Source: Micrococcales bacterium
GTDB lineage: Bacteria > Actinomycetota > Actinomycetes > Actinomycetales > Microbacteriaceae
Assembly: GCA_016212425.1 (NCBI GenBank)
Contig: JACRGJ010000126.1
Span: 1 to 64,000 of the forward strand
Direction: 5' to 3'
Length of the DNA stretch: 64,000 nt
Shown here: piece after piece, positions 1-64,000 of the stretch
How the letters are laid out: every line of letters starts with the position of its first letter
How positions within the stretch are numbered: position 1 is the first letter of the stretch
Notes under the pieces: generated by a model
What the model was told of the DNA's origin: nothing
What the model saw: the letters and a program-made list of their open reading frames with translations, nothing else
Database searches by the model: none
Position numbers and translations under genes: made by a program

Positions 1-361
1 CCTCGAGAGCGGATGCCGGAGAGGGGACCACGAGGTGGAGTCCGCACGCCGCGGCGGACTCGAGCACCGCGGTCGGTCCCTGCGGCGTGGGCAGCAGCGC
101 CCAGACCGCATCCACGGGCTGCCCGAGCGGCCCGGTCACCCTCGCGACCCGCCGCTCCCCGCCGGCCGCGACCACCGCATCCACCGTGCCCTCGCCGCCG
201 TCGGCGATCGGGAGCGTGCGGATCCGCGCCTCCGGCACCGCGGCGCGCAGCCCCTCGGCGATCGCCTCCGCGGCCTCCGGCGCGGTGAGCGTGCCCTTGA
301 ACTTGTCGGGCGCGACGAGGAACACGGGCACCGGGACGGCAGCGGGCTGCGACTCGGTCAC
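1..361 (-). CDS. glxK: Glycerate kinase, N-terminal part (gene runs off the left edge)
   Basis: Reading leftwards from a GTG at 361, the first 120 codons give the N-terminus of a glycerate kinase (GlxK/GarK family), which phosphorylates D-glycerate with ATP. Visible family signatures are APDKFKGTLTAPEAAEAI near residue 17 and the PIADGGEGTVDA motif near residue 49. The 3' part lies outside the window. No ATG is available upstream in frame; the GTG follows a purine-rich AGGGTCGGCGG stretch. Its left neighbours are unseen, so a glyoxylate or glycerate pathway context cannot be judged. The family call is secure from the two motifs; which glycerate carbon is phosphorylated is not visible. Confidence 0.85.
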   Translation of the reverse strand, partial: MTESQPAAVPVPVFLVAPDKFKGTLTAPEAAEAIAEGLRAAVPEARIRTLPIADGGEGTVDAVVAAGGERRVARVTGPLGQPVDAVWALLPTPQGPTAVLESAAACGLHLVVPSPASALE

Positions 362-471
362 CCGCCGACCCTATCCGGCGACCCCGGGCCCGCCCCTCGC
401 ACGCGCGCCGGACCCGCCCCGCGCACGCCCCCCGAACCGACCCCGCCCGGGCCCGCCCCTCCGCACCGAGC

Positions 472-519
472 GGCCACGACACGCCGCTACGGGCCCCGGC
501 GTAGCGGCGTGTCGCGGCC
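472..519. terminator. Long inverted repeat downstream of clpB
   Basis: A 20-bp arm (472-491) and its near-perfect reverse complement (500-519, one mismatch) enclose an 8-base loop. It lies 27 bp beyond the clpB stop and beyond the start of glxK, so it most likely ends the clpB transcript. There is no T-tract, as is common for actinobacterial terminators. The rest of 362-545 shows nothing else recognisable. Confidence 0.6.
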
Positions 520-545
520 ACTGAGCGAGAGTGCAGCGCGACGGG

Positions 546-2705
546 CTACGCCATGCGGGTGACGACGAGGTCGTCGCCGGTCACGTCGAGGTCGACGCGG
601 ACCGTGTCGCCGTCGCCGATCTCGCCCGCGAGCAGAGCCTTCGCGAGCCGGTCGTCGATCTCGTGCTGCATGAGCCGCCGCAGCGGCCGCGCCCCGTAGA
701 GCGGGTCGAATCCGCGCTCCGCGAGCCCGCCCCGGGCGTCCGGGGTCACCGCCAGGTTCAGCCGGCGCTCGCCCAGCCGTCGCTCGAGCCGGTCGACGTA
801 GAGCGAGACGATCTGCCCGAGGTCGTCGGCGGTGAGCGGCGAGAAGATCACGATGTCGTCGAGCCGGTTGAGGAACTCCGGCTTGAACGAGCGCCGCACG
901 ATGTCGTCGACGGCGAGCTTCTTCGCCTCCCAGTCGAGCGAGCCGTCGACGAGGAACTGGCTGCCGAGATTGGAGGTGAGGATGAGGATCGTGTTGCGGA
1001 AATCGACGGTGCGGCCCTGCCCGTCGGTCAGGCGCCCGTCGTCCAGCACCTGGAGAAGCAGGTCGAATACCTCCGGATGCGCCTTCTCGACTTCGTCCAG
1101 CAGGATCACCGAGTACGGCCGGCGCCGCACCAGCTCGGTGAGCTGCCCGCCCTGCTCGTAGCCGATGTAACCGGGAGGGGCGCCCACCAGCCGCGAGACG
1201 GAGAACTTCTCCCCGTACTCGGACATGTCGATGCGCACGAGCGCCTTCTCGTCGTCGAACAGGTATTCCGCCAGGGCCTTCGCCAACTCGGTCTTCCCCA
1301 CGCCGGTGGGCCCGAGGAAGAGGAACGACCCGGTGGGGCGGCCGGGGTCGGAGATGCCCGCGTGCGTGCGGCGAACGGCCTCGGCGACGGCCGTCACGGC
1401 GTATTTCTGGCCGATCAGGCGCTTGCCGAGCTCCGTCTCGAGATGCACGAGCTTCTCGGTCTCGCCCTGCGTGAGCTTGGCCACGGGGATGCCGGTCCAC
1501 GCCGCCACCACGGCGGCGATGTCCTCGTCGGTGACCTGATCGCTGACCATGCGGGGCTCGGCGTCGGCCTCGCGCTTCTCGGCCTCCGCGAGCCGGCGCT
1601 CGATCTCGGGGATGATCTCGTAGTTCAGCTGCGAGGCGTTCTGCCACTTCTGCTCGCGCATCGCCCGGTCGAGGTCGATACGGGCTTCGTTGAGCTTCGC
1701 GCGGAGATCGCCGATCGACTGGAGGCCCTCCTTCTCGGCCTTCCACCGCTTCTCCAGCGCGTCGAGTTCCTTCTGCCGGGCGCCGAGCTCCTCGCGCAGC
1801 CGCGCGAGCCGCGTCTTGGAGGCGTCGTCCTTCTCGCGCTTGAGCGCGAGCTCCTCGATGCGCATCCGATCGACGGCACGCTTGAGTTCGTCGATCTCCA
1901 CCGGGGAGGAGTCGATCTCCATCTTGAGCCGGCTGGCGGCCTCGTCGATGAGGTCGATCGCCTTATCGGGCAACTGACGGGAGGTGATGTAGCGGTTGGA
2001 GAGGGATGCCGCGGCCACCAGCGCGGAATCGGCGATCGACACCTTGTGGTGCGCCTCGTACCGCTCCTTGAGCCCGCGGAGGATCGCCACGGTGTCCTCC
2101 ACGCTCGGCTCGCCGACATAGACCTGCTGGAAGCGGCGCTCGAGCGCGGCATCCTTCTCGATGTACTCGCGGTACTCGTTGAGCGTGGTCGCGCCGATCA
2201 TCCGCAGCTCGCCGCGGGCGAGCATCGGCTTCAACATGTTCGCCGCCGCGACCGACCCCTCGCCGCCGCCGGCGCCCATGAGGGTGTGCAGCTCGTCGAT
2301 GAAGGTGATGACGCGGCCGTCCGACTCGGTGATCTCCCTGAGTACGGCCTTCAGGCGCTCCTCGAACTCTCCGCGGTACTTCGCCCCGGCGACCAGCGCA
2401 GCCAGGTCGAGGGCGACGAGGTCCTTGCCCTTGAGCGAGTCGGCCACGTCGCCCGCGACGATGCGCTGGGCGAGCCCCTCGACGACGGCGGTCTTGCCGA
2501 CCCCCGGCTCGCCGATCAGCACGGGGTTGTTCTTCGTGCGGCGGGTGAGCACCTGGGAGATGCGGCGGATCTCGGCGTCGCGTCCGATGACGGGATCGAG
2601 CTTCCCGCTCTTCGCGATCTCGGTGTAGTTGATGCCGTACTGCTCGAGCGCGCTTCGGGCCTCCTCGGCCTGCCCGCTCGACGGCGCCCCCTGCATGTTC
2701 GCCAT
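546..2705 (-). CDS. clpB: ClpB disaggregase lacking the N-terminal domain
   Basis: A 719-residue ClpB/Hsp104-type AAA+ chaperone that, with DnaK, pulls proteins out of aggregates in the cytoplasm. Walker A of the first AAA module is GEPGVGKT at 65-72, Walker B is VITFIDE at 132-138, the coiled-coil middle domain is about 270-385, and the second Walker A is GPTGVGKT at 465-472. ClpB is usually about 860 residues; here the N-terminal Clp repeat domain is absent. The start is firm: AGGAG lies 9 bases before the ATG, and an HspR operator sits only 48 bp upstream, leaving no room for more protein. It retains the middle domain needed for DnaK cooperation, so it is not ClpC. Control by HspR and an ECF sigma factor is inferred from the promoter. 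Confidence 0.95.
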
Positions 2706-2752
2706 GTGGCTGGTCTCCTGCGTTCGGGCTCCGGACCCGGGGCCCGGAGCAA

Positions 2753-2796
2753 TCTGAGTCTAGTCGGCTCAACTTCCAGCGCAATGGCGGTATTCC
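2753..2796 (-). promoter_or_regulatory. clpB promoter: SigR/SigH-type elements overlapping a HAIR operator
   Basis: On the minus strand GGAAT (2796-2792), exactly 18 bp, then GTT (2773-2771) match the ECF SigR/SigH consensus. The GTT begins a HAIR-type inverted repeat: plus-strand TCTGAGT (2753-2759), 7-bp spacer, GCTCAAC (2767-2773), close to CTTGAGT-N7-ACTCAAG, the HspR site. The repressor would therefore cover the -10 region. The arrangement is seen directly; regulation is inferred from Streptomyces and Mycobacterium knowledge. Confidence 0.75.
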
Positions 2797-2870
2797 GGAC
2801 CTCGAGAGGGCGGCCGGGTCACCTTTTGGCGACAATCAGGCGTTAGTTCGGAGATTTTGGACGAAATGGC

Positions 2871-2900
2871 TTGACGAGAACGGTTCCGGCACCGCACGAT
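2871..2900 (+). promoter_or_regulatory. Possible promoter and operator of the ABC importer operon
   Basis: TTGACG (2871-2876), an 18-bp spacer and CACGAT (2895-2900) resemble a housekeeping promoter. The spacer contains the small palindrome GAACGGTTC (2878-2886), which could bind a sugar-responsive repressor; no LacI-type regulator gene lies nearby. The surrounding 2820-2880 is unusually AT-rich for this genome. Confidence 0.3.
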
Positions 2901-2992
2901 CGTCGGGAACGCACCGGTCGCGTTACCGGCGCGCTCGATCATTCAGAGGCAGCGGCACCGACAGGGCCGCCATGATTCCCGGAGCGTCGACG

Positions 2993-4315
2993 ATGACCAC
3001 GAACAACGGATCCAGCTTCACCCGCCGAGCGTTCCTCGGCGGCTCGACCGCGGCGGCCGCCGCCGCCCTCCTCGCCGCCTGCTCCCCGGGCGGCTCGGGA
3101 GGCGGAGCGGGCGGCGGCAAGGCGCTCAAGTTCTGGAACATGCCCTGGGGCGGAACCCAGTTCAACCCGCTCGACAAGAAGATCACGACGGCGTATTCGC
3201 CGAAGGGCTCGCTGCCCCCGGCGACGTACCAGACCATTCAGTGGGCGAACTTCACCCAGACCTTCTCCTCCGCGATCGCCTCCAACACCGGCCCCGCGGT
3301 CAGCTCGGGTGGTGGGACGCAGGCGTTCCAATTCGCCCAGCAGGGCAAGATCGCCTACGCCGACAACCTGCTGGACTCGTGGAAGAAGAACGGGATCTAC
3401 GACGACTTCCTCCCCGGCCTCGTGGACACCCTGAAGACCGACAAGGGCTACGCCGCGGTGCCGTACAACCTCGACGTTCGCGTCAGCTGGTACAACAAGG
3501 CGCTGATGCAGCAGGCGGGCGCCGAGGTGCCCACCACCTGGGACGAGTACCGGGACGTCTGCGCCAAGCTGAAGAAGATCGGCGTGTACGGCTTCGGTCA
3601 GGGCTCGGGCGCCGGCAACTTCACCGGCAGCCACATCCTCACCGCCTTCATGATCAACAACGGCGGTGGGCTCTTCAACGCGAAGAAGGAGCCCGATGCG
3701 ACCAACGCCGCGAACGTCGAGGCGATGGACTTCATCCTGGAGCTGGTGAAGAACGGCTACTCCGACCCGGCGGCCGCCACCTACACGTCCGCGAACGTGC
3801 AGAGCCAGTGGAAGGCGAAGAAGTTCGGCTACGGCTGGGACGGCGCGGGCCTCCCTCAGGGCGCCGTGGGCGACGTCGCCGGCGACCTGCTCGTCGGCGA
3901 TCCGCTCACCAGCCCCTCGGGGAAGACGGGCGGGCTCTACTTCCCGAACAACATCATGATGTACAAGAACACCCCGAGCCAGGAGGGCTCGGAGGCGTTC
4001 CTCACCTACTACTACAAGAACATGGCCCAGCTCTGGACCAAGAACACCGGTATCGGGCTGCCGCCGCTCAAGTCGATCGCCGAGACCGCCGAGTTCAAGC
4101 AGAACCAGAACAACGTCAAGATCCTCAGCGACTGGCAGCCGATCTTCAAGACGTGGGCCGCACCCGGCACCACCGGGCTGTTCTATAACATCGCCAACAC
4201 GGTGGACGGCACGCAGCCGATGATCAACTTCGCCCAGTCGATCTTCGGCGGCAAGACGGACGCGACGAACGCGCTCACCACGCTGCAGAACGCTCTCGAG
4301 GGGCTGATGAAGTAG
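2993..4315 (+). CDS. Extracellular sugar-type substrate-binding lipoprotein of an ABC importer
   Basis: A 440-residue solute-binding protein of the carbohydrate-uptake (CUT1, MalE/UgpB-like) class. The start at 2993 is chosen over the in-frame ATG at 2972 because GGAG (2981-2984) sits 8 bases before it and the product then begins with a proper export signal: twin arginines at 11-12 (TRRAFLGG), an alanine-rich hydrophobic stretch and a lipobox LLAAC with Cys30. It should be exported by Tat and lipid-anchored outside the membrane. Two permease genes follow; no ATPase gene is nearby, so a shared MsmX-type ATPase encoded elsewhere is inferred. The substrate cannot be named from sequence. Confidence 0.85.
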   Translation: MTTNNGSSFTRRAFLGGSTAAAAAALLAACSPGGSGGGAGGGKALKFWNMPWGGTQFNPLDKKITTAYSPKGSLPPATYQTIQWANFTQTFSSAIASNTGPAVSSGGGTQAFQFAQQGKIAYADNLLDSWKKNGIYDDFLPGLVDTLKTDKGYAAVPYNLDVRVSWYNKALMQQAGAEVPTTWDEYRDVCAKLKKIGVYGFGQGSGAGNFTGSHILTAFMINNGGGLFNAKKEPDATNAANVEAMDFILELVKNGYSDPAAATYTSANVQSQWKAKKFGYGWDGAGLPQGAVGDVAGDLLVGDPLTSPSGKTGGLYFPNNIMMYKNTPSQEGSEAFLTYYYKNMAQLWTKNTGIGLPPLKSIAETAEFKQNQNNVKILSDWQPIFKTWAAPGTTGLFYNIANTVDGTQPMINFAQSIFGGKTDATNALTTLQNALEGLMK

Positions 4316-4332
4316 CGGTCCGAGCGGACCCG

Positions 4333-4371
4333 CGGCCCGCGATCCCGGCGTAGGGTCGGGACCGCGGGCCG
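4333..4371 (+). terminator. Hairpin between binding protein and permeases (attenuator)
   Basis: A 15-bp stem (4333-4347 with 4357-4371, one G-U-type mismatch) with a 9-base loop lies 17 bp after the stop of the binding-protein gene. Such intercistronic hairpins stabilise or terminate part of the transcript so that binding protein exceeds permease, as in malE-malF. Role is inferred. Confidence 0.55.
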
Positions 4372-4406
4372 TTCCGATCAAGGTGGATCGACACGAGAGG
4401 GATGCG

Positions 4407-4457
4407 ATGACGCAGACGGCAGCACCCGGCACGGGAGGGACCCGACGTGTCCACTGA
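4407..4457 (+). CDS. Possible 16-codon leader cistron overlapping the permease start
   Basis: An ATG with GAGAGG 6 bases upstream opens a 16-codon frame (MTQTAAPGTGGTRRVH) that stops at 4455-4457, 8 codons' distance inside neither frame of the permease but overlapping its GTG start at 4447. Ribosomes finishing this frame would arrive on the permease start, allowing coupling. It may equally be chance. Confidence 0.25.
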   Translation: MTQTAAPGTGGTRRVH

Positions 4458-5409
4458 GGCGATCGCGCAGAGCATCGATCGGGCGCGACGCGGCGTGGGC
4501 GTCGGGGGAAGCGGTCGGGGACCGCGCCGGGGCCGAAGCCCGGGCGGGCGCTCCCGGATCGCGACCCTGCTTCTGTTCGCCATCCCGTCCCTGATCCTGC
4601 TGGTCCTGCTGAACCTTTACCCCGTGCTCTACGCCGGGCAGCAGTCGCTGCGCAACGGCGACCTGCTCTCCGCCGGCGACTTCGTGGGAGTGCAGAACTA
4701 CCTGACGGTGGTCGGGCAGCCGCAGTTCCAGCGGGCTGCCGTGTTCACCGTGGTCTTCACCGTCGTCGCCGTGTTCGGCTCCTGGGCGGTCGGGCTCGCC
4801 CTCGCCCTGCTGCTGCGCACCCGCATTCCCGCCGGCGGCTTCTTCAAGGTTCTGCTGCTGCTGCCGTGGGTGGTGCCGGTGGTGGTGTCGGCGACGTCAT
4901 GGAACTGGCTGGTCGCCACCCCGCAATCCCCGTTGCCGATCCTCGCTCAGGCGCTCGGCTTCGGGAACGTGCTCTTCCTCGCCGACCCGCTGCTGGCGCA
5001 GATCCTGGTCTGCGTGTTCAAGGTGTGGATCAGCTTCCCGTTCATGATGATGATGATGGCCTCGGCGCTGGCCGCCGTCGACGTCAATGTCTACGAGGCG
5101 TCGAAGGTCGACGGGGCCAGCTCGTGGCAGACCTTCCGCCAGATCACCCTGCCGATGATCTCCCGCTCCACGTTCATCTCGTGGATCCTCATGACGATCT
5201 TCTCCGTCAACGACTTCCCGACGATCTTCCTGCTCACCGGCGGAGGTCCCGTCAATGCGACGCAGACGCTGGTCGTGCTGGCCTACCAGACCGTGTTCCA
5301 GAACTACCAGACCGGCCCCGGGGTGGCCATCGCGTTCCTCATGACGATCGTGCTGGTGTTCATCTCCGTCCTGCTCTACCGCCAGATCCGGAAGGTCAAC
5401 ATCGAATGA
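4447..5409 (+). CDS. ABC sugar transporter permease, MalF-like
   Basis: A 320-residue integral membrane subunit (binding-protein-dependent transport, BPD_transp_1) of the importer. After a basic, glycine-rich cytoplasmic N-terminus of about 37 residues there are about six membrane segments, and the EAA loop that contacts the ATPase is visible as EASKVDGASSWQTFRQI with LPMI following. The GTG start follows GGAGGG with a 7-base gap. It lies between the binding protein and the second permease, the usual CUT1 order. A polar run MMMMMAS in segment four is unremarkable for the family. Confidence 0.88.
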   Translation: MSTEAIAQSIDRARRGVGVGGSGRGPRRGRSPGGRSRIATLLLFAIPSLILLVLLNLYPVLYAGQQSLRNGDLLSAGDFVGVQNYLTVVGQPQFQRAAVFTVVFTVVAVFGSWAVGLALALLLRTRIPAGGFFKVLLLLPWVVPVVVSATSWNWLVATPQSPLPILAQALGFGNVLFLADPLLAQILVCVFKVWISFPFMMMMMASALAAVDVNVYEASKVDGASSWQTFRQITLPMISRSTFISWILMTIFSVNDFPTIFLLTGGGPVNATQTLVVLAYQTVFQNYQTGPGVAIAFLMTIVLVFISVLLYRQIRKVNIE

Positions 5410-5419
5410 CGGACGCATC

Positions 5420-6310
5420 GTGACCGGCACCGACATCCCGCTGACCGGGATCCTCCAGGTCGGGGTGACCGACAGGACCCGCAAGCGCCGGACGCTCGGC
5501 GAGGCGAGCGAGCGCGGGAAGTGGTGGCGCTTCGCGCTCATCCTCGTCATCGCTGCGGTCGTGCTCGTGCCGATCGTGTCGGTGGTCATCCTCGCCCTGA
5601 CGCCGTCGCTGGGTTCGACCGCGACCGGCCTCACCCTCGAGAACTTCACCCAGGTCTTCACCCTCACGAATGTCGGCGCGTGGCTCGGCAACAGCCTGAC
5701 CGTCACCCTGGTCACGGTGCTCGTGGCCGTGACGGTGGCCGCACCGGCCGGGTACGTGCTCTCGCGCGGCCGCAGTCGGCTGATATCCAGCTACTCCCTG
5801 GTGCTGTTCATCGTGCAGTCCCTGCCCGTGGTCACCTCGGTCATCCCGCTGTTCATCCTGTTCGCATCGATCGGTCTGGTCGACAACCTCGTCGGCATCA
5901 CGATCATCTACGTCGGCAGCACGATGTCGGTGGCGATCTGGATGATGGCGGCGTACTTCGACTCCATCCCGATCACGCTCGAGGAGGCGGCGTGGATGGA
6001 CGGCACCAGCGTGTTCGGATCCTTCACCCGGATCGTGCTGCGCAACTCGCTGCCCGGCATCCTCTCGACCGCGATCTTCTCGTTCCTGCTCTCCTGGAAC
6101 GACTACCTGGTCGCCGCGGTGTTCCTGCGCTCGGACGGCAACTACACGCTGCCGGTCGGGCTGGAGACCTTCTTCCAGCAGAACCAGACCAACTGGGGCC
6201 TGGTGATGGCCGTCGCGGTGATCATGATGCTGCCGCCGGTGATCCTCTTCTCGGTCCTGAACCGCTACTTCTCCGTGGGGGGTATCGGCGGATCGCTCGC
6301 CGGCCGGTGA
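5420..6310 (+). CDS. ABC sugar transporter permease, MalG-like
   Basis: A 296-residue second permease subunit of the same importer, with about six membrane helices and the EAA loop EEAAWMDGTSVFGSFTRIV. It starts 10 bp after the first permease. The first frame-consistent start is the GTG at 5420; a GTG at 5465 is also possible, and neither has a strong ribosome site, which suggests translational coupling. A 5-codon ATG frame beginning in the upstream stop (ATGA at 5406-5409) ends on the GTG at 5420, again as if to hand over ribosomes. End of the operon; an inverted repeat follows at 6431-6500. Confidence 0.85.
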   Translation: MTGTDIPLTGILQVGVTDRTRKRRTLGEASERGKWWRFALILVIAAVVLVPIVSVVILALTPSLGSTATGLTLENFTQVFTLTNVGAWLGNSLTVTLVTVLVAVTVAAPAGYVLSRGRSRLISSYSLVLFIVQSLPVVTSVIPLFILFASIGLVDNLVGITIIYVGSTMSVAIWMMAAYFDSIPITLEEAAWMDGTSVFGSFTRIVLRNSLPGILSTAIFSFLLSWNDYLVAAVFLRSDGNYTLPVGLETFFQQNQTNWGLVMAVAVIMMLPPVILFSVLNRYFSVGGIGGSLAGR

Positions 6311-6430
6311 GCCGCGTTCCGGCGATGCTCTCCGTCCGGCTCCGAGCCGCCGTCGACCGGACTGCTCTACTCCCGGCCGCCTGACCCGACCGCGCTTCCC
6401 GCCGGGTCCGGGCGCACCGGGGGTGGGACG

Positions 6431-6500
6431 CCGACAACAGCTGTCCTCGCCGCCGACAGCGGAGATCCCCGGCGTCAGCGGCGAGACCAGCTGTTGTCGG
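6431..6500. terminator. Inverted repeat between convergent permease and hspR genes
   Basis: A 23-bp arm at 6431-6453 and its partner at 6478-6500 (two mismatches; outer 13 bp perfect, CCGACAACAGCTG) flank a 24-base centre. It sits between the 3' ends of convergent operons and is suited to stop transcription from both sides. The rest of 6311-6545 holds nothing recognisable. Confidence 0.6.
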
Positions 6501-6545
6501 GAGAGAACGGGCGTCGCATCGGTGTGCGGGGGGATGCAGTGCGGG

Positions 6546-6977
6546 TCAGCGGCCGAAGGGGCGCCAGACGACCACCTGGTTGGACTTCTTCACCCGGGTG
6601 CCGGTGGGGAGCGTGACCGTCTCGCCGGATTCCGCTGCGGCGAAGACGCGGCGGCCGGGGCGCGCGAGCAGTTCATCGGCGAGCGCCGACTCGAGCTCCC
6701 GCACCCGGGCGGCCAGGTGCGCGACCTGGTCCTCGAGTTCCAGGATGCGCCGGATGCCCTCCAGATTCAGCCCCTCCGCCGAGAGCCGCGCGATCTCGCG
6801 CAGCCGGGCGACGTCGAGCATGGAGTAGCGGCGCGACTGCCCGGCCGTGCGGCGCGGGCTCACGAGACCGATCCGGTCGTACTGACGCAACGTCTGCGGG
6901 TGCATCGCCGCGAGCTCGGCCGCCACGGCGATCGGGAACAGCGGCGCCCCCACATCGATGCCGCGCGGATCGATCAT
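6546..6977 (-). CDS. hspR: HspR, MerR-family heat-shock repressor
   Basis: A 143-residue winged-helix regulator, the HspR branch of the MerR family, that represses dnaK and clpB operons by binding HAIR inverted repeats, usually with DnaK as co-repressor. The recognition region LAAMHPQTLRQYDRIGLVSP (about 23-42) and RRYSMLDVARLREI are typical; the coiled-coil about 85-105 mediates dimerisation. It is the last gene of the dnaK operon, 13 bp after dnaJ, with its ribosome site inside the dnaJ end. This gives a feedback loop: the operon encodes its own repressor, and HAIR sites are visible upstream of dnaK and clpB. Confidence 0.95.
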   Translation of the reverse strand: MIDPRGIDVGAPLFPIAVAAELAAMHPQTLRQYDRIGLVSPRRTAGQSRRYSMLDVARLREIARLSAEGLNLEGIRRILELEDQVAHLAARVRELESALADELLARPGRRVFAAAESGETVTLPTGTRVKKSNQVVVWRPFGR

Positions 6978-6990
6978 CCGGGCCTGCCCC

Positions 6991-7977
6991 TCACCCGTGC
7001 GCCCGAGCGAGCAGGTCGTCGCGGGGGTTCTCGTCCGGCAGTTCGCGGGCGAACGCCTCGAGCTTCTCCTTCGCCTCGCCCGAGAGGTGGGAGGGCACCG
7101 CCACCATGACGGTGGCGAGCAGATCGCCGGTGCCCCTCGAGGTGGTCACTCCGCGGCCCTTGACCCGCAGGACGCGGCCGGACGGGGTGCCCGGCGCGAC
7201 CCGCAGCTTCACCGGCGCACCCCCCAGGGTCGGCACCTCGATGGTGGCGCCGAGCGCCGCCTCGGCGAAGGTGACGGGCACGTCGAGCCGCAGGTTCTGC
7301 CCGTCGCGCTCGAACACGGGGTGCGCGCGCACCTTCACCGTGATGACGAGGTCGCCGGCCTCCCCGCCGTCCGGACTGGGTTCGCCCTTGCCGCGCAGCC
7401 GGATCTTCTGGCCGTCGGCAACCCCGGCGGGGATCTTCACCTTCACCGACCGGTCGCCGATCTGCAGCGACACCGTCTCGCCCGAGATGGCCGTCGCGAA
7501 ATCCAGAGTGGTGGATGCCGCCAGGTCGCGCCCGGGGGTGGGTCCGCCGAAGCCCCGGAAGCCTCCGGTCGTCTGGCCGAAGCGTCCGCTGCCGAACAGG
7601 TTGCCGAAGACGTCCCCGAAATCGGCGTTCGTGTACCGGGCGCCGCCCGGACCGCCCGCGCCGCCGCCCTGACCGAACATGCCGCCGAAGACGTCCTCGA
7701 AGCCGCCCGCGCCTTGCCCGCCCGCCGTGAAACGCGCGCCGGAGCCCATCGCGCGCATCTGGTCGTATTCCGATCGTGACTCCGCGTCGGAGAGCACCGA
7801 GTACGCCTCGCTGATCTCCTTGAACCGGGCCTCGGCCTTCGCGTCGCCCGTGTTCGAATCCGGATGGAACTGGCGTGCGAGCTTGCGGTAGGTCTTCTTC
7901 AGCTCGGCGTCCGAGGCGTCCTTCTGCACTCCGAGAACGGCGTAGAAGTCCTTGTCGAACCAGTCCTGACTCGCCAT
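6991..7977 (-). CDS. dnaJ: DnaJ co-chaperone without zinc finger (type II/CbpA-like)
   Basis: A 328-residue J-domain protein that stimulates the DnaK ATPase and delivers unfolded clients. The J-domain is residues 1-72 with the HPD motif at 38-40, followed by a Gly/Phe-rich linker about 78-145 and two C-terminal beta-sandwich substrate domains. The four CxxCxGxG zinc repeats of classical DnaJ are missing, and the protein is about 50 residues shorter. Actinobacteria often have such a form (sometimes called DnaJ1) in the dnaK operon and a zinc-containing DnaJ2 elsewhere. Start follows GGGGGCGG. Gap to grpE is 8 bp. Confidence 0.93.
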   Translation of the reverse strand: MASQDWFDKDFYAVLGVQKDASDAELKKTYRKLARQFHPDSNTGDAKAEARFKEISEAYSVLSDAESRSEYDQMRAMGSGARFTAGGQGAGGFEDVFGGMFGQGGGAGGPGGARYTNADFGDVFGNLFGSGRFGQTTGGFRGFGGPTPGRDLAASTTLDFATAISGETVSLQIGDRSVKVKIPAGVADGQKIRLRGKGEPSPDGGEAGDLVITVKVRAHPVFERDGQNLRLDVPVTFAEAALGATIEVPTLGGAPVKLRVAPGTPSGRVLRVKGRGVTTSRGTGDLLATVMVAVPSHLSGEAKEKLEAFARELPDENPRDDLLARAHG

Positions 7978-7985
7978 CCGCCCCC

Positions 7986-8600
7986 CTATTCGGGAACGCT
8001 GACGGCGACCTTGGCCGCGCGGATCAACCGGTCGCCGAGCGCGTAGCCGACCTCGATGACGTCGGCCACCGTGTTCTCGGTCGCCTCCGCCGACGGGATG
8101 CGCACCAGGGCCTCGTGCCAGGTCGGGTCGAAGACCTCGCCCACCTCGCCGACGCGCCGCAATCCGTACCGCTCGAAGCCCGCGCGGAGCTTCTGCGACA
8201 CGATCGCCAGCGGACTGCCCTCGTCGAGATCGCCGTGCGCGTCGGCCCGGTCGAGATCGTCGATCGCCGGCAGCAGCGAGCGGATGACCTCCGCCACCAC
8301 CGCCTCGCGATTCGCGGTGCGGTCGCGCTCGACCCGGGTGCGGAAGTTCACGAGCTCGGCCTCGGCGCGTGCGGCCCGGTCGCGATACTCCGCCACCAGA
8401 TCGCGCTCGGCCTCGGCCAGCAGGGCCACGTCCTCATCCGTCAGCTCGGACGCGCCCTCCTCGGATGCGCCCGCGCCGTCCGGAGCCGGCGCGGGCTGGC
8501 GCGCCTCCCCGGTCTCCGGATCGATCTTCCGCTTGTCGTTGACCCGCGACTCGCTCTCGTTCTCCCCCTCGCGGGCGTCTTCGTGCTTGTCCTTCGCCAT
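7986..8600 (-). CDS. grpE: GrpE nucleotide-exchange factor
   Basis: A 204-residue GrpE that releases ADP from DnaK. A charged, disordered N-terminus of about 55 residues precedes the long dimeric helix (EDVALLAEAERDLVAEYRDR to about 100) and the C-terminal beta domain with the family segment VGEVFDPTWHEALVRIPS. GGAG lies 3-4 bases before the ATG. It is the second gene of the operon, 11 bp after dnaK and 8 bp before dnaJ, and shares its HspR and ECF-sigma control. Confidence 0.95.
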   Translation of the reverse strand: MAKDKHEDAREGENESESRVNDKRKIDPETGEARQPAPAPDGAGASEEGASELTDEDVALLAEAERDLVAEYRDRAARAEAELVNFRTRVERDRTANREAVVAEVIRSLLPAIDDLDRADAHGDLDEGSPLAIVSQKLRAGFERYGLRRVGEVGEVFDPTWHEALVRIPSAEATENTVADVIEVGYALGDRLIRAAKVAVSVPE

Positions 8601-8611
8601 GGGCTCCCGAC

Positions 8612-10489
<1,878 letters not shown>

Positions 10490-10547
10490 GTGCGGTTCTG
10501 CTCCTGTGGTCGGTGGTGCGGTGCGGTGCGATCGTGGGCGCGCTCTA

Positions 10548-10568
10548 GTTGAGTCGTGCGTGCTCAAG
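10548..10568 (-). promoter_or_regulatory. HAIR operator 1 of the dnaK operon
   Basis: Plus-strand GTTGAGT (10548-10554), 7-bp spacer, GCTCAAG (10562-10568): an HspR-type inverted repeat with one mismatch per arm to CTTGAGT-N7-ACTCAAG. It overlaps the downstream edge of a housekeeping-type promoter: TTGACA at 10595-10590 and CAGACT at 10572-10567 on the minus strand, 17 bp apart. Confidence 0.8.
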
Positions 10569-10601
10569 TCTGTTCCCGGCGTCGGGCGATGTCAAATCGA
10601 A

Positions 10602-10645
10602 CTTGAGCACACCAGGCTCAACTTGCCGGATGCGGTGGCTATTCC
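10602..10645 (-). promoter_or_regulatory. HAIR operator 2 and SigR/SigH-type promoter of dnaK
   Basis: Plus-strand CTTGAGC (10602-10608), 7-bp spacer, GCTCAAC (10616-10622) form a second HspR site. On the minus strand GGAAT (10645-10641) and GTT (10622-10620) are exactly 18 bp apart, the ECF SigR/SigH arrangement, and the GTT is the first arm of this HAIR site. The geometry is the same as at clpB. Two promoters, each covered by one HspR site, are inferred. Confidence 0.75.
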
Positions 10646-10668
10646 GCGCATGGGGCGTGCTCCGGGCG

Positions 10669-10813
10669 CGGTGGGGTCCCCCGCGCGGTGGCGTCCAGCC
10701 GCGACGGGGTCCCTGTCGCGGTGGCGCCCCGGTCGCGGTGGCGTCCCGGGCGCGGTGGGGTCTCGGCGCGCGATGGGGTCTCGGCGCGCGGTGGCGTCCC
10801 GGGCGCGGTCGCT
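10669..10813. repeat. Degenerate 17-18 bp tandem repeat, about 8 copies
   Basis: Imperfect copies of GCGGTGGCGTCCCGGGC follow one another through 10669-10813 in the divergent dnaK-MFS gap (10490-10993). Copies differ at 2-5 positions. No reading frame with a ribosome site uses it. It resembles a decaying minisatellite; function unknown. Confidence 0.6.
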
Positions 10814-10844
10814 CCCCCGCAACGCACCCCGACGCGCCGACGCA

Positions 10845-10941
10845 GCGCCGAGCCCGATCTCGGCATCCGGCGGGGCTGGTGCGGCTCCTGCTGCACAGCA
10901 GCCGCACCCGTCACACGCGATACCGAGATCGGGCACGGCGC
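10845..10941. repeat. 97-bp element with 19-bp terminal inverted repeats and nested hairpin
   Basis: Arms at 10845-10863 and 10923-10941 are inverted copies with one mismatch. Inside, GGTGCGGC (10878-10885) pairs with 10901-10908 and TGCTG (10889-10893) with CAGCA (10896-10900). No clear target-site duplication is seen at the flanks. It could be a MITE-like remnant, or an insulating terminator between the divergent dnaK and MFS promoters. Confidence 0.5.
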
Positions 10942-10981
10942 CCCGGGCTCCGCGCGACGCCGACCCGTCGCGCGGGTGGGC

Positions 10982-10987
10982 TAGGTT
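10982..10987 (+). promoter_or_regulatory. -10 box of a leaderless MFS transcript
   Basis: TAGGTT ends 6 bases before the ATG at 10994, and no Shine-Dalgarno sequence is present. Transcription would begin at or next to the A of the start codon. Confidence 0.6.
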
Positions 10988-10993
10988 CACCCC

Positions 10994-12346
10994 ATGAGCG
11001 TCGGTGTCGCCCCTCATCCCGACCGCTCGGGCGACCGGCGGCGGGTCGCCGCGTGGGCGCTCTGGGACTGGTCGACGCAGCCGTTCAGCTCCGTCATCCT
11101 CACCTTCGTCTTCACGGCGCTCTACCTCACCACCGACGCGTTCCTGCCGGCCCGGATCGCCGCGCTGCCCCAGACGGACCCGCGGTACGTGGCGGCGATC
11201 GCCGGCCTGACGAGCGGACTCGGACTCGCGAACACGATCGCCGGGGTGGCGATCGCGCTCGTCGCCCCGGTGCTCGGGCAGCGCTCGGATCGCTCGGGCC
11301 GCCGCAAGCTGTCGCTCGCCATCACCACCTACCTGCTGGTGGCGAGCATGCTCGCCCTGTTCGCGGTGCGGCCCGAGCCGGGCTTCTTCTTCGCCCTCGG
11401 CGTCGGGCTCATCGCCCTCGGCAGCGTGTTCAGCGAGATCGCCGGGGTCAGCTACAACGCGATGCTCGTGCAGGTGTCGACGCCGGCGACGATCGGGCGG
11501 ATCAGCGGGCTGGGCTGGGGGTTCGGGTACCTCGGCGGGATCGTCGCCCTCGTGATCGTGATCGTCGCGAACTCGGCCGGATGGTTCGGCCTGCCCACGG
11601 ACGACGGCCTGCCGTTCCGGGTCGTCGCGGTGGGCTGCGCGATCTGGGCGGTGATCTTCTCGCTGCCGATCTTCCTCAGCGTGCCCGACCTACCGCCGCC
11701 TCCCGCCGACCGACCGCGCCTGGGCATCCTGGCCAGCTACGCCAAGCTCGGCCGCGACGTCGTGCGCCTCTGGCGGGAGGCTCGGACGACGTTCTGGTTC
11801 CTGCTGGCAAGCGCGGTGTTCCGCGACGGGCTCGCGGGGGTGTTCGCCTACGGCGCCGTCATCGCCTCGGCGGTGTTCGGGTTCGGGTTCATGCAGGTCG
11901 TGCTGTTCGGTGTCGCGGCGAACCTGGTGGCCGGGGTCTCGACGATCATCTCCGGCCGGCTCGACGACCGGGTCGGCCCGCGCGCGGTGATCATCGGGTC
12001 GCTCATCGGGCTGCTGGTCGCCGGCACCGCGGTGTTCGCGTTGCGCGACGCGGGGGATGCCGCGTTCTGGGTCTTCGGGCTGCTGCTGTGCGTGTTCGTC
12101 GGCCCGGCGCAGGCCGCCAGCCGCAGCTTCCTCGCCCGGATCGCCCCCGCCGGAGCCGAGGGGGAGGTCTTCGGCCTGTATGCCACCACCGGGAGAGCCG
12201 CATCCTTCCTCTCCCCCGCGCTCTGGTCGCTGCTCATCGCGCTGCTGGGGGCGACCTACTGGGGCATCCTGGGCATCCTCGTCGTGCTGGCGGCGGGACT
12301 CGTGCTCATGCTCTTCGTGCGCCTGCCACCGGAGGCGCGGCGGTGA
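10994..12346 (+). CDS. MFS transporter, UMF1 (Atg22-like) family
   Basis: A 450-residue polytopic membrane protein with about 12 helices. The opening WALWDWSTQPFSSVILTFVF is the hallmark of the UMF1 (unknown major facilitator) family, related to Atg22; substrates are not established. The cytoplasmic loop between helices 2 and 3 (QRSDRSGRRK) is the usual MFS motif. Its GTGA overlap with the following MarR-like gene implies one transcript and suggests the regulator responds to a compound the transporter moves. A TAGGTT box 6 bases before the ATG and no ribosome site point to a leaderless message. Confidence 0.85.
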   Translation: MSVGVAPHPDRSGDRRRVAAWALWDWSTQPFSSVILTFVFTALYLTTDAFLPARIAALPQTDPRYVAAIAGLTSGLGLANTIAGVAIALVAPVLGQRSDRSGRRKLSLAITTYLLVASMLALFAVRPEPGFFFALGVGLIALGSVFSEIAGVSYNAMLVQVSTPATIGRISGLGWGFGYLGGIVALVIVIVANSAGWFGLPTDDGLPFRVVAVGCAIWAVIFSLPIFLSVPDLPPPPADRPRLGILASYAKLGRDVVRLWREARTTFWFLLASAVFRDGLAGVFAYGAVIASAVFGFGFMQVVLFGVAANLVAGVSTIISGRLDDRVGPRAVIIGSLIGLLVAGTAVFALRDAGDAAFWVFGLLLCVFVGPAQAASRSFLARIAPAGAEGEVFGLYATTGRAASFLSPALWSLLIALLGATYWGILGILVVLAAGLVLMLFVRLPPEARR

Positions 12347-12759
12347 GTCACCCGGTGTCGGACTCGCCGCGCGGGCTCGTGCGCTGGATCGACACCATCG
12401 CCGAACGGCTGGAGAAGCGCACCGCGAGGGTGCTCCGGAAAGCCGGTGTCGACCGCACCGAGTGGCGCGTGATGACGATGCTCGAACGGGGACCGGCGAC
12501 CCACTTCGAGGTCGTCGCGGCGCTGCCCGTGGAGCGCGGATCGAGTGCTCCGGCGGATGCCCTGGGGTCGCTCGTGCTGCGTCAGGTCGTCGAGATCACC
12601 GGCCGGGGGTACACCCTCACCCCCTCGGGCGAGCTGCTGCACGACGAGACGCTCGCCGCGATCGCGGCGCTGCGCCGGAAGCTCGTGGTGGGCATTACGC
12701 CCGAGGACTGGGCCACGACGGTGGCGACCCTCGAGCGCATCGCGCGGAATCTGCGCTAG
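12343..12759 (+). CDS. MarR-like winged-helix regulator
   Basis: A 138-residue protein starting at the GTG that overlaps the MFS stop (GTGA); a GTG four codons later is also possible. The core ARVLRKAGVDRTEWRVMTMLERGP followed by a winged-helix pattern (EVVAALPVERGSSAPADALGSLVLRQVVEITGRGYTLTPSG) and the closing helix ATLERIARNLR fit the MarR family. Coupled translation with the transporter supports a local regulatory role, probably control of its own operon. No clear operator is recognised upstream of the MFS gene. Confidence 0.7.
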   Translation: MSHPVSDSPRGLVRWIDTIAERLEKRTARVLRKAGVDRTEWRVMTMLERGPATHFEVVAALPVERGSSAPADALGSLVLRQVVEITGRGYTLTPSGELLHDETLAAIAALRRKLVVGITPEDWATTVATLERIARNLR

Positions 12760-12779
12760 CGGCGCAGTCATCCGCCCCG

Positions 12780-12874
12780 ATTGGGCCACATGACGCGGTC
12801 GTGTGGCCCAATTGGGCCACATGACGCGGTCGTGGGGCCCAATTGGGCCACGAGATGCGGTCGGGTGGCCCGAT
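12780..12874. repeat. 31-bp tandem palindromic repeat, three units
   Basis: Units begin at 12780, 12811 and 12842. Each has arm ATTGGGCCAC, an 11-13 base centre rich in TGACGCGGTCG, and arm GTGGCCCAAT; the right arm of one unit overlaps the left arm of the next. Unit one has perfect 11-bp arms (12780-12790 and 12802-12812). It lies between convergent marR and crtEb, so bidirectional termination is plausible. A run of eleven G follows at about 12876. Confidence 0.75.
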
Positions 12875-12893
12875 TGGGGGGGGGGTGAGGGGC

Positions 12894-12983
12894 GGGTTGA
12901 GGGGCGGCCGCGGGTTGAGCGGCGGCCGCGGGTTGAGCGGCGGCCGCGGGTTGAGCGGCGGCCGCGGGTTGAGCGGCGGCCGC
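12894..12983. repeat. 18-bp tandem repeat, five copies
   Basis: GGGTTGAGCGGCGGCCGC occurs five times head to tail (12894, 12912, 12930, 12948, 12966); only the first copy has one substitution. It lies just beyond the crtEb stop. No spacer sequences separate the copies, so it is not CRISPR. The near-identity suggests recent expansion; copy number probably varies between strains. Confidence 0.9.
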
Positions 12984-12995
12984 GGGAGAGGGACG

Positions 12996-13886
12996 TCAGC
13001 GGGTGACCGCGTACGCGATCAGCAGCATCGTCGCGAGGAAGCCCACCGCGAAGTTGAGCCACAGGAAGCGGCGCCAGCCGCGGTTCGCGGATGCCGAGGC
13101 GGCATCCGTCGTCCGCAGCCACGGCGCCACGTTGAGCGCGTAGGGCAGCGGCAGCACCGCGGCGAGCGCGCCCGGCCACCCGCCGCCGAGTGGACCGGTC
13201 GCCAGCAGCAGCGCCGCGGCGGCGAGGTAGCAGCCGAACGCGACCCGCACGGTGGACCGCGCGCCGATGACCGTGGCGACGGAGGCGAGGCCGCCCTCGC
13301 GATCCGGGATCACGTCCTGCACCGCGCCGAACGCGTGAGAGGCGACGCCCCAGAGGAAGAACGCGGCGAGCACGAGCACGAGCCCGGGGGTGACCGTCGC
13401 CCCGGCGAGCGCCAGCCCGTACACGGCTGGCGAGACGAAGTGGGTCGAGGAGGTGAGCGAGTCCAGGAACGGCCGCTCCTTGAACCGCAGGCCCGGCGCG
13501 GAGTACGCCACGACCGCGAACATGCTGACCGCGAGCACGATCCAGCTGGGCCACGTGCCGAGCAGCACCAGCGCCACCACGAACGGCACGCAGCCGACCG
13601 CCGCCGCCGTGAGCGTCGCGCGGTGCAGCCGCCGGTCGAGGAGGGCGCCCTCCACGCCGCCCTTCCGCGGGTTGCGCAGGTCGGACTCGTAGTCGAAGAC
13701 ATCGTTGATGCCGTACATCGCGAGGTTGTAGGGCACCAGGAAGAACAGGATGCCGAGCGCGACCCGGGCGATCGAGCGCCCGTCGCCCGGATCGGGCACC
13801 GCGAGCAGGAAGGCCGCCGCGAAGGGGAACGCGGTGTTGACCCAGCTGAGCGGGCGGCTGGAGAGAAGGAGCGCGCGGATCACCAC
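12996..13886 (-). CDS. crtEb: Lycopene elongase, UbiA-type prenyltransferase (CrtEb)
   Basis: A 296-residue membrane prenyltransferase that adds C5 dimethylallyl units to lycopene, giving the C50 acyclic precursor flavuxanthin in the decaprenoxanthin pathway of Corynebacterium. The two Asp-rich substrate motifs are visible: NDVFDYESDLRNPRKGG (about 61-77) and DVIPDREGG (about 190-198), within eight to nine membrane helices. The start is one of two adjacent GTG codons overlapping the crtYf stop. Last gene of the carotenoid operon; the palindromic repeats downstream probably end it. C50 rather than other prenyl products is inferred from the cluster. Confidence 0.85.
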   Translation of the reverse strand: MVIRALLLSSRPLSWVNTAFPFAAAFLLAVPDPGDGRSIARVALGILFFLVPYNLAMYGINDVFDYESDLRNPRKGGVEGALLDRRLHRATLTAAAVGCVPFVVALVLLGTWPSWIVLAVSMFAVVAYSAPGLRFKERPFLDSLTSSTHFVSPAVYGLALAGATVTPGLVLVLAAFFLWGVASHAFGAVQDVIPDREGGLASVATVIGARSTVRVAFGCYLAAAALLLATGPLGGGWPGALAAVLPLPYALNVAPWLRTTDAASASANRGWRRFLWLNFAVGFLATMLLIAYAVTR

Positions 13887-14281
13887 GGGTCCCGTCGCGG
13901 CGGGCGAGGGGCGCCGTACCGGTCCCGGCCCTCCGCGTCGTAGCGCGCGTCGAGGCGGGCGCGGGTGCGGGCATCCGCCTGCCGGGAGTCGGGAAGGAGT
14001 CGCCAGAGCAGGGGGAGGAGCAGCACGGCCGCGACAGCGTAGGCGAAGTCCTCGACCGGCGCGACACCGACCCGGAGGCCCAGGATGCGGGCGGGGTCGT
14101 AGGCGACGATCCCGAGCCCGACGATCACGTTGTCGAACACGGCGGTGAGAGCGATCAGCACCAGCGCGGCGAGCCCCACCGCCCGCCAGCGCGGTCCCCG
14201 GCTCACCGCGGTCGCGACCACCGCGAGCACCACGACCGGGGCGAGGAACGCCAGATCGATCAGGAGGTAGGTCGCGCTCAC
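13880..14281 (-). CDS. crtYf: C50 carotenoid cyclase subunit CrtYf
   Basis: A 133-residue small membrane protein with three helices, one half of the heterodimeric lycopene-type cyclase that forms the epsilon rings of C50 carotenoids. The conserved acidic motif appears as VAPVEDFAYA (about 74-83). GTG start overlaps the stop of crtYe (GTGA), and its own stop overlaps crtEb, so the three are translated as a chain. The tail about 105-133 is basic and cytoplasmic. Epsilon versus beta ring type cannot be told from sequence; the subunit naming follows gene order in Corynebacterium. Confidence 0.82.
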   Translation of the reverse strand: MSATYLLIDLAFLAPVVVLAVVATAVSRGPRWRAVGLAALVLIALTAVFDNVIVGLGIVAYDPARILGLRVGVAPVEDFAYAVAAVLLLPLLWRLLPDSRQADARTRARLDARYDAEGRDRYGAPRPPRRDPW

Positions 14282-14631
14282 GCGGCGTCCTGCCGCGTCG
14301 GGCGGGCGCGCCGCCGATCCAGGGCGCCGTAGAGGTTCATCGTGAGGTAGCACAGCAGGGCGAGGAAAAACGGTTCCTCCAGCGGCACCTCCGGGGCGAG
14401 CTGGATGCCGAGGAGCAGCGTGCTCGGACCGCGGAAGAAGACCCCCGCGCCGACGCCGACCACATCCCACACCAGCAGGAACACCACACCGATGGCGAGC
14501 ACCAGGATGCCACGGCGCGCGTCGCGCCAGAGCAGCAGCTTCCAGCGCCGGTCGATGAGCACCATGCCGACCAGGCTCACGACGAGCCCGGCGAGGTACG
14601 CACCGGGCAGGTCCGCGCCCGCCGGATTCAT
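14278..14631 (-). CDS. crtYe: C50 carotenoid cyclase subunit CrtYe
   Basis: A 117-residue membrane protein with three helices, partner of CrtYf. The motif PEVPLEEPFFLALLCYLTMN (about 80-99) is typical of the CrtYc/CrtYe half of split lycopene cyclases. It starts with an ATG overlapping the crtI stop (ATGA) and ends in a GTGA overlap with crtYf. Both subunits together are required for cyclisation in Corynebacterium glutamicum (known of the family). Confidence 0.83.
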   Translation of the reverse strand: MNPAGADLPGAYLAGLVVSLVGMVLIDRRWKLLLWRDARRGILVLAIGVVFLLVWDVVGVGAGVFFRGPSTLLLGIQLAPEVPLEEPFFLALLCYLTMNLYGALDRRRARPTRQDAA

Positions 14632-16292
14632 CGCCGCACGCGGGCGGCTGCGAGCGGCTCCGGCAGCGGACCGGTCGAGGTGTCGTCGCGCATCCGCTTG
14701 ATGACGAGCTCGGCGCTGATCAGGCACATCGGCAGCCCGATGCCCGGGATCGTGGAACCGCCCGCGAAATAGAGGTTCCGCAGGCGGCTGCGGTTGCCGG
14801 AGCGGAACAGCGCGCTCTGCCGCAGCGTGTGCGCCGGCCCGAGCGCGGTGCCGCGCCACGCGCCGAGATCGGCGGTGAAGTCGCCGGGCCCGATGGTGCG
14901 GCGCACGCGGATGCGGTCGGCGAGGTCCGGGATGCCCGCCCAGCCGCTGATCTGGGCGATCACCCGGTCGGCGAGCTCCTCGATCGCCGGGTCGCCGCCG
15001 GCGTCCGTGTCGGTGCGGATGCCGCCGCGCCCGAGGGAGGGCCCGCCAGCCGGGTCGGCGGGCAGCGGCACGAGCACGAACAGGTTCTCCGCCCCGGCGG
15101 GCGCCACCGAGGGGTCCACCTCGCTCGGCTTGCAGACGTAGATCGACGGGGTCTCCGGCACCGAGGGGTCGATCCGACGACGCCGGTCGCCGAAGATCGC
15201 GTCGAAGCCCTTCTGCCAGTCCTCGGCGAAGAAGAGGCTGTGGTGTTCGAGTTGCGGCAGCGTGCCGTCGACCCCGAGCAGGATCAAGAGCGCCGAGGGC
15301 CCGGGGGTGCGCTTGGCCCAGTACTCCTCGGGGTAGGTGCGTGCCGCGGGATCCTGGATCAGCCGGGTCTCGGTGTGATGCAGGTCGGCGGTGGAGACCA
15401 CCACATCCGCCTCGATCCGCTCCCCGGGCCGCCCGTCGACGGGCTCGAGGGTCACCCCCGTCGCGGCGCCGCCGGCGTGCTCGATCCGCGCGACCCGGGC
15501 GCTCGTGCGGAGCTCGACTCCCTCCGCCGCGGCGAGATCGGCGATGGTGCGGATCAGCCGGGTGAAGCCGCCCATCGGGTAACGCACCCCGTCGACGAGG
15601 TCGAGGTGGCTCATCAGCGAGTACATGCTCGGCGCGAGGCGCGGGGCGGCGCCGAGGAACACGGCCGGGTACCCGAGCAGCTGTCGCAGCCGCCGGTCCT
15701 GCACCGTGCGGGCGATCCGGTGCTCCATCGTCTCGCTGAGCAGCCGGGCCAGCGCCGGCATCCGCCGCGCAGCGCCGCCGCGCAGGATCGGGCCGAGCTT
15801 CGCGAACGTCGTGTACAGGAAGCTGCCGAGCGCCATCCGGTAGGTGTCGCCGGCCTCGGCCAGGTAGGAGCGGATGCGCTCGCCCGCGCCCGGCTCGATC
15901 GCCTCGGCGAGCGCGAGGGTCGCCTCGGTGTCGCGCGGGACGTCCAGCGGCTCGGGGTGGCCCTCGGCCCAGATGCGGTAGCCGGGGTCGAGGGTGACGA
16001 GGTCGAGCTGCTCGGCGGTGGTGGTGCCGAGGAGCCGGTAGAAGTGCTCGAACACCTCCGGCATCAGGTACCAGGAGGGCCCGGTGTCGAAGCGGAAGCC
16101 GTCCCGCTCCCAGGAGCCGGCCCGGCCGCCGAGCTCGTCGCGCGCCTCGAGGAGCGTGGTGCGGTAGCCCTCGCGGGCCAGCAGCGCCGCGGTCGCGAGC
16201 CCGGCGATGCCGCCGCCGATCACGACGGCGGTGCGGTCGGCGGCGGGGTCGTCGGCGGCGGCGCGGTCAGCGCCAGGGCCGGCGCCGCTCAC
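14628..16292 (-). CDS. crtI: Phytoene desaturase CrtI
   Basis: A 554-residue FAD-dependent oxidoreductase that introduces four double bases' worth of unsaturation into phytoene to give lycopene. The dinucleotide-binding motif VVIGGGIAGLATAALLA lies near residue 21, followed by ELGGRAGSWERDGFRFDTGP; the C-terminal family signature is NLYFAGGSTIPGIGLPMCL. The GTG start overlaps the crtB stop (GTGA), preceded by about 20 Ala/Asp-rich residues before the Rossmann fold, so a slightly later start is possible. Length is normal for bacterial CrtI. Confidence 0.92.
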   Translation of the reverse strand: MSGAGPGADRAAADDPAADRTAVVIGGGIAGLATAALLAREGYRTTLLEARDELGGRAGSWERDGFRFDTGPSWYLMPEVFEHFYRLLGTTTAEQLDLVTLDPGYRIWAEGHPEPLDVPRDTEATLALAEAIEPGAGERIRSYLAEAGDTYRMALGSFLYTTFAKLGPILRGGAARRMPALARLLSETMEHRIARTVQDRRLRQLLGYPAVFLGAAPRLAPSMYSLMSHLDLVDGVRYPMGGFTRLIRTIADLAAAEGVELRTSARVARIEHAGGAATGVTLEPVDGRPGERIEADVVVSTADLHHTETRLIQDPAARTYPEEYWAKRTPGPSALLILLGVDGTLPQLEHHSLFFAEDWQKGFDAIFGDRRRRIDPSVPETPSIYVCKPSEVDPSVAPAGAENLFVLVPLPADPAGGPSLGRGGIRTDTDAGGDPAIEELADRVIAQISGWAGIPDLADRIRVRRTIGPGDFTADLGAWRGTALGPAHTLRQSALFRSGNRSRLRNLYFAGGSTIPGIGLPMCLISAELVIKRMRDDTSTGPLPEPLAAARVRR

Positions 16293-17176
16293 GCGAGCCG
16301 CCCCGCGGCGGCGAGCAGCCCGAGCCGCAGCTTCACCGGATCGGGCACGCGCACGCGGCGCTGGAGCAGCTCGGTGGCGGGCGCGGCCCGGAGCCGCCGG
16401 TTCAGCTCGGCGAACAGGGCGTGGGCGAGGGCGACGGCGCGACGGCTGGAGCTCGGCAGCATCGGGATCACCGCGGCGGCGGCCGCGAGATCCGCGTCGA
16501 TGTCGTCGACGAGCCGCAGCTTGTCGGCCTCGGTGAGGCGGGTCACATCGATCCCGGGGAAGTAGCTGCGACCGAGCTCCTGCACATCGGCGCGGAGGTC
16601 GCGGAGGAAGTTGACCTTCTGGAATGCCGCCCCCAGCGCTCGGGCGCCCGGGGACATCCGCTCGTACGCCGCCTCGGCATCCGGCAGCTCCTGCACGAAT
16701 GCGCGCAGGCACATGAGCCCCACCACCTCGGCCGAGCCGTGGACGTACTCGGCGAAGCCGGCCGGGTCGTAGGAGCTGCGGTCGACGTCGGTGCGCATCG
16801 AGCGGAAGAACGGTGCGGTCAGCTCGGTGCCGATGCCCACCTCCCGTGCGGTGCACGCGAAGGCGTGCACGACCAGGTCGGCGCTGTAGCCGCGCCGCGT
16901 CGCGGCCTCCGCTTCCGCCTCGTAGCCGTCGAGCACCGCGCGCGCCGCATCCGGATCCAACCCCGCCTCCGCGGCGGCGCCGTCGACGATCTCATCGGCG
17001 ACCCGCACCAGCGCGTACACGTTCTCGACGTGCTGGCGCACCCCGGGTCCGAGCAGCCGCGACGCGGCGCCGAACGAGGTGGAGTAGCGGCGGATGACCC
17101 CGGATGCGGTGGCGTCGGCGACACCCGAGTACAGCGGTAGACGCGCGACGGGCGATCCGGCCCCGGAGGCCGGCAT
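16289..17176 (-). CDS. crtB: Phytoene synthase CrtB
   Basis: A 295-residue squalene/phytoene synthase that condenses two geranylgeranyl diphosphates to phytoene. The first Asp-rich motif is VRVADEIVDG (about 58-67) and the second is NFLRDLRADVQELGRSYFP (about 186-204). The ATG overlaps the stop of the GGPP synthase gene (TGATG) and its stop overlaps crtI (GTGA), placing synthase, condensation and desaturation in direct succession. Confidence 0.93.
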   Translation of the reverse strand: MPASGAGSPVARLPLYSGVADATASGVIRRYSTSFGAASRLLGPGVRQHVENVYALVRVADEIVDGAAAEAGLDPDAARAVLDGYEAEAEAATRRGYSADLVVHAFACTAREVGIGTELTAPFFRSMRTDVDRSSYDPAGFAEYVHGSAEVVGLMCLRAFVQELPDAEAAYERMSPGARALGAAFQKVNFLRDLRADVQELGRSYFPGIDVTRLTEADKLRLVDDIDADLAAAAAVIPMLPSSSRRAVALAHALFAELNRRLRAAPATELLQRRVRVPDPVKLRLGLLAAAGRLA

Positions 17177-18264
17177 CAGCGCACTCGGCCGAGGACGGCG
17201 TCGGCCAGGGGATGCAGCTCCGTGCGGAGGCCGGCCGGCACGTGCGGCTCGACGAGGCGCGCGAGCGCGCGGTTCGCGTAGTACCGCGCGAGACCCTCCG
17301 CGAACCCCTTCGCGCCGCACGCGACCAGGGCCCGGCGCACGAGTTCCGCCTCGGCATCCGAGAGGTCCGCCTTGCCGACGAGATGCCGCACCGGATCGAA
17401 GACCTCCGACGTGGTGGCGTACGAGACGAGCACGGTGCGCTTGCCCTCGCGCAGGTCGCCGACGGTGGTCTTGCCCGTCTCGGACTCGTGCCCGAAGACC
17501 CCGAGGAGGTCGTCGACGATCTGGTAGGCGATGCCGATCTCGCGCCCGAAGTCGCCGAGGGTCGTGATGGTCTCCTCCGGGGCGCCGGCCAGGATGCCGC
17601 CCGCCTGCAAGGGCCCCTCGAAGCTGTAGACCGCGGTTTTCAGGCGCTCCATGGAGAGGATGTCGTCCACCCGCGGCATCTCGACCGCGGCGGCGAAGTC
17701 GACGTCGATCAGCTCGCCCGCCGCGCTCGCGAACAGCGCCTCGTCCATCACCTCGAGGAGGCGGCTGCGAACGTGATCGGCAGCGCCGGAACGCTCGATC
17801 ATCCGGTAGGCGCCCGTGAGCGCGAGATCGCCCGCGATCACCGCGGCGCTGATGCCGCGGTGCTCCGCGTCCGCCTCGCTCGCCCCGGCCGCGAGCGCGC
17901 GGTCGCGGTAGGCGCCGGCGAGGTTGGGGCCGCCGCGGCGTATGAAATCCCGGTCGATGACGTCGTCGTGCACGATGAGCGCGGTGTGCAGCAGCTCGAA
18001 CGCGGCGCCCACGCTCGCCGCGGCGTCGCGATCGGTGCCGCCGAGTGCGGCGTAGGCGGAGAGCACCATCAGCGGACGGAAGCGCTTGCCGCCCTCGGTG
18101 GAGGCCCGCAGCTCGTCCCACAGCGCCACGTACTCGGGCCCCAGCAACTCCGCGCGCCGGCGGGCGAGATCGAACCAGCGGGCCAGCACGATATCGACGT
18201 CGGCCTGCCGCTCGCGGGCGGCGGCGGGAGAGCCGACGACGTCGGACAACCCTCGTGCCTCCAT
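17176..18264 (-). CDS. crtE: Geranylgeranyl diphosphate synthase
   Basis: A 362-residue trans-isoprenyl diphosphate synthase (CrtE/IdsA) supplying GGPP for carotenoids. The first Asp-rich motif DDVID (about 99-103) and the second DDLLG (about 248-252) are present, with the chain-length region just before the first (FELLHTALIVH). It is the first gene of the carotenoid operon. TAGTCT (18276-18271) ends 6 bases before the ATG and no ribosome site exists, so the transcript is probably leaderless. C20 product length is inferred from the cluster. Confidence 0.9.
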   Translation of the reverse strand: MEARGLSDVVGSPAAARERQADVDIVLARWFDLARRRAELLGPEYVALWDELRASTEGGKRFRPLMVLSAYAALGGTDRDAAASVGAAFELLHTALIVHDDVIDRDFIRRGGPNLAGAYRDRALAAGASEADAEHRGISAAVIAGDLALTGAYRMIERSGAADHVRSRLLEVMDEALFASAAGELIDVDFAAAVEMPRVDDILSMERLKTAVYSFEGPLQAGGILAGAPEETITTLGDFGREIGIAYQIVDDLLGVFGHESETGKTTVGDLREGKRTVLVSYATTSEVFDPVRHLVGKADLSDAEAELVRRALVACGAKGFAEGLARYYANRALARLVEPHVPAGLRTELHPLADAVLGRVR

Positions 18265-18283
18265 TCCGGCAGACTATCTTTTC
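18265..18283. promoter_or_regulatory. 19-bp divergent leaderless promoters of crtE and idi
   Basis: On the minus strand TAGTCT (18276-18271) lies 6 bases before the crtE ATG; on the plus strand GACTAT (18272-18277) lies 6 bases before the idi GTG. The two -10 boxes share bases 18272-18276, so polymerases could not occupy both at once, and each -35 must lie inside the opposite coding region. Confidence 0.55.
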
Positions 18284-18865
18284 GTGACCTCCACCGCCCC
18301 GCCGTCCCGGTTCGGCGACCCGGCGACCGAGTCGGAGCTGGTGATCCTGGTGGACGAGCGCGGCACCCCGATCGGCACGGCGCCGAAGCGGGTCGTGCAT
18401 ACCGCAGAGACTCCGCTGCACCTCGCGTTCTCATGCCACGTGTTCCGCCCGAGCGGGCAGGACGGGGGCGAGCAGGTGCTCGTGACGCGGCGCGCGGTGA
18501 CCAAGCGCACCTTCCCCGGGGTCTGGTCGAACGCGTTCTGCGGGCATCCCGCTCCCGGCGAATCCCTCGAGCGGGCCGTGGTGCGCCGGGCGGAGCGCGA
18601 ACTCGGCCTGCGACTCACCGCGCTCGAGCTCGTGCTGCCGGACTTCCGGTACCGGGCGGCCGACGCATCCGGAGTCGTGGAGAACGAGCTCTGCCCTGTG
18701 TACCGGGCCGTCGTCGACACCGACCCCCTGCCTGCCGGCGACGAGGTGGACGACTGGGCCTGGACCACCCCGTCGGCGCTGCGCTCGGCCGTGGATGCCG
18801 CGCCGTTCGCGTTCAGCCCCTGGCTGGGATTGCAGCTCGCCGCGTGGACCGGATTCGGCCGGTGA
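18284..18865 (+). CDS. idi: Isopentenyl-diphosphate delta-isomerase, type I
   Basis: A 193-residue Nudix-fold enzyme interconverting isopentenyl and dimethylallyl diphosphate. The catalytic Cys lies in WSNAFCGHPAPGE and the catalytic Glu in ENELCPVYRAV; the Nudix-like helix ESLERAVVRRAERELGL follows. DMAPP is both the primer for GGPP and the C5 donor for CrtEb, so its divergence from crtE makes pathway sense. GTG at 18284 is used because the only other in-frame starts lie inside crtE; it is probably leaderless. The 3' end is 25 bp from the convergent kinase gene. Confidence 0.92.
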   Translation: MTSTAPPSRFGDPATESELVILVDERGTPIGTAPKRVVHTAETPLHLAFSCHVFRPSGQDGGEQVLVTRRAVTKRTFPGVWSNAFCGHPAPGESLERAVVRRAERELGLRLTALELVLPDFRYRAADASGVVENELCPVYRAVVDTDPLPAGDEVDDWAWTTPSALRSAVDAAPFAFSPWLGLQLAAWTGFGR

Positions 18866-18890
18866 GCGCCGTCGACCCCGGCCCGGCCGG

Positions 18891-19904
18891 CTACCCCTGC
18901 CCGATCGAGTAGCCGAGCAGGAAGCTCAGGACGCTCGCCCCGACCGCGAGGGCGATCCCGACCCCGACCAGCAGCCCGGTGCGGCGGCGCCGTTCCCCGA
19001 TGGACAGGACCGACCCCGCCCGCTCGGAACGTCGCCCCGTGCCGGTGAACTGCGGCGAGGGGGTGCCGTGGAGCACCGCGGCGACCTCGCGCGCGGAGGG
19101 GCGCTCTCCGGGCTGCCGCGCCGTCATCGCCCTGAGCAGCCGCGCCCACTCCTCGGGCAGCTCGTCCGGGAGATCCGGATCTCGCGTCGTCCGCGCGATG
19201 GCCGACTCGAGCACCGTGCCGGGGAACTCCGGACGACCGGTCAGCGCCTCCAGCAGCACGAGACCCAGCGAGTAGATGTCGCTGGAGGAGTCGACCATCC
19301 GGCCGGACACCTGCTCGGGGCTCAAGTAGGCCGCCGTGCCGAGGATGGTGCCGTCCGAGGTGAGGCGGTTGCCGTCGAGGTAGTGCGCGATGCCGAAGTC
19401 GCCGAGCTTCGCGATGCGGCGGAATCCGCTGGTGCCGGTGTCGCTGATCAGGATGTTGGCGGGCTTGACGTCGCGGTGCACCACCCCGGTGGAGCGCAGG
19501 TAGTCGAGCGCGTCGGCGATCTGCGCCCCGATGGCGGCCACGTCGTGCGGGGTCATCGCACCCCGGCCGAGCAGCTGCTCGAGCGACTGGTGCGAGACGA
19601 GCTCCATCACCAGGAAGCGCCGCATGCTGCCGTCGAAGTTCTGCCGTCCGGCGTCGTAGATGGCGATCAGGCCCGGGTGGCTCAGCGTGCTGAGCATCCG
19701 GATCTCGCGCTCCTGCCGCACCAGATCATCCGGGGTCACCGACTCGGCGCGGAACACCTTGATCGCCACCGGACGGCCGAGCACCCGGTCGTCCGCGCGA
19801 TACACCGACCCGGCGCCGCCCGCGCCGATGGCCTCGAGCAGCTGGTACCGACCCGCGACCACCGGGCTGGGGGACCGCTCGGTCGAGTCGACGATGGTGC
19901 TCAT
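18891..19904 (-). CDS. Membrane-anchored Ser/Thr protein kinase without sensor domain
   Basis: A 337-residue Hanks-type kinase. Residues about 17-275 hold the kinase: glycine loop IGAGGAGSVYRA, catalytic lysine in VAIKVF, HRDVKPANIL, DFGIAH and the SPE segment. A basic stretch precedes one C-terminal membrane helix, LLVGVGIALAVGASVLSFLL, after which only five residues remain. There are no PASTA or other extracellular domains, unlike PknB. The ATG at 19904 has a short GAGG before it; upstream frame is not coding. Neighbours do not reveal a substrate. Confidence 0.88.
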   Translation of the reverse strand: MSTIVDSTERSPSPVVAGRYQLLEAIGAGGAGSVYRADDRVLGRPVAIKVFRAESVTPDDLVRQEREIRMLSTLSHPGLIAIYDAGRQNFDGSMRRFLVMELVSHQSLEQLLGRGAMTPHDVAAIGAQIADALDYLRSTGVVHRDVKPANILISDTGTSGFRRIAKLGDFGIAHYLDGNRLTSDGTILGTAAYLSPEQVSGRMVDSSSDIYSLGLVLLEALTGRPEFPGTVLESAIARTTRDPDLPDELPEEWARLLRAMTARQPGERPSAREVAAVLHGTPSPQFTGTGRRSERAGSVLSIGERRRRTGLLVGVGIALAVGASVLSFLLGYSIGQG

Positions 19905-20104
19905 GTGCCTCGCTGACGGGGGTGGGGCGGAGGCTGTGCCGCGATCGAGCGCGGGCCACCTCGAAGCCGGTCGGACCGGGGACGTGGGGACGGTGCAGCA
20001 GCAGGGCGGCCGAGGCCCCCGTGCTGATCGCACTCTACGTTCTGCCGGTGACAGGCTCGCTGCGGCTTGACCGCGCGCTCAGGAACGGCAACAATGCCGC
20101 GCCG

Positions 20105-20710
20105 CTACTGCCCGGCCGACCCCGCGTCCGTGCTGCGCACGTCGACGCGGTGGAAGCTCTGGAACGAGCGCGAGGCCGTCGGGCCGCGCTGCCCCTGGTA
20201 GCGGTTGCCGTAGGCGCCCGACCCGTAGGGGTTCTCGACCGGCGAGCTGGTGCGGAAGAAGCAGAGCTGACCGATCTTCATTCCCGGCCACAGCTTGATC
20301 GGCAGGGTCGCGACATTGGAGAGCTCCAGGGTCACGTGGCCCGAGAAGCCGGGGTCGACGAATCCGGCGGTGGAGTTGGTGAGGAGCCCGAGGCGACCGA
20401 GCGAGCTCTTGCCCTCCAGGCGGGCGGCCACGTCATCCGGCAGCGTCACGAGCTCGAACGTCGAGCCGAGCACGAACTCGCCGGGGTGCAGGATGAACGC
20501 CTCGTCGCCGCGGGTCTCGATGAGCCGGGTGAGCTCGGGCTGCTCCTCCGCCGGATCGATGAAGGGGTACTTGTGGTTGTCGAAGAGACGGAAGAAGCGA
20601 TCGAGCCGGACATCGACCGACGAGGGCTGCACCATCCCCACGTCCAGCGGCTCCAGACCGATGCGGCCGGCCCGGAGCTCGGCCTTGATGTCGCGGTCGC
20701 TCAGCAGCAT
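20105..20710 (-). CDS. dcd: dCTP deaminase, probably dUMP-forming
   Basis: A 201-residue trimeric dUTPase-fold enzyme converting dCTP to deoxyuridine nucleotides for thymidylate synthesis. The family core [20 protein letters not shown] and the nucleotide-binding tail [14 protein letters not shown] are clear. Actinobacterial Dcd enzymes are commonly bifunctional, releasing dUMP plus diphosphate; this is inferred. TACGCT (20723-20718) ends 7 bases before the ATG with no ribosome site, suggesting a leaderless message. A 200-bp gap separates it from the kinase gene downstream. Confidence 0.93.
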
Positions 20711-20746
20711 GGGGTCGAGCGTAGTGATGCCGGACGCGCCGGCCGG

Positions 20747-22144
20747 TCACCAGCCGAGGACCTCACGCGGATGCGTGAGGCGCCACCACGCGGTGGGCGG
20801 ACGGATGCTGCCGCGCAGCACCACCGGCACGGTGGCCGTGGCCGACCCCGCGGTGTAGCTGATGCTGCCGACCTTCTGCCCGGACCTGCCGCTGCCGAGC
20901 CCGAGAGTGGTGACCTTCACCGCGACGGGGGTGTCGGACCACGTGAATACGCTCGCCCGTGACGCGAGCACCATGGTCGCGGCCGACCCCCACGGTGTGC
21001 GGTAGGTGCCGACGACGGTGCCCGCCTTGGCGACGCGGACGCTGTGGAACCCGGCGCGGAGGCTGGCGAGGAAGTCCGCGACCTCGGTGTCGGCCTGCAG
21101 ACGGCCGCCCGAGCCGAGCAGGACACCGATCACCGTGAGCGTGGTGGGGCGGCCGATGTCGAGAGCGGCGGAGAACAGCAGATTCGAGCCGTAGGGCTCC
21201 AGGGTGCCGGTCTTGATGCCGTTCACCCCCTCGGTCCCGAGCAGGTCGTTGGTGTTCGGCAGGGGCGGCTGGCCGGGCGCGTCGAGCACGGGCATCGCCA
21301 CGATCCCGGACACCACGGGATCGGCCGCGGCGAGCCTGCCCAGCGCGATCAGGTCGCCCGGGGTGCTGCGGTTGCGGGGGTCGAGGCCGGTCGGCTCGAC
21401 CAGGGTGGTGCTCGTCAGGCCGCGGGCGGCGAGCCACCGTCGGGTGGCGCTGAGGAAGGCGGGCTGCGACCCGAACGCCCAGGTCGACACGGCCTCCGCG
21501 TAGTTGGAGGCCGAGATGACGAGCATCGTCGTCAGGGCGTCGCGCTCGCTCATCGAGCTTCCCGCCGGCATCTCGGCGATCGTGGCGTTCCGCGTGTAGT
21601 AGCTGTCGTACAGCGCGTGGTCGCTCGAGCTGAAGGTGATCGTCGGCCCCTCGTCGGATGGCCCGAGCGGCTTGGCCTCGAGGATCACCATCGCGATGAT
21701 GATCTTGGAGATGCTCGCGATCGGCACCGCCGCGTCGCCGCCGCTCGCCGCGAGGATGCCGCTCGCGCCCGGCCCGAGGTACTCGTCGGCACCGGAGACG
21801 CTCACCGCGAACTCCCCGGCGGTCGGCATCGCGAGGGTCGCCGCGGGCGGCGTCGGGACCGCGGGTTGTCGGATGGCGCCGACCGGCGGGCCGAGCGGGG
21901 CGGTGAGGGCGGCGGCCACGTACCCGCCGCCGAGCGCCAGGACCAGGGCGGTGAGGAGAGCCGCGAGCACGGCGCCTCGGCGGCGCCGCTGCCTCGCCTC
22001 CCGGTCCCGCGCGGCCGCGCGGGGGTCCGGGCGGTCCGAGCCGCGCGGGGCGCGCGCGGACGACCGGAACAGGTCCTCGATCCGGTCGAGGTCGTCCTTC
22101 TGCCTGGCCACACCCACCCGTCGTTCCGCCGTCCGCCGCGTCAC
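20747..22144 (-). CDS. D-alanyl-D-alanine carboxypeptidase (low-molecular-mass PBP)
   Basis: A 465-residue serine peptidase of family S11 that trims peptidoglycan stem peptides outside the membrane. A basic cytoplasmic N-terminus of about 58 residues leads to a single membrane anchor (VLAALLTALVLALGGGYVAAAL). The active-site set is SISK, SASN and KTG (in GVNGIKTGTLEP). The first usable start is the GTG at 22144. About 150 residues follow KTG, forming a beta-rich C-terminal part. The SxN motif reads SASN rather than SGN, which is within family variation. It lies 36 bp upstream of dcd. Confidence 0.88.
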   Translation of the reverse strand: MTRRTAERRVGVARQKDDLDRIEDLFRSSARAPRGSDRPDPRAAARDREARQRRRRGAVLAALLTALVLALGGGYVAAALTAPLGPPVGAIRQPAVPTPPAATLAMPTAGEFAVSVSGADEYLGPGASGILAASGGDAAVPIASISKIIIAMVILEAKPLGPSDEGPTITFSSSDHALYDSYYTRNATIAEMPAGSSMSERDALTTMLVISASNYAEAVSTWAFGSQPAFLSATRRWLAARGLTSTTLVEPTGLDPRNRSTPGDLIALGRLAAADPVVSGIVAMPVLDAPGQPPLPNTNDLLGTEGVNGIKTGTLEPYGSNLLFSAALDIGRPTTLTVIGVLLGSGGRLQADTEVADFLASLRAGFHSVRVAKAGTVVGTYRTPWGSAATMVLASRASVFTWSDTPVAVKVTTLGLGSGRSGQKVGSISYTAGSATATVPVVLRGSIRPPTAWWRLTHPREVLGW

Positions 22145-22180
22145 GCACGCATCCGACGCCGATCCTGAGGCCTCGTCATG

Positions 22181-23149
22181 CTACCCGGGCAGGCGCTCGT
22201 CCCACCAGCGCAGAACGCGCAGGGCGCGGAGGGTGTTCCACCGGCTCGGGCGCCCGTCGCCCTCCTCGAGTTCGAAGAGCACATCGCCCGGGAGCGACCC
22301 CTCGAGCGCCCAGCGCCCCTCCTCATCCGCCTTCGCGCGGACCAGCTGGACCGCCTCGGCGAGGCGGTCGTCGCGGATGCCGGCGTCGCGGAAGTGGTCG
22401 AGGGCGCGGAGTACGTCGTAGTGCCACCGCGGCGGGTAGCGCAACTCGAGGTAGCCGGGGTCGACGACCTCGCCCGTGCTCGCCCGGCGAAGAAGGTGGC
22501 GTCGCAGCAGGTACTCCGCGCCCGACGCCCGGACCTCGCGCGACCGGCGCACGAGGTCGGCGTCCGAACCCGGCGCCCGCTCGTAGGCCAGCATCCCCTC
22601 GAGGACCGAGATCGTGGTGTCGAACGAGGAGCGCACGGAGCCGCGCTCCTGGTCGCAGTTCCAGCCGCCGTCGGCCATCGTCTCACCGACCAGCCGACGA
22701 GCGATCCCGTCGACATCGCGCCCGAAGTACGACCCGGCGCCGACCGTCTGCCCATTGATGCAGGGCTCCACCTCGCCGTCGAAGTACGGCTCGCCGTCGT
22801 ACTCCCACCGCACGCCCGCCGCGACCCGGTCGACGGCATCTCGCACCCGAGGATCGGCCGGGTCGACACCGCAGTCCCACAGCTGCCGGAGCGCCCACAT
22901 CGTCGCGGTCCACGGCTGATGCTCGGGTACGGCATCGAGCTTCGGGAAGCACGCCCCGCCGCTCCAGCTGCCGTCCGCCCACTGCAGGTCGAGGATCCGC
23001 GCGCCCCACCCCTCGTCCGCGACGCGACGGCGCTCCGCCGCGACCTCCGCTGGCGTCGCGTCCACGAGATCCCGCAGCACCTGCCAGCGGATCGCCGGGT
23101 CGGCGGCGAGCAGCCAGTCGATTACGGGGGGCGTCGTCGCAGCGTTCAC
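22181..23149 (-). CDS. Alpha/alpha-toroid protein resembling prenyltransferase/squalene cyclase repeats
   Basis: A 322-residue soluble protein of unknown role. It contains repeated helix pairs with QW-like turns (WADGSWSGG, DGGWNCDQERGSVRSSFDT, YPPRWHYDVLRALDHF), the pattern of prenyltransferase or squalene-cyclase toroids. The DxDD protonation motif of true squalene-hopene cyclases is not seen, and the length is half of theirs, so enzymatic cyclisation is unlikely. GTG start; TAGCGT (23161-23156) ends 6 bases before it, suggesting a leaderless message. Confidence 0.65.
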   Translation of the reverse strand: MNAATTPPVIDWLLAADPAIRWQVLRDLVDATPAEVAAERRRVADEGWGARILDLQWADGSWSGGACFPKLDAVPEHQPWTATMWALRQLWDCGVDPADPRVRDAVDRVAAGVRWEYDGEPYFDGEVEPCINGQTVGAGSYFGRDVDGIARRLVGETMADGGWNCDQERGSVRSSFDTTISVLEGMLAYERAPGSDADLVRRSREVRASGAEYLLRRHLLRRASTGEVVDPGYLELRYPPRWHYDVLRALDHFRDAGIRDDRLAEAVQLVRAKADEEGRWALEGSLPGDVLFELEEGDGRPSRWNTLRALRVLRWWDERLPG

Positions 23150-23194
23150 CCCGTCACGCTAGGCGCATCCTCCGACGGGCCACCAGCGCTGAGG

Positions 23195-23200
23195 TAGTCT
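23195..23200 (+). promoter_or_regulatory. -10 box of the tRNA-Gly promoter
   Basis: TAGTCT at 23195-23200 lies 43 bp before the tRNA, with TCCGAC about 18 bp upstream as a weak -35. No gene reads through from the left on this strand. Confidence 0.5.
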
Positions 23201-23242
23201 GTGTGCGCAGTCGAGACGCTCCGGACCGAGAGCACCGGCCAC

Positions 23243-23313
23243 GCGGATGTAGTTCAATGGCAGAACTTCAGCTTCCCAAGCTGATAGCGCGGGTTCGATT
23301 CCCGTCATCCGCT
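23243..23313 (+). tRNA. tRNA-Gly, anticodon CCC
   Basis: A 71-base cloverleaf: acceptor GCGGATG pairs with CATCCGC, D-stem GTTC/GAAC, anticodon stem TCAGC/GCTGA around loop TTCCCAA (anticodon CCC), and T-arm with TTCGATT. The discriminator base is T and CCA is not encoded. It reads GGG codons, which are common in this genome. Confidence 0.95.
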
Positions 23314-23486
23314 CTCCACGGTTGGCCCCCCCCCGCCCCCCGGCTCGCCGATCAGCGAGGTGACTGCTCGGCGGTACCCCTTCCTCCCTCGCCGTCCCGC
23401 GGCCCGCGCTGACTCGAGAGGGTACGGTCTCGTGTCCGCCGTAATCGCGCCGGCACGTCTCGGCGGCCAGCAATCCGGCTCACTCG

Positions 23487-23515
23487 TTTGTACAAATACT
23501 CGTTGGTGCTACTGT
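23487..23515 (+). promoter_or_regulatory. arsR promoter with palindromic operator
   Basis: TTGTAC (23488-23493), a 16-bp spacer and TACTGT (23510-23515) form a promoter. The -35 lies within the perfect palindrome TTTGTACAAA (23487-23496), set in unusually AT-rich sequence, a plausible site for autorepression by the ArsR protein. The rest of 23314-23486 holds a C-run (about 23327) and nothing else recognised. Confidence 0.5.
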
Positions 23516-23532
23516 CGCTGCCGAGGTGACTG

Positions 23533-23865
23533 ATGAGCGTTCCCGCGGCCGACCTGGATCGGACCTTCCACGCCTTGGCGGACCCCAACCGTCGCGCCAT
23601 CCTGTCGCTCGTGCGCATTCAGCGCTGCGCCGTGGGCGAGATCGCCAGCGAACTGGGGCTGTCGCAGCAGATCGTGTCGCACCACCTGAAGGTGCTGCGC
23701 ACGGCGGGACTGGTGACCGGATCGCGGTCGGGCACCCGTCACCTGTTCGCCGTGCGTGTCGAAGGACTCGCCCTGGGGAAGGGGTTCTTCGATGACTTCT
23801 GGACCGAGCGTCTCGGCGCGCTCAAGCGAGCGGTCGAGTCCTCGGGCAGGAGCGGTGATGGCTGA
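23533..23865 (+). CDS. ArsR-family winged-helix repressor
   Basis: A 110-residue regulator with the typical opening DLDRTFHALADPNRRAILSLV and recognition region LGLSQQIVSHHLKVLRTAGLV. No cysteine pair for metal binding is present (one Cys at about 34), so it belongs to the large non-metal subgroup that is usually paired with an AHSA1/SRPBCC protein, as here. ATG follows GAGGTG at 7 bases. First gene of a four-gene chain; it probably controls its own operon through the palindrome in its promoter. Confidence 0.85.
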   Translation: MSVPAADLDRTFHALADPNRRAILSLVRIQRCAVGEIASELGLSQQIVSHHLKVLRTAGLVTGSRSGTRHLFAVRVEGLALGKGFFDDFWTERLGALKRAVESSGRSGDG

Positions 23866-24310
23866 GCACCGCACATCGATCGACATCGAGGCGGCGCCCG
23901 AGCGGGTGTTCGACTTCCTGGTGACCGACACCGGGATCACCGCGTGGATGGGGCAGTGGGCATCGCTGGATCCGGTGCCCGGCGGTCGATTCGCGGTCGA
24001 CATCGCCGGCTACCCGGCCAGGGGGACGTTTCTGGAGATCGATCGCCCCCGGCGAGTCACGATCTCCTGGGGCTTCGCCGGCAGCGCGAGCCTGCCGCCG
24101 GGCGCGTCGACGGTGTCGTTCGAGCTCACGCCGATCGTCGTCGGCACCCGGGTCGACGTCATCCACCGCGATCTGCCCGACGTCGCCGGGCACGCGACGG
24201 GCTGGACCCACTTCTTGCCCCGTCTCGCGCGCGCCGCCGCGGGCGAGCGACTCCCGCGGGACACCTGGACGCCCCGTCCGAGCACCGACCACACGAAGGA
24301 GTCCCGGTGA
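23858..24310 (+). CDS. SRPBCC/AHSA1-like ligand-binding protein
   Basis: A 150-residue START-fold protein (activator of Hsp90 homologue 1-like). The family beginning SIDIEAAPERVFDFLVTD and the later segment WTHFLPRLARAAAGE are typical. The ATG overlaps the arsR end by 8 bp and has AGGAG just before it. These proteins form a hydrophobic cavity but most have no known ligand; pairing with ArsR regulators is very common. Confidence 0.8.
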   Translation: MAEHRTSIDIEAAPERVFDFLVTDTGITAWMGQWASLDPVPGGRFAVDIAGYPARGTFLEIDRPRRVTISWGFAGSASLPPGASTVSFELTPIVVGTRVDVIHRDLPDVAGHATGWTHFLPRLARAAAGERLPRDTWTPRPSTDHTKESR

Positions 24311-24675
24311 CGAACGCGAACGACGCCCTATCCGTCGTGGAGGCCTACCACCGGGCCTGGACGGGTGGCGACGTCGAGGGCGCACTCGCCTACGTCTCGG
24401 ACGATGTGCGCTGCTTCGCCCCCGACGAGAAGGTCACGACCAAGGACGACTGGCGCGGCTACCTGAGCGCGTTCGCTCCGCGGCTGACCGGTGCGCCCGA
24501 GCACACCCGGATGGTGGAGTCGGACCGGGTCGCGCTGTGGTACTTCCCGCAGACCGCCGCGACGACATCGACGTTGGCCAGTGAGCTCTTCACGGTGCGC
24601 GATGGACGAATAGTCGAGATCCGTCTCGCCTTCGACCGCCTCGGCTACGCCCCGCGGCAACAGCAGCCGACATGA
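24307..24675 (+). CDS. NTF2-like (SnoaL-type) small protein
   Basis: A 122-residue cone-shaped NTF2-fold protein: VVEAYHRAWTGGDVEGALAY at the start and the closing strand ELFTVRDGRIVEIRLAFD are typical. GTG overlaps the preceding stop (GTGA). The fold is used by ketosteroid isomerase-like enzymes and by binding proteins; no catalytic set can be assigned. It is probably co-translated with the AHSA1 protein and may share its ligand. Confidence 0.75.
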   Translation: MTNANDALSVVEAYHRAWTGGDVEGALAYVSDDVRCFAPDEKVTTKDDWRGYLSAFAPRLTGAPEHTRMVESDRVALWYFPQTAATTSTLASELFTVRDGRIVEIRLAFDRLGYAPRQQQPT

Positions 24676-25055
24676 CCCCGGGTCCGTCCGATGACCGGAC
24701 GCGCGAGCTGATCGACCGCATCCGCGCGGGGCTGCCTGATCGCCCGATGCGGGAGGTGCGCATGTTCGGTGTGACCGCCCTGATGGTCGACGAGACCCTG
24801 GCGGGCGCCGCGGGCAAGGACGGAAGTCTGCTCGTCCGTGTCGACCCGGCCGACGACGCTGCCCTGCTGCTGCGCCCGCACGCGTCTCGAGCGGAGATGG
24901 GAGCCGGCCGCCGGATGGGTGCGGGGTGGATCCGGGTGGCCGCCGAGGCTCTGCGCAGTGACGCAGCCCTTGGTGAATGGCTTCGGGCCGCTGCCGACAA
25001 TCTCGCCCGGCTCGAAGCCGGCACTCCGGCCAGCCGGGGCGGCGGCCGACAGTGA
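24672..25055 (+). CDS. TfoX/Sxy N-terminal domain-like protein
   Basis: A 127-residue protein with the TfoX N-domain pattern: an N-terminal helix, then REVRMFGVTALMVDETLAG, DGSLLVRVD and the later helix-strand GAGWIRVAAEAL. Free-standing N-domains are widespread and of unknown role; they are not evidence of competence. ATG overlaps the previous stop (ATGA), making it the last gene of the arsR operon. About 75 bp separate it from the convergent membrane-protein gene. Confidence 0.7.
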   Translation: MTPGPSDDRTRELIDRIRAGLPDRPMREVRMFGVTALMVDETLAGAAGKDGSLLVRVDPADDAALLLRPHASRAEMGAGRRMGAGWIRVAAEALRSDAALGEWLRAAADNLARLEAGTPASRGGGRQ

Positions 25056-25131
25056 CATCGCGCCGTCCGCCGGGGGACGACAGCACCCGTGCCGGTTGTC
25101 GCTCCCTCGGCGCTGGCCGCGGCGCGCCCGC

Positions 25132-26718
25132 TCAGGAGTGCGCGGAGCCCAGCGTCAGACCCGCCGGGTACTCCGTGATGGTGTAGCGCCCGCAACGCAC
25201 GACCCCGCCCGGATCCGATGCGGAGCGGGGCAGCGCGAAGGGCGGCGAGTCCGGGGAGGAGACCAGGAAGCTCACCCGCCGCCGGTTGAAATCCGCGCGA
25301 TTCACCAGCCACGCGTACCCGTTGAGGGCGGCATCGGTCTGGATGAGTCGACGCGGATCCGCGACGAGGGCCTTCGGGGCCCGGACCGTCCAGAACTGGC
25401 CGGCGCCGTACTGCCCGCTCGCATCCACCCATCGGGTGACGCAGGCGAGGTCCGGATCGGGTCGCGCCACCGCCCGCCCGGCGACGACTCCGGATGCGGT
25501 GCCCACCGTCCCGAGCCCGAGCGCGAGGACGACGACTCCCGCGGCGACCGCCCGCCGCGGCGGGACTCGGACGCGCGGCGGACGTGGCAGACGCACGGCC
25601 ACCGCGAGCGCGCCGAGCACCGCGAGCGGGGGCAGGAACGCGCCGGGCTGCAGGTACCGCGCCGCGGCGGTTCCGAGGAGGACGGCGCCGGCCAGCACCG
25701 CCAGCGGGGCGAGCACCGCCATCCCGGCGAGCACCACCTCGCCCGGGCGTCGGGACCGGATCGCCCGCGGCAGGAGCACGCCGCCGGTCACCAGGAGGAG
25801 GACCACGAGCACCAGCTCGAGCGCGCCCGGGGCGGTGACGAGCCGCTGCTGCGCGAGACCGAGGTAGTACATGGCGGATGCCGCGGCGCGGTCCGGCCGG
25901 ATCTTCCCTCCGCCGTCCTCGGTGATCCAGGTCGCGAACGGGATGCGCCCGAGGAGCCCCATCGCGGCGCCGGAGGCGAGCACCGCGGCGATGAGCACGG
26001 CCCGGTGCCTCGGAAGCCGGGCGAGAAGCGCGAGGACGGTGGTCGCCGCGAGCGGGATCACCGTCCAGGCGAGCGCGATCGGGTTGCTGAGCACCGCCAC
26101 CGCGACGAGGGCGCAGAGGACGGCCGACGCCCCGACCACCTGACGGCGTCGGTGCAGCCGGCCGACGTCGAGCATCCGTAGCGCGCACGCGACCGCGCCC
26201 AGGGTCGCGACCACCGTCGCCGAATAGTAGGTGGTGGTCATCAGCAGGGACGCCGGTTCGAGCGCGTTCCGGTCGGCGGACGACTCGGCTAACGCCATCG
26301 CCCCGAGCACGGCGGTCGCCACGGTCGCGGCGAGCACCGCGTGCTCCCGGCCCATCCGCAGGCCACCGGCGACCGCGCGGTAGGCCGCATAGCAGGCGAG
26401 CCAGTTGAGCGTTCCTGCCACCGCCAGCGCGGCACGGGGATCGCCGACCACCGCCGCGACCGGAAGGTAGACCGCGAGCTCGGGCAGGAAGAGCACCGCC
26501 GAGAACGCCCACTCCTGCGGCTGCCCGATCCGCAGCGACGAGGCGACGAGCGCGAGCTGCATCGAGTCGCCGTCGGTGAACAGCAGGGACGCGCGGGGCG
26601 AATCGGCCAGGTGCGCGAGCACGAGCAACGCGACCGAGAGAGCCGCCCCGATGCCGCCCAGCTCGGTCGCCACGGCGCGTCGGCGCCCGCGGTGCGGGCT
26701 CGGGGCGGGGATCGTCAT
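25132..26718 (-). CDS. Polytopic membrane protein, possibly GT-C type
   Basis: A 528-residue protein with about 11 membrane helices and a C-terminal soluble domain of about 120 residues (from CVTRWVDASGQYGAG). The first extracytoplasmic loop holds acidic residues in LLFTDGDSMQL, the place where GT-C glycosyltransferases keep their catalytic Asp. No assigned family can be named with confidence. The ATG at 26718 is chosen as the first Met before the first helix; a TACCCT box (26761-26756) lies 38 bp upstream. GC-rich direct repeats (GCGGCGGACGGCTG) occupy part of 26797-26855. Confidence 0.6.
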   Translation of the reverse strand: MTIPAPSPHRGRRRAVATELGGIGAALSVALLVLAHLADSPRASLLFTDGDSMQLALVASSLRIGQPQEWAFSAVLFLPELAVYLPVAAVVGDPRAALAVAGTLNWLACYAAYRAVAGGLRMGREHAVLAATVATAVLGAMALAESSADRNALEPASLLMTTTYYSATVVATLGAVACALRMLDVGRLHRRRQVVGASAVLCALVAVAVLSNPIALAWTVIPLAATTVLALLARLPRHRAVLIAAVLASGAAMGLLGRIPFATWITEDGGGKIRPDRAAASAMYYLGLAQQRLVTAPGALELVLVVLLLVTGGVLLPRAIRSRRPGEVVLAGMAVLAPLAVLAGAVLLGTAAARYLQPGAFLPPLAVLGALAVAVRLPRPPRVRVPPRRAVAAGVVVLALGLGTVGTASGVVAGRAVARPDPDLACVTRWVDASGQYGAGQFWTVRAPKALVADPRRLIQTDAALNGYAWLVNRADFNRRRVSFLVSSPDSPPFALPRSASDPGGVVRCGRYTITEYPAGLTLGSAHS

Positions 26719-26887
26719 CGGCGGGGCCGGCGGGGGTGAGGTCCGGTCAGCGCCAGGGTAGCCCGCGAGGCGGCCCGGCGAGCACGCGGGTACCGCAGCG
26801 GCGGACGGCTGCGGCGGATCGCTGCGGCGGACGGCTGGGGCGGCTGGCTGCGGCGACCCCGTCCGGTCGGTGGCGTAGCCTGAGCCG

Positions 26888-27349
26888 GTGGCACGGGAGG
26901 CAGCGCTCGCGCGGTCGCCCAACCGGCTGGCCGCCCTGATCGCCGGCGCGGCGTTCCTCGCGATCGGCGCACTGGGATTCGCCGCGTCGGGCGGGAGCGG
27001 CTTCGTCTCGACCACCGGCGGGTTGCTGTTCGGCGTGCTGCCGGTGAACGGCCTGCAGAACCTCGTGCACCTGCTGCTCGGCGGCGCACTGGTCACCGCC
27101 GCCCTCGTGTTCCGGGCATCCGCCCGCACCACGAACCAGGTGATCGGCACCCTCTTCCTCGCCCTCGGGATCGCCGGGCTGTTCCTCGCCGGGACTCCCG
27201 CCAACGTGCTCGCCGTCGGCGCCGTCGGCAACCTCCTGCACTTCAGCGCCGCGGTCGTCCTGCTCGCGGTGGGCCTGGGCGTCGAGGGGCGCCCCTCCGA
27301 TGAGGTCGGCCCTGCGCGCGCTACGCCCTCTCGGCCGGGATCGGGCTGA
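26888..27349 (+). CDS. DUF4383-like four-helix membrane protein
   Basis: A 153-residue protein with four membrane helices (LIAGAAFLAIGALGF, NLVHLLLGGALVTAALVF, QVIGTLFLALGIAGLFL, LHFSAAVVLLAVGLGV) and the motif NGLQNLVHLLLG typical of DUF4383 proteins. Function unknown. GTG start with TAGCCT (26876-26881) 6 bases before it indicates a leaderless message. Its last 29 bp overlap tail-to-tail with the helicase gene on the other strand. Confidence 0.75.
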   Translation: MAREAALARSPNRLAALIAGAAFLAIGALGFAASGGSGFVSTTGGLLFGVLPVNGLQNLVHLLLGGALVTAALVFRASARTTNQVIGTLFLALGIAGLFLAGTPANVLAVGAVGNLLHFSAAVVLLAVGLGVEGRPSDEVGPARATPSRPGSG

Positions 27350-28613
27350 CGCGCCCCATGAAGGCGCGCACGGCCGGGTCGACGATGACGTCGGAGGGGC
27401 GGATCGGCCGGGTGAGGTACAGCCCGTCGAGGGCGGTCAGCCGCGACAGCGCCACGTACGTCTGCCCCGGGGCGAACGACCCGGAGCCGAGGTCGACGAT
27501 CGCCCGGTCGTAGGTCTTGCCCTGCGACTTGTGCACCGTGACCGCCCACGCCAGGCGCAGCGGGAACTGCAGGAACTCGGCCACGACATCCTTCTGCAGG
27601 GTCTGCGTCGCCGCCGAGTAGCGGTAGCGGTAGCGCTCCCAGGTGGCCGGGTGCACCTCGTGCGTCTCGCCGTCGACCTCGACCCACACGGTGTCGGCGA
27701 TCTTCACCACCCGGCCGATGCTGCCGTTCACCCAGCGCCCCTCGGCGCCGGCGTCGTTGCGCAGGAACATCACCTGCGCCCCCACCTTGAGCTCCAGCCG
27801 CTCGTCCGCGGGGTAGGCGCGGGCACCGAAGTCGCCGGTGACCTCGGCCCGGGCGGTCAGGGCGCGGCCGGGGAGCCGGCCGAGAGCCTGGGCGTTGATG
27901 CGGGCGACGGTCGCGTTGGTGGTGGCGAGGGTGATGGTGCCGTCGTCCGGAGCGCGCCTGGCCCCGACCGCATTGAGCCGTTCGGCCATCTCGGCGGTCA
28001 CGGCGCCGTGCCGCACCGCCGTGAGCAGCTGGCGGAACTCCGCCTCGTGCTGACGGTGGATGGTGCCGAGCTCGTAGATGGTGAGGCCGGCCTCCTGCCA
28101 CACTCTCGCGTCGAAGAACCACATCGAGCGGTAGTGATCGGCGTAGTACGCGCGCTCGTCCCCCTCGCCCGGCACGGGGGCCAGCTGCCACGGGTCGCCG
28201 AACAGCACCAGCTGGACCCCGCCGAACGGCTCGTGCGGACGCTGCGGGGCCTGACGCAGCGCGCGATCGATCGCATCCTTCAGGTCCGCCGACACCATCG
28301 AGACCTCGTCGATCACCAGCGTCTCGATCGCATTCAGCAGCTTGCGCAGCTCCGGTCCCTGCTGCAGCTCGTGGTCGGCGATCACCCCGATCGGCAGGCG
28401 GAACAGGGAGTGGATGGTCTGGCCGCCCACGTTCAGCGCCGCCACCCCGGTGGGCGCGCAGATCGCGATGCTCTTCGAGGTCGACCAGGAGAGGTGCTCG
28501 AGGAGGGTCGACTTGCCGGTGCCCGCCCGTCCGGTGACGAACACGTGCTCCATCGTCGTCTCGATGCGCGCGAACACCGCCGCCTGCTCGGGCGAGAGCT
28601 CGGGCAGGGTCAT
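27321..28613 (-). CDS. Pif1-like SF1 DNA helicase
   Basis: A 430-residue superfamily 1 helicase of the Pif1/RecD type. Walker A is GRAGTGKST (about 28-36), motif Ia is APTGVAALNVGGQTIHSLF, motif II is VIDEVSMV, and the C-terminal signature is VTVHKSQGKTYDRAIVDLG with YVALSRLTALDGLYL. Pif1-like enzymes unwind DNA 5'-3' and act on G-quadruplexes or stalled forks; which role applies here is unknown. ATG follows GGAAG; TACAGT (28658-28653) is a likely -10. Its stop lies inside the end of the convergent DUF4383 gene. Confidence 0.85.
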   Translation of the reverse strand: MTLPELSPEQAAVFARIETTMEHVFVTGRAGTGKSTLLEHLSWSTSKSIAICAPTGVAALNVGGQTIHSLFRLPIGVIADHELQQGPELRKLLNAIETLVIDEVSMVSADLKDAIDRALRQAPQRPHEPFGGVQLVLFGDPWQLAPVPGEGDERAYYADHYRSMWFFDARVWQEAGLTIYELGTIHRQHEAEFRQLLTAVRHGAVTAEMAERLNAVGARRAPDDGTITLATTNATVARINAQALGRLPGRALTARAEVTGDFGARAYPADERLELKVGAQVMFLRNDAGAEGRWVNGSIGRVVKIADTVWVEVDGETHEVHPATWERYRYRYSAATQTLQKDVVAEFLQFPLRLAWAVTVHKSQGKTYDRAIVDLGSGSFAPGQTYVALSRLTALDGLYLTRPIRPSDVIVDPAVRAFMGRVSPIPAERA

Positions 28614-28718
28614 GGGGCTTCCGAGGATGGGGAACGGATGCGGGGCCCGCCCACTGTACCCAGGTCGCGCGGGCCCGGCCGGCGCTCTCCCCGGCGTCCG
28701 CCTCCGTAGGATCGTGCC

Positions 28719-29699
28719 GTGCGCCGGGCCGTCCTCCCCTGGGTCGCGGCGACGCTGATCCTCGTGCTCGCCTCGGTCGCGGGCATCAGCCTCGCCTCCG
28801 GGACGCTGTTCACCGCGACCGCGTTCGTGCGGGTCTACCTCGACGCGCTCGCCCGCGGTGACGGCGCCGCCGCGGCCGCGATGCCCGGGGTCGTCTCGTC
28901 CGGCGCAGGCGGCACCCTGGTCACGGCCGCCGACGCGATGCCGGGGCTGGACCGCATCCGCGTCGTCTCCGACGCCGAGGTCGCGCCGGGCCGCCACCGG
29001 ATCTCGGTCGCGTGGCGCTCGGGCGGCCGCATCCAGGGCGAGTCCGCGGTCACCGTCGAGCGCGCCGGGACCACGGCCCTGGTCTTCCCCGCGTGGCGCT
29101 TCGCGACCCCGCCGACCGCCTCCCTCGCCCCCGCCCTGCGGGGGGACGACCGGGTGGCCGTCGGCGCGCGGACGTTCGAGGTCCGCCCCGGCGCTGCGTT
29201 GCGCGTGCTGGTGCCCGGGGCGTACGCGGTGCGGATGCGGAGCCCGGTCGCCCAGAGCGACGCCCGCCCGGCGGTCGCCGACCGACCGGGCTCCGTGCTG
29301 CGCGTGCGACTGACCGGCCGGGCCACCCCGGCCTTCCTGGCCCGGATCGAGGCGCAGGTGCGTTCGGCACTCGATGCCTGCGCACGACAGCAGGTGCTCT
29401 ACCCGCGCGGCTGCCCCTTCGGCGCCGCCATCACCGACCGGATCGCCTCGACCCCGCAGTGGACGATCCTCGCCCGGCCCCGCATCCGGCTCAGCCCCAC
29501 GGATCGACCGGATGCCTGGCGCGCGTCGGTCTCCAGCGGCACGGCGCGCCTCCGGGTCGACGTGCGCTCGCTCTTCGACGGCACGGTGGCGCCGAGGAAC
29601 GAGGATGCCGTCATCTCCGGCGCCTGGGCGGTCTCGGTCGCCGGCGACACCCCCCGCCTCGGCGCGCTGATCGACGCCGGAGGGCAGCGCGCGTCGTAG
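28719..29699 (+). CDS. Membrane-anchored extracytoplasmic protein of unknown function
   Basis: A 326-residue protein with a single N-terminal membrane segment (VLPWVAATLILVLASVAGISL) and an external part rich in beta strands. An NTF2-like or Mce-associated-type start (FVRVYLDALARGDGAAAAAM) follows the helix. Two external cysteines in ALDACARQQVLYPRGCPFG could form a disulfide. No family recognised. GTG start with TAGGAT (28707-28712) 6 bases before it suggests a leaderless message. Its TAG stop is part of the -10 box of the next gene. Confidence 0.6.
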   Translation: MRRAVLPWVAATLILVLASVAGISLASGTLFTATAFVRVYLDALARGDGAAAAAMPGVVSSGAGGTLVTAADAMPGLDRIRVVSDAEVAPGRHRISVAWRSGGRIQGESAVTVERAGTTALVFPAWRFATPPTASLAPALRGDDRVAVGARTFEVRPGAALRVLVPGAYAVRMRSPVAQSDARPAVADRPGSVLRVRLTGRATPAFLARIEAQVRSALDACARQQVLYPRGCPFGAAITDRIASTPQWTILARPRIRLSPTDRPDAWRASVSSGTARLRVDVRSLFDGTVAPRNEDAVISGAWAVSVAGDTPRLGALIDAGGQRAS

Positions 29700-29709
29700 C
29701 CTGACCCGC

Positions 29710-30525
29710 ATGAGCGGACGACCCGACGACCTCGGCGGATGGACACCGGGACGCTTCGAGGCGGACGGGATCGGGCATCCGACCTACCAGGCGGGGAAGG
29801 GCCCCGGCGTCGTGCTGATCCCCGAGATCCCCGGCGCGACCCCCGAGGTGCTGGGGCTCGGGCGGCTGCTGGTCGAGGGCGGGTTCACGGTGCTGATCCC
29901 CTCGCCCTTCGGCGAGCCGGGCCGCCCGATCTCCGGCGGCTACGTCGGACGGGTGGTCACCCGGCTGTGCGTGTCGGCGGAGTTCCGAGCCTTCGCCCTC
30001 GGTGCCGAGCGACCGTTCTCGCGCTGGCTCCGCGCCCTCGCCGCCGACCTCGCGGCGCGCACGCCCGGGCCGGGTGTCGGGGTGATCGGGATGTGCTTCA
30101 CCGGCGGCTTCGCTCTCGCCGCCGCGGTCGACGACGCGGTGCTCGCCTCGGTGCTCAGCCAGCCCGCCCTCCCGTTCCCGCTGGGCCGGGCCCGGCAGGC
30201 GGATCCGGGGCTCTCGCCGGCGGAGTTGGACCGGGTCGCCGAACGGGCCGCAGCGGGTGCCGTCTGCGCGATCGGGCTGCGCTTCAGTGAAGACCGGGCG
30301 GTCGCCCGTTCGCGCTTCGCCACCATCGCCGACCGCCTCGGCGACGCGTTCGAGGTGATCGAGATCGACTCCTCGCCGGGCAATCCCGGAGGGTTCGCCC
30401 CCTCCGCGCACTCCGTGCTCACCGCCGAGCTGCGGGAGGAGCCCGGCCCCACCCGCGACGCCCGCGACCGCGTGGTGCGGTTCCTCCGCGAGCGCCTGAC
30501 GACCCCGGCGCCCTCCGCCGGATGA
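29710..30525 (+). CDS. Dienelactone hydrolase-family protein
   Basis: A 271-residue alpha/beta hydrolase. The nucleophile is the Cys in GVIGMCFTGGFAL (about 133), the DLH-type elbow GxCxGG, and a late His lies in APSAHSVL. The usual Asp position reads FSEDRAV. Substrate unknown; many DLH homologues act on esters or lactones other than dienelactone. TAGCCT (29697-29702) ends 7 bases before the ATG, and its first three bases are the stop codon of the preceding gene. Four bases separate its stop from the convergent CtaG-fusion gene. Confidence 0.8.
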   Translation: MSGRPDDLGGWTPGRFEADGIGHPTYQAGKGPGVVLIPEIPGATPEVLGLGRLLVEGGFTVLIPSPFGEPGRPISGGYVGRVVTRLCVSAEFRAFALGAERPFSRWLRALAADLAARTPGPGVGVIGMCFTGGFALAAAVDDAVLASVLSQPALPFPLGRARQADPGLSPAELDRVAERAAAGAVCAIGLRFSEDRAVARSRFATIADRLGDAFEVIEIDSSPGNPGGFAPSAHSVLTAELREEPGPTRDARDRVVRFLRERLTTPAPSAG

Positions 30526-30529
30526 GGTG

Positions 30530-32488
30530 CTAGCGGGCGCGACCCGCGAGCATCCTGTTGTACTCCGCGAGCTCCGCGTCGCCGTCGCGGTCGGCCTTTC
30601 GGTCCCGGCGCTTGGCTTCGCGGTCGTCGCTGCGGCTCCACAGGATCGCCACCGCGATGGCGAGCGCGAGTGTCGGGATCTCGCCGATCGACCAGGCGAT
30701 GCCACCCGCGGCCTGCTGATCCGCGAGGGGCGTCGGCCCCCAGGTGCGGCCCATCGCCCCGTACCAGTCGGCGAGGAACAGCCCCTCGGAGGAGATGATC
30801 GTCAGCCCGAAGAAGGCGTGCAGAGCCATCACCGCCAGCAGCAGCACCAGTCGCAGCGGATAGGGCGGACGCGAGCGCACCGGGTCGATGCCGATCAGCG
30901 CCTGCACGAAGAGATACCCGGTGATGAGGAAGTGGAACGTCATCCAGACGTGGCCCAGGTGGTCGGTGACCGCCCAGCGGAACAGCGGCGTGTAGTAGAA
31001 CCCCCACAGCGAGATCGCGAACAGCCCGGCCGCGACGAGCGGATTCGTGAGCACGTTCGCCACCGGGGTGTGCACCGCCCAGAGGATCCACTCGCGCGGT
31101 CCGCGGCTGCCGTCGTCGCGGGCGCGGATCGCGCGAGCGCTCAGGGTGACGGGCGCCCCGAGCACCAGGAGGATGGGCACCGCCATCGACAGCAGCATGT
31201 GCGCGGTCATGTGCACGCTGAACAGGTACTCCTGGTAGAGGTTGGGCATCCCGTTCGTTGACCACAGGAGCAGCAGCATCCCCGCCAGCCAGCTCACCGT
31301 GCGCCCGACCGGCCACCGGTCGCCGCGACGCCGCAGCCTCCACACCCCCGCGAGGTAGAAGAACGTGCCGAACAGCACGAGCACAAGCCACAGCAGGTCC
31401 GGATACCACGCGGTGATCCATCCGGCGGGAGTGAGCTCGGGCGGCAGCGGCCGATCGGTCAGGACCTGCGCCGGAGTCGGGGTCGCGAGGTCGGAGGTCC
31501 CCTCATCGAGCACGGGGGTGGCGGTGGAGGCGAGGGCCGCGGCGACCCCGGAGGCGATTCCCATGAACCCGAGCTCGGCGCCGACCATGACCCAGAACAC
31601 GCGCGAGCCGGCGCCGGATCCGATCCGCCGGATCATCGCCCGGCGCTGCGCAGCACCGAACAGCCCGAGAGCCAGCAGCGCGGCGATCTTCACCAGCACG
31701 AGCACTCCGTAGGGCGTCAGCAGCGCAGGGAGCTGCCCCAGCCGGATCGCCGCGGATGCGTATCCGGAGATCGCGACGACGACGAACGCGATCGCGGCGA
31801 TCGACGAGTAGCGCCGCAGGACGACGGCGATCCGCCCGTCGCCGAGCGTCGGGCGCAGGATCACCACGGTCACCAGCCCGCCGAGCCACACGCCGGCGAA
31901 CAGGATGTGCAGCCAGATCGCGGTCGCGGCGATGTCGTGCGTCGAACTGTCGCCGGAGTGGCCCTCGTTGGACAGCCGCGCGAGGGCCGCGAGCGCGATG
32001 GCCGCGATCAGCAGCAGCGCCACGCGGTTGCGCAGCGCGAGGCAGAGCACGGTGATCGCAGCTCCCGCCACGGTCATGACGAGCCACGCCTGGCCCAGGC
32101 CCCCTGTCGTCAGGTAGGCGCCGAGGTCCGACCCGCCCGTGGCCGGGTCCGGGAGGCGATTCGCAAGACTCCAGTACGTGAAGAAGGCGGATGCCGCCGA
32201 TCCGATCGCCCAGACGCCGCCCGCCGCCGCGGCGACGTCGAGGGCTCGCGGATACTCGGGGCGCTCGGGACTCAAGGCGGTGAGGGCGAGGAGCAGGGCG
32301 CCGAGGACCACCCCGACGGCGAGGTCGACGACGAGCTTGGCGGCCGGCACGCCCCACCGGGCCAGCGCTCCCGGGTCAAGGACGAGGGGCGCGGTCACCG
32401 CGCCGCCGAACAGCAGCGCGGCGGCGAGGGATGCCGCGGCGGCCGCGACGATCGCCGCGGGTCCCCAGATCCACACCGCGCGCCTCAC
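30530..32488 (-). CDS. CopD-CtaG fusion membrane protein (copper handling/cytochrome oxidase assembly)
   Basis: A 652-residue protein with about 16 membrane helices. The N-terminal half matches CopD-type copper transport proteins (HDIAATAIWLHILFAGVWLGGL, with His residues in helices), and the C-terminal half matches caa3-type CtaG (LWSTNGMPNLYQEYLFSVHMTAHMLLSM, LGHVWMTFHFLITGYLF). The fusion is common in actinobacteria and is thought to move copper to cytochrome oxidase. GTG start; TAGGAT (32500-32495) ends 6 bases before it, suggesting a leaderless message. The tail about 615-652 is highly charged. Confidence 0.85.
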   Translation of the reverse strand: MRRAVWIWGPAAIVAAAAASLAAALLFGGAVTAPLVLDPGALARWGVPAAKLVVDLAVGVVLGALLLALTALSPERPEYPRALDVAAAAGGVWAIGSAASAFFTYWSLANRLPDPATGGSDLGAYLTTGGLGQAWLVMTVAGAAITVLCLALRNRVALLLIAAIALAALARLSNEGHSGDSSTHDIAATAIWLHILFAGVWLGGLVTVVILRPTLGDGRIAVVLRRYSSIAAIAFVVVAISGYASAAIRLGQLPALLTPYGVLVLVKIAALLALGLFGAAQRRAMIRRIGSGAGSRVFWVMVGAELGFMGIASGVAAALASTATPVLDEGTSDLATPTPAQVLTDRPLPPELTPAGWITAWYPDLLWLVLVLFGTFFYLAGVWRLRRRGDRWPVGRTVSWLAGMLLLLWSTNGMPNLYQEYLFSVHMTAHMLLSMAVPILLVLGAPVTLSARAIRARDDGSRGPREWILWAVHTPVANVLTNPLVAAGLFAISLWGFYYTPLFRWAVTDHLGHVWMTFHFLITGYLFVQALIGIDPVRSRPPYPLRLVLLLAVMALHAFFGLTIISSEGLFLADWYGAMGRTWGPTPLADQQAAGGIAWSIGEIPTLALAIAVAILWSRSDDREAKRRDRKADRDGDAELAEYNRMLAGRAR

Positions 32489-32589
32489 CCGCGAATCCTA
32501 CGGCGGCGCGGTGAGCGGCACCTGCGGTGCGGTGCCGACCCCGCGGGGTCGTGTCCCGCTCCGGGTCCGTCGATGCGGGCGGATGCGGA

Positions 32590-32621
32590 AGGGGCGCCCG
32601 ACCGGGTGGTCGAGCGCCCCT
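32590..32621 (-). terminator. HU gene terminator
   Basis: AGGGGCGCCCGACC (32590-32603) pairs with 32608-32621 with one mismatch and a 4-base loop, 27 bp beyond the HU stop. No T-tract. Confidence 0.7.
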
Positions 32622-32647
32622 CCGCAACGTCTCCGAGCGAGCCGGCT

Positions 32648-32932
32648 CTACTTCGCGGCGGCCTTGAGCTTCGAGCCCGCGGAGACCTTCACGCCGTTGG
32701 TCGCGGCGATCTTGATCGACTCGCCGGTCGCGGGGTTGCGGCCCTCGCGCGCGGCACGGTGCACCTGCTCGAATGCGATCCAGCCCGGGATCGACACCTT
32801 GGTTCCGCTGCCGACCGACGTGGCGACGACGCCGAAGAACGCGTCGATGACGCTCGAGACGGCGGACTGGCTCTGTCCGGTCTCCGCAGCGATGGCCGAG
32901 ACGAGCTCGGACTTGTTCAAGGTGTCAGCCAT
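32648..32932 (-). CDS. hup: DNA-binding protein HU
   Basis: A 94-residue nucleoid protein of the HU/IHF family. The DNA-contacting beta arm region GWIAFEQVHRAAREGRNPATGESIKI (in pieces about 50-75) and the dimer helices at the N-terminus are typical. It lacks the long Lys/Ala-rich C-terminal tail of the mycobacterial HupB/HU-S type. AGGAGG lies 7 bases before the ATG. In the leader, GCATCCG (32957-32963) pairs with CGGATGC (32978-32984), a possible 5'-UTR hairpin. Confidence 0.95.
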   Translation of the reverse strand: MADTLNKSELVSAIAAETGQSQSAVSSVIDAFFGVVATSVGSGTKVSIPGWIAFEQVHRAAREGRNPATGESIKIAATNGVKVSAGSKLKAAAK

Positions 32933-33033
32933 ATGTGTCCTCCTGGACCGGTCAATGCATCCGCCGACACAGATCGTCGGATGCGGGGGGTGACTGTCGA
33001 GGAATCCGTGGCTTACTCCGCGGAGTCCCGTGT

Positions 33034-33056
33034 TTCCGGGCTTCAGCGGCCCGGAA
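33034..33056 (-). terminator. Terminator of the rpmB-rpmG-rpsN operon
   Basis: A perfect 8-bp stem TTCCGGGC/GCCCGGAA (33034-33041, 33049-33056) with a 7-base loop lies 12 bp beyond the rpsN stop. Confidence 0.65.
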
Positions 33057-33067
33057 CCGCAGACAAC

Positions 33068-33373
33068 CTACCAGGAAGACTTGGTGACGCCGGGCAATTC
33101 GCCGCGGTGCGCCATGTCGCGGAACCGCACCCGCGAGATGCCGTACGCGCTGAGGTTGCCGCGCGGGCGCCCGTCGATCGCGTCGCGGTTGCGCAGGCGC
33201 ACCGGCGAGGCGTTGCGGGGCAGCTTCTGCAGGCCGAGGCGAGCCTCCTCGCGGCTCTCGTCGGTGCCGTTCGGGTCGACGAGCTGCTTCTTCAGCTCGA
33301 GGCGCTTCGCGGCATACCGCTCGACGACGACGCGGCGCTGCTCATTGCGCGCCATCTTGCTCTTCTTGGCCAT
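33068..33373 (-). CDS. rpsN: 30S ribosomal protein S14, zinc-free form
   Basis: A 101-residue bS14/uS14 of the long, cysteine-free (C-) type, without the CxxC-CxxC zinc knuckle of the short form. The ending [25 protein letters not shown] is typical. It lies 3 bp after rpmG in the operon rpmB-rpmG-rpsN, the set that in many actinobacteria is induced by zinc starvation. AGGAG is 9 bases before the ATG. Confidence 0.96.
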
Positions 33374-33376
33374 GGG

Positions 33377-33547
33377 TCAGCGCTCCTCGCGGAATTCGAC
33401 GTGCTGGCGCACGACGGGGTCGTACTTCTTCAGCACGATGCGATCAGGGTTGTTGCGGCGGTTCTTGCGGGTCACGTAGGTGTACCCGGTGCCGGCAGTG
33501 GAGCGGAGCTTGATGATCGGACGGATGTCCTGGGCCTTCTTGGCCAT
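33377..33547 (-). CDS. rpmG: 50S ribosomal protein L33, zinc-free form
   Basis: A 56-residue L33 with no cysteines where the C+ type has CxxC pairs ([20 protein letters not shown] is cysteine-free). The ATG overlaps the rpmB stop (TGATG). Middle gene of the zinc-free ribosomal protein operon. Confidence 0.96.
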
Positions 33548-33783
33548 CAGATCTTCTCCCCTCGGGCGAGGATCCGGGCGACGACCGCCTCGATCCCCCG
33601 TGCGTCGATCACCTTGATGCCCTTGGCGGACACGTTCAGCGTCACGTTGCGACGCAGGCTCGGCACGTAGTAGGTCTTCTTCTGCACGTTCGGATCGAAT
33701 CGGCGCTTCGTCCGGCGGTGCGAGTGCGAGATGTTGTGTCCGAAGCCGGGAACGGCTCCGGTCACCTGGCACACAGCGCCCAT
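33547..33783 (-). CDS. rpmB: 50S ribosomal protein L28, zinc-free form
   Basis: A 78-residue L28. It begins MGAVCQVTG, with a single Cys in place of the CxxC of zinc-binding L28, as in Escherichia coli. First gene of the operon; GGAA lies 6 bases before the ATG. No convincing Zur box is seen in the 100 bp upstream, so these may be the housekeeping copies in this organism. Confidence 0.96.
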
Positions 33784-33955
33784 GGTGGTTTCCTATCTTC
33801 AGCGGCTACCGCAGGAACGGGAATCGTCCTGCCCAAGATCACTTGTCGGCGCCCCGATCCCCGTCTGACGCGCATCCGGTGGGGCACATGAAGAAGCGCG
33901 GCACGCCGCGCAACCCTCCGATGATACAGGATGCGCGGCTCCCCGCCCTCCTCCT

Positions 33956-34116
33956 CCCCAATTGGTTCACATGACCGCACGGACGCCCCCGTTTGCGCCA
34001 TGCGACGGATGCTCCGTTCTCCGGCCGGGCGGGGAGCCGACACCCGGCCCTCCGGCCTCCGCCCCGTCAGATGGCGCAAACCGCGGTCAGGGAGCGCTCG
34101 TGTGAACCAATTGGGG
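33956..34116. repeat. 161-bp nested palindrome between GNAT and rpmB genes
   Basis: Perfect 16-bp outer arms CCCCAATTGGTTCACA (33956-33971) and its complement (34101-34116), plus perfect inner arms GTTTGCGCCAT (33991-34001) and its complement (34071-34081), about 69 bases of GC-rich centre. It fills most of the 373-bp gap 33784-34156, downstream of the GNAT gene. Its outer arm shares AATTGG and CACATGAC with the 31-bp repeats at 12780-12874. Terminator, or member of a dispersed intergenic repeat family. Confidence 0.7.
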
Positions 34117-34156
34117 TGAATGAACGGCGCGGAGCGCCCGGAGCGGGGGCCGGGGG

Positions 34157-34651
34157 TCAGGCGAGGGGCAGGTGCATCAGGTGGAGGCCGACGAGGCCGT
34201 GCCGACGTGAGCGGAACGCCTCGGGCACCGTGCCGACGATCCGGAAGCCGAGGCCTGTCCAGAGCCGCACCGCGCCCTCGTTCGTGGCGACGACGGCATT
34301 GAACTGGATCGCGCGGTAGCCGGACGCGCGCGCCCAGGCGATCATGTCCTCGCCGAGCCTGCGGCCCACCCCCCGCCCGCGCGCCGCGGCAGCCACCATG
34401 AACGAGGCGGTCGCGACATGGTCGCCGCGTCCGGGCCGGTTGGGTCCCATCTTCGCGGAGCCCAGGATGCGCCCCTCCTCCTCGAGCACGACCACCCGCC
34501 ACGGCGGCGGCTCCATCCACAGGGCGCGCGCCGCATCCGAGGTGAGCCCCTCGGGGTAGGTGTAGCTCTCGCCGTCGGCGACGATCGCGGCCCAGAAGGG
34601 GTGGATCCGCGCCCAGTCCTCTCCCCGGGCGGGACGGATGCCCTCGCTCAT
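34157..34651 (-). CDS. GNAT-family acetyltransferase
   Basis: A 164-residue N-acetyltransferase. Motif A with the acetyl-CoA loop is seen as FMVAAAARGRGVGRRLGEDMI (about 93-113), motif B as GYRAIQFNAVVATNEGAVRLWTGLGF. The substrate is unknown. It starts 11 bp after the E2 gene of the branched-chain dehydrogenase operon on the same strand, so it is probably co-transcribed; whether it acts on that complex is unknown. Confidence 0.85.
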   Translation of the reverse strand: MSEGIRPARGEDWARIHPFWAAIVADGESYTYPEGLTSDAARALWMEPPPWRVVVLEEEGRILGSAKMGPNRPGRGDHVATASFMVAAAARGRGVGRRLGEDMIAWARASGYRAIQFNAVVATNEGAVRLWTGLGFRIVGTVPEAFRSRRHGLVGLHLMHLPLA

Positions 34652-34662
34652 GCCGGCGCGCC

Positions 34663-36063
34663 TCAGTCGAGGAGGAGCGCGGGCTCCTCCAGCACCGATG
34701 CGAGGTCCGCGGTGAAGCGCGAGGCGACGTCGCCGTCCACGACGCGGTGGTCGAAGGAGGCGCCCACCGTCGTGACGTAGGCGGGACGGACCTCCCCGTC
34801 GATCACCCACGGTTTCTGCTTGATCGCGCCGAGGGCGACGATCGCCACCTCGCCGGGGTTCAGGATCGGGGTCCCGGTGTCCATGCCGAACGAGCCGAGG
34901 TTGGTGATCGTGATGGTGCCGCCGGCCATGTCCGCCGGGGTCGCCTTGCCGTCGCGGGCCGTCAGCGTGAGCTGCTCCAGCGCTTGGGCGAGCTGCAGCA
35001 GCGACAGCTCCTGCGCATCCTTGATATTCGGCACGATCAGTCCCCGCGGGGTCGCCGCGGCAATGCCGAGGTTGACGTAGTGGTGGACGACGATCTCCTT
35101 GTCGGTCCACGTGGAGTTGACCGTCGGGTTGCGCCGCACCGCCCACATGATCGCCTTCGCCATCACGAGCAGCGGGCTCACCCGCACGCCCGCGAAGGTC
35201 GGCGAGGCCTTGAGGCGCTGCACGAACTCCATCGTGCGGGTGGCGTTGACGTCGCTGAAGACGCTGACGTGGGGCGCGCTGAAGGCGCTGTGCACCATCG
35301 CCTTCGCGATCGCCTTGCGCACGCCCTTGACGGGGATGCGCTCCTCGCGTTCGTCGCCCCACTCCGGCGTCTCGAGGTTGCGGAACACGCTGGCCTGCTG
35401 CGCCTGGCGGATGACGTCGTCGCGGGTGATCTCCCCGGCCAGCCCGGTGCCGGTGATCGCGGCGAGGTCGACGTCGAGGTCCTTCGCGAGCTTGCGGATC
35501 GGCGGCTTCGCGATCACCGGCGACGCGAGCGCCACCGGGATGGTCGAACTCCGCGCGGCGGGCGCGGCGGGCGCGGCGGCGTCGGGGCGCACCGCATCCG
35601 GGCGCACCGCATCCGGGCGTCGGCGTCGGGTCGCCACCTGCGCCCTGGTGCCGTACCCCACCAGCGTCGGCTCCGGGCGCTCGCCCGAGTCCAGGGCGCG
35701 CTCGGCGGCACCGCCCTCGCCGAGGAATCCGGGGGCACCGGCCACCGGGTGCTCGCGGGTGTCCATCGGTGCCACGAAGTCGGACTCGTCGGTGGCGGTC
35801 GCCTGCAGCTCGACCGATCCGCCGGCGGAGGCGACCCGGATGATCGGCGTGCCCACCTCGACGGTGGCGCCCTCGTCGACCAGCAGCTCCTGCACGGTGC
35901 CCGCGAAGGGGGAGGGCAGCTCCACCAGCGACTTCGCGGTTTCGATCTCGACCAGCACCTGATTGACGGTCACGGAGTCGCCCGGCTGCACTTTCCAGGC
36001 GACGATCTCGGCCTCGGTGAGACCCTCGCCGACGTCGGGGAGGGGGAACTCGGATGCGGCCAC
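34663..36063 (-). CDS. Branched-chain 2-oxoacid dehydrogenase E2 (dihydrolipoyl acyltransferase)
   Basis: A 466-residue E2 core enzyme. The single lipoyl domain (about 1-77) has the lipoylated Lys in [13 protein letters not shown]; a linker rich in Ala/Pro with [15 protein letters not shown] repeats follows; the E1/E3-binding domain is about 195-230 ([17 protein letters not shown]); the catalytic domain ends with the active-site [11 protein letters not shown] start with GGAG 4 bases before. Third gene after the two E1 subunits, which are of the alpha/beta type, so 2-oxoisovalerate-type substrates are favoured over pyruvate. Confidence 0.9.
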
Positions 36064-36103
36064 GGGGCTCCTCGTGTTCGGCGGGGACAGCGGATGTCGG
36101 CGG

Positions 36104-37084
36104 TCAGTACGCCAGGGAGCGGTCGACGGCCTCGAGCACCCGGTCGGCGTCGGGCAGGTAGAGATCCTCGAGCCGCGCGGGCGGGAACGGGGTGTCGAAT
36201 CCGCTGACGCGCAGGACGGGCGCCTCGAGCGAGTAGAACGCGCGCTCGGCGATCGTCGCGGCGACTTCGGATCCGACGCTGACGTTGCCAGGGGCCTCCT
36301 GCGCCACGACGAGCCGCCCGGTCTTGCGCACGGAGTCGAGGATGGGCCCGTAGTCGATGGGCGAGAGGGAGCGGAGGTCGAGCACCTCGAGCGAGCTGCC
36401 CTCCGAGGCGGCGACCTCGGCGGCCTGCAGCAGAGTCGCGACCATGGCGCCGTGCCCGAGGACGGTGACGTCGGTGCCCGCGCGAACCCGCAGGGTGCGG
36501 TGCATCGGCTCCGCGGATGCCGCATCCAGGTCGACGTCGCCGCGCTGCCAGTAGCGGCTCTTCGGCTCGAAGAACATCACCGGGTCGTTCGAGCGGACCG
36601 CCTCCTGGATCATCCAGTACGCGTCGTGCGAGGTGGCCGGGCTGATCACCCGCAGGCCCGCGGTGTGCGCGAAGTACGCCTCCGGGCTCTCCTGATGGTG
36701 CTCCACGGCGCCGATGTGGCCGCCGTAGGGCACCCGGATCACGACCGGGAAGGCCTGCGATCCGTCGTGCCGGTAGGTCATCTTCGCCAGCGACGAGGTG
36801 ATCTGGTCGAAGCCGGGGTAGATGAACCCGTCGAACTGGATCTCGCACACCGGCCGGTAGCCGCGCATCGCCAGGCCGATCGCCGAGCCCACGATGCCCG
36901 CCTCGGCGAGCGGGGTGTCGAGCACGCGGTGCTCCCCGAAGTCGCGCTGCAGCCCCTCGGTCACGCGGAACACCCCGCCGAGCCGGCCGATGTCCTCGCC
37001 CATCAGCAGCACGCGGTCGTCCTGCTCGAGCGCGGCGCGCAGGCCCGCGTTGAGCGCCTTCGCCATGGTGAGGTTCTCGGTCAC
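36104..37084 (-). CDS. Branched-chain 2-oxoacid dehydrogenase E1 beta subunit
   Basis: A 326-residue transketolase-like subunit. [44 protein letters not shown] and [18 protein letters not shown] are characteristic of the beta subunits of heterotetrameric oxoacid dehydrogenases. The GTG overlaps the E1 alpha stop (GTGA) and has GGAG nearby, ensuring equal synthesis of the two subunits. E3 (lipoamide dehydrogenase) is not encoded here. Confidence 0.92.
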
Positions 37085-38271
37085 GCGCCCGCTCCGTCTT
37101 CCGCCGGTGCCGCTCCGGTGTCGGGTGCGGCCGCGTCCCCGTATCCCGCCTCGTAGCGCTCGAGCCAGGCCCGCTGCTCGTCGACCAGCGGATGCGCGTC
37201 GGTGTAGGCGTGGCGGAAGAGTCGCTCGCGGGGCGGCGGCTGGAGCGCGAGGGTGCGGGTGCGGATGTCGGCCGCGAACTCCTCGGCCTCCACCGCGAGG
37301 GCGCGGAAGTACGACTCGGATGCCCCCCGCCCGCGCAGGAAGGCCTCCATCCGGGTGATCGGATCGCGGGCACCCCAGTAGGCCAGCTCCTCGTTCTCCC
37401 GGTACTTCGTGGGGTCGTCGCTCGAGGTGTGCGCTCCCATCCGGTAGGTGAGGGCCTCGATGAAGCGCGGCCCCGCGCCGGAGCGCGCGGCATCCAGGGC
37501 GGACTGGGTCACGGCGTAGGAGGCGAGCACGTCGTTGCCGTCGATCTGCGTCGTCGGGATGCCGAACCCGGCAGCCCGCAGATACAGCGGGGTGCGCGAC
37601 TGGCGCTCCACGGGCACGGAGATCGCCCAGTGGTTGTTCTGCAGGAAGAACACCTGCGGGGTCTGATAGCTGGCGGCGAAGATCATCGCCTCGTTGACGT
37701 CGCCCTGGCTGGTGGCGCCGTCGCCGAAGTACACCAGCACCGCCTCGTCGCGGTCCGGATCGCCGGTGCCGGACGCCCCGTCGAGCCCGATGCCCATCGC
37801 GTAGCCCGTGGCGTGCAGGGACTGCGCGCCGATGACGAGCACGTAGATGTGGAAGTTACCCGTCTCCCGGGGATCCCATCCGCCGTGGTCGATGCCGCGC
37901 AGGATCGCCATGATCCGCACCGGATCGAGCCCGCGGATCTTCCCGACGACGTGCTCACGGTAGGCCGGGAACACGTGGTCCTGGGGCTTCGCGGCGAACG
38001 CCGAGCCCACCTGCGCGGCCTCCTGACCGTGGCTCGGGATCCACAGGGCGAGCTGTCCCTGCCGCTGCAGGTTGCCGGCCTCGATGTCCCACCGGCGCAT
38101 GAGCACCATCTGGCGGTGGAAGTCCTCGAGCCGCTCGTCGGGCAGCGCCTCGATGACCGGCAGGTACTCCTCGCTCAGCGCCGAGTGGACGAGCTGCCCC
38201 TCGGGGCTGAGGAGCCGGACGGGCTCTGCGGTGCCGGTCTCGGCAGGGGGCAACGCCGTGCTGAGTGGCAT
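37081..38271 (-). CDS. Branched-chain 2-oxoacid dehydrogenase E1 alpha subunit
   Basis: A 396-residue thiamine diphosphate-binding subunit. The cofactor motif is GDGATSQGDVNEAMIFAASYQTPQVFFLQNN in pieces (GDG to NN, about 181-211), and the phosphorylation-loop region YRMGAHTSSDDPTKYR matches BCKDH E1 alpha. The ATG at 38271 is chosen over upstream starts because TAGGGT (38284-38279) ends 7 bases before it; the TAG of that box is the stop codon of the aminotransferase gene. Confidence 0.92.
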   Translation of the reverse strand: MPLSTALPPAETGTAEPVRLLSPEGQLVHSALSEEYLPVIEALPDERLEDFHRQMVLMRRWDIEAGNLQRQGQLALWIPSHGQEAAQVGSAFAAKPQDHVFPAYREHVVGKIRGLDPVRIMAILRGIDHGGWDPRETGNFHIYVLVIGAQSLHATGYAMGIGLDGASGTGDPDRDEAVLVYFGDGATSQGDVNEAMIFAASYQTPQVFFLQNNHWAISVPVERQSRTPLYLRAAGFGIPTTQIDGNDVLASYAVTQSALDAARSGAGPRFIEALTYRMGAHTSSDDPTKYRENEELAYWGARDPITRMEAFLRGRGASESYFRALAVEAEEFAADIRTRTLALQPPPRERLFRHAYTDAHPLVDEQRAWLERYEAGYGDAAAPDTGAAPAEDGAGA

Positions 38272-38281
38272 GGAGCCCACC

Positions 38282-39361
38282 CTAGCCGTGGGCTTCGGAG
38301 CCGAGGTGGAGGGTCTCGACAAGCTCGGCGGCGGCCGTCAGGAGAGGCGCGACAGACTCCTCTTCTCCGATCGAGACGCGGATGCCCTCCGGCGCGAACA
38401 CCCGCGCGACGATGCCGTGCCGCTCGAGCACGGCCTCCGCCTGCGCCGTGCGCTCGCCCGTGGGCAGCCAGACGAAGTTGCCCTGCGCATCCGGAATCCG
38501 CCAGCCCTGCTCGGCGAGGGCGGCCACCACCCGGGCGCGCCGCTCTCGAAGCTCCTGCACCCCGACGAGGATCTCGGCCTCGTGCTCGAGCGCGGCGAGC
38601 GCGGCCCGCTGCGCCGGCTCGGTCATCGAGAGCGAAATCTGCGCCGCCCGCGCGGCGTCGAGTAGGTAGGGCGCGCCGATGGCGTAGCCCACCCGCAGCC
38701 CGGCCAGTCCGTAGGCCTTGGAGAAGGTGCGCAGCACGACGAGGTTGGGGTGACGCTCCAGCAGCGGGACCCCATCGACGGCATCCGGCCGGTCGACGAA
38801 CTCTCGGTAGGCCTCGTCCAGGATCACGAGCACGGTATCGGGCACCCGCGCCATGAACCCGGCGAACTCCTCCTCGGTGACGATGGGGCCGGTGGGGTTG
38901 TTCGGCGTGCAGACCAGCACCACCCGGGTGCGCCCGCTGATCGCCGCGAGCATCGCCTCCGGGTCGTGGCGACCTCCGACCCGGAGGGGCACGCGCGCGC
39001 TCTGCGCGCCGGCGATGGTGACGATCCCCGGGTAGGCCTCGAACGAGCGCCAGGCGTAGACGACCTCGTCGCCGGGCCCCGCGGCGGCCTGGATGAACTG
39101 GTGCAGCAACGCCACCGAGCCGGCTCCGACGTGCACCTCGTCGATCGTGACCCCGTGGCGCTGCGCGAGAGCCTCCCGCAGCAGCGTCGCGGACGCGTCG
39201 GGGTAGCGGTTCCAGCTGCTGGCCCCGATCGCCTCGACGATCGCCGGATGCGGCGCGGCGGGATTCTCGTTCGAGGACAGCTTGAACGACCCGGGCGACG
39301 CCTGCTTGCCCTGCCGGTAGGGCGGCAGGGTGGCGATCTCGGGGCGCAGGATGACGGTCAT
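38282..39361 (-). CDS. Histidinol-phosphate/aromatic aminotransferase
   Basis: A 359-residue fold-type I PLP aminotransferase of the HisC family. Substrate-side motifs are FKLSSNENP and NRYPDASATLL; the PLP lysine is in FSKAYGLAGLRVGYAIG; TPNNPTGP and ILDEAYREF are typical. In actinobacteria a HisC paralogue (Pat) makes phenylalanine; without his genes nearby this is the more likely identity. TACGCT (39374-39369) ends 7 bases before the ATG, suggesting a leaderless message. Its stop is 10 bp from the dehydrogenase operon, so amino-group removal and oxidative decarboxylation may be co-expressed. Confidence 0.85.
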   Translation of the reverse strand: MTVILRPEIATLPPYRQGKQASPGSFKLSSNENPAAPHPAIVEAIGASSWNRYPDASATLLREALAQRHGVTIDEVHVGAGSVALLHQFIQAAAGPGDEVVYAWRSFEAYPGIVTIAGAQSARVPLRVGGRHDPEAMLAAISGRTRVVLVCTPNNPTGPIVTEEEFAGFMARVPDTVLVILDEAYREFVDRPDAVDGVPLLERHPNLVVLRTFSKAYGLAGLRVGYAIGAPYLLDAARAAQISLSMTEPAQRAALAALEHEAEILVGVQELRERRARVVAALAEQGWRIPDAQGNFVWLPTGERTAQAEAVLERHGIVARVFAPEGIRVSIGEEESVAPLLTAAAELVETLHLGSEAHG

Positions 39362-39429
39362 CCGGCCCAGCGTAGAACCGGATCCACCACCGGGGCCCCC
39401 GCGGGTGCCCGGCCTGGCACACTGGGCGG

Positions 39430-39837
39430 ATGGTCCGCCTCGTCGTGCGTCTGCTGATCAACGCCGTCGCCCTCTGGCTGACCACGCTCCTCCTCGCCCC
39501 GAATGTGATGGTCGAGCCGTATCCGCCCGGCGGGGCCTCGGAATCCGTGCTCACCTTCCTGCTGGTGGCCTTCATCTTCGGGCTGGTGAACGGGGTGATC
39601 GGCACCGCCGTGCGCGTCATCGCCTTCCCGCTATACCTGCTGACCCTCGGGCTCCTCGCCCTGGTGGTCAACGGGCTGCTGCTGCTGCTCGTAGCCTGGC
39701 TCACCAACCTCCTCGGGTTCGGCCTGTACATCGAGGGCTTCGGGTGGGGCGTGCTGGGGGCTCTCCTCCTGGGCGTCATCTCGTGGCTGCTCGGCATCCT
39801 GCTGCGGCCGTGGACGCGTCGCGAGCAGCGGCCGTAG
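39430..39837 (+). CDS. Phage-holin-4-like four-helix membrane protein
   Basis: A 135-residue membrane protein of the mycobacterial-type phage holin 4_2/DUF360 superfamily: four helices, with LTFLLVAFIFGLVNGVIG and LPLYLLTLGLLALVVNGLLLLLVAWL-type segments. Despite the name the family is chromosomal and not evidence of a prophage. ATG start; CACACT ends 6 bases before it, a weak leaderless-type promoter. The stop is 9 bp from the convergent hydrolase gene. Confidence 0.75.
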   Translation: MVRLVVRLLINAVALWLTTLLLAPNVMVEPYPPGGASESVLTFLLVAFIFGLVNGVIGTAVRVIAFPLYLLTLGLLALVVNGLLLLLVAWLTNLLGFGLYIEGFGWGVLGALLLGVISWLLGILLRPWTRREQRP

Positions 39838-39846
39838 GTCCGCCTC

Positions 39847-41388
39847 TCACCGGACCCGATCCCCGACGACCCTCGGCGCGCCCGGCTCCAGCCACGCCGG
39901 CCGGTCGGGGCCGACCCGGGTCGCCTGGTAGGTGAAGCCGGTGATCGTCGCACCCGGCAGCGCGGCCTGGTCGGCGGTGAAGCGCCGCATCGTCTCGAGC
40001 TGCGCCCGCACCTCGGGGGAGGAGGCCGCGTCGATCTGCGCGGCGGTCCGCTCGTAGGAGTCGCGCTGGTGGGCGGGCGCGGGCTCCCCGGCGGGGATCC
40101 CGTCGGGGAAGGCCCGCTGCTCGATGAGCATCCGCTCGCTCGGCCGGTCGGCCCCCGCGAGCGCGGGGACCAGGTCGTCGGTGTGGCGGACGTTCATGCC
40201 GGGGAGCCCGTCCGGCAGGGGGAGGTTGCCGATCGGCGCCCCGAAGGTGTCAAGCCCGGCGCTGCTCCATCCGCCCGAGGCGGCGAGCATCCCCGCGACC
40301 AGCCCGCCCTGGGAGAAGCCGACGAACTGAACCGGGTCCCCGGCGGCCACTCCCGCGTCGCGCATCGCCTGCTCCGTCGCCCGGTACGAGCCGGCGGTGC
40401 GGCCGGCGACGCCGTCGACGTTGCTGGTCAGGTCCCATGGCTCCCCGGTCGCCGCGGGGCTGAACGTCTCTGTCGGGTCGATGTAGACCACCCACCGCGT
40501 GGTCGATCCCGGGGCGGAATAGCGCTCGATGTACACCTGCGGATCGGGACCCCGGCTGTCGCTCGGCACCCGCGCCAGACGCTGGACGAGGGTCGCCGGA
40601 GGGGCCGCGACGGCGCGCTCGCCCACCCGACGCACCCGCACGTCGCTCTCCTGGAAGAGCCCGAGGACGGCGCCGCCCGCCAGCACGGCGGTGCCGCCGA
40701 CCTCGACGCCGGCGCCGGATCCGCTGCTGCCGAGAACCCACGCGAAGGGCCAGGGCACTCCGGCAGCGCCCAGCAGCGCATCGTCGATGGAGGACGCGAA
40801 TCCTCGCACGACGGCGACGAAGGCGGGGCTGGTCACCAGCTCCGGATGCGCCAGCAGCAGTCGACCGATCGCCCGCTTCTTCTGGGCATCCGTCCCGGGG
40901 GCCAGGTGCCAGCCGAGCCAGCCGGACACGCCGAGATTCACGGCGGCGGACAGCAGCAGCGGCCAGGCCGCCCCGACCTGCGCGGCGATGAGCGCGCCCT
41001 GCGCCTGGGCGAGCCAGGACGCCGCGTCCTCGGCGCGGGCGTAGTCGGCAGCCGCCCGCTGCAATCGCGCGCGAAGCTCACCGGCCGCAGCTCCCGTGCG
41101 CCGAAGGCCCCCTGCCAGCTCCTCCGCCCGATCATCGAGGGCGCCCGCGGTGCCGGCCCAGGCGTCCGCGGGAACCAGCAGCAGACCGGCCCCGGTTGCA
41201 CGGGGCGCCTGCGCCACCCTCGTGGCGAGCTCCTCGAGCGCGTGGGCGAGCGCAGCGAGGCGCGCGCCGAGCGCGAGCATGGCGTCCGTCGACACCCCGA
41301 CCGCTCCTCCGCCGCGGATGAGCAGGGGGCCCGGCGGTGCCTGACCGGTGAGGGCCGGCAGCCGGATCGGGGGCGGCCGATCAGACAT
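39847..41388 (-). CDS. Alpha/beta hydrolase with WXG100-like N-terminal domain
   Basis: A 513-residue protein. Residues about 30-122 are helical and resemble a WXG100 protein: the turn ADAWAGTAGAL is followed by a long helix ending YARAED, a YxxxE signal like that of type VII substrates. A hydrophobic part (about 135-250) follows, then a hydrolase domain with nucleophile elbow GFSQGG (about 351-356), Asp in VRHTDDLVPAL and a late His. The gene overlaps by 8 bp the end of a small WxG-containing protein gene. Substrate and export are unknown; no EccC or EsaA-type genes lie in the window. Confidence 0.65.
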   Translation of the reverse strand: MSDRPPPIRLPALTGQAPPGPLLIRGGGAVGVSTDAMLALGARLAALAHALEELATRVAQAPRATGAGLLLVPADAWAGTAGALDDRAEELAGGLRRTGAAAGELRARLQRAAADYARAEDAASWLAQAQGALIAAQVGAAWPLLLSAAVNLGVSGWLGWHLAPGTDAQKKRAIGRLLLAHPELVTSPAFVAVVRGFASSIDDALLGAAGVPWPFAWVLGSSGSGAGVEVGGTAVLAGGAVLGLFQESDVRVRRVGERAVAAPPATLVQRLARVPSDSRGPDPQVYIERYSAPGSTTRWVVYIDPTETFSPAATGEPWDLTSNVDGVAGRTAGSYRATEQAMRDAGVAAGDPVQFVGFSQGGLVAGMLAASGGWSSAGLDTFGAPIGNLPLPDGLPGMNVRHTDDLVPALAGADRPSERMLIEQRAFPDGIPAGEPAPAHQRDSYERTAAQIDAASSPEVRAQLETMRRFTADQAALPGATITGFTYQATRVGPDRPAWLEPGAPRVVGDRVR

Positions 41389-41608
41389 CGGCGGCGGCCC
41401 GTCGCGCGGCGGCGAGGGAGTCCGCGGCGCGGGAACGGCAGCCCGCGAGGCGCCCGGCGAGGTCGCGCAGGGCGTCCGCGGCCACTCGCGCCGCGGGACC
41501 GCTCCACGTGTCCGGCTCGACCTCGGGCACCGTCATCCCCTCCGTCGCCTGGATCGCGGAATGGGCCAACCGCAACGCCTCCTCGATCGCCGCCGTGCGC
41601 GGATCCAT
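41381..41608 (-). CDS. Small WxG-containing helical protein
   Basis: A 75-residue helical protein with the turn DTWSGPAARVAADAL in its middle, flanked by two helices, the general shape of a WXG100 (ESAT-6-like) protein but shorter. A strong GGAGGGG lies 5 bases before the ATG. Its stop overlaps the start of the hydrolase gene by 8 bp, so the two are translated together and probably bind each other. The C-terminus lacks YxxxD/E, which is instead present in the partner. Type VII-type secretion is inference. Confidence 0.6.
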   Translation of the reverse strand: MDPRTAAIEEALRLAHSAIQATEGMTVPEVEPDTWSGPAARVAADALRDLAGRLAGCRSRAADSLAAARRAAADV

Positions 41609-41759
41609 CTCGTCCCCTCCCGCTCGGAGGAACCGTCGCACGCCGGCGGCAGGAGCACGCCGCCGAGCGCGCATCGGTGGACAACCCGGGGCGCCGCGAC
41701 CCTGGGGAGGAGGCGGAGGCGAACTCGCGGACGCCCGCGCCGCGGGCCACACTGGGGCG

Positions 41760-42269
41760 ATGGCCGACCTCGCCACGCCACCGGCGTTCCAGGTGTGCTT
41801 CGTCTGCACCGGCAACATCTGCCGCTCGCCCACCGCGGAGATCGTGTTCCGGAGCCTGATCCACGACCGGGGACTCGGTGAGCGCCTCACGGTCTCCTCG
41901 GCCGGCACCGGGGACTGGCACGTGGGGGAGATGGCCGACCCTCGAGCGATCCGGGCACTCGCCCGACGCGGCTACGACGGCTCGGCGCACCGCGCCCGGC
42001 AGTTCGACCCCGACTCCTTCGATCGGCTCGACCTCGTCGTCGCCTTCGATCGCGGGCAGGAGCGCTTCCTCACCCAGGCGGCCCCGACCGATGCCGACCG
42101 CGCGAAGGTAGGGTTGCTGCTGTCGTTCGACCCCGAGGCGGGCGCCTCCCGGGAGGTGCCCGATCCGTACTACTCGGACTCGACCGTGTTCGACGACGTG
42201 CTCGCCCTGATCGAGCGCGCCTGCCTGGCGCTGTTCCGCCAGATCGAGCCCGGCGTCCGCGCCGGCTGA
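41760..42269 (+). CDS. Low-molecular-weight protein-tyrosine phosphatase
   Basis: A 169-residue phosphatase. The P-loop is VCTGNICRSP (CX5R, about 14-23) and the general-acid loop is VPDPYY (about 134-139), both intact. In actinobacteria such enzymes (PtpA-like) dephosphorylate tyrosine-phosphorylated proteins. The ATG at 41760 is preceded by CACACT 6 bases upstream and no ribosome site. It lies 46 bp before purB on the same strand. Confidence 0.9.
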   Translation: MADLATPPAFQVCFVCTGNICRSPTAEIVFRSLIHDRGLGERLTVSSAGTGDWHVGEMADPRAIRALARRGYDGSAHRARQFDPDSFDRLDLVVAFDRGQERFLTQAAPTDADRAKVGLLLSFDPEAGASREVPDPYYSDSTVFDDVLALIERACLALFRQIEPGVRAG

Positions 42270-42315
42270 GAAGAAGAGCCGTCGACCGACGGCATCGGAT
42301 GACCGGAGGGGTCAC

Positions 42316-43701
42316 GTGAGCCCGCTGCCTCCCCAGCCCCTGAGCCCGCTCGACGGCCGCTACCGCGCCGTCGTGGGCGGGATCGGCGAGCACCTCTCCG
42401 AGGCGGCGCTGAACCGCGCCCGCCTGCGGGTCGAGATCGAGTGGCTGATCACGCTCACCGAGCGTCGGATGTTCGGGTCGGCTCCGCTGACGGACGGGCA
42501 GCGGGACGCTCTCCGATCGGTTGCGGCGGACTTCGGGCAGCCCGAGATCGACCGGCTCGCCGAACTCGAGGCCACGACGCGGCACGACGTGAAGGCCGTC
42601 GAGTACCTGCTCCGCGAGCACCTCGCGCGCCTCGGGTTGGACGCGGTCGCCGAGCTCGCCCACTTCGCGCTCACCAGCGAGGACGTCAACAACCTCGCGT
42701 ACGCGCTCACCATCCGCGCCGCGGTGGAGGAGCTCTGGCTGCCCGCCTACCGACGGGTCACCGAGCGGGTCGAGGAGTGGGCCCGGCTCGAGCGCGGCAC
42801 CCCGATGCTCGCGCATACGCACGGCCAGCCGGCCACTCCGACGACCGTGGGCAAGGAGTTCGCGGTGGTGGCGCACCGCCTGCGCCGGCAGGAGCGGCGC
42901 ATCCGCTCGGTCGAGTGGCTCGGCAAGTTCAGCGGGGCGACCGGCACCTTCTCGGCCCACCTCGCCGCGGATCCGGATGCCGACTGGGCGGGCGTCAGCC
43001 GGGCGTTCGTCGAGGGGCTCGGGCTCTCCTGGAACCCGCTCACCACCCAGATCGAGTCGCACGATGCCGAGGCGGAGCTGTTCCAGGCGGTCTCGCACGC
43101 GGGCCGCATCCTGCACAACCTCGCCACCGACGTGTGGACCTACATCTCCATGGGGTACTTCTCCCAGGTGCCCGCCGCGGGGGCGACCGGCTCCTCGACG
43201 ATGCCGCACAAGATCAACCCCATCCGGTTCGAGAACGCCGAGGCGAATCTCGAACTGGCCTCCGCGCTGCTGGACGCGCTGGCCGCCACGCTCGTCACGA
43301 GCCGGCTCCAGCGCGACCTCACCGACTCGACGTCGCAGCGGAACATCGGCGTCGCCCTGGGGCACTCGCTGCTCGCGCTCGACAACCTGCACCGCGGGCT
43401 GGGCGAGATCGCGGTGGCCCGCGAGGTGCTCGCCGCCGACCTCGACCGCAACTGGGAGGTGCTGGCCGAGGCGATCCAGACCGTCATCCGCGCCGAGGTG
43501 GTGGCCGGGCGCTCGGCGATCACCGACCCCTACGCGCTGCTCAAGGGCCTGACCCGCGGGCAGCGCATCGGCCACGAGGAGCTCGCGGTCTTCGTCGAAG
43601 GGCTCGACATCCCGGATGCGGCGAAGCGGCGGCTCACCGCTCTCACCCCCGCCTCCTACACGGGTCTGGCGGACGCGCTCGTCGACCATCTCGACGGCTA
43701 G
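42316..43701 (+). CDS. purB: Adenylosuccinate lyase
   Basis: A 461-residue fumarase/aspartase-superfamily enzyme that cleaves SAICAR and adenylosuccinate in purine synthesis. TSEDVNNLAYAL, LAHTHGQPATPTTVGKE and the signature GSSTMPHKINPIRFENAE are diagnostic; the HTH catalytic His is in THGQ. GTG start with GGAGGGG 4 bases upstream. A small hairpin (43733-43751) between it and the convergent small-membrane-protein gene may end both. Confidence 0.96.
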   Translation: MSPLPPQPLSPLDGRYRAVVGGIGEHLSEAALNRARLRVEIEWLITLTERRMFGSAPLTDGQRDALRSVAADFGQPEIDRLAELEATTRHDVKAVEYLLREHLARLGLDAVAELAHFALTSEDVNNLAYALTIRAAVEELWLPAYRRVTERVEEWARLERGTPMLAHTHGQPATPTTVGKEFAVVAHRLRRQERRIRSVEWLGKFSGATGTFSAHLAADPDADWAGVSRAFVEGLGLSWNPLTTQIESHDAEAELFQAVSHAGRILHNLATDVWTYISMGYFSQVPAAGATGSSTMPHKINPIRFENAEANLELASALLDALAATLVTSRLQRDLTDSTSQRNIGVALGHSLLALDNLHRGLGEIAVAREVLAADLDRNWEVLAEAIQTVIRAEVVAGRSAITDPYALLKGLTRGQRIGHEELAVFVEGLDIPDAAKRRLTALTPASYTGLADALVDHLDG

Positions 43702-43749
43702 TACCGCCAGGTCCCGACGCAGAAGCCGCGCCGACCCGCCAGGGCGGGG

Positions 43750-43986
43750 TCAGTGCCCGGATGGCCCCTCGCCGTCCTCGCCGCGGTCGCGCTCCGGGCC
43801 GGAGGCGAGGGCGAGCATCGCCACGACGACGAGGATCACCACGAAGGCGACCCCCGCCCAGAGCCCCGCGAGTTCGGCGCTCCTCGTCACGCCCAGCACC
43901 ACAAGGCCGATCGCGACCGCGACGCCGGCCGAGAGCCCGAGCAGCTCCAGGGGTCGGCGCGCGTCCCGCCTCCGGGCGTCGGTCAT
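43750..43986 (-). CDS. Two-helix membrane protein of unknown function
   Basis: A 78-residue protein with two membrane helices (LLGLSAGVAVAIGLVVLGV and LWAGVAFVVILVVVAMLAL), a basic N-terminus and an acidic tail. No family recognised. The ATG overlaps the stop of the larger membrane protein upstream (ATGA), so the pair is co-translated and may act together. Confidence 0.65.
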   Translation of the reverse strand: MTDARRRDARRPLELLGLSAGVAVAIGLVVLGVTRSAELAGLWAGVAFVVILVVVAMLALASGPERDRGEDGEGPSGH

Positions 43987-44621
43987 CCCGCGGGTTCCGC
44001 GCCGGTGCGCTCACCCGCGGCCGCGATGAGCGCGAGCACCCCGACGACGATCCCCCACGCGCCGAAGAACCCGACGACGATCGTGGATGCGGTCAGCACG
44101 CCGGGGTCACCGCCCGCGCCGGGGAAGGGCTGACGGAAGCCCGGCGGCACGACCAGCGCCAGCACTCCCAGGAGCAGGGTGGCGCCGCCGAGCAGCATCC
44201 AGTCCCGGGCGAGCGGCAGCCGCCGTCGCGCGAGGATCCCCGCCGCGGTGTCGAGCCCGCCGGCCAGGATCGCGCCGACCCCGACGAGGTAGACGAGCGC
44301 CGCAGCGGTGGCGGCGGTGCTGAGCACCGCGGCGAGCACGCCCACCGCGAGCACCGTCGCGGCACGCGCGAGCTGCAGCCCCCGGACGCGCTGCGGCAGC
44401 GGCATCCGCGCGACCGCGACGCCGTCGGCGATCCCGCCCGCTATACCCCACGCCGCGACGGCGACGAGTCCGAAGAGCGGGGAGTGACCCCCCGTGAAGG
44501 TCGTCGCGAGCCCGACCAGCAGGGCGGGGACGCCGCGAGACAGGAGGTGGGCCTTCGACCCAGGCGCCGCGATGGCGCCGTCGGAGGCGATGCCGCGCGG
44601 AGTGTGCGACTGTTCCGACAC
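43983..44621 (-). CDS. Six-helix membrane protein, DUF308/HdeD-like
   Basis: A 212-residue protein with about six membrane helices and an N-terminal cytoplasmic stretch of about 28 residues. Its repeated two-helix pattern recalls HdeD/DUF308 proteins, but no decisive motif is present. GTG start; TACAAT (44658-44653) is a good -10 box about 32 bp upstream. It is coupled to the following two-helix protein gene. Function unknown. Confidence 0.6.
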   Translation of the reverse strand: MSEQSHTPRGIASDGAIAAPGSKAHLLSRGVPALLVGLATTFTGGHSPLFGLVAVAAWGIAGGIADGVAVARMPLPQRVRGLQLARAATVLAVGVLAAVLSTAATAAALVYLVGVGAILAGGLDTAAGILARRRLPLARDWMLLGGATLLLGVLALVVPPGFRQPFPGAGGDPGVLTASTIVVGFFGAWGIVVGVLALIAAAGERTGAEPAG

Positions 44622-44749
44622 GGCGGCATACCTCTCTCGACGACCCCGCCAGATTGTAGGCCGGGCGGCTGGCCGGTCCGCTCAGCCGCCGGATCGTCGA
44701 GTCGCCGATGATGCGACCCCGCTTCGAGCGGCGACCCGCATCGCCTCCG

Positions 44750-46135
44750 CTATTCCGGCATCATGTCGGCGAAGCGCGAGACGTGGCCCTGGAACGCCAC
44801 TGTGATGGTGTCGGTGGGGCCGTTGCGGTGCTTGGCGACGATGAGGTCGGCCTCGCCCGGGCGCGGACTCTCCTTCTCGTAGGCCGACTCGCGGTGCAGC
44901 AGGATCACCATGTCCGCATCCTGCTCCAACGACCCCGACTCGCGCAGATCGGAGAGCGCGGGCTTCTTGTCCGAGCGCTGCTCGGGCCCTCGGTTCAGCT
45001 GCGAGAGCGCGACGACCGGCACCTGCAGTTCCTTGGCGAGCAGCTTCAGCGCGCGGGAGAACTCGCTCACCTCCTGCTGACGCGACTCCACGCGCTTGCC
45101 GCTCGTCATCAGCTGCAGATAGTCGATGACGATGAGCTTCAGCCCCGCCTTCTGCTTGAGCCGCCGCGCCTTCGCCCGGATCTCGACGAGCGTCATATTG
45201 GGGCTGTCGTCGATGTAGAGCGGCGCATCCGCGATGCGGCCGCGGACGCTGGCGAGCGTCTGCCAGTCCCCTTCGCGGATCGTGCCCTTGCGCATGTGCT
45301 GCAGGAAGATGTTCGACTCGGCCGAGAGCAGGCGCATCGCGATCTCGGACTTGCCCATCTCCAGCGAGAAGAAGATGGTCGGAAGGTCGTGCTTGATGGC
45401 GGCGGAGCGGGCGAAATCCAGCGCCAGAGTCGACTTGCCGAGGGCCGGACGGGCGGCGATGAGCACGAGCTGCCCGGGATGCAGGCCGTTGGTCAGCTGG
45501 TCGAGCCCGGTGAAGCCGGTGGGGACGCCGGTGAGCGAGCCGTCTCGCCCCGAGGCCGCCTCGATCTCCTCGGATGCCGCCTCTAGGGCCTCGTGGAGCG
45601 GCACGTAGTCCTCCGCCTCCACCCCGCCGGCGACGCCGTAGATCTCGGCCTGGGCGTTGTTGACGAGGTCGAGCACCTCGCCCTCGCTCGCGTACCCCAT
45701 CTGGACGATGCGGGTGCCGGCCTGCACCAAGCGACGCAGCACCGCCTTCTCGGCCACGATCGAGGCGTAGAAGCCCGCGTTCGCGGCCGTCGGGACGATA
45801 CCGGTCAACGTGTGCAGGTAGTCCATCCCGCCCGCACGGGAGAGCTCCCCGGCCTTGGTGAGCTGGTCGGTGACGGTGATCACATCCGTCGGCTCGCCGC
45901 GCGCGTAGAGGTCCATGATCGCTTCGAACACGACCTCGTGCTTCGGGAGGTAGAAGTCGACCCCGCGCACGGACTCGATCACGTCGGCCGCGGCGTCCTT
46001 CGAGAGCAGCATGCCGCCGAGGGCGCTCTGCTCAGCCAGCAGATCATGCGGGGGTGTGCGCTCCGACCCCCACGCCGGCGCTCCGCCGCGCGCATCGCGC
46101 GGGTCGTCGATCAGACCGAGCTGGGCGATGGACAC
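44750..46135 (-). CDS. dnaB: Replicative DNA helicase DnaB
   Basis: A 461-residue hexameric helicase that unwinds DNA at replication forks. The N-terminal primase-binding domain (about 20-120: PHDLLAEQSALGGMLLSKDAAADV) and the RecA-like C-domain with Walker A ARPALGKST, Walker B LIVIDYLQLM and QLNRGPEQRSDKKPALSDLRESG are intact; no intein interrupts it, as is found in some actinobacterial dnaB genes. GTG at 46135 is chosen because AGGAGG lies 6 bases upstream. Downstream of the replication-related rpsF-ssb-rpsR-rplI operon, separated by 518 bp. Confidence 0.97.
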   Translation of the reverse strand: MSIAQLGLIDDPRDARGGAPAWGSERTPPHDLLAEQSALGGMLLSKDAAADVIESVRGVDFYLPKHEVVFEAIMDLYARGEPTDVITVTDQLTKAGELSRAGGMDYLHTLTGIVPTAANAGFYASIVAEKAVLRRLVQAGTRIVQMGYASEGEVLDLVNNAQAEIYGVAGGVEAEDYVPLHEALEAASEEIEAASGRDGSLTGVPTGFTGLDQLTNGLHPGQLVLIAARPALGKSTLALDFARSAAIKHDLPTIFFSLEMGKSEIAMRLLSAESNIFLQHMRKGTIREGDWQTLASVRGRIADAPLYIDDSPNMTLVEIRAKARRLKQKAGLKLIVIDYLQLMTSGKRVESRQQEVSEFSRALKLLAKELQVPVVALSQLNRGPEQRSDKKPALSDLRESGSLEQDADMVILLHRESAYEKESPRPGEADLIVAKHRNGPTDTITVAFQGHVSRFADMMPE

Positions 46136-46272
46136 GCGATACCTCCTGGGCACAGGCTGACGCCGACCGCCGACATCGGCGACCGCGACGGCGCGGACTG
46201 CTCGGCCGTGCTCCCCCGCCGTGCGCTGCGGCTTCAACCTAGGAGGCCGCGCTCCGCTGCCTCAACCCGCCC

Positions 46273-46471
46273 TGTGGATAACGATGTGGGAAATCCCGGC
46301 GAAACGCCGATGAGCGTGTGCAAAGCCTGTGGATCGATCTGGGGAATACCGATCACCTGCGGCCAGCAATCAGGGTTTGATCAGGGATTTCCATTCCCAC
46401 ACCCGACGTGGGCGAACACGCCTGCATCACCGCTTGAGGGTTGACGTCGAGCGTCGGACAACTGTGTATAA
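46273..46471. promoter_or_regulatory. DnaA-box-like sites between dnaB and rplI
   Basis: TGTGGATAA at 46273-46281 is a perfect complement of TTATCCACA; TGTGGATCG (46328-46336) and TGTGTATAA (46463-46471) are near matches in the same orientation. They lie in the AT-richer part of the 518-bp gap 46136-46653, upstream of dnaB. The same perfect box occurs just upstream of dnaA at 62887-62895. DnaA control of dnaB is inferred. Confidence 0.45.
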
Positions 46472-46475
46472 AACC

Positions 46476-46635
46476 TTGACAGCGGGCAGAGCGAGAGGGT
46501 ATCCGGTCCGGTGCGACGATCCCTCACCCGTGCCCCCCGGACGGGGCACGCACCTGCTGGCACGCTCGCCAGGGCACGCCGGAGCGCGCGGGCTGGCGCG
46601 CGACGAAGCACCCGGACCGGGGTCCGGGTGCTTCG
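46476..46635 (+). ncRNA. Candidate structured small RNA with its own promoter
   Basis: Plus-strand TTGACA (46476-46481), 18 bp and TATCCG (46500-46505) form a promoter that faces no coding gene; an upstream TTGACG (46441-46446) and TATAAA (46467-46472) may form a second with a long 20-bp spacer. From about 46512 the sequence can fold into successive hairpins: GTGCCCC with GGGGCAC, a CTGG/CCAG stem, a CGCGC stem, and the strong 13-bp hairpin 46604-46635 as terminator. No reading frame with a ribosome site is present. GC-rich DNA folds easily, so this remains a candidate. Confidence 0.35.
46604..46635. terminator. Bidirectional terminator beyond rplI
   Basis: A perfect 13-bp stem CGAAGCACCCGGA (46604-46616) with 46623-46635 and a 6-base loop, 19 bp past the rplI stop. 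It can end the rpsF operon from one side and the candidate small RNA from the other. Confidence 0.75.
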
Positions 46636-46653
46636 GGCGGAACGCGGTCCCGC

Positions 46654-47106
46654 CTACTTGGCGGCGACGACCTGCAGGGTCAGCGCCGCGACGACGTCCT
46701 CGCGCAGGCGCACCGTGGCCTCGTGCTCGCCCGTCGCCTTGATCGGCGCGGAGAGCTCGACCGTGCGGCGGTCGATCGATCCGAGGCCCTGAGTGCTGAC
46801 CGCCTCCGCGACATCCGCGGTGGTGACCGAGCCGAAGAGGCGACCCTCCTTGCCGGCCTTGACGGTGAGGCGGATCGGGGATCCCTCGAGGCGCGCTTTG
46901 AGCGCCTGCGCTTCCTCGAGCGTGGCCAGCTCGCGGGCGGCGCGGGCGGCCTGGATCGAGGCGACCTGCTTTTCGCCGCCGCGGGTCCACGCCACCGCGT
47001 AGCCCTGCGGGATCAGGTAGTTGCGGGCGAACCCGTTCTTGACCTCGACGACGTCCCCGGCCGAGCCGAGACCGGAGACCTCCGAGGTGAGGATGAGCTT
47101 CGACAT
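46654..47106 (-). CDS. rplI: 50S ribosomal protein L9
   Basis: A 150-residue L9: N-terminal domain [36 protein letters not shown], a long connecting helix and the C-terminal rRNA-binding domain. Last gene of rpsF-ssb-rpsR-rplI; gap to rpsR is 10 bp. Normal length. Confidence 0.98.
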
Positions 47107-47116
47107 CCGATTCCCC

Positions 47117-47374
47117 CTAGCGTCCGGCGCCCGAGTACGGGAGGAGCGCCATTTCCCGCGCGTTCTTCACGGCGCGGGCGATGAGGCGCTGCTCCTGCAC
47201 GGAGACCCCGGTGATGCGGCGGGCGCGGATCTTGCCGCGCTCCGAGATGAACTTGCGCAGCGTCGCGACATCCTTGTAGTCGATGACGCCGACGCGGACG
47301 GACTTCGCGGGGGCGGCGTTCTTGCCGGCCTTGCCGCGGGGCTTGCGGCGATCGCCGCTGGACTTCCCTGCCAT
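47117..47374 (-). CDS. rpsR: 30S ribosomal protein S18
   Basis: An 85-residue S18 with the core [20 protein letters not shown] and [17 protein letters not shown]. It partners S6 on the ribosome. AAGGAAAG precedes the ATG. It has no cysteines, so it is the zinc-free type. Confidence 0.98.
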
Positions 47375-47408
47375 TGCTGTCTTTCCTTCTCGCGTTCTAG
47401 GCCCGGGC

Positions 47409-47927
47409 CTAGAACGGGGTCTCGTCGTTGTAGGAGCCGGGGGTGTTCCACACGTCGCCGCCTTGGCCGCCGCCGGAGCCTCCGCTCGGCTGGCCCCACG
47501 GCTCGTCGGCGACGGCGCCCTGCGGGCGGCCGCCCTGTCCGCCACCCTGCGACGAGCCGCCGCCGGATGCGCGGGTCACCTGCGCGGTGGCGTAGCGCAG
47601 GCTCGGACCGATCTCGTCGATGTCGAGCTCGATGGAGGTGCGGTTGTTGCCCTCACGGTCCTGGTAGGAGCGCTGCTTCAGGCGGCCCTGCGCGATGACG
47701 CGGCTGCCCTTGGTGAGCGACCCGGCCACGTGCTCGGCGAATTCGCGCCAGCACGATGCGCGCAGGAACAGCGCCTCGCCGTCCTTCCACTCGTTCGACT
47801 GGCGGTCGAGCGTGCGGGGGGTGGAGGCGATCGTGAAGTTCGCCACGGCCTGCCCGGACTGCGTGTAGCGCAGCTCGGGGTCGGCGGTGAGGTTGCCGAT
47901 CACCGTGATGATCGTCTCGCCGGCCAT
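47409..47927 (-). CDS. ssb: Single-stranded DNA-binding protein
   Basis: A 172-residue SSB. The OB fold is residues 1-115 ([43 protein letters not shown]), followed by a Gly/Gln-rich disordered tail and the acidic tip DETPF that binds partner proteins. It starts 2 bp after the rpsF stop. Protects and organises single-stranded DNA at forks. Confidence 0.97.
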
Positions 47928-47929
47928 GG

Positions 47930-48454
47930 CTACTTCGCGTCCTTCTCGACCTTGGGCGCCCGCGGAGCGGTCGCCTTCGGGGCGTCGGACGCCCTCGGGG
48001 CGTCGGACGACACCGCGGCTGCCGTCGCGCTCGGGACGTCGGCCTCGGCTTTGGCCGGTTCGGCATCCGCCTTCGGCTCGGCGCTGCCGGCCTTCGCCGC
48101 TGCGGCCCTCTTGCGCGCGGCCCGCTTCTCGTCGTCGGCCTTGACCGACGCGGCGCGGGCCACGGCCTCCTCCGCCCGGAGCACCTTGGTGCGCATGACG
48201 GCCTCGGACAGCTTCAGCTGCCGGTCGAGCTCGTTGGTCGCGGCCGAGGTCGCCGTGAAGTTCACGACGGCGTAGATGCCCTCGGTCTTCTTGTCGATCT
48301 CGTAGGCCAGACGACGTCGGCCCCAGATGTCGACGTTCTCAATGGTCCCGCCGTCGTTGCGGATGACCCCGAGGAATCGGTCGAGACTCGGAGCGACGGT
48401 GCGCTCGTCGATCTCGGGACTCAGGATCACCATCAACTCGTACTGATGCGTCAT
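47930..48454 (-). CDS. rpsF: 30S ribosomal protein S6 with Ala/Lys-rich C-terminal extension
   Basis: A 174-residue S6. The normal bS6 fold covers about residues 1-97 ([39 protein letters not shown]); the remaining 75 residues are an Ala/Lys/Pro-rich, probably disordered tail with repeats such as [19 protein letters not shown] lies 6 bases before the ATG. First gene of the operon; a leader hairpin is visible upstream. The tail is longer than usual for the family. Confidence 0.97.
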
Positions 48455-48480
48455 TCACCCACCTCCTCTGGTCTGGAACG

Positions 48481-48499
48481 GCTGCAGACGATCTGCAGC
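48481..48499 (-). promoter_or_regulatory. Leader hairpin of the rpsF operon
   Basis: A perfect 8-bp stem (48481-48488 with 48492-48499) with a 3-base loop lies 27 bases upstream of the rpsF ATG in the transcript. In other bacteria S6:S18 binds such leaders to autoregulate; the conserved CCG bulge of that motif cannot be confirmed here. TACGCT (48559-48554) is a likely -10. The rest of 48455-48670 shows nothing further. Confidence 0.4.
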
Positions 48500-48670
48500 A
48501 GGAGGGTTCAGCATCGGCCCGGCACCGGCATCGGCCGCCCGGGCAACCTCGCAAGCGTACCCGATCCGGCGCTTCGCCCGTCCCTGATGCTCCGAGCGTG
48601 CCTCTTCCCCGCCGCGCGAGCGCCGCCACACCCGCCGCTCGAGGGCAGACGGGCACGCTCGGCGCGGCGG

Positions 48671-50107
48671 CTACCCCCGGCCGGACCACCAGGCCCGGAG
48701 GCGGCGCTCGGCCTCCTCCGGGCCGAGGGGGCCCTCGTCCAGGCGTGCGTCGAGGAGCATCCGGTACGCCTCGCCCACCTCGCGGCCGGGACGGATGTCC
48801 AGGATGCGCATGATCGCCTCGCCGTCGAGGTCCGGGCGGATCGCGGCGAGCTCCTCCTCCTCTGCGAGTGCCGCGACGCGCTCCTCGAGATCGTCGTAGG
48901 CGAAGCCGAGACGGTCGGCGCGCCGGCGATTGCGGGTGGTGACGTCCGCGCGAGTCAGGATGTGCAGCCGCTCGAGCTGGTCGCCCGCGTCGCGCACGTA
49001 GCGGCGCACCGCGGAATCGGTCCAGGCGCCATCCGTGTAGCCGAAGAAGCGCAGGTGGAGGCGGATCAGCTCGGCCACCGGCTTCACCACGTCCGAGGGG
49101 AACCGCAGCGCGCGCAGCCGGGCGCCGGCCAGCTTCGCGCCGACCACGTCGTGGTGGTGGAAGCTCACGGCGCCGCCCGGCTCGATGCGCCGCGTCCCGG
49201 GTTTGCCGATGTCGTGCAGGAGTGCCGCGAGACGGAGCACCAGATCCGGGCCGTGCCCGCGCGAGCCCTCCAGGTCGATGGCCTGCAGCAGGACCGTGAG
49301 GGTGTGCTCGTAGACGTCCTTGTGCCGGGCGTGCTCGTCGATCTCCAGGCGCAGCGCGGGCAGCTCGGGGAGCACGAGCGCGGCGAGCCCGGTGTCGACG
49401 AGCAGCCGCAGGCCGGGCACCGGGGTCGACGCGAGCAGGAGCCTGCCCAGCTCGTCGCCGATCCGTTCGGCCGAGACGATGGCGACCCGGTCGGCCATCG
49501 CCCGCATCGCCTCCCGTGCGTCCTCGTCGACCTCGAAGCCGAGCTGCGCGGCGAAACGCGCCGCGCGCAGCATCCGCAGCGGATCCTCGCCGAAGGAGAT
49601 CTCCGGGGAGGCGGGAGTGCGCAGGCGCCCCGCCAGCAGGTCATCGACCCCGCCCCACGGGTCCACCAGCTGCGGGGTCACGCCGGGACGGAGGGCCAGC
49701 GCCATCGCGTTGATCGCGAAGTCGCGGCGAGACAGGTCGGCATCGAGACTGTCCCCGAAGGCCACCTCGGGCTTGCGCGTCGACGAGTCGTAGCGATCGC
49801 TGCGGTAGGTGGTGATCTCCACCGTCTGCCCGCCGATGCGGGCGCCGATCGTGCCGAAGTCCCGCCCGATGTCCCAGTGCGCGTCGGCGAGCGGGCGGAC
49901 CAGCTCGAGGATGCGGTCCGGGCGGGCGTCGGTGGTGAGGTCGAAGTCGGTGGCCGGTCGGCCGAGGAACGCGTCCCGCACCGGCCCGCCGACGAGAGCG
50001 AGCGCGTGGCCGCCCTCGGCGAAGCGCGCGCCGACGGCCGCGACGGCAGGCACCTCCGCGAGCGCGCCGAGCCGGCGGAGCGACGCCGCCATGTCGATCG
50101 CCACCAC
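48671..50107 (-). CDS. pcnA: CCA-adding tRNA nucleotidyltransferase
   Basis: A 478-residue class II nucleotidyltransferase that adds or repairs the 3' CCA of tRNAs; the tRNA in this window lacks encoded CCA. The head motif LVGGPVRDAFLGRPATDFDLTTDA (in pieces about 39-62), DLSRRDFAINAMAL, and RMLRAARFAAQLGFEVD are typical, and an HD-type region LAALLHDIGKPGTR is present. GTG at 50107; TACGCT (50121-50116) ends 8 bases before it. An ATG six codons in is an alternative start. Confidence 0.93.
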   Translation of the reverse strand: MVAIDMAASLRRLGALAEVPAVAAVGARFAEGGHALALVGGPVRDAFLGRPATDFDLTTDARPDRILELVRPLADAHWDIGRDFGTIGARIGGQTVEITTYRSDRYDSSTRKPEVAFGDSLDADLSRRDFAINAMALALRPGVTPQLVDPWGGVDDLLAGRLRTPASPEISFGEDPLRMLRAARFAAQLGFEVDEDAREAMRAMADRVAIVSAERIGDELGRLLLASTPVPGLRLLVDTGLAALVLPELPALRLEIDEHARHKDVYEHTLTVLLQAIDLEGSRGHGPDLVLRLAALLHDIGKPGTRRIEPGGAVSFHHHDVVGAKLAGARLRALRFPSDVVKPVAELIRLHLRFFGYTDGAWTDSAVRRYVRDAGDQLERLHILTRADVTTRNRRRADRLGFAYDDLEERVAALAEEEELAAIRPDLDGEAIMRILDIRPGREVGEAYRMLLDARLDEGPLGPEEAERRLRAWWSGRG

Positions 50108-50129
50108 AGTCCTTCAGCGTAGGCCGGAC

Positions 50130-50215
50130 CAGAACCGGTCCGGAGCAGAGCAGGCCGAAGCCGAAGCGTCCGGAGCAGAGCGGGCCGTGCCGAAGCGGTC
50201 CGGCACGGATCGGGG
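50130..50215. repeat. Imperfect about 30-bp direct repeat in the pcnA-DUF6049 gap
   Basis: GTCCGGAGCAGAGC occurs at about 50139 and again at about 50169, each followed by GGCCG(A/T)(A/G)GCCGAAGC-like sequence, with a partial third copy GGTCCGGCACGG. It lies between divergent promoters; role unknown. Confidence 0.5.
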
Positions 50216-50262
50216 CGGGTCGGGGACGGGGCGCCCAGGGTTCCCGCCGTAGACTCCCGCGC

Positions 50263-50304
50263 ATGGCGGAGGAGGCGGACGCGGGCGCTCCGCCGCGCTC
50301 GTGA
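50263..50304 (+). CDS. Leaderless 13-codon leader cistron
   Basis: TAGACT (50250-50255) ends 7 bases before an ATG that opens MAEEADAGAPPRS and stops at 50302-50304, overlapping the GTG start of the next gene (GTGA). The message would begin with this ATG, so initiation on the downstream gene may depend on translating the short frame. Confidence 0.4.
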   Translation: MAEEADAGAPPRS

Positions 50305-52013
50305 GGCCGATCCGGGCGCTGCCCGGGGTCGCCGCCGCTGCTCTCGCCGCGATCCTCGGCGTCCTCTCCCTCGGCCCTCTTCCGGCCTCGGCGGCGGACA
50401 GCGGCGGGACCCGCCCGACCTCGGTGGGCGCGAACGGACGGATCGGCGTCGCGGTCATCGTGCCCATCACCGTGCCCCGGTCGACAGGGGGGCTCCTCAC
50501 CGCGGATCAGCTGACGAAGGCGACCGCCGACGGCGGCCAGCTCGCGCAGGAGCTCGACCAGGTCGAGGGTCTCCAAGCCGAGAACGTGCCCCTGACGCTC
50601 GCGGTCGACCCCCGCATCATCGCCTCGATCCGTGTCCTGGGCACCGGAGCCCCCCCGACCGCCCGCGGCTGGCTCGATCGCCTCGCGAGTCTGCCGAACG
50701 CTTTCCCCCTGGCCTACGCGGATGCGGACCCCGTGCTCCTCGGTCAGGCGGGCCGCAGCGACTCCCTCGCCCCGCAGGATTTCGGCTTCGCCCTCGACCC
50801 GGCCGACTTCGGCCCGGCGGTAGCGACGCCCAGCCCGACTCCGACCGCCACACCGGCTCCGGGTGATCGCCCCGCGCTTCCGCAGACCCCGCAGGAGCTG
50901 CTGGCGTGGAACTGGCGGTACGACGACATCGTGTGGCCCGCGTCGGGAACCGTCGTCGCCGCGGATCTACCCCGCCTGACCGCCGCCGGATACGGGACCG
51001 TCCTCCTGGACCAGGCGAATGCGGACGGCGCCACCGGTCGGGTCGCCCTCGCCACCTCCGCCAGCGCCTCCTCGGGCCCGACCGCACTCGTTGCCGACTC
51101 CGACCTCTCCGCAGCCGCATCCGCGGTCGCCGACGCCGCCGACTTCGCCGAGGCCGAGCGGGGGATCGAGCCGCTGCGGGCGGCGGTCACCGCGGCCGCG
51201 GCGGATGCCGGCAGCGCCGTGCGGGTCGTGACCCTGGATCGCGAGGCCGACCCGCGGGCGTTCCTGCAGTCCATGTCGATCACGATGAGCGGCGCCGGCG
51301 CCGACCTCGTCCCCCTCTCCGCCGCCCTGAACGCCCCCGCGGTTCCCGCGACGATCCTCGACCGGCCCGAGCCGGCCGGGCGGATCTCCGCGGTGGTCTC
51401 GGTGCTGAACGCGTTGGACGCCGAGGCGTCTTTCGCCACCGTCGCGGTGACGCCCGCCGACGTCACCGCGCCACGGCGACTCACCTTCCTCGCGCTCCTC
51501 GGTGCCGGCTGGGTGGGGGACGAGGGCTGGGCGACGCGGGTGTCGACCTTCCTGCGCCAGTCGGCGACGTTGCGCTCCTCGGTCACCATCACACCCTCGA
51601 GCTCCGGACTCGCCCTGGGCACCAACCCGCAGCTGCCGGTGGCGATCCGCAATCAGCTCGACGTGCCGATCCGCGTCTACGCCATCGCGCGACCGCTGCG
51701 CGGCAATCTCGTCATCCCCGCCGATCGCCGCCGGGTCGAGGTCACCGTGCAGGCGAACTCGGCGCAGACCGGACGCATCCCGACCCAGTCCGTCGCCAAC
51801 GGGAAGGTGCGGGTCGAGGTGTCGCTGCAGAGCGCATCCGGCGTCTCCATCGGCCGGCCCTCCACCCTCAGCATCAACGTGCAGGCCGGCTGGGAGACCG
51901 CGGGCACCCTGATCGCGCTCGTGATCGTGCTGGGGGTCTTCGGGTTCGGCGTGACCCGCAACATCCTGCGGCGCCGAGCGATCCGCCGAGGCGACGCCGG
52001 CGCGAGCGCGTGA
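50301..52013 (+). CDS. Secreted, C-terminally anchored DUF6049-like protein
   Basis: A 570-residue exported protein. A signal peptide (RALPGVAAAALAAILGVLSLGPLPASAA) ends near residue 32; a Pro/Thr linker PTPTATPAPGD lies near 178; the C-terminus has one membrane helix (AGTLIALVIVLGVFGFGV) and a basic cytoplasmic tail. The architecture and position immediately before murJ match DUF6049 proteins of actinobacteria, whose function is not established. GTG start overlaps the leader cistron; its stop overlaps murJ (GTGA), so it is made with the lipid II flippase and probably acts in cell-wall synthesis (inference). Confidence 0.8.
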   Translation: MRPIRALPGVAAAALAAILGVLSLGPLPASAADSGGTRPTSVGANGRIGVAVIVPITVPRSTGGLLTADQLTKATADGGQLAQELDQVEGLQAENVPLTLAVDPRIIASIRVLGTGAPPTARGWLDRLASLPNAFPLAYADADPVLLGQAGRSDSLAPQDFGFALDPADFGPAVATPSPTPTATPAPGDRPALPQTPQELLAWNWRYDDIVWPASGTVVAADLPRLTAAGYGTVLLDQANADGATGRVALATSASASSGPTALVADSDLSAAASAVADAADFAEAERGIEPLRAAVTAAAADAGSAVRVVTLDREADPRAFLQSMSITMSGAGADLVPLSAALNAPAVPATILDRPEPAGRISAVVSVLNALDAEASFATVAVTPADVTAPRRLTFLALLGAGWVGDEGWATRVSTFLRQSATLRSSVTITPSSSGLALGTNPQLPVAIRNQLDVPIRVYAIARPLRGNLVIPADRRRVEVTVQANSAQTGRIPTQSVANGKVRVEVSLQSASGVSIGRPSTLSINVQAGWETAGTLIALVIVLGVFGFGVTRNILRRRAIRRGDAGASA

Positions 52014-53671
52014 GCGGCGCCGAGCGCCCGGCGCCGACCCCACCCGGCGCACCCCGGATGGGACGCGCCGGTCTCGTGATCGCCTCCGGCACGATGGTCT
52101 CGCGCGTGCTCGGCTTCGCGAACCTGGCCGTCCTCAACTGGGCGATCGGTGTCGACAACCCCAGCGCGAGCGCCTTCGCCATCGCGAACACGCTGCCGAC
52201 CACCATCTTCCTGCTCATCTCGGGCGGGCTGCTGAGCGCCGTGCTGGTGCCGCAGATCGTCCGCGCGGCCGCTCAGGACGACGGCGGCAGCCGTTTCGTC
52301 AGCCGGCTGCTCACCCTCGCGGTGCTCGTGTTCGCCGTCGTCACGGTCATCGCGACGCTCAGCGCTCCGCTGCTGGTGCAGCTGAACGCGTCCAGCGGCG
52401 TCGACGGCCAGCTCGGCTCGGCGGGTTTCGCCCTGGCGGTCGGGTTCGCGTACTGGTGCCTGCCGCAGATCTTCTTCTACGCCCTCTACAGCCTCCTCGG
52501 GGAGGTGCTCAATGCGCGTGGGGTGTTCGGGCCCTTCACCTGGGTGCCGGCGGTCAACAACGTGGTCGCGATCGCGGTGTCACTGACCTTCGTCGGGGTC
52601 TTCGGGCGCACAGGGCACCGGCAGCCGAGCACCTGGGACGGCGGGGAGATCGCCCTGCTCGCGGGCGGGATGACACTCGGCATCGTCGCGCAGGCGGTCG
52701 GGTTGCTGCTGTTCTGGCGCCGAACCGGCCTGCGCTACCGCCCCGATCTGCGGCTTCGCGGCGTCGGGCTGGGCGGCGCGGGGCGCGCGGCGGGCTGGAC
52801 CTTCGGAATGATCGTGGTGAATCAGCTCGCCGCGATCGTGCAGAACCAGGTGCTGCTCGTGGTGGCGCAGGGCGACGCCTCGGTGCGTGCCGCCCAGACG
52901 GCGTGGCTCCTGTTCCTGCTGCCGCACTCCGTGATCACGATGTCGATCGCCGCTCCGTACTTCACTCGGATGAGCGCCCACGCGCACGCCGGCGATCGCG
53001 CCGCCGTCCGCGCCGATCTCGCCGAATCGCTGCGCACGGTGGTCGCGCTCGTCGCCGGCGCCGCGGCGGCGCTCGCCGCGGCGGCGTTCCCCCTCGCCGC
53101 GGCCCTGGCGCCGACCGTGCCGGAGGCGATCAGCATCGGTTCGGTGCTCCTGGCCTACCTCGTCGGGCTGCTGCCCTTCAGCATCCTGTTCCTGGTGCAG
53201 CGCAGCTTCTTCGCGCTGGGCGACACGCGCACGCCGTTCTTCATCCAGCTGCTGCAGTCGGGGGTGTTCCTCGTCGGCGCTCTGATCGCCGTGCAGCAGC
53301 CGAGCGCGCTCATCGCGGTCGGGGTCGCTCTCTCGACCGCGGTGTCGATCACCGTCCAGCTGGTCGTCTCGCTCGTGCTGCTGCGGCGTCCGCTCGGCGG
53401 CCTCGACGGGGCGCGCATCGCGTCGCGCGTGGGGGTCCTCGCGGTGCTGACGATCCCCGCCAGCGGTGCGGGGCTGCTCGTGGCGGCGGCCCTCGGCGGC
53501 ATCCCGGGCGTCGGCGACGGATTCGCACTGACCACGAACGCCGGATCCGCCCTGGTCTCCGCGGCCGCGATCGGAGCGGCCAGCCTGCTCGTCTACGTCG
53601 GACTGCTGCGCGTGATCCGGGCCCCCGAGCTGACTGCCGCCCTCGCGGCGGTCCGCCGCCGCGCGCCCTGA
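52010..53671 (+). CDS. murJ: Lipid II flippase MurJ
   Basis: A 553-residue MATE-like exporter with about 14 membrane helices that flips lipid II outward for peptidoglycan synthesis. The first helix region GLVIASGTMVSRVLGFANLAVLNW carries the conserved Arg, and FFALGDTRTPF is the typical MVIN segment near helix 10. Unlike mycobacterial MviN it has no C-terminal pseudokinase. GTG start in a GTGA overlap with the DUF6049 gene. Confidence 0.92.
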   Translation: MSGAERPAPTPPGAPRMGRAGLVIASGTMVSRVLGFANLAVLNWAIGVDNPSASAFAIANTLPTTIFLLISGGLLSAVLVPQIVRAAAQDDGGSRFVSRLLTLAVLVFAVVTVIATLSAPLLVQLNASSGVDGQLGSAGFALAVGFAYWCLPQIFFYALYSLLGEVLNARGVFGPFTWVPAVNNVVAIAVSLTFVGVFGRTGHRQPSTWDGGEIALLAGGMTLGIVAQAVGLLLFWRRTGLRYRPDLRLRGVGLGGAGRAAGWTFGMIVVNQLAAIVQNQVLLVVAQGDASVRAAQTAWLLFLLPHSVITMSIAAPYFTRMSAHAHAGDRAAVRADLAESLRTVVALVAGAAAALAAAAFPLAAALAPTVPEAISIGSVLLAYLVGLLPFSILFLVQRSFFALGDTRTPFFIQLLQSGVFLVGALIAVQQPSALIAVGVALSTAVSITVQLVVSLVLLRRPLGGLDGARIASRVGVLAVLTIPASGAGLLVAAALGGIPGVGDGFALTTNAGSALVSAAAIGAASLLVYVGLLRVIRAPELTAALAAVRRRAP

Positions 53672-53701
53672 GCCGGGGCCGAGCGCTCGACCTGCGGCTC
53701 G

Positions 53702-53727
53702 GGAACATCCGGTGCCTAGGATGAGTT
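53702..53727 (+). promoter_or_regulatory. SigR/SigH-type promoter of trxB
   Basis: GGAAC (53702-53706), exactly 18 bp, GTT (53725-53727): one base from the ECF SigR consensus GGAAT-N18-GTT. A housekeeping-like TAGGAT (53717-53722) lies inside. In Streptomyces trxBA is a classical SigR target under thiol stress. Confidence 0.65.
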
Positions 53728-53787
53728 GCACCTCTCGCCGGGCCGGGAACGCGTCGGTGCGGCATCGACGAAGGGACTCTCAGCGCG

Positions 53788-54819
53788 ATGCGCGAGCTCA
53801 TCATCATCGGCTCCGGCCCCGCCGGCTACACCGCCGCGATCTACGCCGCCCGGGCCAATCTGCGTCCGCTGGTGATCGCCAGCTCGGTCGAGTTCGGCGG
53901 CGAGCTGATGAAGACCACCGAGGTGGAGAACTTCCCCGGCTTCCCCGAGGGCATCATGGGCCCCGATCTGATGACCCGGATGCAGCAGCAGGCCGAGCGC
54001 TTCGGCGCCGAGATCCTCTACGACGACGTCGCGGCCCTCGATCTCACCGGCGAGGTCAAGCGCGTGACGCTCGGCTCCGGCGATGTGCATGAGGCGCTCG
54101 CGGTGATCTACGCCACCGGATCGGCGTACCGCAAGCTGGGGCTACCCGAGGAGAGCGCTCTTTCGGGCTACGGCGTCTCGTGGTGCGCCACCTGCGACGG
54201 AGCCTTCTTCCGCAAGAAGACCGTCGCGGTGATCGGCGGCGGCGACTCCGCGCTGGAGGAGGCGACCTTCCTCACCCGCTTCGCCGACACGGTCTACCTC
54301 GTGCACAGGCGGGATGCGCTGCGGGCCTCCGCCGCGCTGCAGGAGCGCGCCTTCGCCGACCCGAAGATCCAGTTCATTTGGAACAAGGAGGTCGCCCGCA
54401 TCTACGGCGACGAGAAGGTCACCGGGATCGGCCTGACCGACACTGTGGACGGGAGCGAGACCACCCTCGACCTGCAGGGCGTCTTCGTCGCGATCGGCGC
54501 CGACCCGCGCACGCACCTCGTGCACGGACAGCTCGACCTCATCCCGGAGGGCACCATCGCCGTCGACGGGCGCAGCTCCCGCACCAGCCGGCCGGGCGTG
54601 TTCGCCGCCGGGGACGTCGTCGACCCGACCTACAAGCAGGCCGCCACCGCTGCCGGCTCCGGGGTGGTGGCCGCCCTCGACGCGGAGCACTACCTCGCCT
54701 CGCTGCCGGCCGAGCTGATCGCACGGGCCACCGGTACCGACGCCGTCACCGACGAGATCGAGGCCCGCGCCCGCGAGGCCCGGGAGTCCGAGGCGCGCGT
54801 CGCTGCGCCCACCGCCTGA
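53788..54819 (+). CDS. trxB: Thioredoxin reductase
   Basis: A 343-residue FAD/NADPH enzyme that reduces thioredoxin. FAD motif GSGPAGYTAAIYAA (about 8-21), redox-active CATCDG (about 133-138), NADPH motif GGGDSALEEA and the closing GVFAAGDVVDPTYKQA are all present. About 30 extra residues (Ala/Glu-rich) follow the normal end. It is followed 65 bp later by trxA, the usual pair. Confidence 0.97.
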   Translation: MRELIIIGSGPAGYTAAIYAARANLRPLVIASSVEFGGELMKTTEVENFPGFPEGIMGPDLMTRMQQQAERFGAEILYDDVAALDLTGEVKRVTLGSGDVHEALAVIYATGSAYRKLGLPEESALSGYGVSWCATCDGAFFRKKTVAVIGGGDSALEEATFLTRFADTVYLVHRRDALRASAALQERAFADPKIQFIWNKEVARIYGDEKVTGIGLTDTVDGSETTLDLQGVFVAIGADPRTHLVHGQLDLIPEGTIAVDGRSSRTSRPGVFAAGDVVDPTYKQAATAAGSGVVAALDAEHYLASLPAELIARATGTDAVTDEIEARAREARESEARVAAPTA

Positions 54820-54884
54820 GCCGCTATTCCCCCGCATAGACGACGACACACCGGCCCCAGAAGACGACACGAAGGAGCACCACA

Positions 54885-55208
54885 ATGTCCACCAAGACGG
54901 TCACCGACGACAGCTTCGCCACCGATGTGCTGCAGAGCGAGAAGCCGATCATGGTCGACTTCTGGGCCGAGTGGTGCGGGCCGTGCCGGGCGGTCTCGCC
55001 CATCCTCGACAAGATCGCCGAGGAGCACGCCGACAAGCTCTCCATCGTGAAGCTCAACGTCGACGACAACCCGGAGACCGCCATGAAGTACGGCATCACC
55101 TCCATCCCGGCGATGTTCGTCTTCAAGGACGGCGAGATCGTCAAGCGGGTCATCGGCGCCAAGCCGAAGCCGGCCCTCGAGGCCGACCTCGCCGAGTTCC
55201 TCGCGTAG
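54885..55208 (+). CDS. trxA: Thioredoxin
   Basis: A 107-residue thioredoxin with the active site WCGPC (about 31-35) and cis-Pro in TSIPAMFVF. AAGGAG precedes the ATG by 7-8 bases. It is the substrate of the neighbouring reductase and supplies electrons to ribonucleotide reductase and other enzymes. Confidence 0.97.
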   Translation: MSTKTVTDDSFATDVLQSEKPIMVDFWAEWCGPCRAVSPILDKIAEEHADKLSIVKLNVDDNPETAMKYGITSIPAMFVFKDGEIVKRVIGAKPKPALEADLAEFLA

Positions 55209-55254
55209 CCACCTCCTCGCCGTCCGGGGCGGGCGGTTCCCGTACCCTGATCGG

Positions 55255-56577
55255 ATGACCGAGCGCAGCCCGCGCGCCCCCCAGGGCACGAACCTCGACC
55301 CGTGGTACGGCTCCTACGCCGCTCGCACGGCGGGGCTTGCCGCGTCCGAGGTGCGTGCGCTGTTCGCCGTCGCCAGCCGCCCCGAGGTGGTCTCGCTCGC
55401 CGGGGGGATGCCCTTCGTCTCGGCGCTGCCTCCCGAACTGCTCGCCGACGCGGCGCTGCGGGCCGTGCGCGACCATGCCGGGTACGCCCTGCAGTACGGC
55501 TCGGGTCAGGGGATGCCGCGGTTGCGCGAGCAGATCCTCGACGTGATGGCGCTGGAGGGCATTCGGGCCAGCGCCGACGACGTGGTCGTCACGACGGGCT
55601 CCCAGCACGCCCTGGAGCTCGTGGCGAAGCTGTTCCTGGACCCCGGGGATGTGGTCCTCGCGGAGGGGCCGAGCTACGTCACCGCGATCACCGTCTTCAC
55701 CTCGTTCCAGGGCGACGTGCAGCACGTCGCCGTGGACGAGGAGGGGCTGGTGCCGCAGGCGCTGCGCGAGGCGATCGCGAGTCTCCGCATGGCCGGCCGC
55801 ACCATCAAGTTCCTCTACACCGTGCCGAGCTTCCACAACCCGATGGGCGTGACCCTCGACTGGCGGCGGCGCATGGAGATCCTCGAGATCTGCCGTGACA
55901 ACGGCATCCTGGTCGTGGAGGACAACCCCTACGGGCTCCTCTACTTCGATCAGCCGCCTCCCCAGGCGATGCGCTCGGCCGAGGAGGACGGGATCATCTA
56001 CCTCGGCACCTTCTCGAAGACGCTCGCGCCCGGTCTGCGCGTGGGCTGGGCGGTCGCTCCGCACGCGATCCGGGAGAAGCTCGTTCTCGCGAACGAGGCC
56101 GCGGTGCTCTCGCCCAGCTCGTTCTCCCAGACCGTGATCTCGGAGTATCTCGATGCCGCCGACTGGCGCGCGCAGATCGACACCTTCCGAGGCGTCTACC
56201 GCGAGCGGCGCGACGCGATGCTCGCCGGCTTGCGCGAGCACCTGCCCGGCCTAACCTGGACGGTGCCGGCCGGGGGGTTCTACGTGTGGCTGACGCTGCC
56301 CGAGCGCCTCGACTCCAAGGCCATGCTGCCCCGCGCGGTCACAGAGCTCGTCGCCTACACGCCCGGCACGGCGTTCTTCGCGGATGGCGGGGGGCGGCAG
56401 GCGATGCGACTCTCGTTCTGCTATCCGTCGCCGGATTTCATCCGCGAGGGCATCCGCCGCCTCGCCACGGTGATCCACGGCGAGAGCGCGCTCGTCGAGG
56501 AGTTCCGACCGGCGCGGCGCACGATCGCCCCGAACCGCGGAGCGCTCGGCAGCGTCCTGCCCCCGAGCGTCGGATGA
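55255..56577 (+). CDS. PLP-dependent aminotransferase, 2-aminoadipate/valine-pyruvate type
   Basis: A 440-residue fold-type I aminotransferase of the LysN/AvtA-like class. LQYGSGQGMPRLREQI, TTGSQHALELVAKLF, VPSFHNPMGVTL, VEDNPYG and the PLP lysine in GTFSKTLAPGLRVGW are visible. Substrate uncertain. TACCCT (55243-55248) ends 6 bases before the ATG, so the message is probably leaderless. Its stop overlaps the ligase homologue (ATGA), which may mean it handles an amino acid used by that enzyme, for example D- or L-alanine; this is inference. Confidence 0.83.
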   Translation: MTERSPRAPQGTNLDPWYGSYAARTAGLAASEVRALFAVASRPEVVSLAGGMPFVSALPPELLADAALRAVRDHAGYALQYGSGQGMPRLREQILDVMALEGIRASADDVVVTTGSQHALELVAKLFLDPGDVVLAEGPSYVTAITVFTSFQGDVQHVAVDEEGLVPQALREAIASLRMAGRTIKFLYTVPSFHNPMGVTLDWRRRMEILEICRDNGILVVEDNPYGLLYFDQPPPQAMRSAEEDGIIYLGTFSKTLAPGLRVGWAVAPHAIREKLVLANEAAVLSPSSFSQTVISEYLDAADWRAQIDTFRGVYRERRDAMLAGLREHLPGLTWTVPAGGFYVWLTLPERLDSKAMLPRAVTELVAYTPGTAFFADGGGRQAMRLSFCYPSPDFIREGIRRLATVIHGESALVEEFRPARRTIAPNRGALGSVLPPSVG

Positions 56578-57539
56578 GCGACGCGCCCGCCCTCGGCCGC
56601 GTCGTGGTGCTCGCCGGCGGCATCTCGCACGAGCGGGATGTGTCGCTGCGCTCGGGCCGTCGGGTGGCCGACACCCTGCGTGAGCACGGCATCCGAGTCG
56701 AACTGATGGACCCGGATGCGGGGCTGCTCGCCGCCCTCCGCGACGATCCCCCTGATGTCGTCTGGCCGGCGCTGCACGGTGCATCGGGCGAGGATGGCGC
56801 GCTGCGCGGGCTGCTCGGCTTCCTCGGCCTGCCCTTCGTGGGCTCCGGCGCGGAGGCCTCGCGGCTGGCGTGGGACAAGCCGACCGCGAAGACCCTGGTG
56901 TCGGCGGCCGGGGTGCAGACCCCGCCCTCGATCACGCTGCCGCGGGAGGCCTTCCGCGAACTCGGGGCCGAGGCGGTCTTCGAGGTGCTCGCGGCGGAGT
57001 TCCCCCCGCCGGTTGTCGTGAAGCCCGCACGCGGCGGGTCGGCCCAGGGTGTCAGCATCGTCGCCGACCCGGAGGGGTTGCCCCGCGCCATGGTCGACGC
57101 GTACACCTACGCCGGCGACGCTCTCGTCGAGCGCTACGTCACCGGCACCGAGGTGGCGATCGGCGTGATCGACACCGGCGGCGGCCCGGTCGCCCTGCCC
57201 GCGGTCGAGATCGATCCGGTAGGCGGGGTGTACAGCTTCGAGGCCAGGTACAACGCCGGCGAGACGCGGTTCTTCACACCGGCCCGGATTCCGGATGCGG
57301 TCGCGGCCGTCGCCGCGCAGGCGGCGCTCGGGGCGCACCGTGCCCTCGGGCTGCGTCACCTCTCGCGGATCGATCTCGTGATCGATGGCGCCGGTGTTCC
57401 GTGGTTCCTCGAGGCGAACGCCCTGCCGGGCCTCACGGAGACCTCGCTCCTGCCGCAGGCGCTCATCGCCGCCGGGCACGATCTGGGCTGGGTGTACGCA
57501 GCGCTGGCCGAGGCGGCGCTCCGTGAAAAGGGGCTTTGA
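56574..57539 (+). CDS. D-alanine-D-alanine ligase family protein (ATP-grasp)
   Basis: A 321-residue ATP-grasp ligase. The N-domain has VVLAGGISHERDVSLRSGR and VWPALHGASGEDGALRGLLG; the ATP-grasp part has VVVKPARGGSAQGVSIV, and LRHLSRIDLVID followed by WFLEANALPGLTETSLLPQ matches the metal-binding end of Ddl. It is shorter than typical Ddl (about 350), and may be the only or a second Ddl. It is coupled to the aminotransferase gene. A 60-bp gap separates it from convergent parB. Confidence 0.85.
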   Translation: MSDAPALGRVVVLAGGISHERDVSLRSGRRVADTLREHGIRVELMDPDAGLLAALRDDPPDVVWPALHGASGEDGALRGLLGFLGLPFVGSGAEASRLAWDKPTAKTLVSAAGVQTPPSITLPREAFRELGAEAVFEVLAAEFPPPVVVKPARGGSAQGVSIVADPEGLPRAMVDAYTYAGDALVERYVTGTEVAIGVIDTGGGPVALPAVEIDPVGGVYSFEARYNAGETRFFTPARIPDAVAAVAAQAALGAHRALGLRHLSRIDLVIDGAGVPWFLEANALPGLTETSLLPQALIAAGHDLGWVYAALAEAALREKGL

Positions 57540-57599
57540 TCAGGACTTTCTTCAGGTGACCGCGCCCTCCTCGCGACAGCCGACCCGCCGGGGAGTGCG

Positions 57600-58559
57600 T
57601 CAGCGGTAGCCGTCCTGGCCGAGTTCGCTCAGGATGCGGTTGAGATCCGAGACGGTCGCGAAGTCGATGACGATCTGGCCGCGCGAGCGACCGAGCGTGA
57701 CGCGGACACGCGTGCTGAGCCGGTCCGACAGCTTCTCGGCCACCTCGTCCAGCGCTCCCTGCCGCCTGCCCGGAGCCGGCCGGCGGGGCCTCGCGGTGGG
57801 CTGCTCGGACACGAGCGCCTCCGCCTGCCGCACCGAGAGCTCCTCGCGCACGATCTTCTCCGCGATCCGCTCCATCGCGGCCGCCTCGCCCGCTCCCAGG
57901 ATCGCGCGGGCGTGTCCCGCGCTCAGCACGCCCGCCGCCACCTGGCGCTGCACCCGCTCCGGCAGGCGGAGCAGGCGGAGTGTATTGGTGATCTGCGGCC
58001 GGGACCGCCCGATCCGCTCCCCGAGCTGCTCCTGCGTGATGCCGAAGTCGGCGAGCAGCTGTTGGTAGGCGGACGCCTCCTCGAGCGGGTTGAGTTCGGC
58101 CCGATGCAGATTCTCCAGCAGCGCATCGCGCAGCATGTCTTCGTCGGCGGCGTCGCGAATGACAGCCGGAATCGTCTCGCGACCGGCCATTTTCGTGGCG
58201 CGCAGCCGGCGCTCGCCCATGATGAGCTCGTACGGAGGCTCACCGGGAGCCGCTCCCGGGCGCGGCCGTACGACGATGGGCTGAAGCACGCCGAACTCGC
58301 GCACGGACGTGACGAGTTCGTCCAGCTCGTCCTGCCGGAAGTCCTGTCGCGGCTGCTGGGCGTTCGGCACGATGTCGTCCGGCGACAGGCTGGCCAGCCG
58401 GGCACCGGGGACCGCGAGCAGATCGTCCCCGGCCGGCGCGACCGCCGCCCGCGGCCCCGATCCACCATCGGGGAAGAACACGTCGACCGGGCGCTCGCTC
58501 GGGGGGGCCGTGGGGATGAGCGCGCCGATGCCGCGACCGAGTCCCGTCCGCTTCGCCAT
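57600..58559 (-). CDS. parB: Chromosome-partitioning protein ParB
   Basis: A 319-residue CTP-dependent DNA clamp that loads at parS. The CTP-binding domain contains GERRLRATKMAG and ENLHRAELNPLEEA; the HTH domain follows (GITQEQLGERIGRSRPQITNTLRLLRLP); the C-terminal dimer domain ends the protein. N-terminal RTGLGRGIGALIP is the ParA-contacting segment. ATG overlaps the parA stop (TGATG). Confidence 0.97.
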   Translation of the reverse strand: MAKRTGLGRGIGALIPTAPPSERPVDVFFPDGGSGPRAAVAPAGDDLLAVPGARLASLSPDDIVPNAQQPRQDFRQDELDELVTSVREFGVLQPIVVRPRPGAAPGEPPYELIMGERRLRATKMAGRETIPAVIRDAADEDMLRDALLENLHRAELNPLEEASAYQQLLADFGITQEQLGERIGRSRPQITNTLRLLRLPERVQRQVAAGVLSAGHARAILGAGEAAAMERIAEKIVREELSVRQAEALVSEQPTARPRRPAPGRRQGALDEVAEKLSDRLSTRVRVTLGRSRGQIVIDFATVSDLNRILSELGQDGYR

Positions 58560-59488
58560 CAGTGCCGATCTCCCTCGGGTCGTGGTGCGCCTCGCTGTGC
58601 GATTTCGGCCGCCGCTTCCCGGTACGAGATCGCCCCGGCCGAGTTGAGGTCGTAGGCGACCACCGTCTGGCCGTAGCTCGGAGCTTCGGAGATGCGCACC
58701 GATCGCGGGATCACGGCACCGAGCACCTCCGTCGGGAAGTGCTCGCGCACATCGGCTGCGACCTGGTTGGCGAGGTTCGTGCGCGGGTCGAACATCGTCA
58801 GCAGGATGGTCGACACGACCAGCTCCGGATTGAGATGCCGTGAGACGAGACCGATGTTCTCCAGGAGCTGGCTGAGCCCCTCGAGCGCGTAGTACTCGCA
58901 CTGGATGGGGATGAGCACCTCGCGCGCGGCGACGAAGGCGTTGATGGTGAGCAGCCCGAGGGAGGGCGGGCAGTCGATGAAGACGTAGTCGACCGGCTCC
59001 GCCACCTCCTCGAAGTACTGGGCGAGCGCGCGTCCGAGCCGCTGCTCGCGCGCGACCAGGGACACCAGCTCGATCTCCGCGCCCGCCAAGTGGATGGTCG
59101 ATGGCACGCAGTAGAGGTTGGCGGACTCCGGGCTCTGCTGGATGACGTCGTCGATGGGCGTCTCGGCGACGAGGACGTCGTAGACGCTGGGCACATCGCC
59201 CTGGTGCGGGATGCCGAGCGCGGTCGACGCATTCCCTTGAGGATCCAGGTCGATGACGACCACCCGCAGTCCCGCTCTCGCGAGAGCCGCCGCGAGATTG
59301 ACGGTCGTCGTGGTCTTGCCGACGCCCCCCTTCTGGTTCGCGACGGTGAGGATCCGGGTCGACGGAGGATGCGGCAGCACGAGGTCGGCGAGAGCGATCC
59401 GCCGACGGGTGAGGTCGGCGATCTCGCGGGCCAGGGGAGTGGTTGCGCCGTAGCCGTCCGAGGCCGTCGCGTTCGTGGGAGATGTCAC
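58559..59488 (-). CDS. parA: Chromosome-partitioning ATPase ParA
   Basis: A 309-residue Walker-type ATPase that moves ParB-parS complexes along the nucleoid. Deviant Walker A is NQKGGVGKTTTTVNLA (about 51-66); VVVIDLDPQGNAST and VFIDCPPSLGLLT follow. The first 45 residues are an extension typical of actinobacterial ParA. Start is the GTG at 59488, 10 bp after a parS site; no clear ribosome site is seen, so the exact start is moderate. Confidence 0.95.
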   Translation of the reverse strand: MTSPTNATASDGYGATTPLAREIADLTRRRIALADLVLPHPPSTRILTVANQKGGVGKTTTTVNLAAALARAGLRVVVIDLDPQGNASTALGIPHQGDVPSVYDVLVAETPIDDVIQQSPESANLYCVPSTIHLAGAEIELVSLVAREQRLGRALAQYFEEVAEPVDYVFIDCPPSLGLLTINAFVAAREVLIPIQCEYYALEGLSQLLENIGLVSRHLNPELVVSTILLTMFDPRTNLANQVAADVREHFPTEVLGAVIPRSVRISEAPSYGQTVVAYDLNSAGAISYREAAAEIAQRGAPRPEGDRH

Positions 59489-59497
59489 CGAAGCCCA

Positions 59498-59513
59498 TGT
59501 TTCACGTGAAACG
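59498..59513. other. parS site upstream of parA
   Basis: TGTTTCACGTGAAACG matches the consensus TGTTTCACGTGAAACA at 15 of 16 positions; binding site for ParB. Confidence 0.93.
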
Positions 59514-59566
59514 TCCGCGCGGACGTCGAGGGGGAGGCGGAGTCTGGCGCGCGCCGGGGCCGCACG

Positions 59567-60238
59567 TCAGGCAACTGTAGCCCGAAACACCCGCGTCGCC
59601 TCGGGCGCCGGTCCCGGCCCCCCGGCCGCGCCGAGCATCTCCACCCGGACCTCGTGGAGCCGCGCCGTGCGCACCTGGTTCTGCGCGGCTCGGAGCTCCT
59701 CGTCGACGCGAGCACCCTTGAGCAGGAGCAGTTCTCCGCCCGGACGGGCGAGGGCCGCCGTCAGCGGGATGAGCGTACGCAACGCGCTGACGGCCCGCGC
59801 CGTCACCTGGTCGAACGCGCGACGCGGGCGGACGTCCTCGGCGCGAGCCCGGACCACGGTGACGTTGTCGAGCTCCAGCCGACGTGCTTGCTCGACAAGC
59901 CACTCGACCCGTCGCTCCATCGGTTCGATCAGCGTCACCGCCACGTCCGGGCGGATCGCGGCGAGCACGAGCCCCGGGAATCCCGCTCCGCTTCCGACGT
60001 CCGCCAGCGTTCCATTCGCGCGAAGCAAGGGCGCGAGCAGCGCCGAGTTCAGGATGTGCCGGGTCCACAGCCGCGGCAGTTCCGAGGGCCCGATGAGCCC
60101 GAGCTTCTCGCCGCGGGCGGCCAGGTCCCTCGAGAAGGAGCGGATCGCGCCGCCGCCGCCGCCCAGCACGAGCTCCGCGCCGGCCGGTTCGAGCTCGACC
60201 GTCTGTGCCGAGTCGTCCGGGAGGTCTCGGTCGCTCAC
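59567..60238 (-). CDS. rsmG: 16S rRNA m7G527 methyltransferase
   Basis: A 223-residue SAM-dependent methyltransferase (GidB) modifying G527 of 16S rRNA; loss gives low-level streptomycin resistance. The SAM motif is LADVGSGAGFPGLVLA (about 78-93), preceded by LWTRHILNSALLAPLL. GTG start. It lies between jag and parA with parS sites on either side. Confidence 0.95.
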   Translation of the reverse strand: MSDRDLPDDSAQTVELEPAGAELVLGGGGGAIRSFSRDLAARGEKLGLIGPSELPRLWTRHILNSALLAPLLRANGTLADVGSGAGFPGLVLAAIRPDVAVTLIEPMERRVEWLVEQARRLELDNVTVVRARAEDVRPRRAFDQVTARAVSALRTLIPLTAALARPGGELLLLKGARVDEELRAAQNQVRTARLHEVRVEMLGAAGGPGPAPEATRVFRATVA

Positions 60239-60262
60239 CGCGGGCCGCGGATGCGCACGAGA

Positions 60263-60278
60263 TGTTTCACGTGGAACA
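60263..60278. other. parS site upstream of rsmG
   Basis: TGTTTCACGTGGAACA matches the parS consensus at 15 of 16 positions. Only 765 bp separate it from the site at 59498, a typical origin-proximal cluster. Confidence 0.93.
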
Positions 60279-60282
60279 TCGC

Positions 60283-60837
60283 TCAGGCGGCGGTGATGAC
60301 CGTGTGACGGTCGCGACCCTCGCCCTCGGACTCCGACCGATAGCCCTTCTCGGCAACGAGGTCGTGGACCACCTTGCGCTCGTAGCTCGACATCGGCGGC
60401 AGGGAGGCCGATGAGGCGCCGTGCTCGATGCGGTCGATCGCGTGCTCGACCAGGGAGGCGAGCTCCTCGGCGCGCGCGTCCCGTGATCCGCCGATATCGA
60501 GGATCAACCGGGAAAACCTCCCGGTCTTGGCCTGGACCGCCAGGCGGGCCAGCTCCTGCAGGGCCGACACCGCATCCGGCTTGGTGAGAACGCGCAGCGT
60601 CTCCGCATCGTCACCGCTCGCCGCCACCGACACGTAGGCGCGGCCCGCACGCGCGTCGATATCGATGTCGCCGTCGATGTCGGCGATATCGAGGAGTTCC
60701 TCGATGTAGTCCGCGGCGATGTCGCCGTCCTCCACGAGCTCACGGTCGGGGGTGGCACCGGCCGGATCGGGGACAAGGATGCCGCCGCTCGCGGGGGGGT
60801 GCTCGAGGGTTCCGGCATCGATGGGGGAGTCGGTCAT
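60283..60837 (-). CDS. jag: RNA-binding protein Jag/KhpB
   Basis: A 184-residue KH and R3H domain protein. KH-II is about 40-110 (IDIDARAGRAYVSVA; DAVSALQELARLAVQ) and R3H about 115-180 (SLVEHAIDRIEHGASSASLPPMSSYERKVVHDLV). The Jag-N domain of firmicute homologues is missing. Binds RNA, with KhpA, and influences cell elongation in streptococci (known of family). ATG overlaps the yidC stop (ATGA). Confidence 0.93.
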   Translation of the reverse strand: MTDSPIDAGTLEHPPASGGILVPDPAGATPDRELVEDGDIAADYIEELLDIADIDGDIDIDARAGRAYVSVAASGDDAETLRVLTKPDAVSALQELARLAVQAKTGRFSRLILDIGGSRDARAEELASLVEHAIDRIEHGASSASLPPMSSYERKVVHDLVAEKGYRSESEGEGRDRHTVITAA

Positions 60838-61829
60838 CGCTTGTTTCCGCTCTGCTTCTTGGCTCGATTCCTGCTCACCGGCTGCTGCCGCTGCGTGGTG
60901 ATCTTCTTCGGCTCGATCACTACGTCCGGGCCGCCTGCTCCGGCGCCGAGCACGGCCGCGTCGCTCGACATCCTGGCCCGTGCCCTCTTCGCCAGACGCG
61001 CCTCGCGGGCCAGCGCCGCCTCGCTGCCCGGGGTGGGCATGTTCCGGATGACCACGAACTGCTGCACCATCGTCCACACGTTGGAGGTGAGCCAGTAGAA
61101 CATCACGCCGATCGGGAACGCGATGCCGGAGAAGATGAAGACCAGCGGGAGGATGTACAGCAGCATCCGCTGCTGCTTGTACATCGGGCTCGCCAGCATC
61201 TCGGGCGACTGATTCTTCGACATGATCTGCAGTTGGGTGATGAACTGCGACGCCGTCATGAGCACGATCATGATCGCGGCGATCACGACCACCGCCGGCT
61301 CACCCGCGGTCCACGCCGACTGGATGCTGTACTTCAACCCGGCCCCGGGGAACAGCTCGGAGTTGTAGAACTGCTGGGACAGCGTCTGGGTCAGGAGCCC
61401 GACGCCTGCCTTGTCATTCTTGGCCTCGTTGAGCACGGAGAACAGGCTGAAGAAGACCGGCATCTGGATCAGCAGGGGCAGACAGGAGCTGAAGGGACTT
61501 GTGCCCTCCCTGCGGTAGAGCTCCATGGTCTCCCGCTGCATCGCCTCGCGAGAGAACTGATCCTTCTTGCCCCGGTACTTGTCCTGGATCTTCTTGAGCT
61601 GCGGAGCGACCTCCATCATCTTCCGCTGGCTCTTGATCTGCCGTACGAAGAGCGGGATGAGCGCCGCACGCACGATGAGGACCAGTCCGACGATCGAGAG
61701 AACCCACGTGAGCCCGGCCGACGGCGACAAGCCGAGTGAGGTCAGCGCCCAGTGGAAACCGACCAGGATCGCCTCGATGATCCACTTGATCGGGGTGAGG
61801 AGCGTCTGGAAGAACGCGAAGATGTCCAT
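60834..61829 (-). CDS. yidC: Membrane protein insertase YidC
   Basis: A 331-residue Oxa1-type insertase with five membrane helices; the hydrophilic groove Arg is in LIVRAALIPLFVRQIKSQ. The sequence TSPFSSCLPLLIQMPVFFSLF is characteristic. A basic tail (about 270-331: AKRARARMSSD; RNRAKKQSGNKR) can contact ribosomes. Seven bp after yidD. Confidence 0.96.
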   Translation of the reverse strand: MDIFAFFQTLLTPIKWIIEAILVGFHWALTSLGLSPSAGLTWVLSIVGLVLIVRAALIPLFVRQIKSQRKMMEVAPQLKKIQDKYRGKKDQFSREAMQRETMELYRREGTSPFSSCLPLLIQMPVFFSLFSVLNEAKNDKAGVGLLTQTLSQQFYNSELFPGAGLKYSIQSAWTAGEPAVVVIAAIMIVLMTASQFITQLQIMSKNQSPEMLASPMYKQQRMLLYILPLVFIFSGIAFPIGVMFYWLTSNVWTMVQQFVVIRNMPTPGSEAALAREARLAKRARARMSSDAAVLGAGAGGPDVVIEPKKITTQRQQPVSRNRAKKQSGNKR

Positions 61830-61836
61830 GCTGCGA

Positions 61837-62136
61837 TCAGGCCTTCCGGGGCCGCGTCAGCACGAAGCCGAAGCGAGAGATGGGGTAACGCGGTACTGAT
61901 GAATGCTCGGGTACGTCGTCGACTCCTCCGCGGGTCCACGGATGGCAGCGGAGCAGGCGGCGAGATCCGAGCCAGACGCCGCGGAGGACTCCGTGCCTCT
62001 GGATCGCTTCGAGCGCGTACGCCGAGCACGAGGGATAGTACCGGCACACCTCGCCGTAGAGCGGGGAGATCACTGCGCGATAGCCGCGAAGGATCAGCAC
62101 GCACACGTTGCGGGGCAGCAGCAGGAGGAACGTCAT
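61837..62136 (-). CDS. yidD: Membrane protein insertion factor YidD
   Basis: A 99-residue YidD: YRAVISPLYGEVCRYYPSCSAYALEAIQRHG and RLLRCHPWTRGGVDDVP carry the conserved cysteines. Peripheral membrane partner of YidC. ATG overlaps the rnpA stop (ATGA). Confidence 0.96.
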   Translation of the reverse strand: MTFLLLLPRNVCVLILRGYRAVISPLYGEVCRYYPSCSAYALEAIQRHGVLRGVWLGSRRLLRCHPWTRGGVDDVPEHSSVPRYPISRFGFVLTRPRKA

Positions 62137-62474
62137 GCGGGCACCCGCCGCGGCGCCAGGGCGCTCACGACGTCCGCGCGCAACTCGCCGAAACTCAGCC
62201 GGGGAGCGGCCGGGAGCGGGCGGATCACGATGTCACGCCCGAGCATTCCGCTGTCCACGAGTTCGCGCGCCACGGCGCGGAGGCGCCGTCGCAGGAGGTT
62301 CCGCGTGACCGCCGAGCCGACGGCGCGCGAGACGATGAAGCCGAACCGCGCAGGAGCCAAAGCATCTGCGGGCAAGAAGTAGTAGACGCCGGCGCAGGTG
62401 CTCACCCGGCGACCCCGTCGCACAACCGCCCGGAACTCATCGGCGGTCGTCACGCGGTTACCCCGGGACAGCAC
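62133..62474 (-). CDS. rnpA: Ribonuclease P protein component
   Basis: A 113-residue protein subunit of RNase P, which matures tRNA 5' ends. GFIVSRAVGSAVTRNLLRRRLRAVARE holds the RNR motif region. GTG start, 8 bp after rpmH. It is in the standard order rpmH-rnpA-yidD-yidC. Confidence 0.96.
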   Translation of the reverse strand: MLSRGNRVTTADEFRAVVRRGRRVSTCAGVYYFLPADALAPARFGFIVSRAVGSAVTRNLLRRRLRAVARELVDSGMLGRDIVIRPLPAAPRLSFGELRADVVSALAPRRVPA

Positions 62475-62482
62475 GAGCGGAC

Positions 62483-62620
62483 TCAGGCGGAGAGCTCGGT
62501 GCGACCCTTGCGACGACGGGCCGCCAGGATCGCGCGCCCGGCGCGGGTGCGCATCCGGAGGCGGAAGCCGTGCACCTTGGCGCGGCGCCGATTGTTCGGC
62601 TGGAAGGTTCGCTTGCTCAT
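62483..62620 (-). CDS. rpmH: 50S ribosomal protein L34
   Basis: A 45-residue highly basic protein: [20 protein letters not shown] at the start and [10 protein letters not shown] at the end are diagnostic. GGAGAT lies 6 bases before the ATG. First gene of the leftward origin-proximal operon. Confidence 0.98.
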
Positions 62621-62708
62621 AGTGGTATCTCCGTCACCCGGCACAGCGCAGGAGGTGCGCGGGAAGAATGGGGATCAGCCGGCGGCGTGGCTGATGGTCA
62701 ACTGGTTA

Positions 62709-62737
62709 AAAATACGTGGTCGTGACGGTGCGGTCAA
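62709..62737 (-). promoter_or_regulatory. Housekeeping promoter of rpmH
   Basis: TTGACC (62737-62732), a 17-bp spacer and TATTTT (62714-62709) on the minus strand, about 90 bp upstream of rpmH. The strongest sigma-70-type match in the window. Confidence 0.75.
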
Positions 62738-62787
62738 ACCGGCCGAGAACGGCAACCGCGAATGATCGCACCGAGCACCGTCATCGG

Positions 62788-62895
62788 TTGCCCGCGACAC
62801 GCGAAACGGAACTAGGGTGATCCCCAGTCGAGCGGGGGCGACAACTCCGGCGGATCTCCACAGGTCATGCCACCGGTGGATGGAACTGTGGATAA
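62788..62895 (+). promoter_or_regulatory. dnaA promoter region with a DnaA box
   Basis: TTGCCC (62788-62793) and TAGGGT (62813-62818), 19 bp apart, form a possible dnaA promoter. TGTGGATAA (62887-62895) is a perfect DnaA box 30 bp before the start codon, suited to autorepression. Only this one strong box exists in the 305-bp rpmH-dnaA gap, so the main oriC is probably in the dnaA-dnaN gap beyond the right edge. Confidence 0.55.
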
Positions 62896-62925
62896 CCTCG
62901 TCGACGACGCGGCGAGAAAGGGCTC

Positions 62926-64000
62926 ATGACAGCGGAATCCGACTCCACCTGGGAGCTCTGGACCACCATCCGGGGGCAGCTCCAGGACGACCATCGGATC
63001 ACCCCGCAGCTCGGCGGCTTCCTTGGCCTGGTGAAGCCGCGCGGCGTCCTCGCGGGGACGCTGTTCCTCGAGGTGCCCAACGACCTGACGCGCGGGATGC
63101 TCGAGCAGCGCATCCGCGTGCCCCTGCTGGAGGCGATCTCGTCGGTGGGCGAGGACCACGGCGTCCAGAACTTCGCGATCGTCGTCAACCCCGACCTCTC
63201 CCGCGAGACGCTGCGGCCGACGATCGTCACCTCGCCGGAGCGGGAGGAGGTGACTGGTTCCAGGGACGCGAGCCGCAGCGAGGGGCGCCCGGTCGTCGAC
63301 CTGACCCGCCGCGCCGAGAGCCGGCTGAATCCGAAGTACAACTTCGACAGCTTCGTCATCGGCGGGTCCAACCGGCTCGCCCACGCCGCGGCGGTCGCGG
63401 TGGCCGAGGGCCCGGCGAAGGCGTACAACCCCCTCTTCGTCTACGGCGACTCCGGGTTGGGCAAGACCCACCTGCTGCACGCGATCGGGCACTACGCCGA
63501 GAACCTGTACTCCGGAATCCGCGTGCGCTACGTCAGCTCCGAGGAGTTCACGAACGACTTCATCAACTCGATCGCCAACAACCAGTCGGCGGCCTTCCAG
63601 TCCCGCTATCGCGAGATCGACATCCTGCTCATCGACGACATCCAGTTCCTTCAGCGTGCCGTGGAGACGCAGGAGGCGTTCTTCCACACCTTCAACACCC
63701 TGCACGACCACTCCAAGCAGGTCGTCATCACGAGCGATGTGGCGCCGAAGCTCCTGACCGGCTTCGAGGACCGGATGCGCTCGCGCTTCCAATGGGGCCT
63801 CATCACCGACGTGCAGGCTCCCGACCTCGAGACCCGCATCGCGATCCTGCGCAAGAAGGCCCAGTCCGAGCGGCTCCAGGTGCCCGACGAGATCCTCGAG
63901 TACATGGCGACGAAGGTGTCCTCGAACATCCGCGAGCTCGAGGGGACGCTGATCAGGGTGATGGCGTTCGCGAACCTCAATCGCACCCCGGTCGACTTGC
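62926..64000 (+). CDS. dnaA: Chromosomal replication initiator DnaA (C-terminal part outside window)
   Basis: The first 358 codons of dnaA. Domain I is about 1-85 (TWELWTTIRGQL), a short domain II of about 30 residues follows, and the AAA+ domain III starts at LNPKYNFDSFVIGGSNRLAHAA with Walker A YGDSGLGKTHLLHAIG and Walker B ILLIDDIQFL. AAAGGG precedes the ATG at 62926. Domain IV (DNA binding) and dnaN should lie just to the right. It reads divergently from rpmH. Confidence 0.97.
   Translation, partial: MTAESDSTWELWTTIRGQLQDDHRITPQLGGFLGLVKPRGVLAGTLFLEVPNDLTRGMLEQRIRVPLLEAISSVGEDHGVQNFAIVVNPDLSRETLRPTIVTSPEREEVTGSRDASRSEGRPVVDLTRRAESRLNPKYNFDSFVIGGSNRLAHAAAVAVAEGPAKAYNPLFVYGDSGLGKTHLLHAIGHYAENLYSGIRVRYVSSEEFTNDFINSIANNQSAAFQSRYREIDILLIDDIQFLQRAVETQEAFFHTFNTLHDHSKQVVITSDVAPKLLTGFEDRMRSRFQWGLITDVQAPDLETRIAILRKKAQSERLQVPDEILEYMATKVSSNIRELEGTLIRVMAFANLNRTPVDL

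What the first reader, a model, noticed from the sequence alone, without database searches (positions are those of the whole stretch)
39847..41608. WXG-like small protein fused in function to a hydrolase with its own WXG-like domain
A 75-residue protein with a WSG turn overlaps by 8 bp a 513-residue hydrolase whose N-terminus has a WAG turn and ends its helix with YARAE, a YxxxE type VII signal. This is the layout of a type VII substrate (two helical hairpins, signal on one partner) carrying a GFSQGG hydrolase domain, yet no secretion genes are nearby. It may be an exported enzyme or toxin.
Basis: partly seen in the sequence, partly recalled or inferred. Interest (0 to 1): 0.55.

Follow-up and report, generated by a model that had tools for sequence, protein, structure and literature searches.

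The report
Hidden type VII esterase export pair
Two overlapping genes look like a matched pair built for export, a small helper and a serine esterase, that a family of mostly free-living actinobacteria keeps together with a stripped-down export motor encoded elsewhere in the genome; if so, this is an overlooked everyday use of a secretion system best known from pathogens.

Summary
In detail: a 75-aa ORF (W35-S-G) overlaps by 8 bp a 513-aa hydrolase (W77-A-G, Y116-ARA-E120, GFSQGG). The pair is real. In 80 homologous loci (the best 80 of 124) the small partner lies directly upstream in 74, its Trp invariant. In the hydrolase, Y-x-x-x-D/E is kept in nearly all loci and Ser359/Asp405/His440 in 80 of 80. 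The hydrolase's own WAG is not conserved. AlphaFold gives two helical hairpins plus an alpha/beta hydrolase. The layout splits a bipartite type VII signal: W-x-G on the partner, Y-x-x-x-E on the enzyme. Secretion genes are not nearby, but the genome carries an EccC-like ATPase and one WXG100 on other contigs. Across 279 Microbacteriaceae genomes hydrolase and WXG100 coincide (206 both, 2 WXG100 only, 11 hydrolase only, 60 neither, cuts set afterwards); all 177 with a strong EccC hit have both. Ten pair-less genomes lack it between conserved neighbours. Best reading: an esterase substrate of a dispersed, reduced T7SS (no EccB or YukD/EccD domain found here), a housekeeping trait rather than an antibacterial toxin. 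Pairing, export and catalysis are inferred. New variant of a known kind.

The parts
41381..41608 (-). small WXG-like partner, 75 aa; AlphaFold helices 3-23 and 38-74
   Evidence: ORF; profile and conservation; model pLDDT 86
41504..41506 (-). codon of invariant Trp35 (W-S-G turn of the partner)
   Evidence: invariant in all 75 rows of A4
39847..41388 (-). hydrolase, 513 aa, with N-terminal export-type helical hairpin
   Evidence: ORF; homologues; model pLDDT 88, pTM 0.88
40969..41307 (-). N-terminal helical hairpin domain (residues 28-140; helices 35-66 and 74-140)
41029..41043 (-). Y116-A-R-A-E120, candidate YxxxD/E export signal, on helix 2 beyond the stretch opposite helix 1
40666..40965 (-). 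helical middle region (residues 142-241); the one hydrophobic 19-residue window over the threshold (132-150) overlaps its start
39913..40644 (-). alpha/beta serine hydrolase domain (residues 249-492)
40303..40320 (-). nucleophile elbow GFSQGG with Ser359
   Evidence: Ser359 in 80 of 80 loci
40174..40176 (-). Asp405 of the inferred triad
   Evidence: 80 of 80 loci
40069..40071 (-). His440 of the inferred triad
   Evidence: 80 of 80 loci
41760..42269 (+). flanking low-molecular-weight protein tyrosine phosphatase, divergent neighbour marking the fixed locus
   Evidence: Pfam PF01451; synteny
42316..43701 (+). flanking adenylosuccinate lyase (purB)
   Evidence: Pfam PF00206 and PF08328; near the pair in 76 of 80 loci
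39430..39837 (+). flanking PF04020 membrane protein, convergent neighbour
   Evidence: Pfam; 75 of 80 loci

Best explanation
The two genes encode a type VII secretion substrate pair. The small W-x-G hairpin binds the N-terminal hairpin of the hydrolase in the cytosol to make an Esx/PE-PPE-like four-helix bundle, which brings the partner's W-x-G near the hydrolase's Y-x-x-x-E. The EccC-like membrane ATPase encoded elsewhere, with the single core WXG100 protein, then exports the folded complex. Outside the membrane the alpha/beta hydrolase acts as a serine esterase or lipase, probably on envelope or extracellular esters, as a conserved housekeeping function. Shown: ORFs, linkage, motif and triad conservation, predicted hairpins and hydrolase fold, co-inheritance with WXG100 and EccC, absence from a conserved neighbourhood in other genomes. 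Inferred: dimer, export route, catalysis, substrate.
For: Partner upstream in 74 of 80 loci, W invariant. YxxxE/D and triad conservation. Folds. EccC-like ATPase in the genome, closer to EccC/EssC than to FtsK (172-218 vs 50 bits), and a WXG100 over cut-off. Co-inheritance in 279 genomes: 206 both, 2 WXG100 only, 11 hydrolase only, 60 neither; all 177 strong-EccC genomes have both. Homologous hydrolases near type VII genes: in L125 within 2 kb of a WXG100 (PF06013 over cut-off) and an EssC-type ATPase; in L123 1 kb from an EssC-type ATPase, a WXG100 about 10 kb off, and its N-domain matches Pfam T7SS_signal at 1.6e-9. Absence from the conserved site in 10 pair-less genomes; two genomes of one genus lack hydrolase, WXG100 and strong EccC while two sister genomes keep them. 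Partner profile: ESAT-6-like chains (4i0x, E 0.008 and 0.024) are the best named PDB hits, ahead of designed coiled coils. No N-terminal hydrophobic segment in 77 of 78.
Against: Neither window protein reaches any Pfam or NCBIfam cut-off. Profile links to WXG100/PE are weak; for the hydrolase N-domain designed coiled coils score far better than ESAT-6-like or PE chains (6.5e-9 against 0.003); profile-profile 31% and 7% probability. No EccB or YukD/EccD domain in this genome, 96% complete, so the channel is unexplained. Of 31 WXG100-bearing genomes without a strong EccC hit, 7 showed no second FtsK-type ATPase over the cut-off, among them single-contig genomes of genus g14 (one of the 7, G200, does have an EccC-half hit at 3.5e-24). 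Co-inheritance is not tree-corrected, the E-value cuts were set after seeing the lists, and five genomes counted as having both have hydrolase hits as weak as the 11 set aside. Mirror-tree signal was not specific for the N-domain. A hydrophobic stretch exists in 66 of 78.
Confidence: 0.7

Rival explanations
1. The hydrolase is a cytosolic or membrane-anchored esterase, and the small hairpin is a chaperone or regulator; a hydrophobic helix inserts it by the general membrane route, without type VII export.
For: Hydrophobic 19-residue stretch in 66 of 78 homologues; no experimental proof of export; no recognised channel proteins.
Against: Does not explain why the pair comes and goes together with a WXG100 and an EccC-like ATPase at other loci, nor the invariant W and YxxxD/E, nor homologues near EssC-type loci.
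Confidence: 0.17
2. An antibacterial polymorphic toxin of the LXG kind, exported by type VII secretion.
For: Same general layout of small partner plus N-terminal helical domain plus enzyme domain as LXG effectors (starts of abstracts seen).
Against: Fixed housekeeping site (purB 76, PF04020 75 of 80), uniform enzyme domain with invariant triad, no adjacent immunity-like gene that I could see, kept in genomes of 1.2-1.4 Mb, no PADLOC match.
Confidence: 0.08
3. The motif resemblance is chance in two alanine-rich helical proteins of unrelated function.
For: Alanine-rich helices in high-GC genomes; weak profile scores; for the hydrolase N-domain, coiled-coil designs score better than ESX proteins.
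Against: Conservation of W and YxxxD/E over proteins of 26-47% (hydrolase) and 13-34% (partner) identity to the window's; co-inheritance.
Confidence: 0.05

Closest known systems
Mycobacterial PE/PPE-type lipases exported by ESX-5 (LipY; PE-PPE serine hydrolase domain, PF08237)
   Same: Export-type helical N-domain, YxxxD/E signal, serine hydrolase C-domain (LipY seen as a reference and in listings; details recalled).
   Different: No PE or PPE Pfam match in the window protein; the partner is a 75-aa W-x-G hairpin; no EccB here; fixed housekeeping locus; PF08237 matches only 5 of 78 members, best 0.03.
WXG100/ESAT-6 heterodimers (EsxA/EsxB, PF06013)
   Same: Two adjacent genes, helical hairpins, W-x-G turn, YxxxD/E on one partner (passages of PMC3935865 and PMC9765416).
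   Different: Below the WXG100 cut-off; one partner carries an enzyme; W-x-S is common in the partner (21 of 74).
T7SSb LXG effectors with small partner proteins
   Same: Small helical partner plus long effector with N-terminal helical domain (starts of abstracts; helical partner recalled).
   Different: No LXG match; esterase instead of varied toxins; no immunity gene seen; different phylum.
Homologous hydrolases near EssC-type loci (L123, L125 here; PF21725 T7SS_signal)
   Same: Homologous hydrolase domain, helical N-domain; in L125 also a 146-aa gene with W-R-S and a weak WXG100 match (4.1e-4) nearby.
   Different: Those sit by a 1,500-aa EssC-type ATPase and a WXG100; the window type is on another contig than its ATPase.

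Membership tests
Type VII secretion substrate pair (EsxAB clan type) | helical hairpin in each partner | tested here: met
   Partner H3-23/H38-74, pLDDT 86; hydrolase H35-66/H74-140, pLDDT 88; predicted models
Type VII secretion substrate pair (EsxAB clan type) | W-x-G at the turn of one partner | tested here: met
   W in 77 of 77 segments; next-but-one residue G 49, S 21, A 3 of 74; W-S-G in the window
Type VII secretion substrate pair (EsxAB clan type) | YxxxD/E on helix 2 of the other partner | tested here: met
   Y 71 and F 3 of 74; E 63, D 10 and S 1 of 74
Type VII secretion substrate pair (EsxAB clan type) | heterodimeric four-helix bundle | not testable with these tools
   complexes cannot be folded here; mirror-tree signal was unspecific
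Type VII secretion substrate pair (EsxAB clan type) | EccC/EssC-dependent export | not testable with these tools
   only co-inheritance with EccC and WXG100
WXG100 family PF06013 (small partner) | score over the curated cut-off | tested here: not met
   no hit for the window protein; 19 of 75 homologues match at E up to 1, best 6.6e-4
PE/PPE proteins | PE or PPE family match | tested here: not met
   no match for the window protein at E up to 10; a few homologues weakly (EspB_PE 3, PE-PPE 5 of 78)
LXG effectors | LXG domain match | tested here: not met
   no match for the window protein
Alpha/beta serine hydrolase | nucleophile elbow and Ser-Asp-His triad in an alpha/beta hydrolase fold | tested here: met
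   80 of 80 for each residue; model 249-492; best VIA Z 9.8, rmsd 4.2, 166 aligned, a feruloyl esterase; triad geometry not measured
Canonical T7SSa (ESX) machinery in this genome | EccB and EccD (YukD domain) beside EccC | tested here: not met
   PF05108 and PF08817 not found in G000, 96% complete
EccC/EssC ATPase (G000 C15) | closer to EccC/EssC models than to FtsK | tested here: met
   217.9 and 171.7 bits against 49.7 for FtsK, but under the full-length cut-offs; 5' end cut by the contig

The most novel reading that the evidence does not exclude
A reduced type VII system made only of an EccC-like ATPase, one WXG100 and unknown or no channel proteins, with its genes scattered over the chromosome, exports a core serine esterase with a dedicated W-x-G partner throughout much of Microbacteriaceae, as a housekeeping envelope function. 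In some streamlined genomes the ATPase shrinks to about 320 residues, one ATPase domain behind a short hydrophobic N-terminus.
Probability: 0.4. Interest if true: 0.8.

Novelty: new variant of a known kind. Interest (0 to 1): 0.6.

Why it matters
Type VII secretion is studied mostly as a virulence or antagonism machine with several membrane components. If this reading is right, a family of mostly free-living actinobacteria, including genomes of 1.2-1.8 Mb, keeps a pared-down type VII route for one everyday enzyme. That would let the minimal parts of type VII export, and the split of the W-x-G and YxxxD/E signal between partners, be tested directly in harmless bacteria. It would also correct annotations: one streamlined genome was published as having no type VII systems (PMC6106888, passage), yet the genome of the same length here (1,760,810 bp; identity inferred from length) carries the hydrolase with a W-R-G ORF upstream, the WXG100 and an EccC-like ATPase.

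Tried and rejected
Toxin or defence reading: no PADLOC or PHROGs match at E up to 0.01, no immunity-like neighbour seen, fixed site. A WXG motif in the hydrolase: W77 is not conserved. Naming the enzyme by family: window protein below every cut-off; homologues hit many alpha/beta hydrolase families weakly (of 78: PF03583 39, best 9e-5; PF06259 15, best 2.5e-7; PF01083 cutinase 19, best 3.6e-6; PF08237 5, best 0.03). Foldseek: no PDB match at E <= 0.001 for the hydrolase, nothing useful for the partner. VIA shows a general lipase/esterase fold only, and the tool warns that models without a clear match often reach Z 7-8. Sequence profiles against the PDB: for the partner, an unnamed chain (4lws, 0.0015) and ESAT-6-like chains (0.008, 0.024) head the list, with the first coiled-coil design at 0.15; for the hydrolase, coiled-coil designs head the list (6.5e-9) and ESAT-6-like and PE chains follow at 0.003-0.05. 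Profile-profile with the core WXG100: 31% and 7% probability, with the W-x-G and Y...E columns aligned. Mirror-tree: partner with N-domain partial correlation 0.19 (0 of 500 permutations reached it), with enzyme domain 0.37, so no specific evidence for N-domain pairing. A search with the 17-row alignment was too diverse; the six-row A2 was used. Literature: searches for type VII with WXG100 and Micrococcales (0 papers), with Microbacteriaceae (2), WXG100 with Microbacterium (2), and the broader, of which only the top 8-15 titles and starts of abstracts were listed; no description of this pair was seen there. Passages were read of PMC6106888, PMC5552033, PMC3935865 and PMC9765416; nothing was read whole.

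Full report
WHAT IS THERE. On the minus strand a 75-codon ORF (41608..41381) overlaps by 8 bp a 513-codon ORF (41388..39847). The small protein carries W35-S-G; the large one carries W77-A-G, Y116-A-R-A-E120 and GFSQGG at 357-362. The pair lies between a divergent low-molecular-weight phosphatase and adenylosuccinate lyase (purB) on one side and a convergent PF04020 membrane protein on the other. Neither protein reaches a Pfam or NCBIfam cut-off, nor matches PADLOC or PHROGs at E up to 0.01.

THE PAIR IS REAL. The hydrolase has matches in 43 of 59 relatives, own genome included. A scan of named genomes found 124 relatives and kept the best 80 as loci, most labelled Microbacteriaceae (genera of the family, by my knowledge), Micrococcales or Actinomycetota; one metagenome bin is labelled Acidobacteria. 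The six misses are L188 and L189 (contig ends inside the hydrolase), L208 (E 0.004), L214 (E 0.2), L212 and L213 (none). In 71 of 73 loci a possible hydrolase start codon lies within -30 to +60 bp of the partner's stop, and in 57 the nearest such start overlaps it (one of the 74 gave no start codon). The neighbourhood is fixed: of 80 loci, purB in 76, PF04020 in 75, the aminotransferase in 69, PDH E1 alpha in 67, the phosphatase in 63.

WHAT IS CONSERVED. In the partner the Trp is invariant (77 of 77 segments; all 75 rows of A4), followed two residues on by G (49), S (21) or A (3) of 74. In the hydrolase, residue 116 is Y in 71 and F in 3 of 74 loci with a residue there, and residue 120 is E in 63, D in 10, S in 1. 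The inferred triad Ser359, Asp405, His440 is present in 80 of 80. The signal is split: W-x-G on the small protein, YxxxD/E on the enzyme.

STRUCTURE. AlphaFold2 with family alignments gives a hairpin for the partner (helices 3-23 and 38-74, W35 at the turn; mean pLDDT 86, pTM 0.54). For the hydrolase it gives a hairpin (35-66 and 74-140), a helical middle region (142-241) and an alpha/beta hydrolase domain (249-492), pLDDT 88, pTM 0.88. Helix 1 has 32 residues, so the part of helix 2 opposite it ends near residue 106; [quoted passage not shown] This is read from the secondary structure, not from coordinates. The enzyme domain resembles lipases and esterases (best Z 9.8, rmsd 4.2, 166 residues, a feruloyl esterase); Foldseek gave no E <= 0.001. 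In 77 of 78 homologues there is no N-terminal hydrophobic segment, but 66 of 78 have a hydrophobic 19-residue stretch somewhere. The complex could not be folded with the tools.

THE SECRETION GENES ARE ELSEWHERE. In the same genome (2.56 Mb, 134 contigs, 95.9% complete) there is an FtsK on contig C46, a second FtsK-family ATPase at the start of C15, cut at its 5' end, and one WXG100 over cut-off on C31. The C15 protein scores 217.9 bits with EssC and 171.7 with EccCa against 49.7 with FtsK, below the full-length cut-offs. No YukD/EccD domain or EccB was found. In L115, L116, L120 and L132 the ATPase gene follows, in one run, genes of the clusters that in L115 are MoxR, DUF58, TgpA and a zinc-ribbon/FHA protein; the L115 ATPase has two N-terminal hydrophobic segments. 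This setting is not general: in L117, L118, L119, L121, L122 and L131 no MoxR, DUF58 or TgpA match was found within the stretch. EccB occurs in 13 of 59 relatives without following the pair (10 of 43 with a hydrolase match, 3 of 16 without).

CO-INHERITANCE. In 59 relatives the WXG100 orthologue (E <= 1e-14) accompanies the hydrolase in 37 of 43 and is present in 3 of 16 without it. In 279 Microbacteriaceae genomes the hydrolase is found in 217, the WXG100 in 216 at 1e-12 and the C-terminal half of EccC in 244 at 1e-10. At E <= 1e-20 the WXG100 is in 208: 206 with hydrolase, 2 without (G189, G262); 11 genomes have a hydrolase hit only; 60 have neither. All 177 genomes with a strong EccC hit (E < 1e-25) have both. 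At the search cut-off of 1e-12 the figures are 206, 10, 11 and 52. The 11 hydrolase-only hits are all weaker than 1e-27 and may be the paralogous type; I looked closely at one of them, G032, whose copy sits by an EssC-type locus (L125). But five genomes counted as having both (G017, G182, G193, G247, G275) have hits just as weak. The cuts were chosen after seeing the lists, and Fisher values (6e-47 for hydrolase and WXG100) ignore kinship. Of the 31 WXG100-bearing genomes without a strong EccC hit, mostly small genomes, 24 have an FtsK-type ATPase over the cut-off besides, or in G059 and G244 instead of, FtsK (G175 and G301 borderline; that of G266 is of the long type, 1,491 aa). G017, G090, G117, G118, G193, G200 and G268 have none, though G200 had an EccC-half hit at 3.5e-24. 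In genus g11 the open frame is 318-413 aa in five genomes and 560 in a sixth; the 318-aa one (G014) has one ATPase match and one N-terminal hydrophobic segment over the threshold. Three of four pair-less small control genomes also have a second such ATPase, of 1,324-1,593 aa.

ABSENCE FROM A CONSERVED SITE. In 10 pair-less genomes examined, the purB neighbourhood was found without hydrolase or partner: phosphatase and PF04020 retained in eight, PF04020 but no phosphatase in G018, neither in G009. In the eight, the distance between PF04020 and phosphatase matches is 35-183 bp in six, 435 in G007 and 803 in G023, against 1,853 and 1,826 bp in two genomes with the pair. In genus g66, G235 and G274 lack hydrolase, WXG100 and strong EccC, whereas G072 and G137 keep all three. 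I take this as a joint loss of separately encoded parts; direction not tested.

A DIRECT LINK. Homologous hydrolases found lie near type VII genes. In L125 the order is EssC-type ATPase (1,504 aa; 527 bits with EssC), WXG100 (1.6e-13, over cut-off), a 146-aa gene with W-R-S and weak WXG100 and T7SS_signal matches, a 307-aa gene, the hydrolase. In L123 the hydrolase lies beside a 1,554-aa ATPase and an FHA gene, with a WXG100 (9.3e-15) about 10 kb away, and its N-domain matches Pfam T7SS_signal (1.6e-9, over the cut-off).

READING. The most economical explanation is a T7SS substrate pair in which the small protein completes the export signal of a serine esterase, handled by a reduced, dispersed system of EccC-like ATPase and WXG100. 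Invariant catalytic residues, a fixed chromosomal site, retention in genomes of 1.2-1.4 Mb and no immunity-like neighbour speak for housekeeping rather than warfare. What the enzyme cuts, whether the pair binds, and how it crosses the membrane without recognised EccB/EccD are open.

AGAINST. Profile resemblance to WXG100/PE is weak, more so for the hydrolase than for the partner, the mirror-tree test was unspecific, several genomes break the ATPase rule, and nothing here is experimental.

COMPARISON. The closest working analogue is the mycobacterial PE-lipase LipY exported by ESX-5 (seen as a reference and in listings; details recalled). The window pair shares the design but fails membership tests for PE/PPE, LXG and the WXG100 cut-off. 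[quoted passage not shown] The genome here whose single contig has the same length, 1,760,810 bp (G034, identity inferred from length), has the hydrolase with an upstream W-R-G ORF, the WXG100 and an EccC-like ATPase (113.7 bits EccCa against 19.7 FtsK).

Noticed in passing
L119:8225-9178 (G014) and genus g11 genomes: EccC-like ATPase in open frames of only 318-413 aa in five genomes (560 in a sixth); the G014 one has one ATPase match and one N-terminal hydrophobic segment, a possible minimal type VII motor.
   Followed up: partly
L115, L116, L120, L132: The short EccC-like gene follows MoxR, DUF58, TgpA (transglutaminase) and zinc-ribbon/FHA genes in one run, a setting not usual for ESX loci as far as I recall.
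   Followed up: partly
L118 and L050 (G034, 1,760,810 bp): A streamlined genome of the length published for Pontimonas salivibrio, said there to have no type VII systems, carries hydrolase, WXG-like ORF, WXG100 and EccC-like ATPase.
   Followed up: partly
L123:11867-13657, L125:5823-7394, L129:7111-8757: A more diverse set of homologous hydrolases: two near EssC-type ATPases and WXG100 genes, one (L129) overlapping an upstream 127-aa gene and followed by a lipoprotein-like gene.
   Followed up: partly
window 39430-39837: The convergent PF04020 membrane protein is next to the pair in 75 of 80 loci but also stays in 9 of 10 pair-less genomes examined, so it is probably just a neighbour.
   Followed up: yes
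genus g14 (G017, G118, G175): Small genomes with hydrolase and WXG100 but no, or only a borderline, second FtsK-type ATPase; another exporter or a very divergent EccC is needed there.
   Followed up: no
L144: A metagenome bin labelled Acidobacteria holds the pair at 44% identity, with the partner upstream; probably a mislabelled Microbacteriaceae bin.
   Followed up: no
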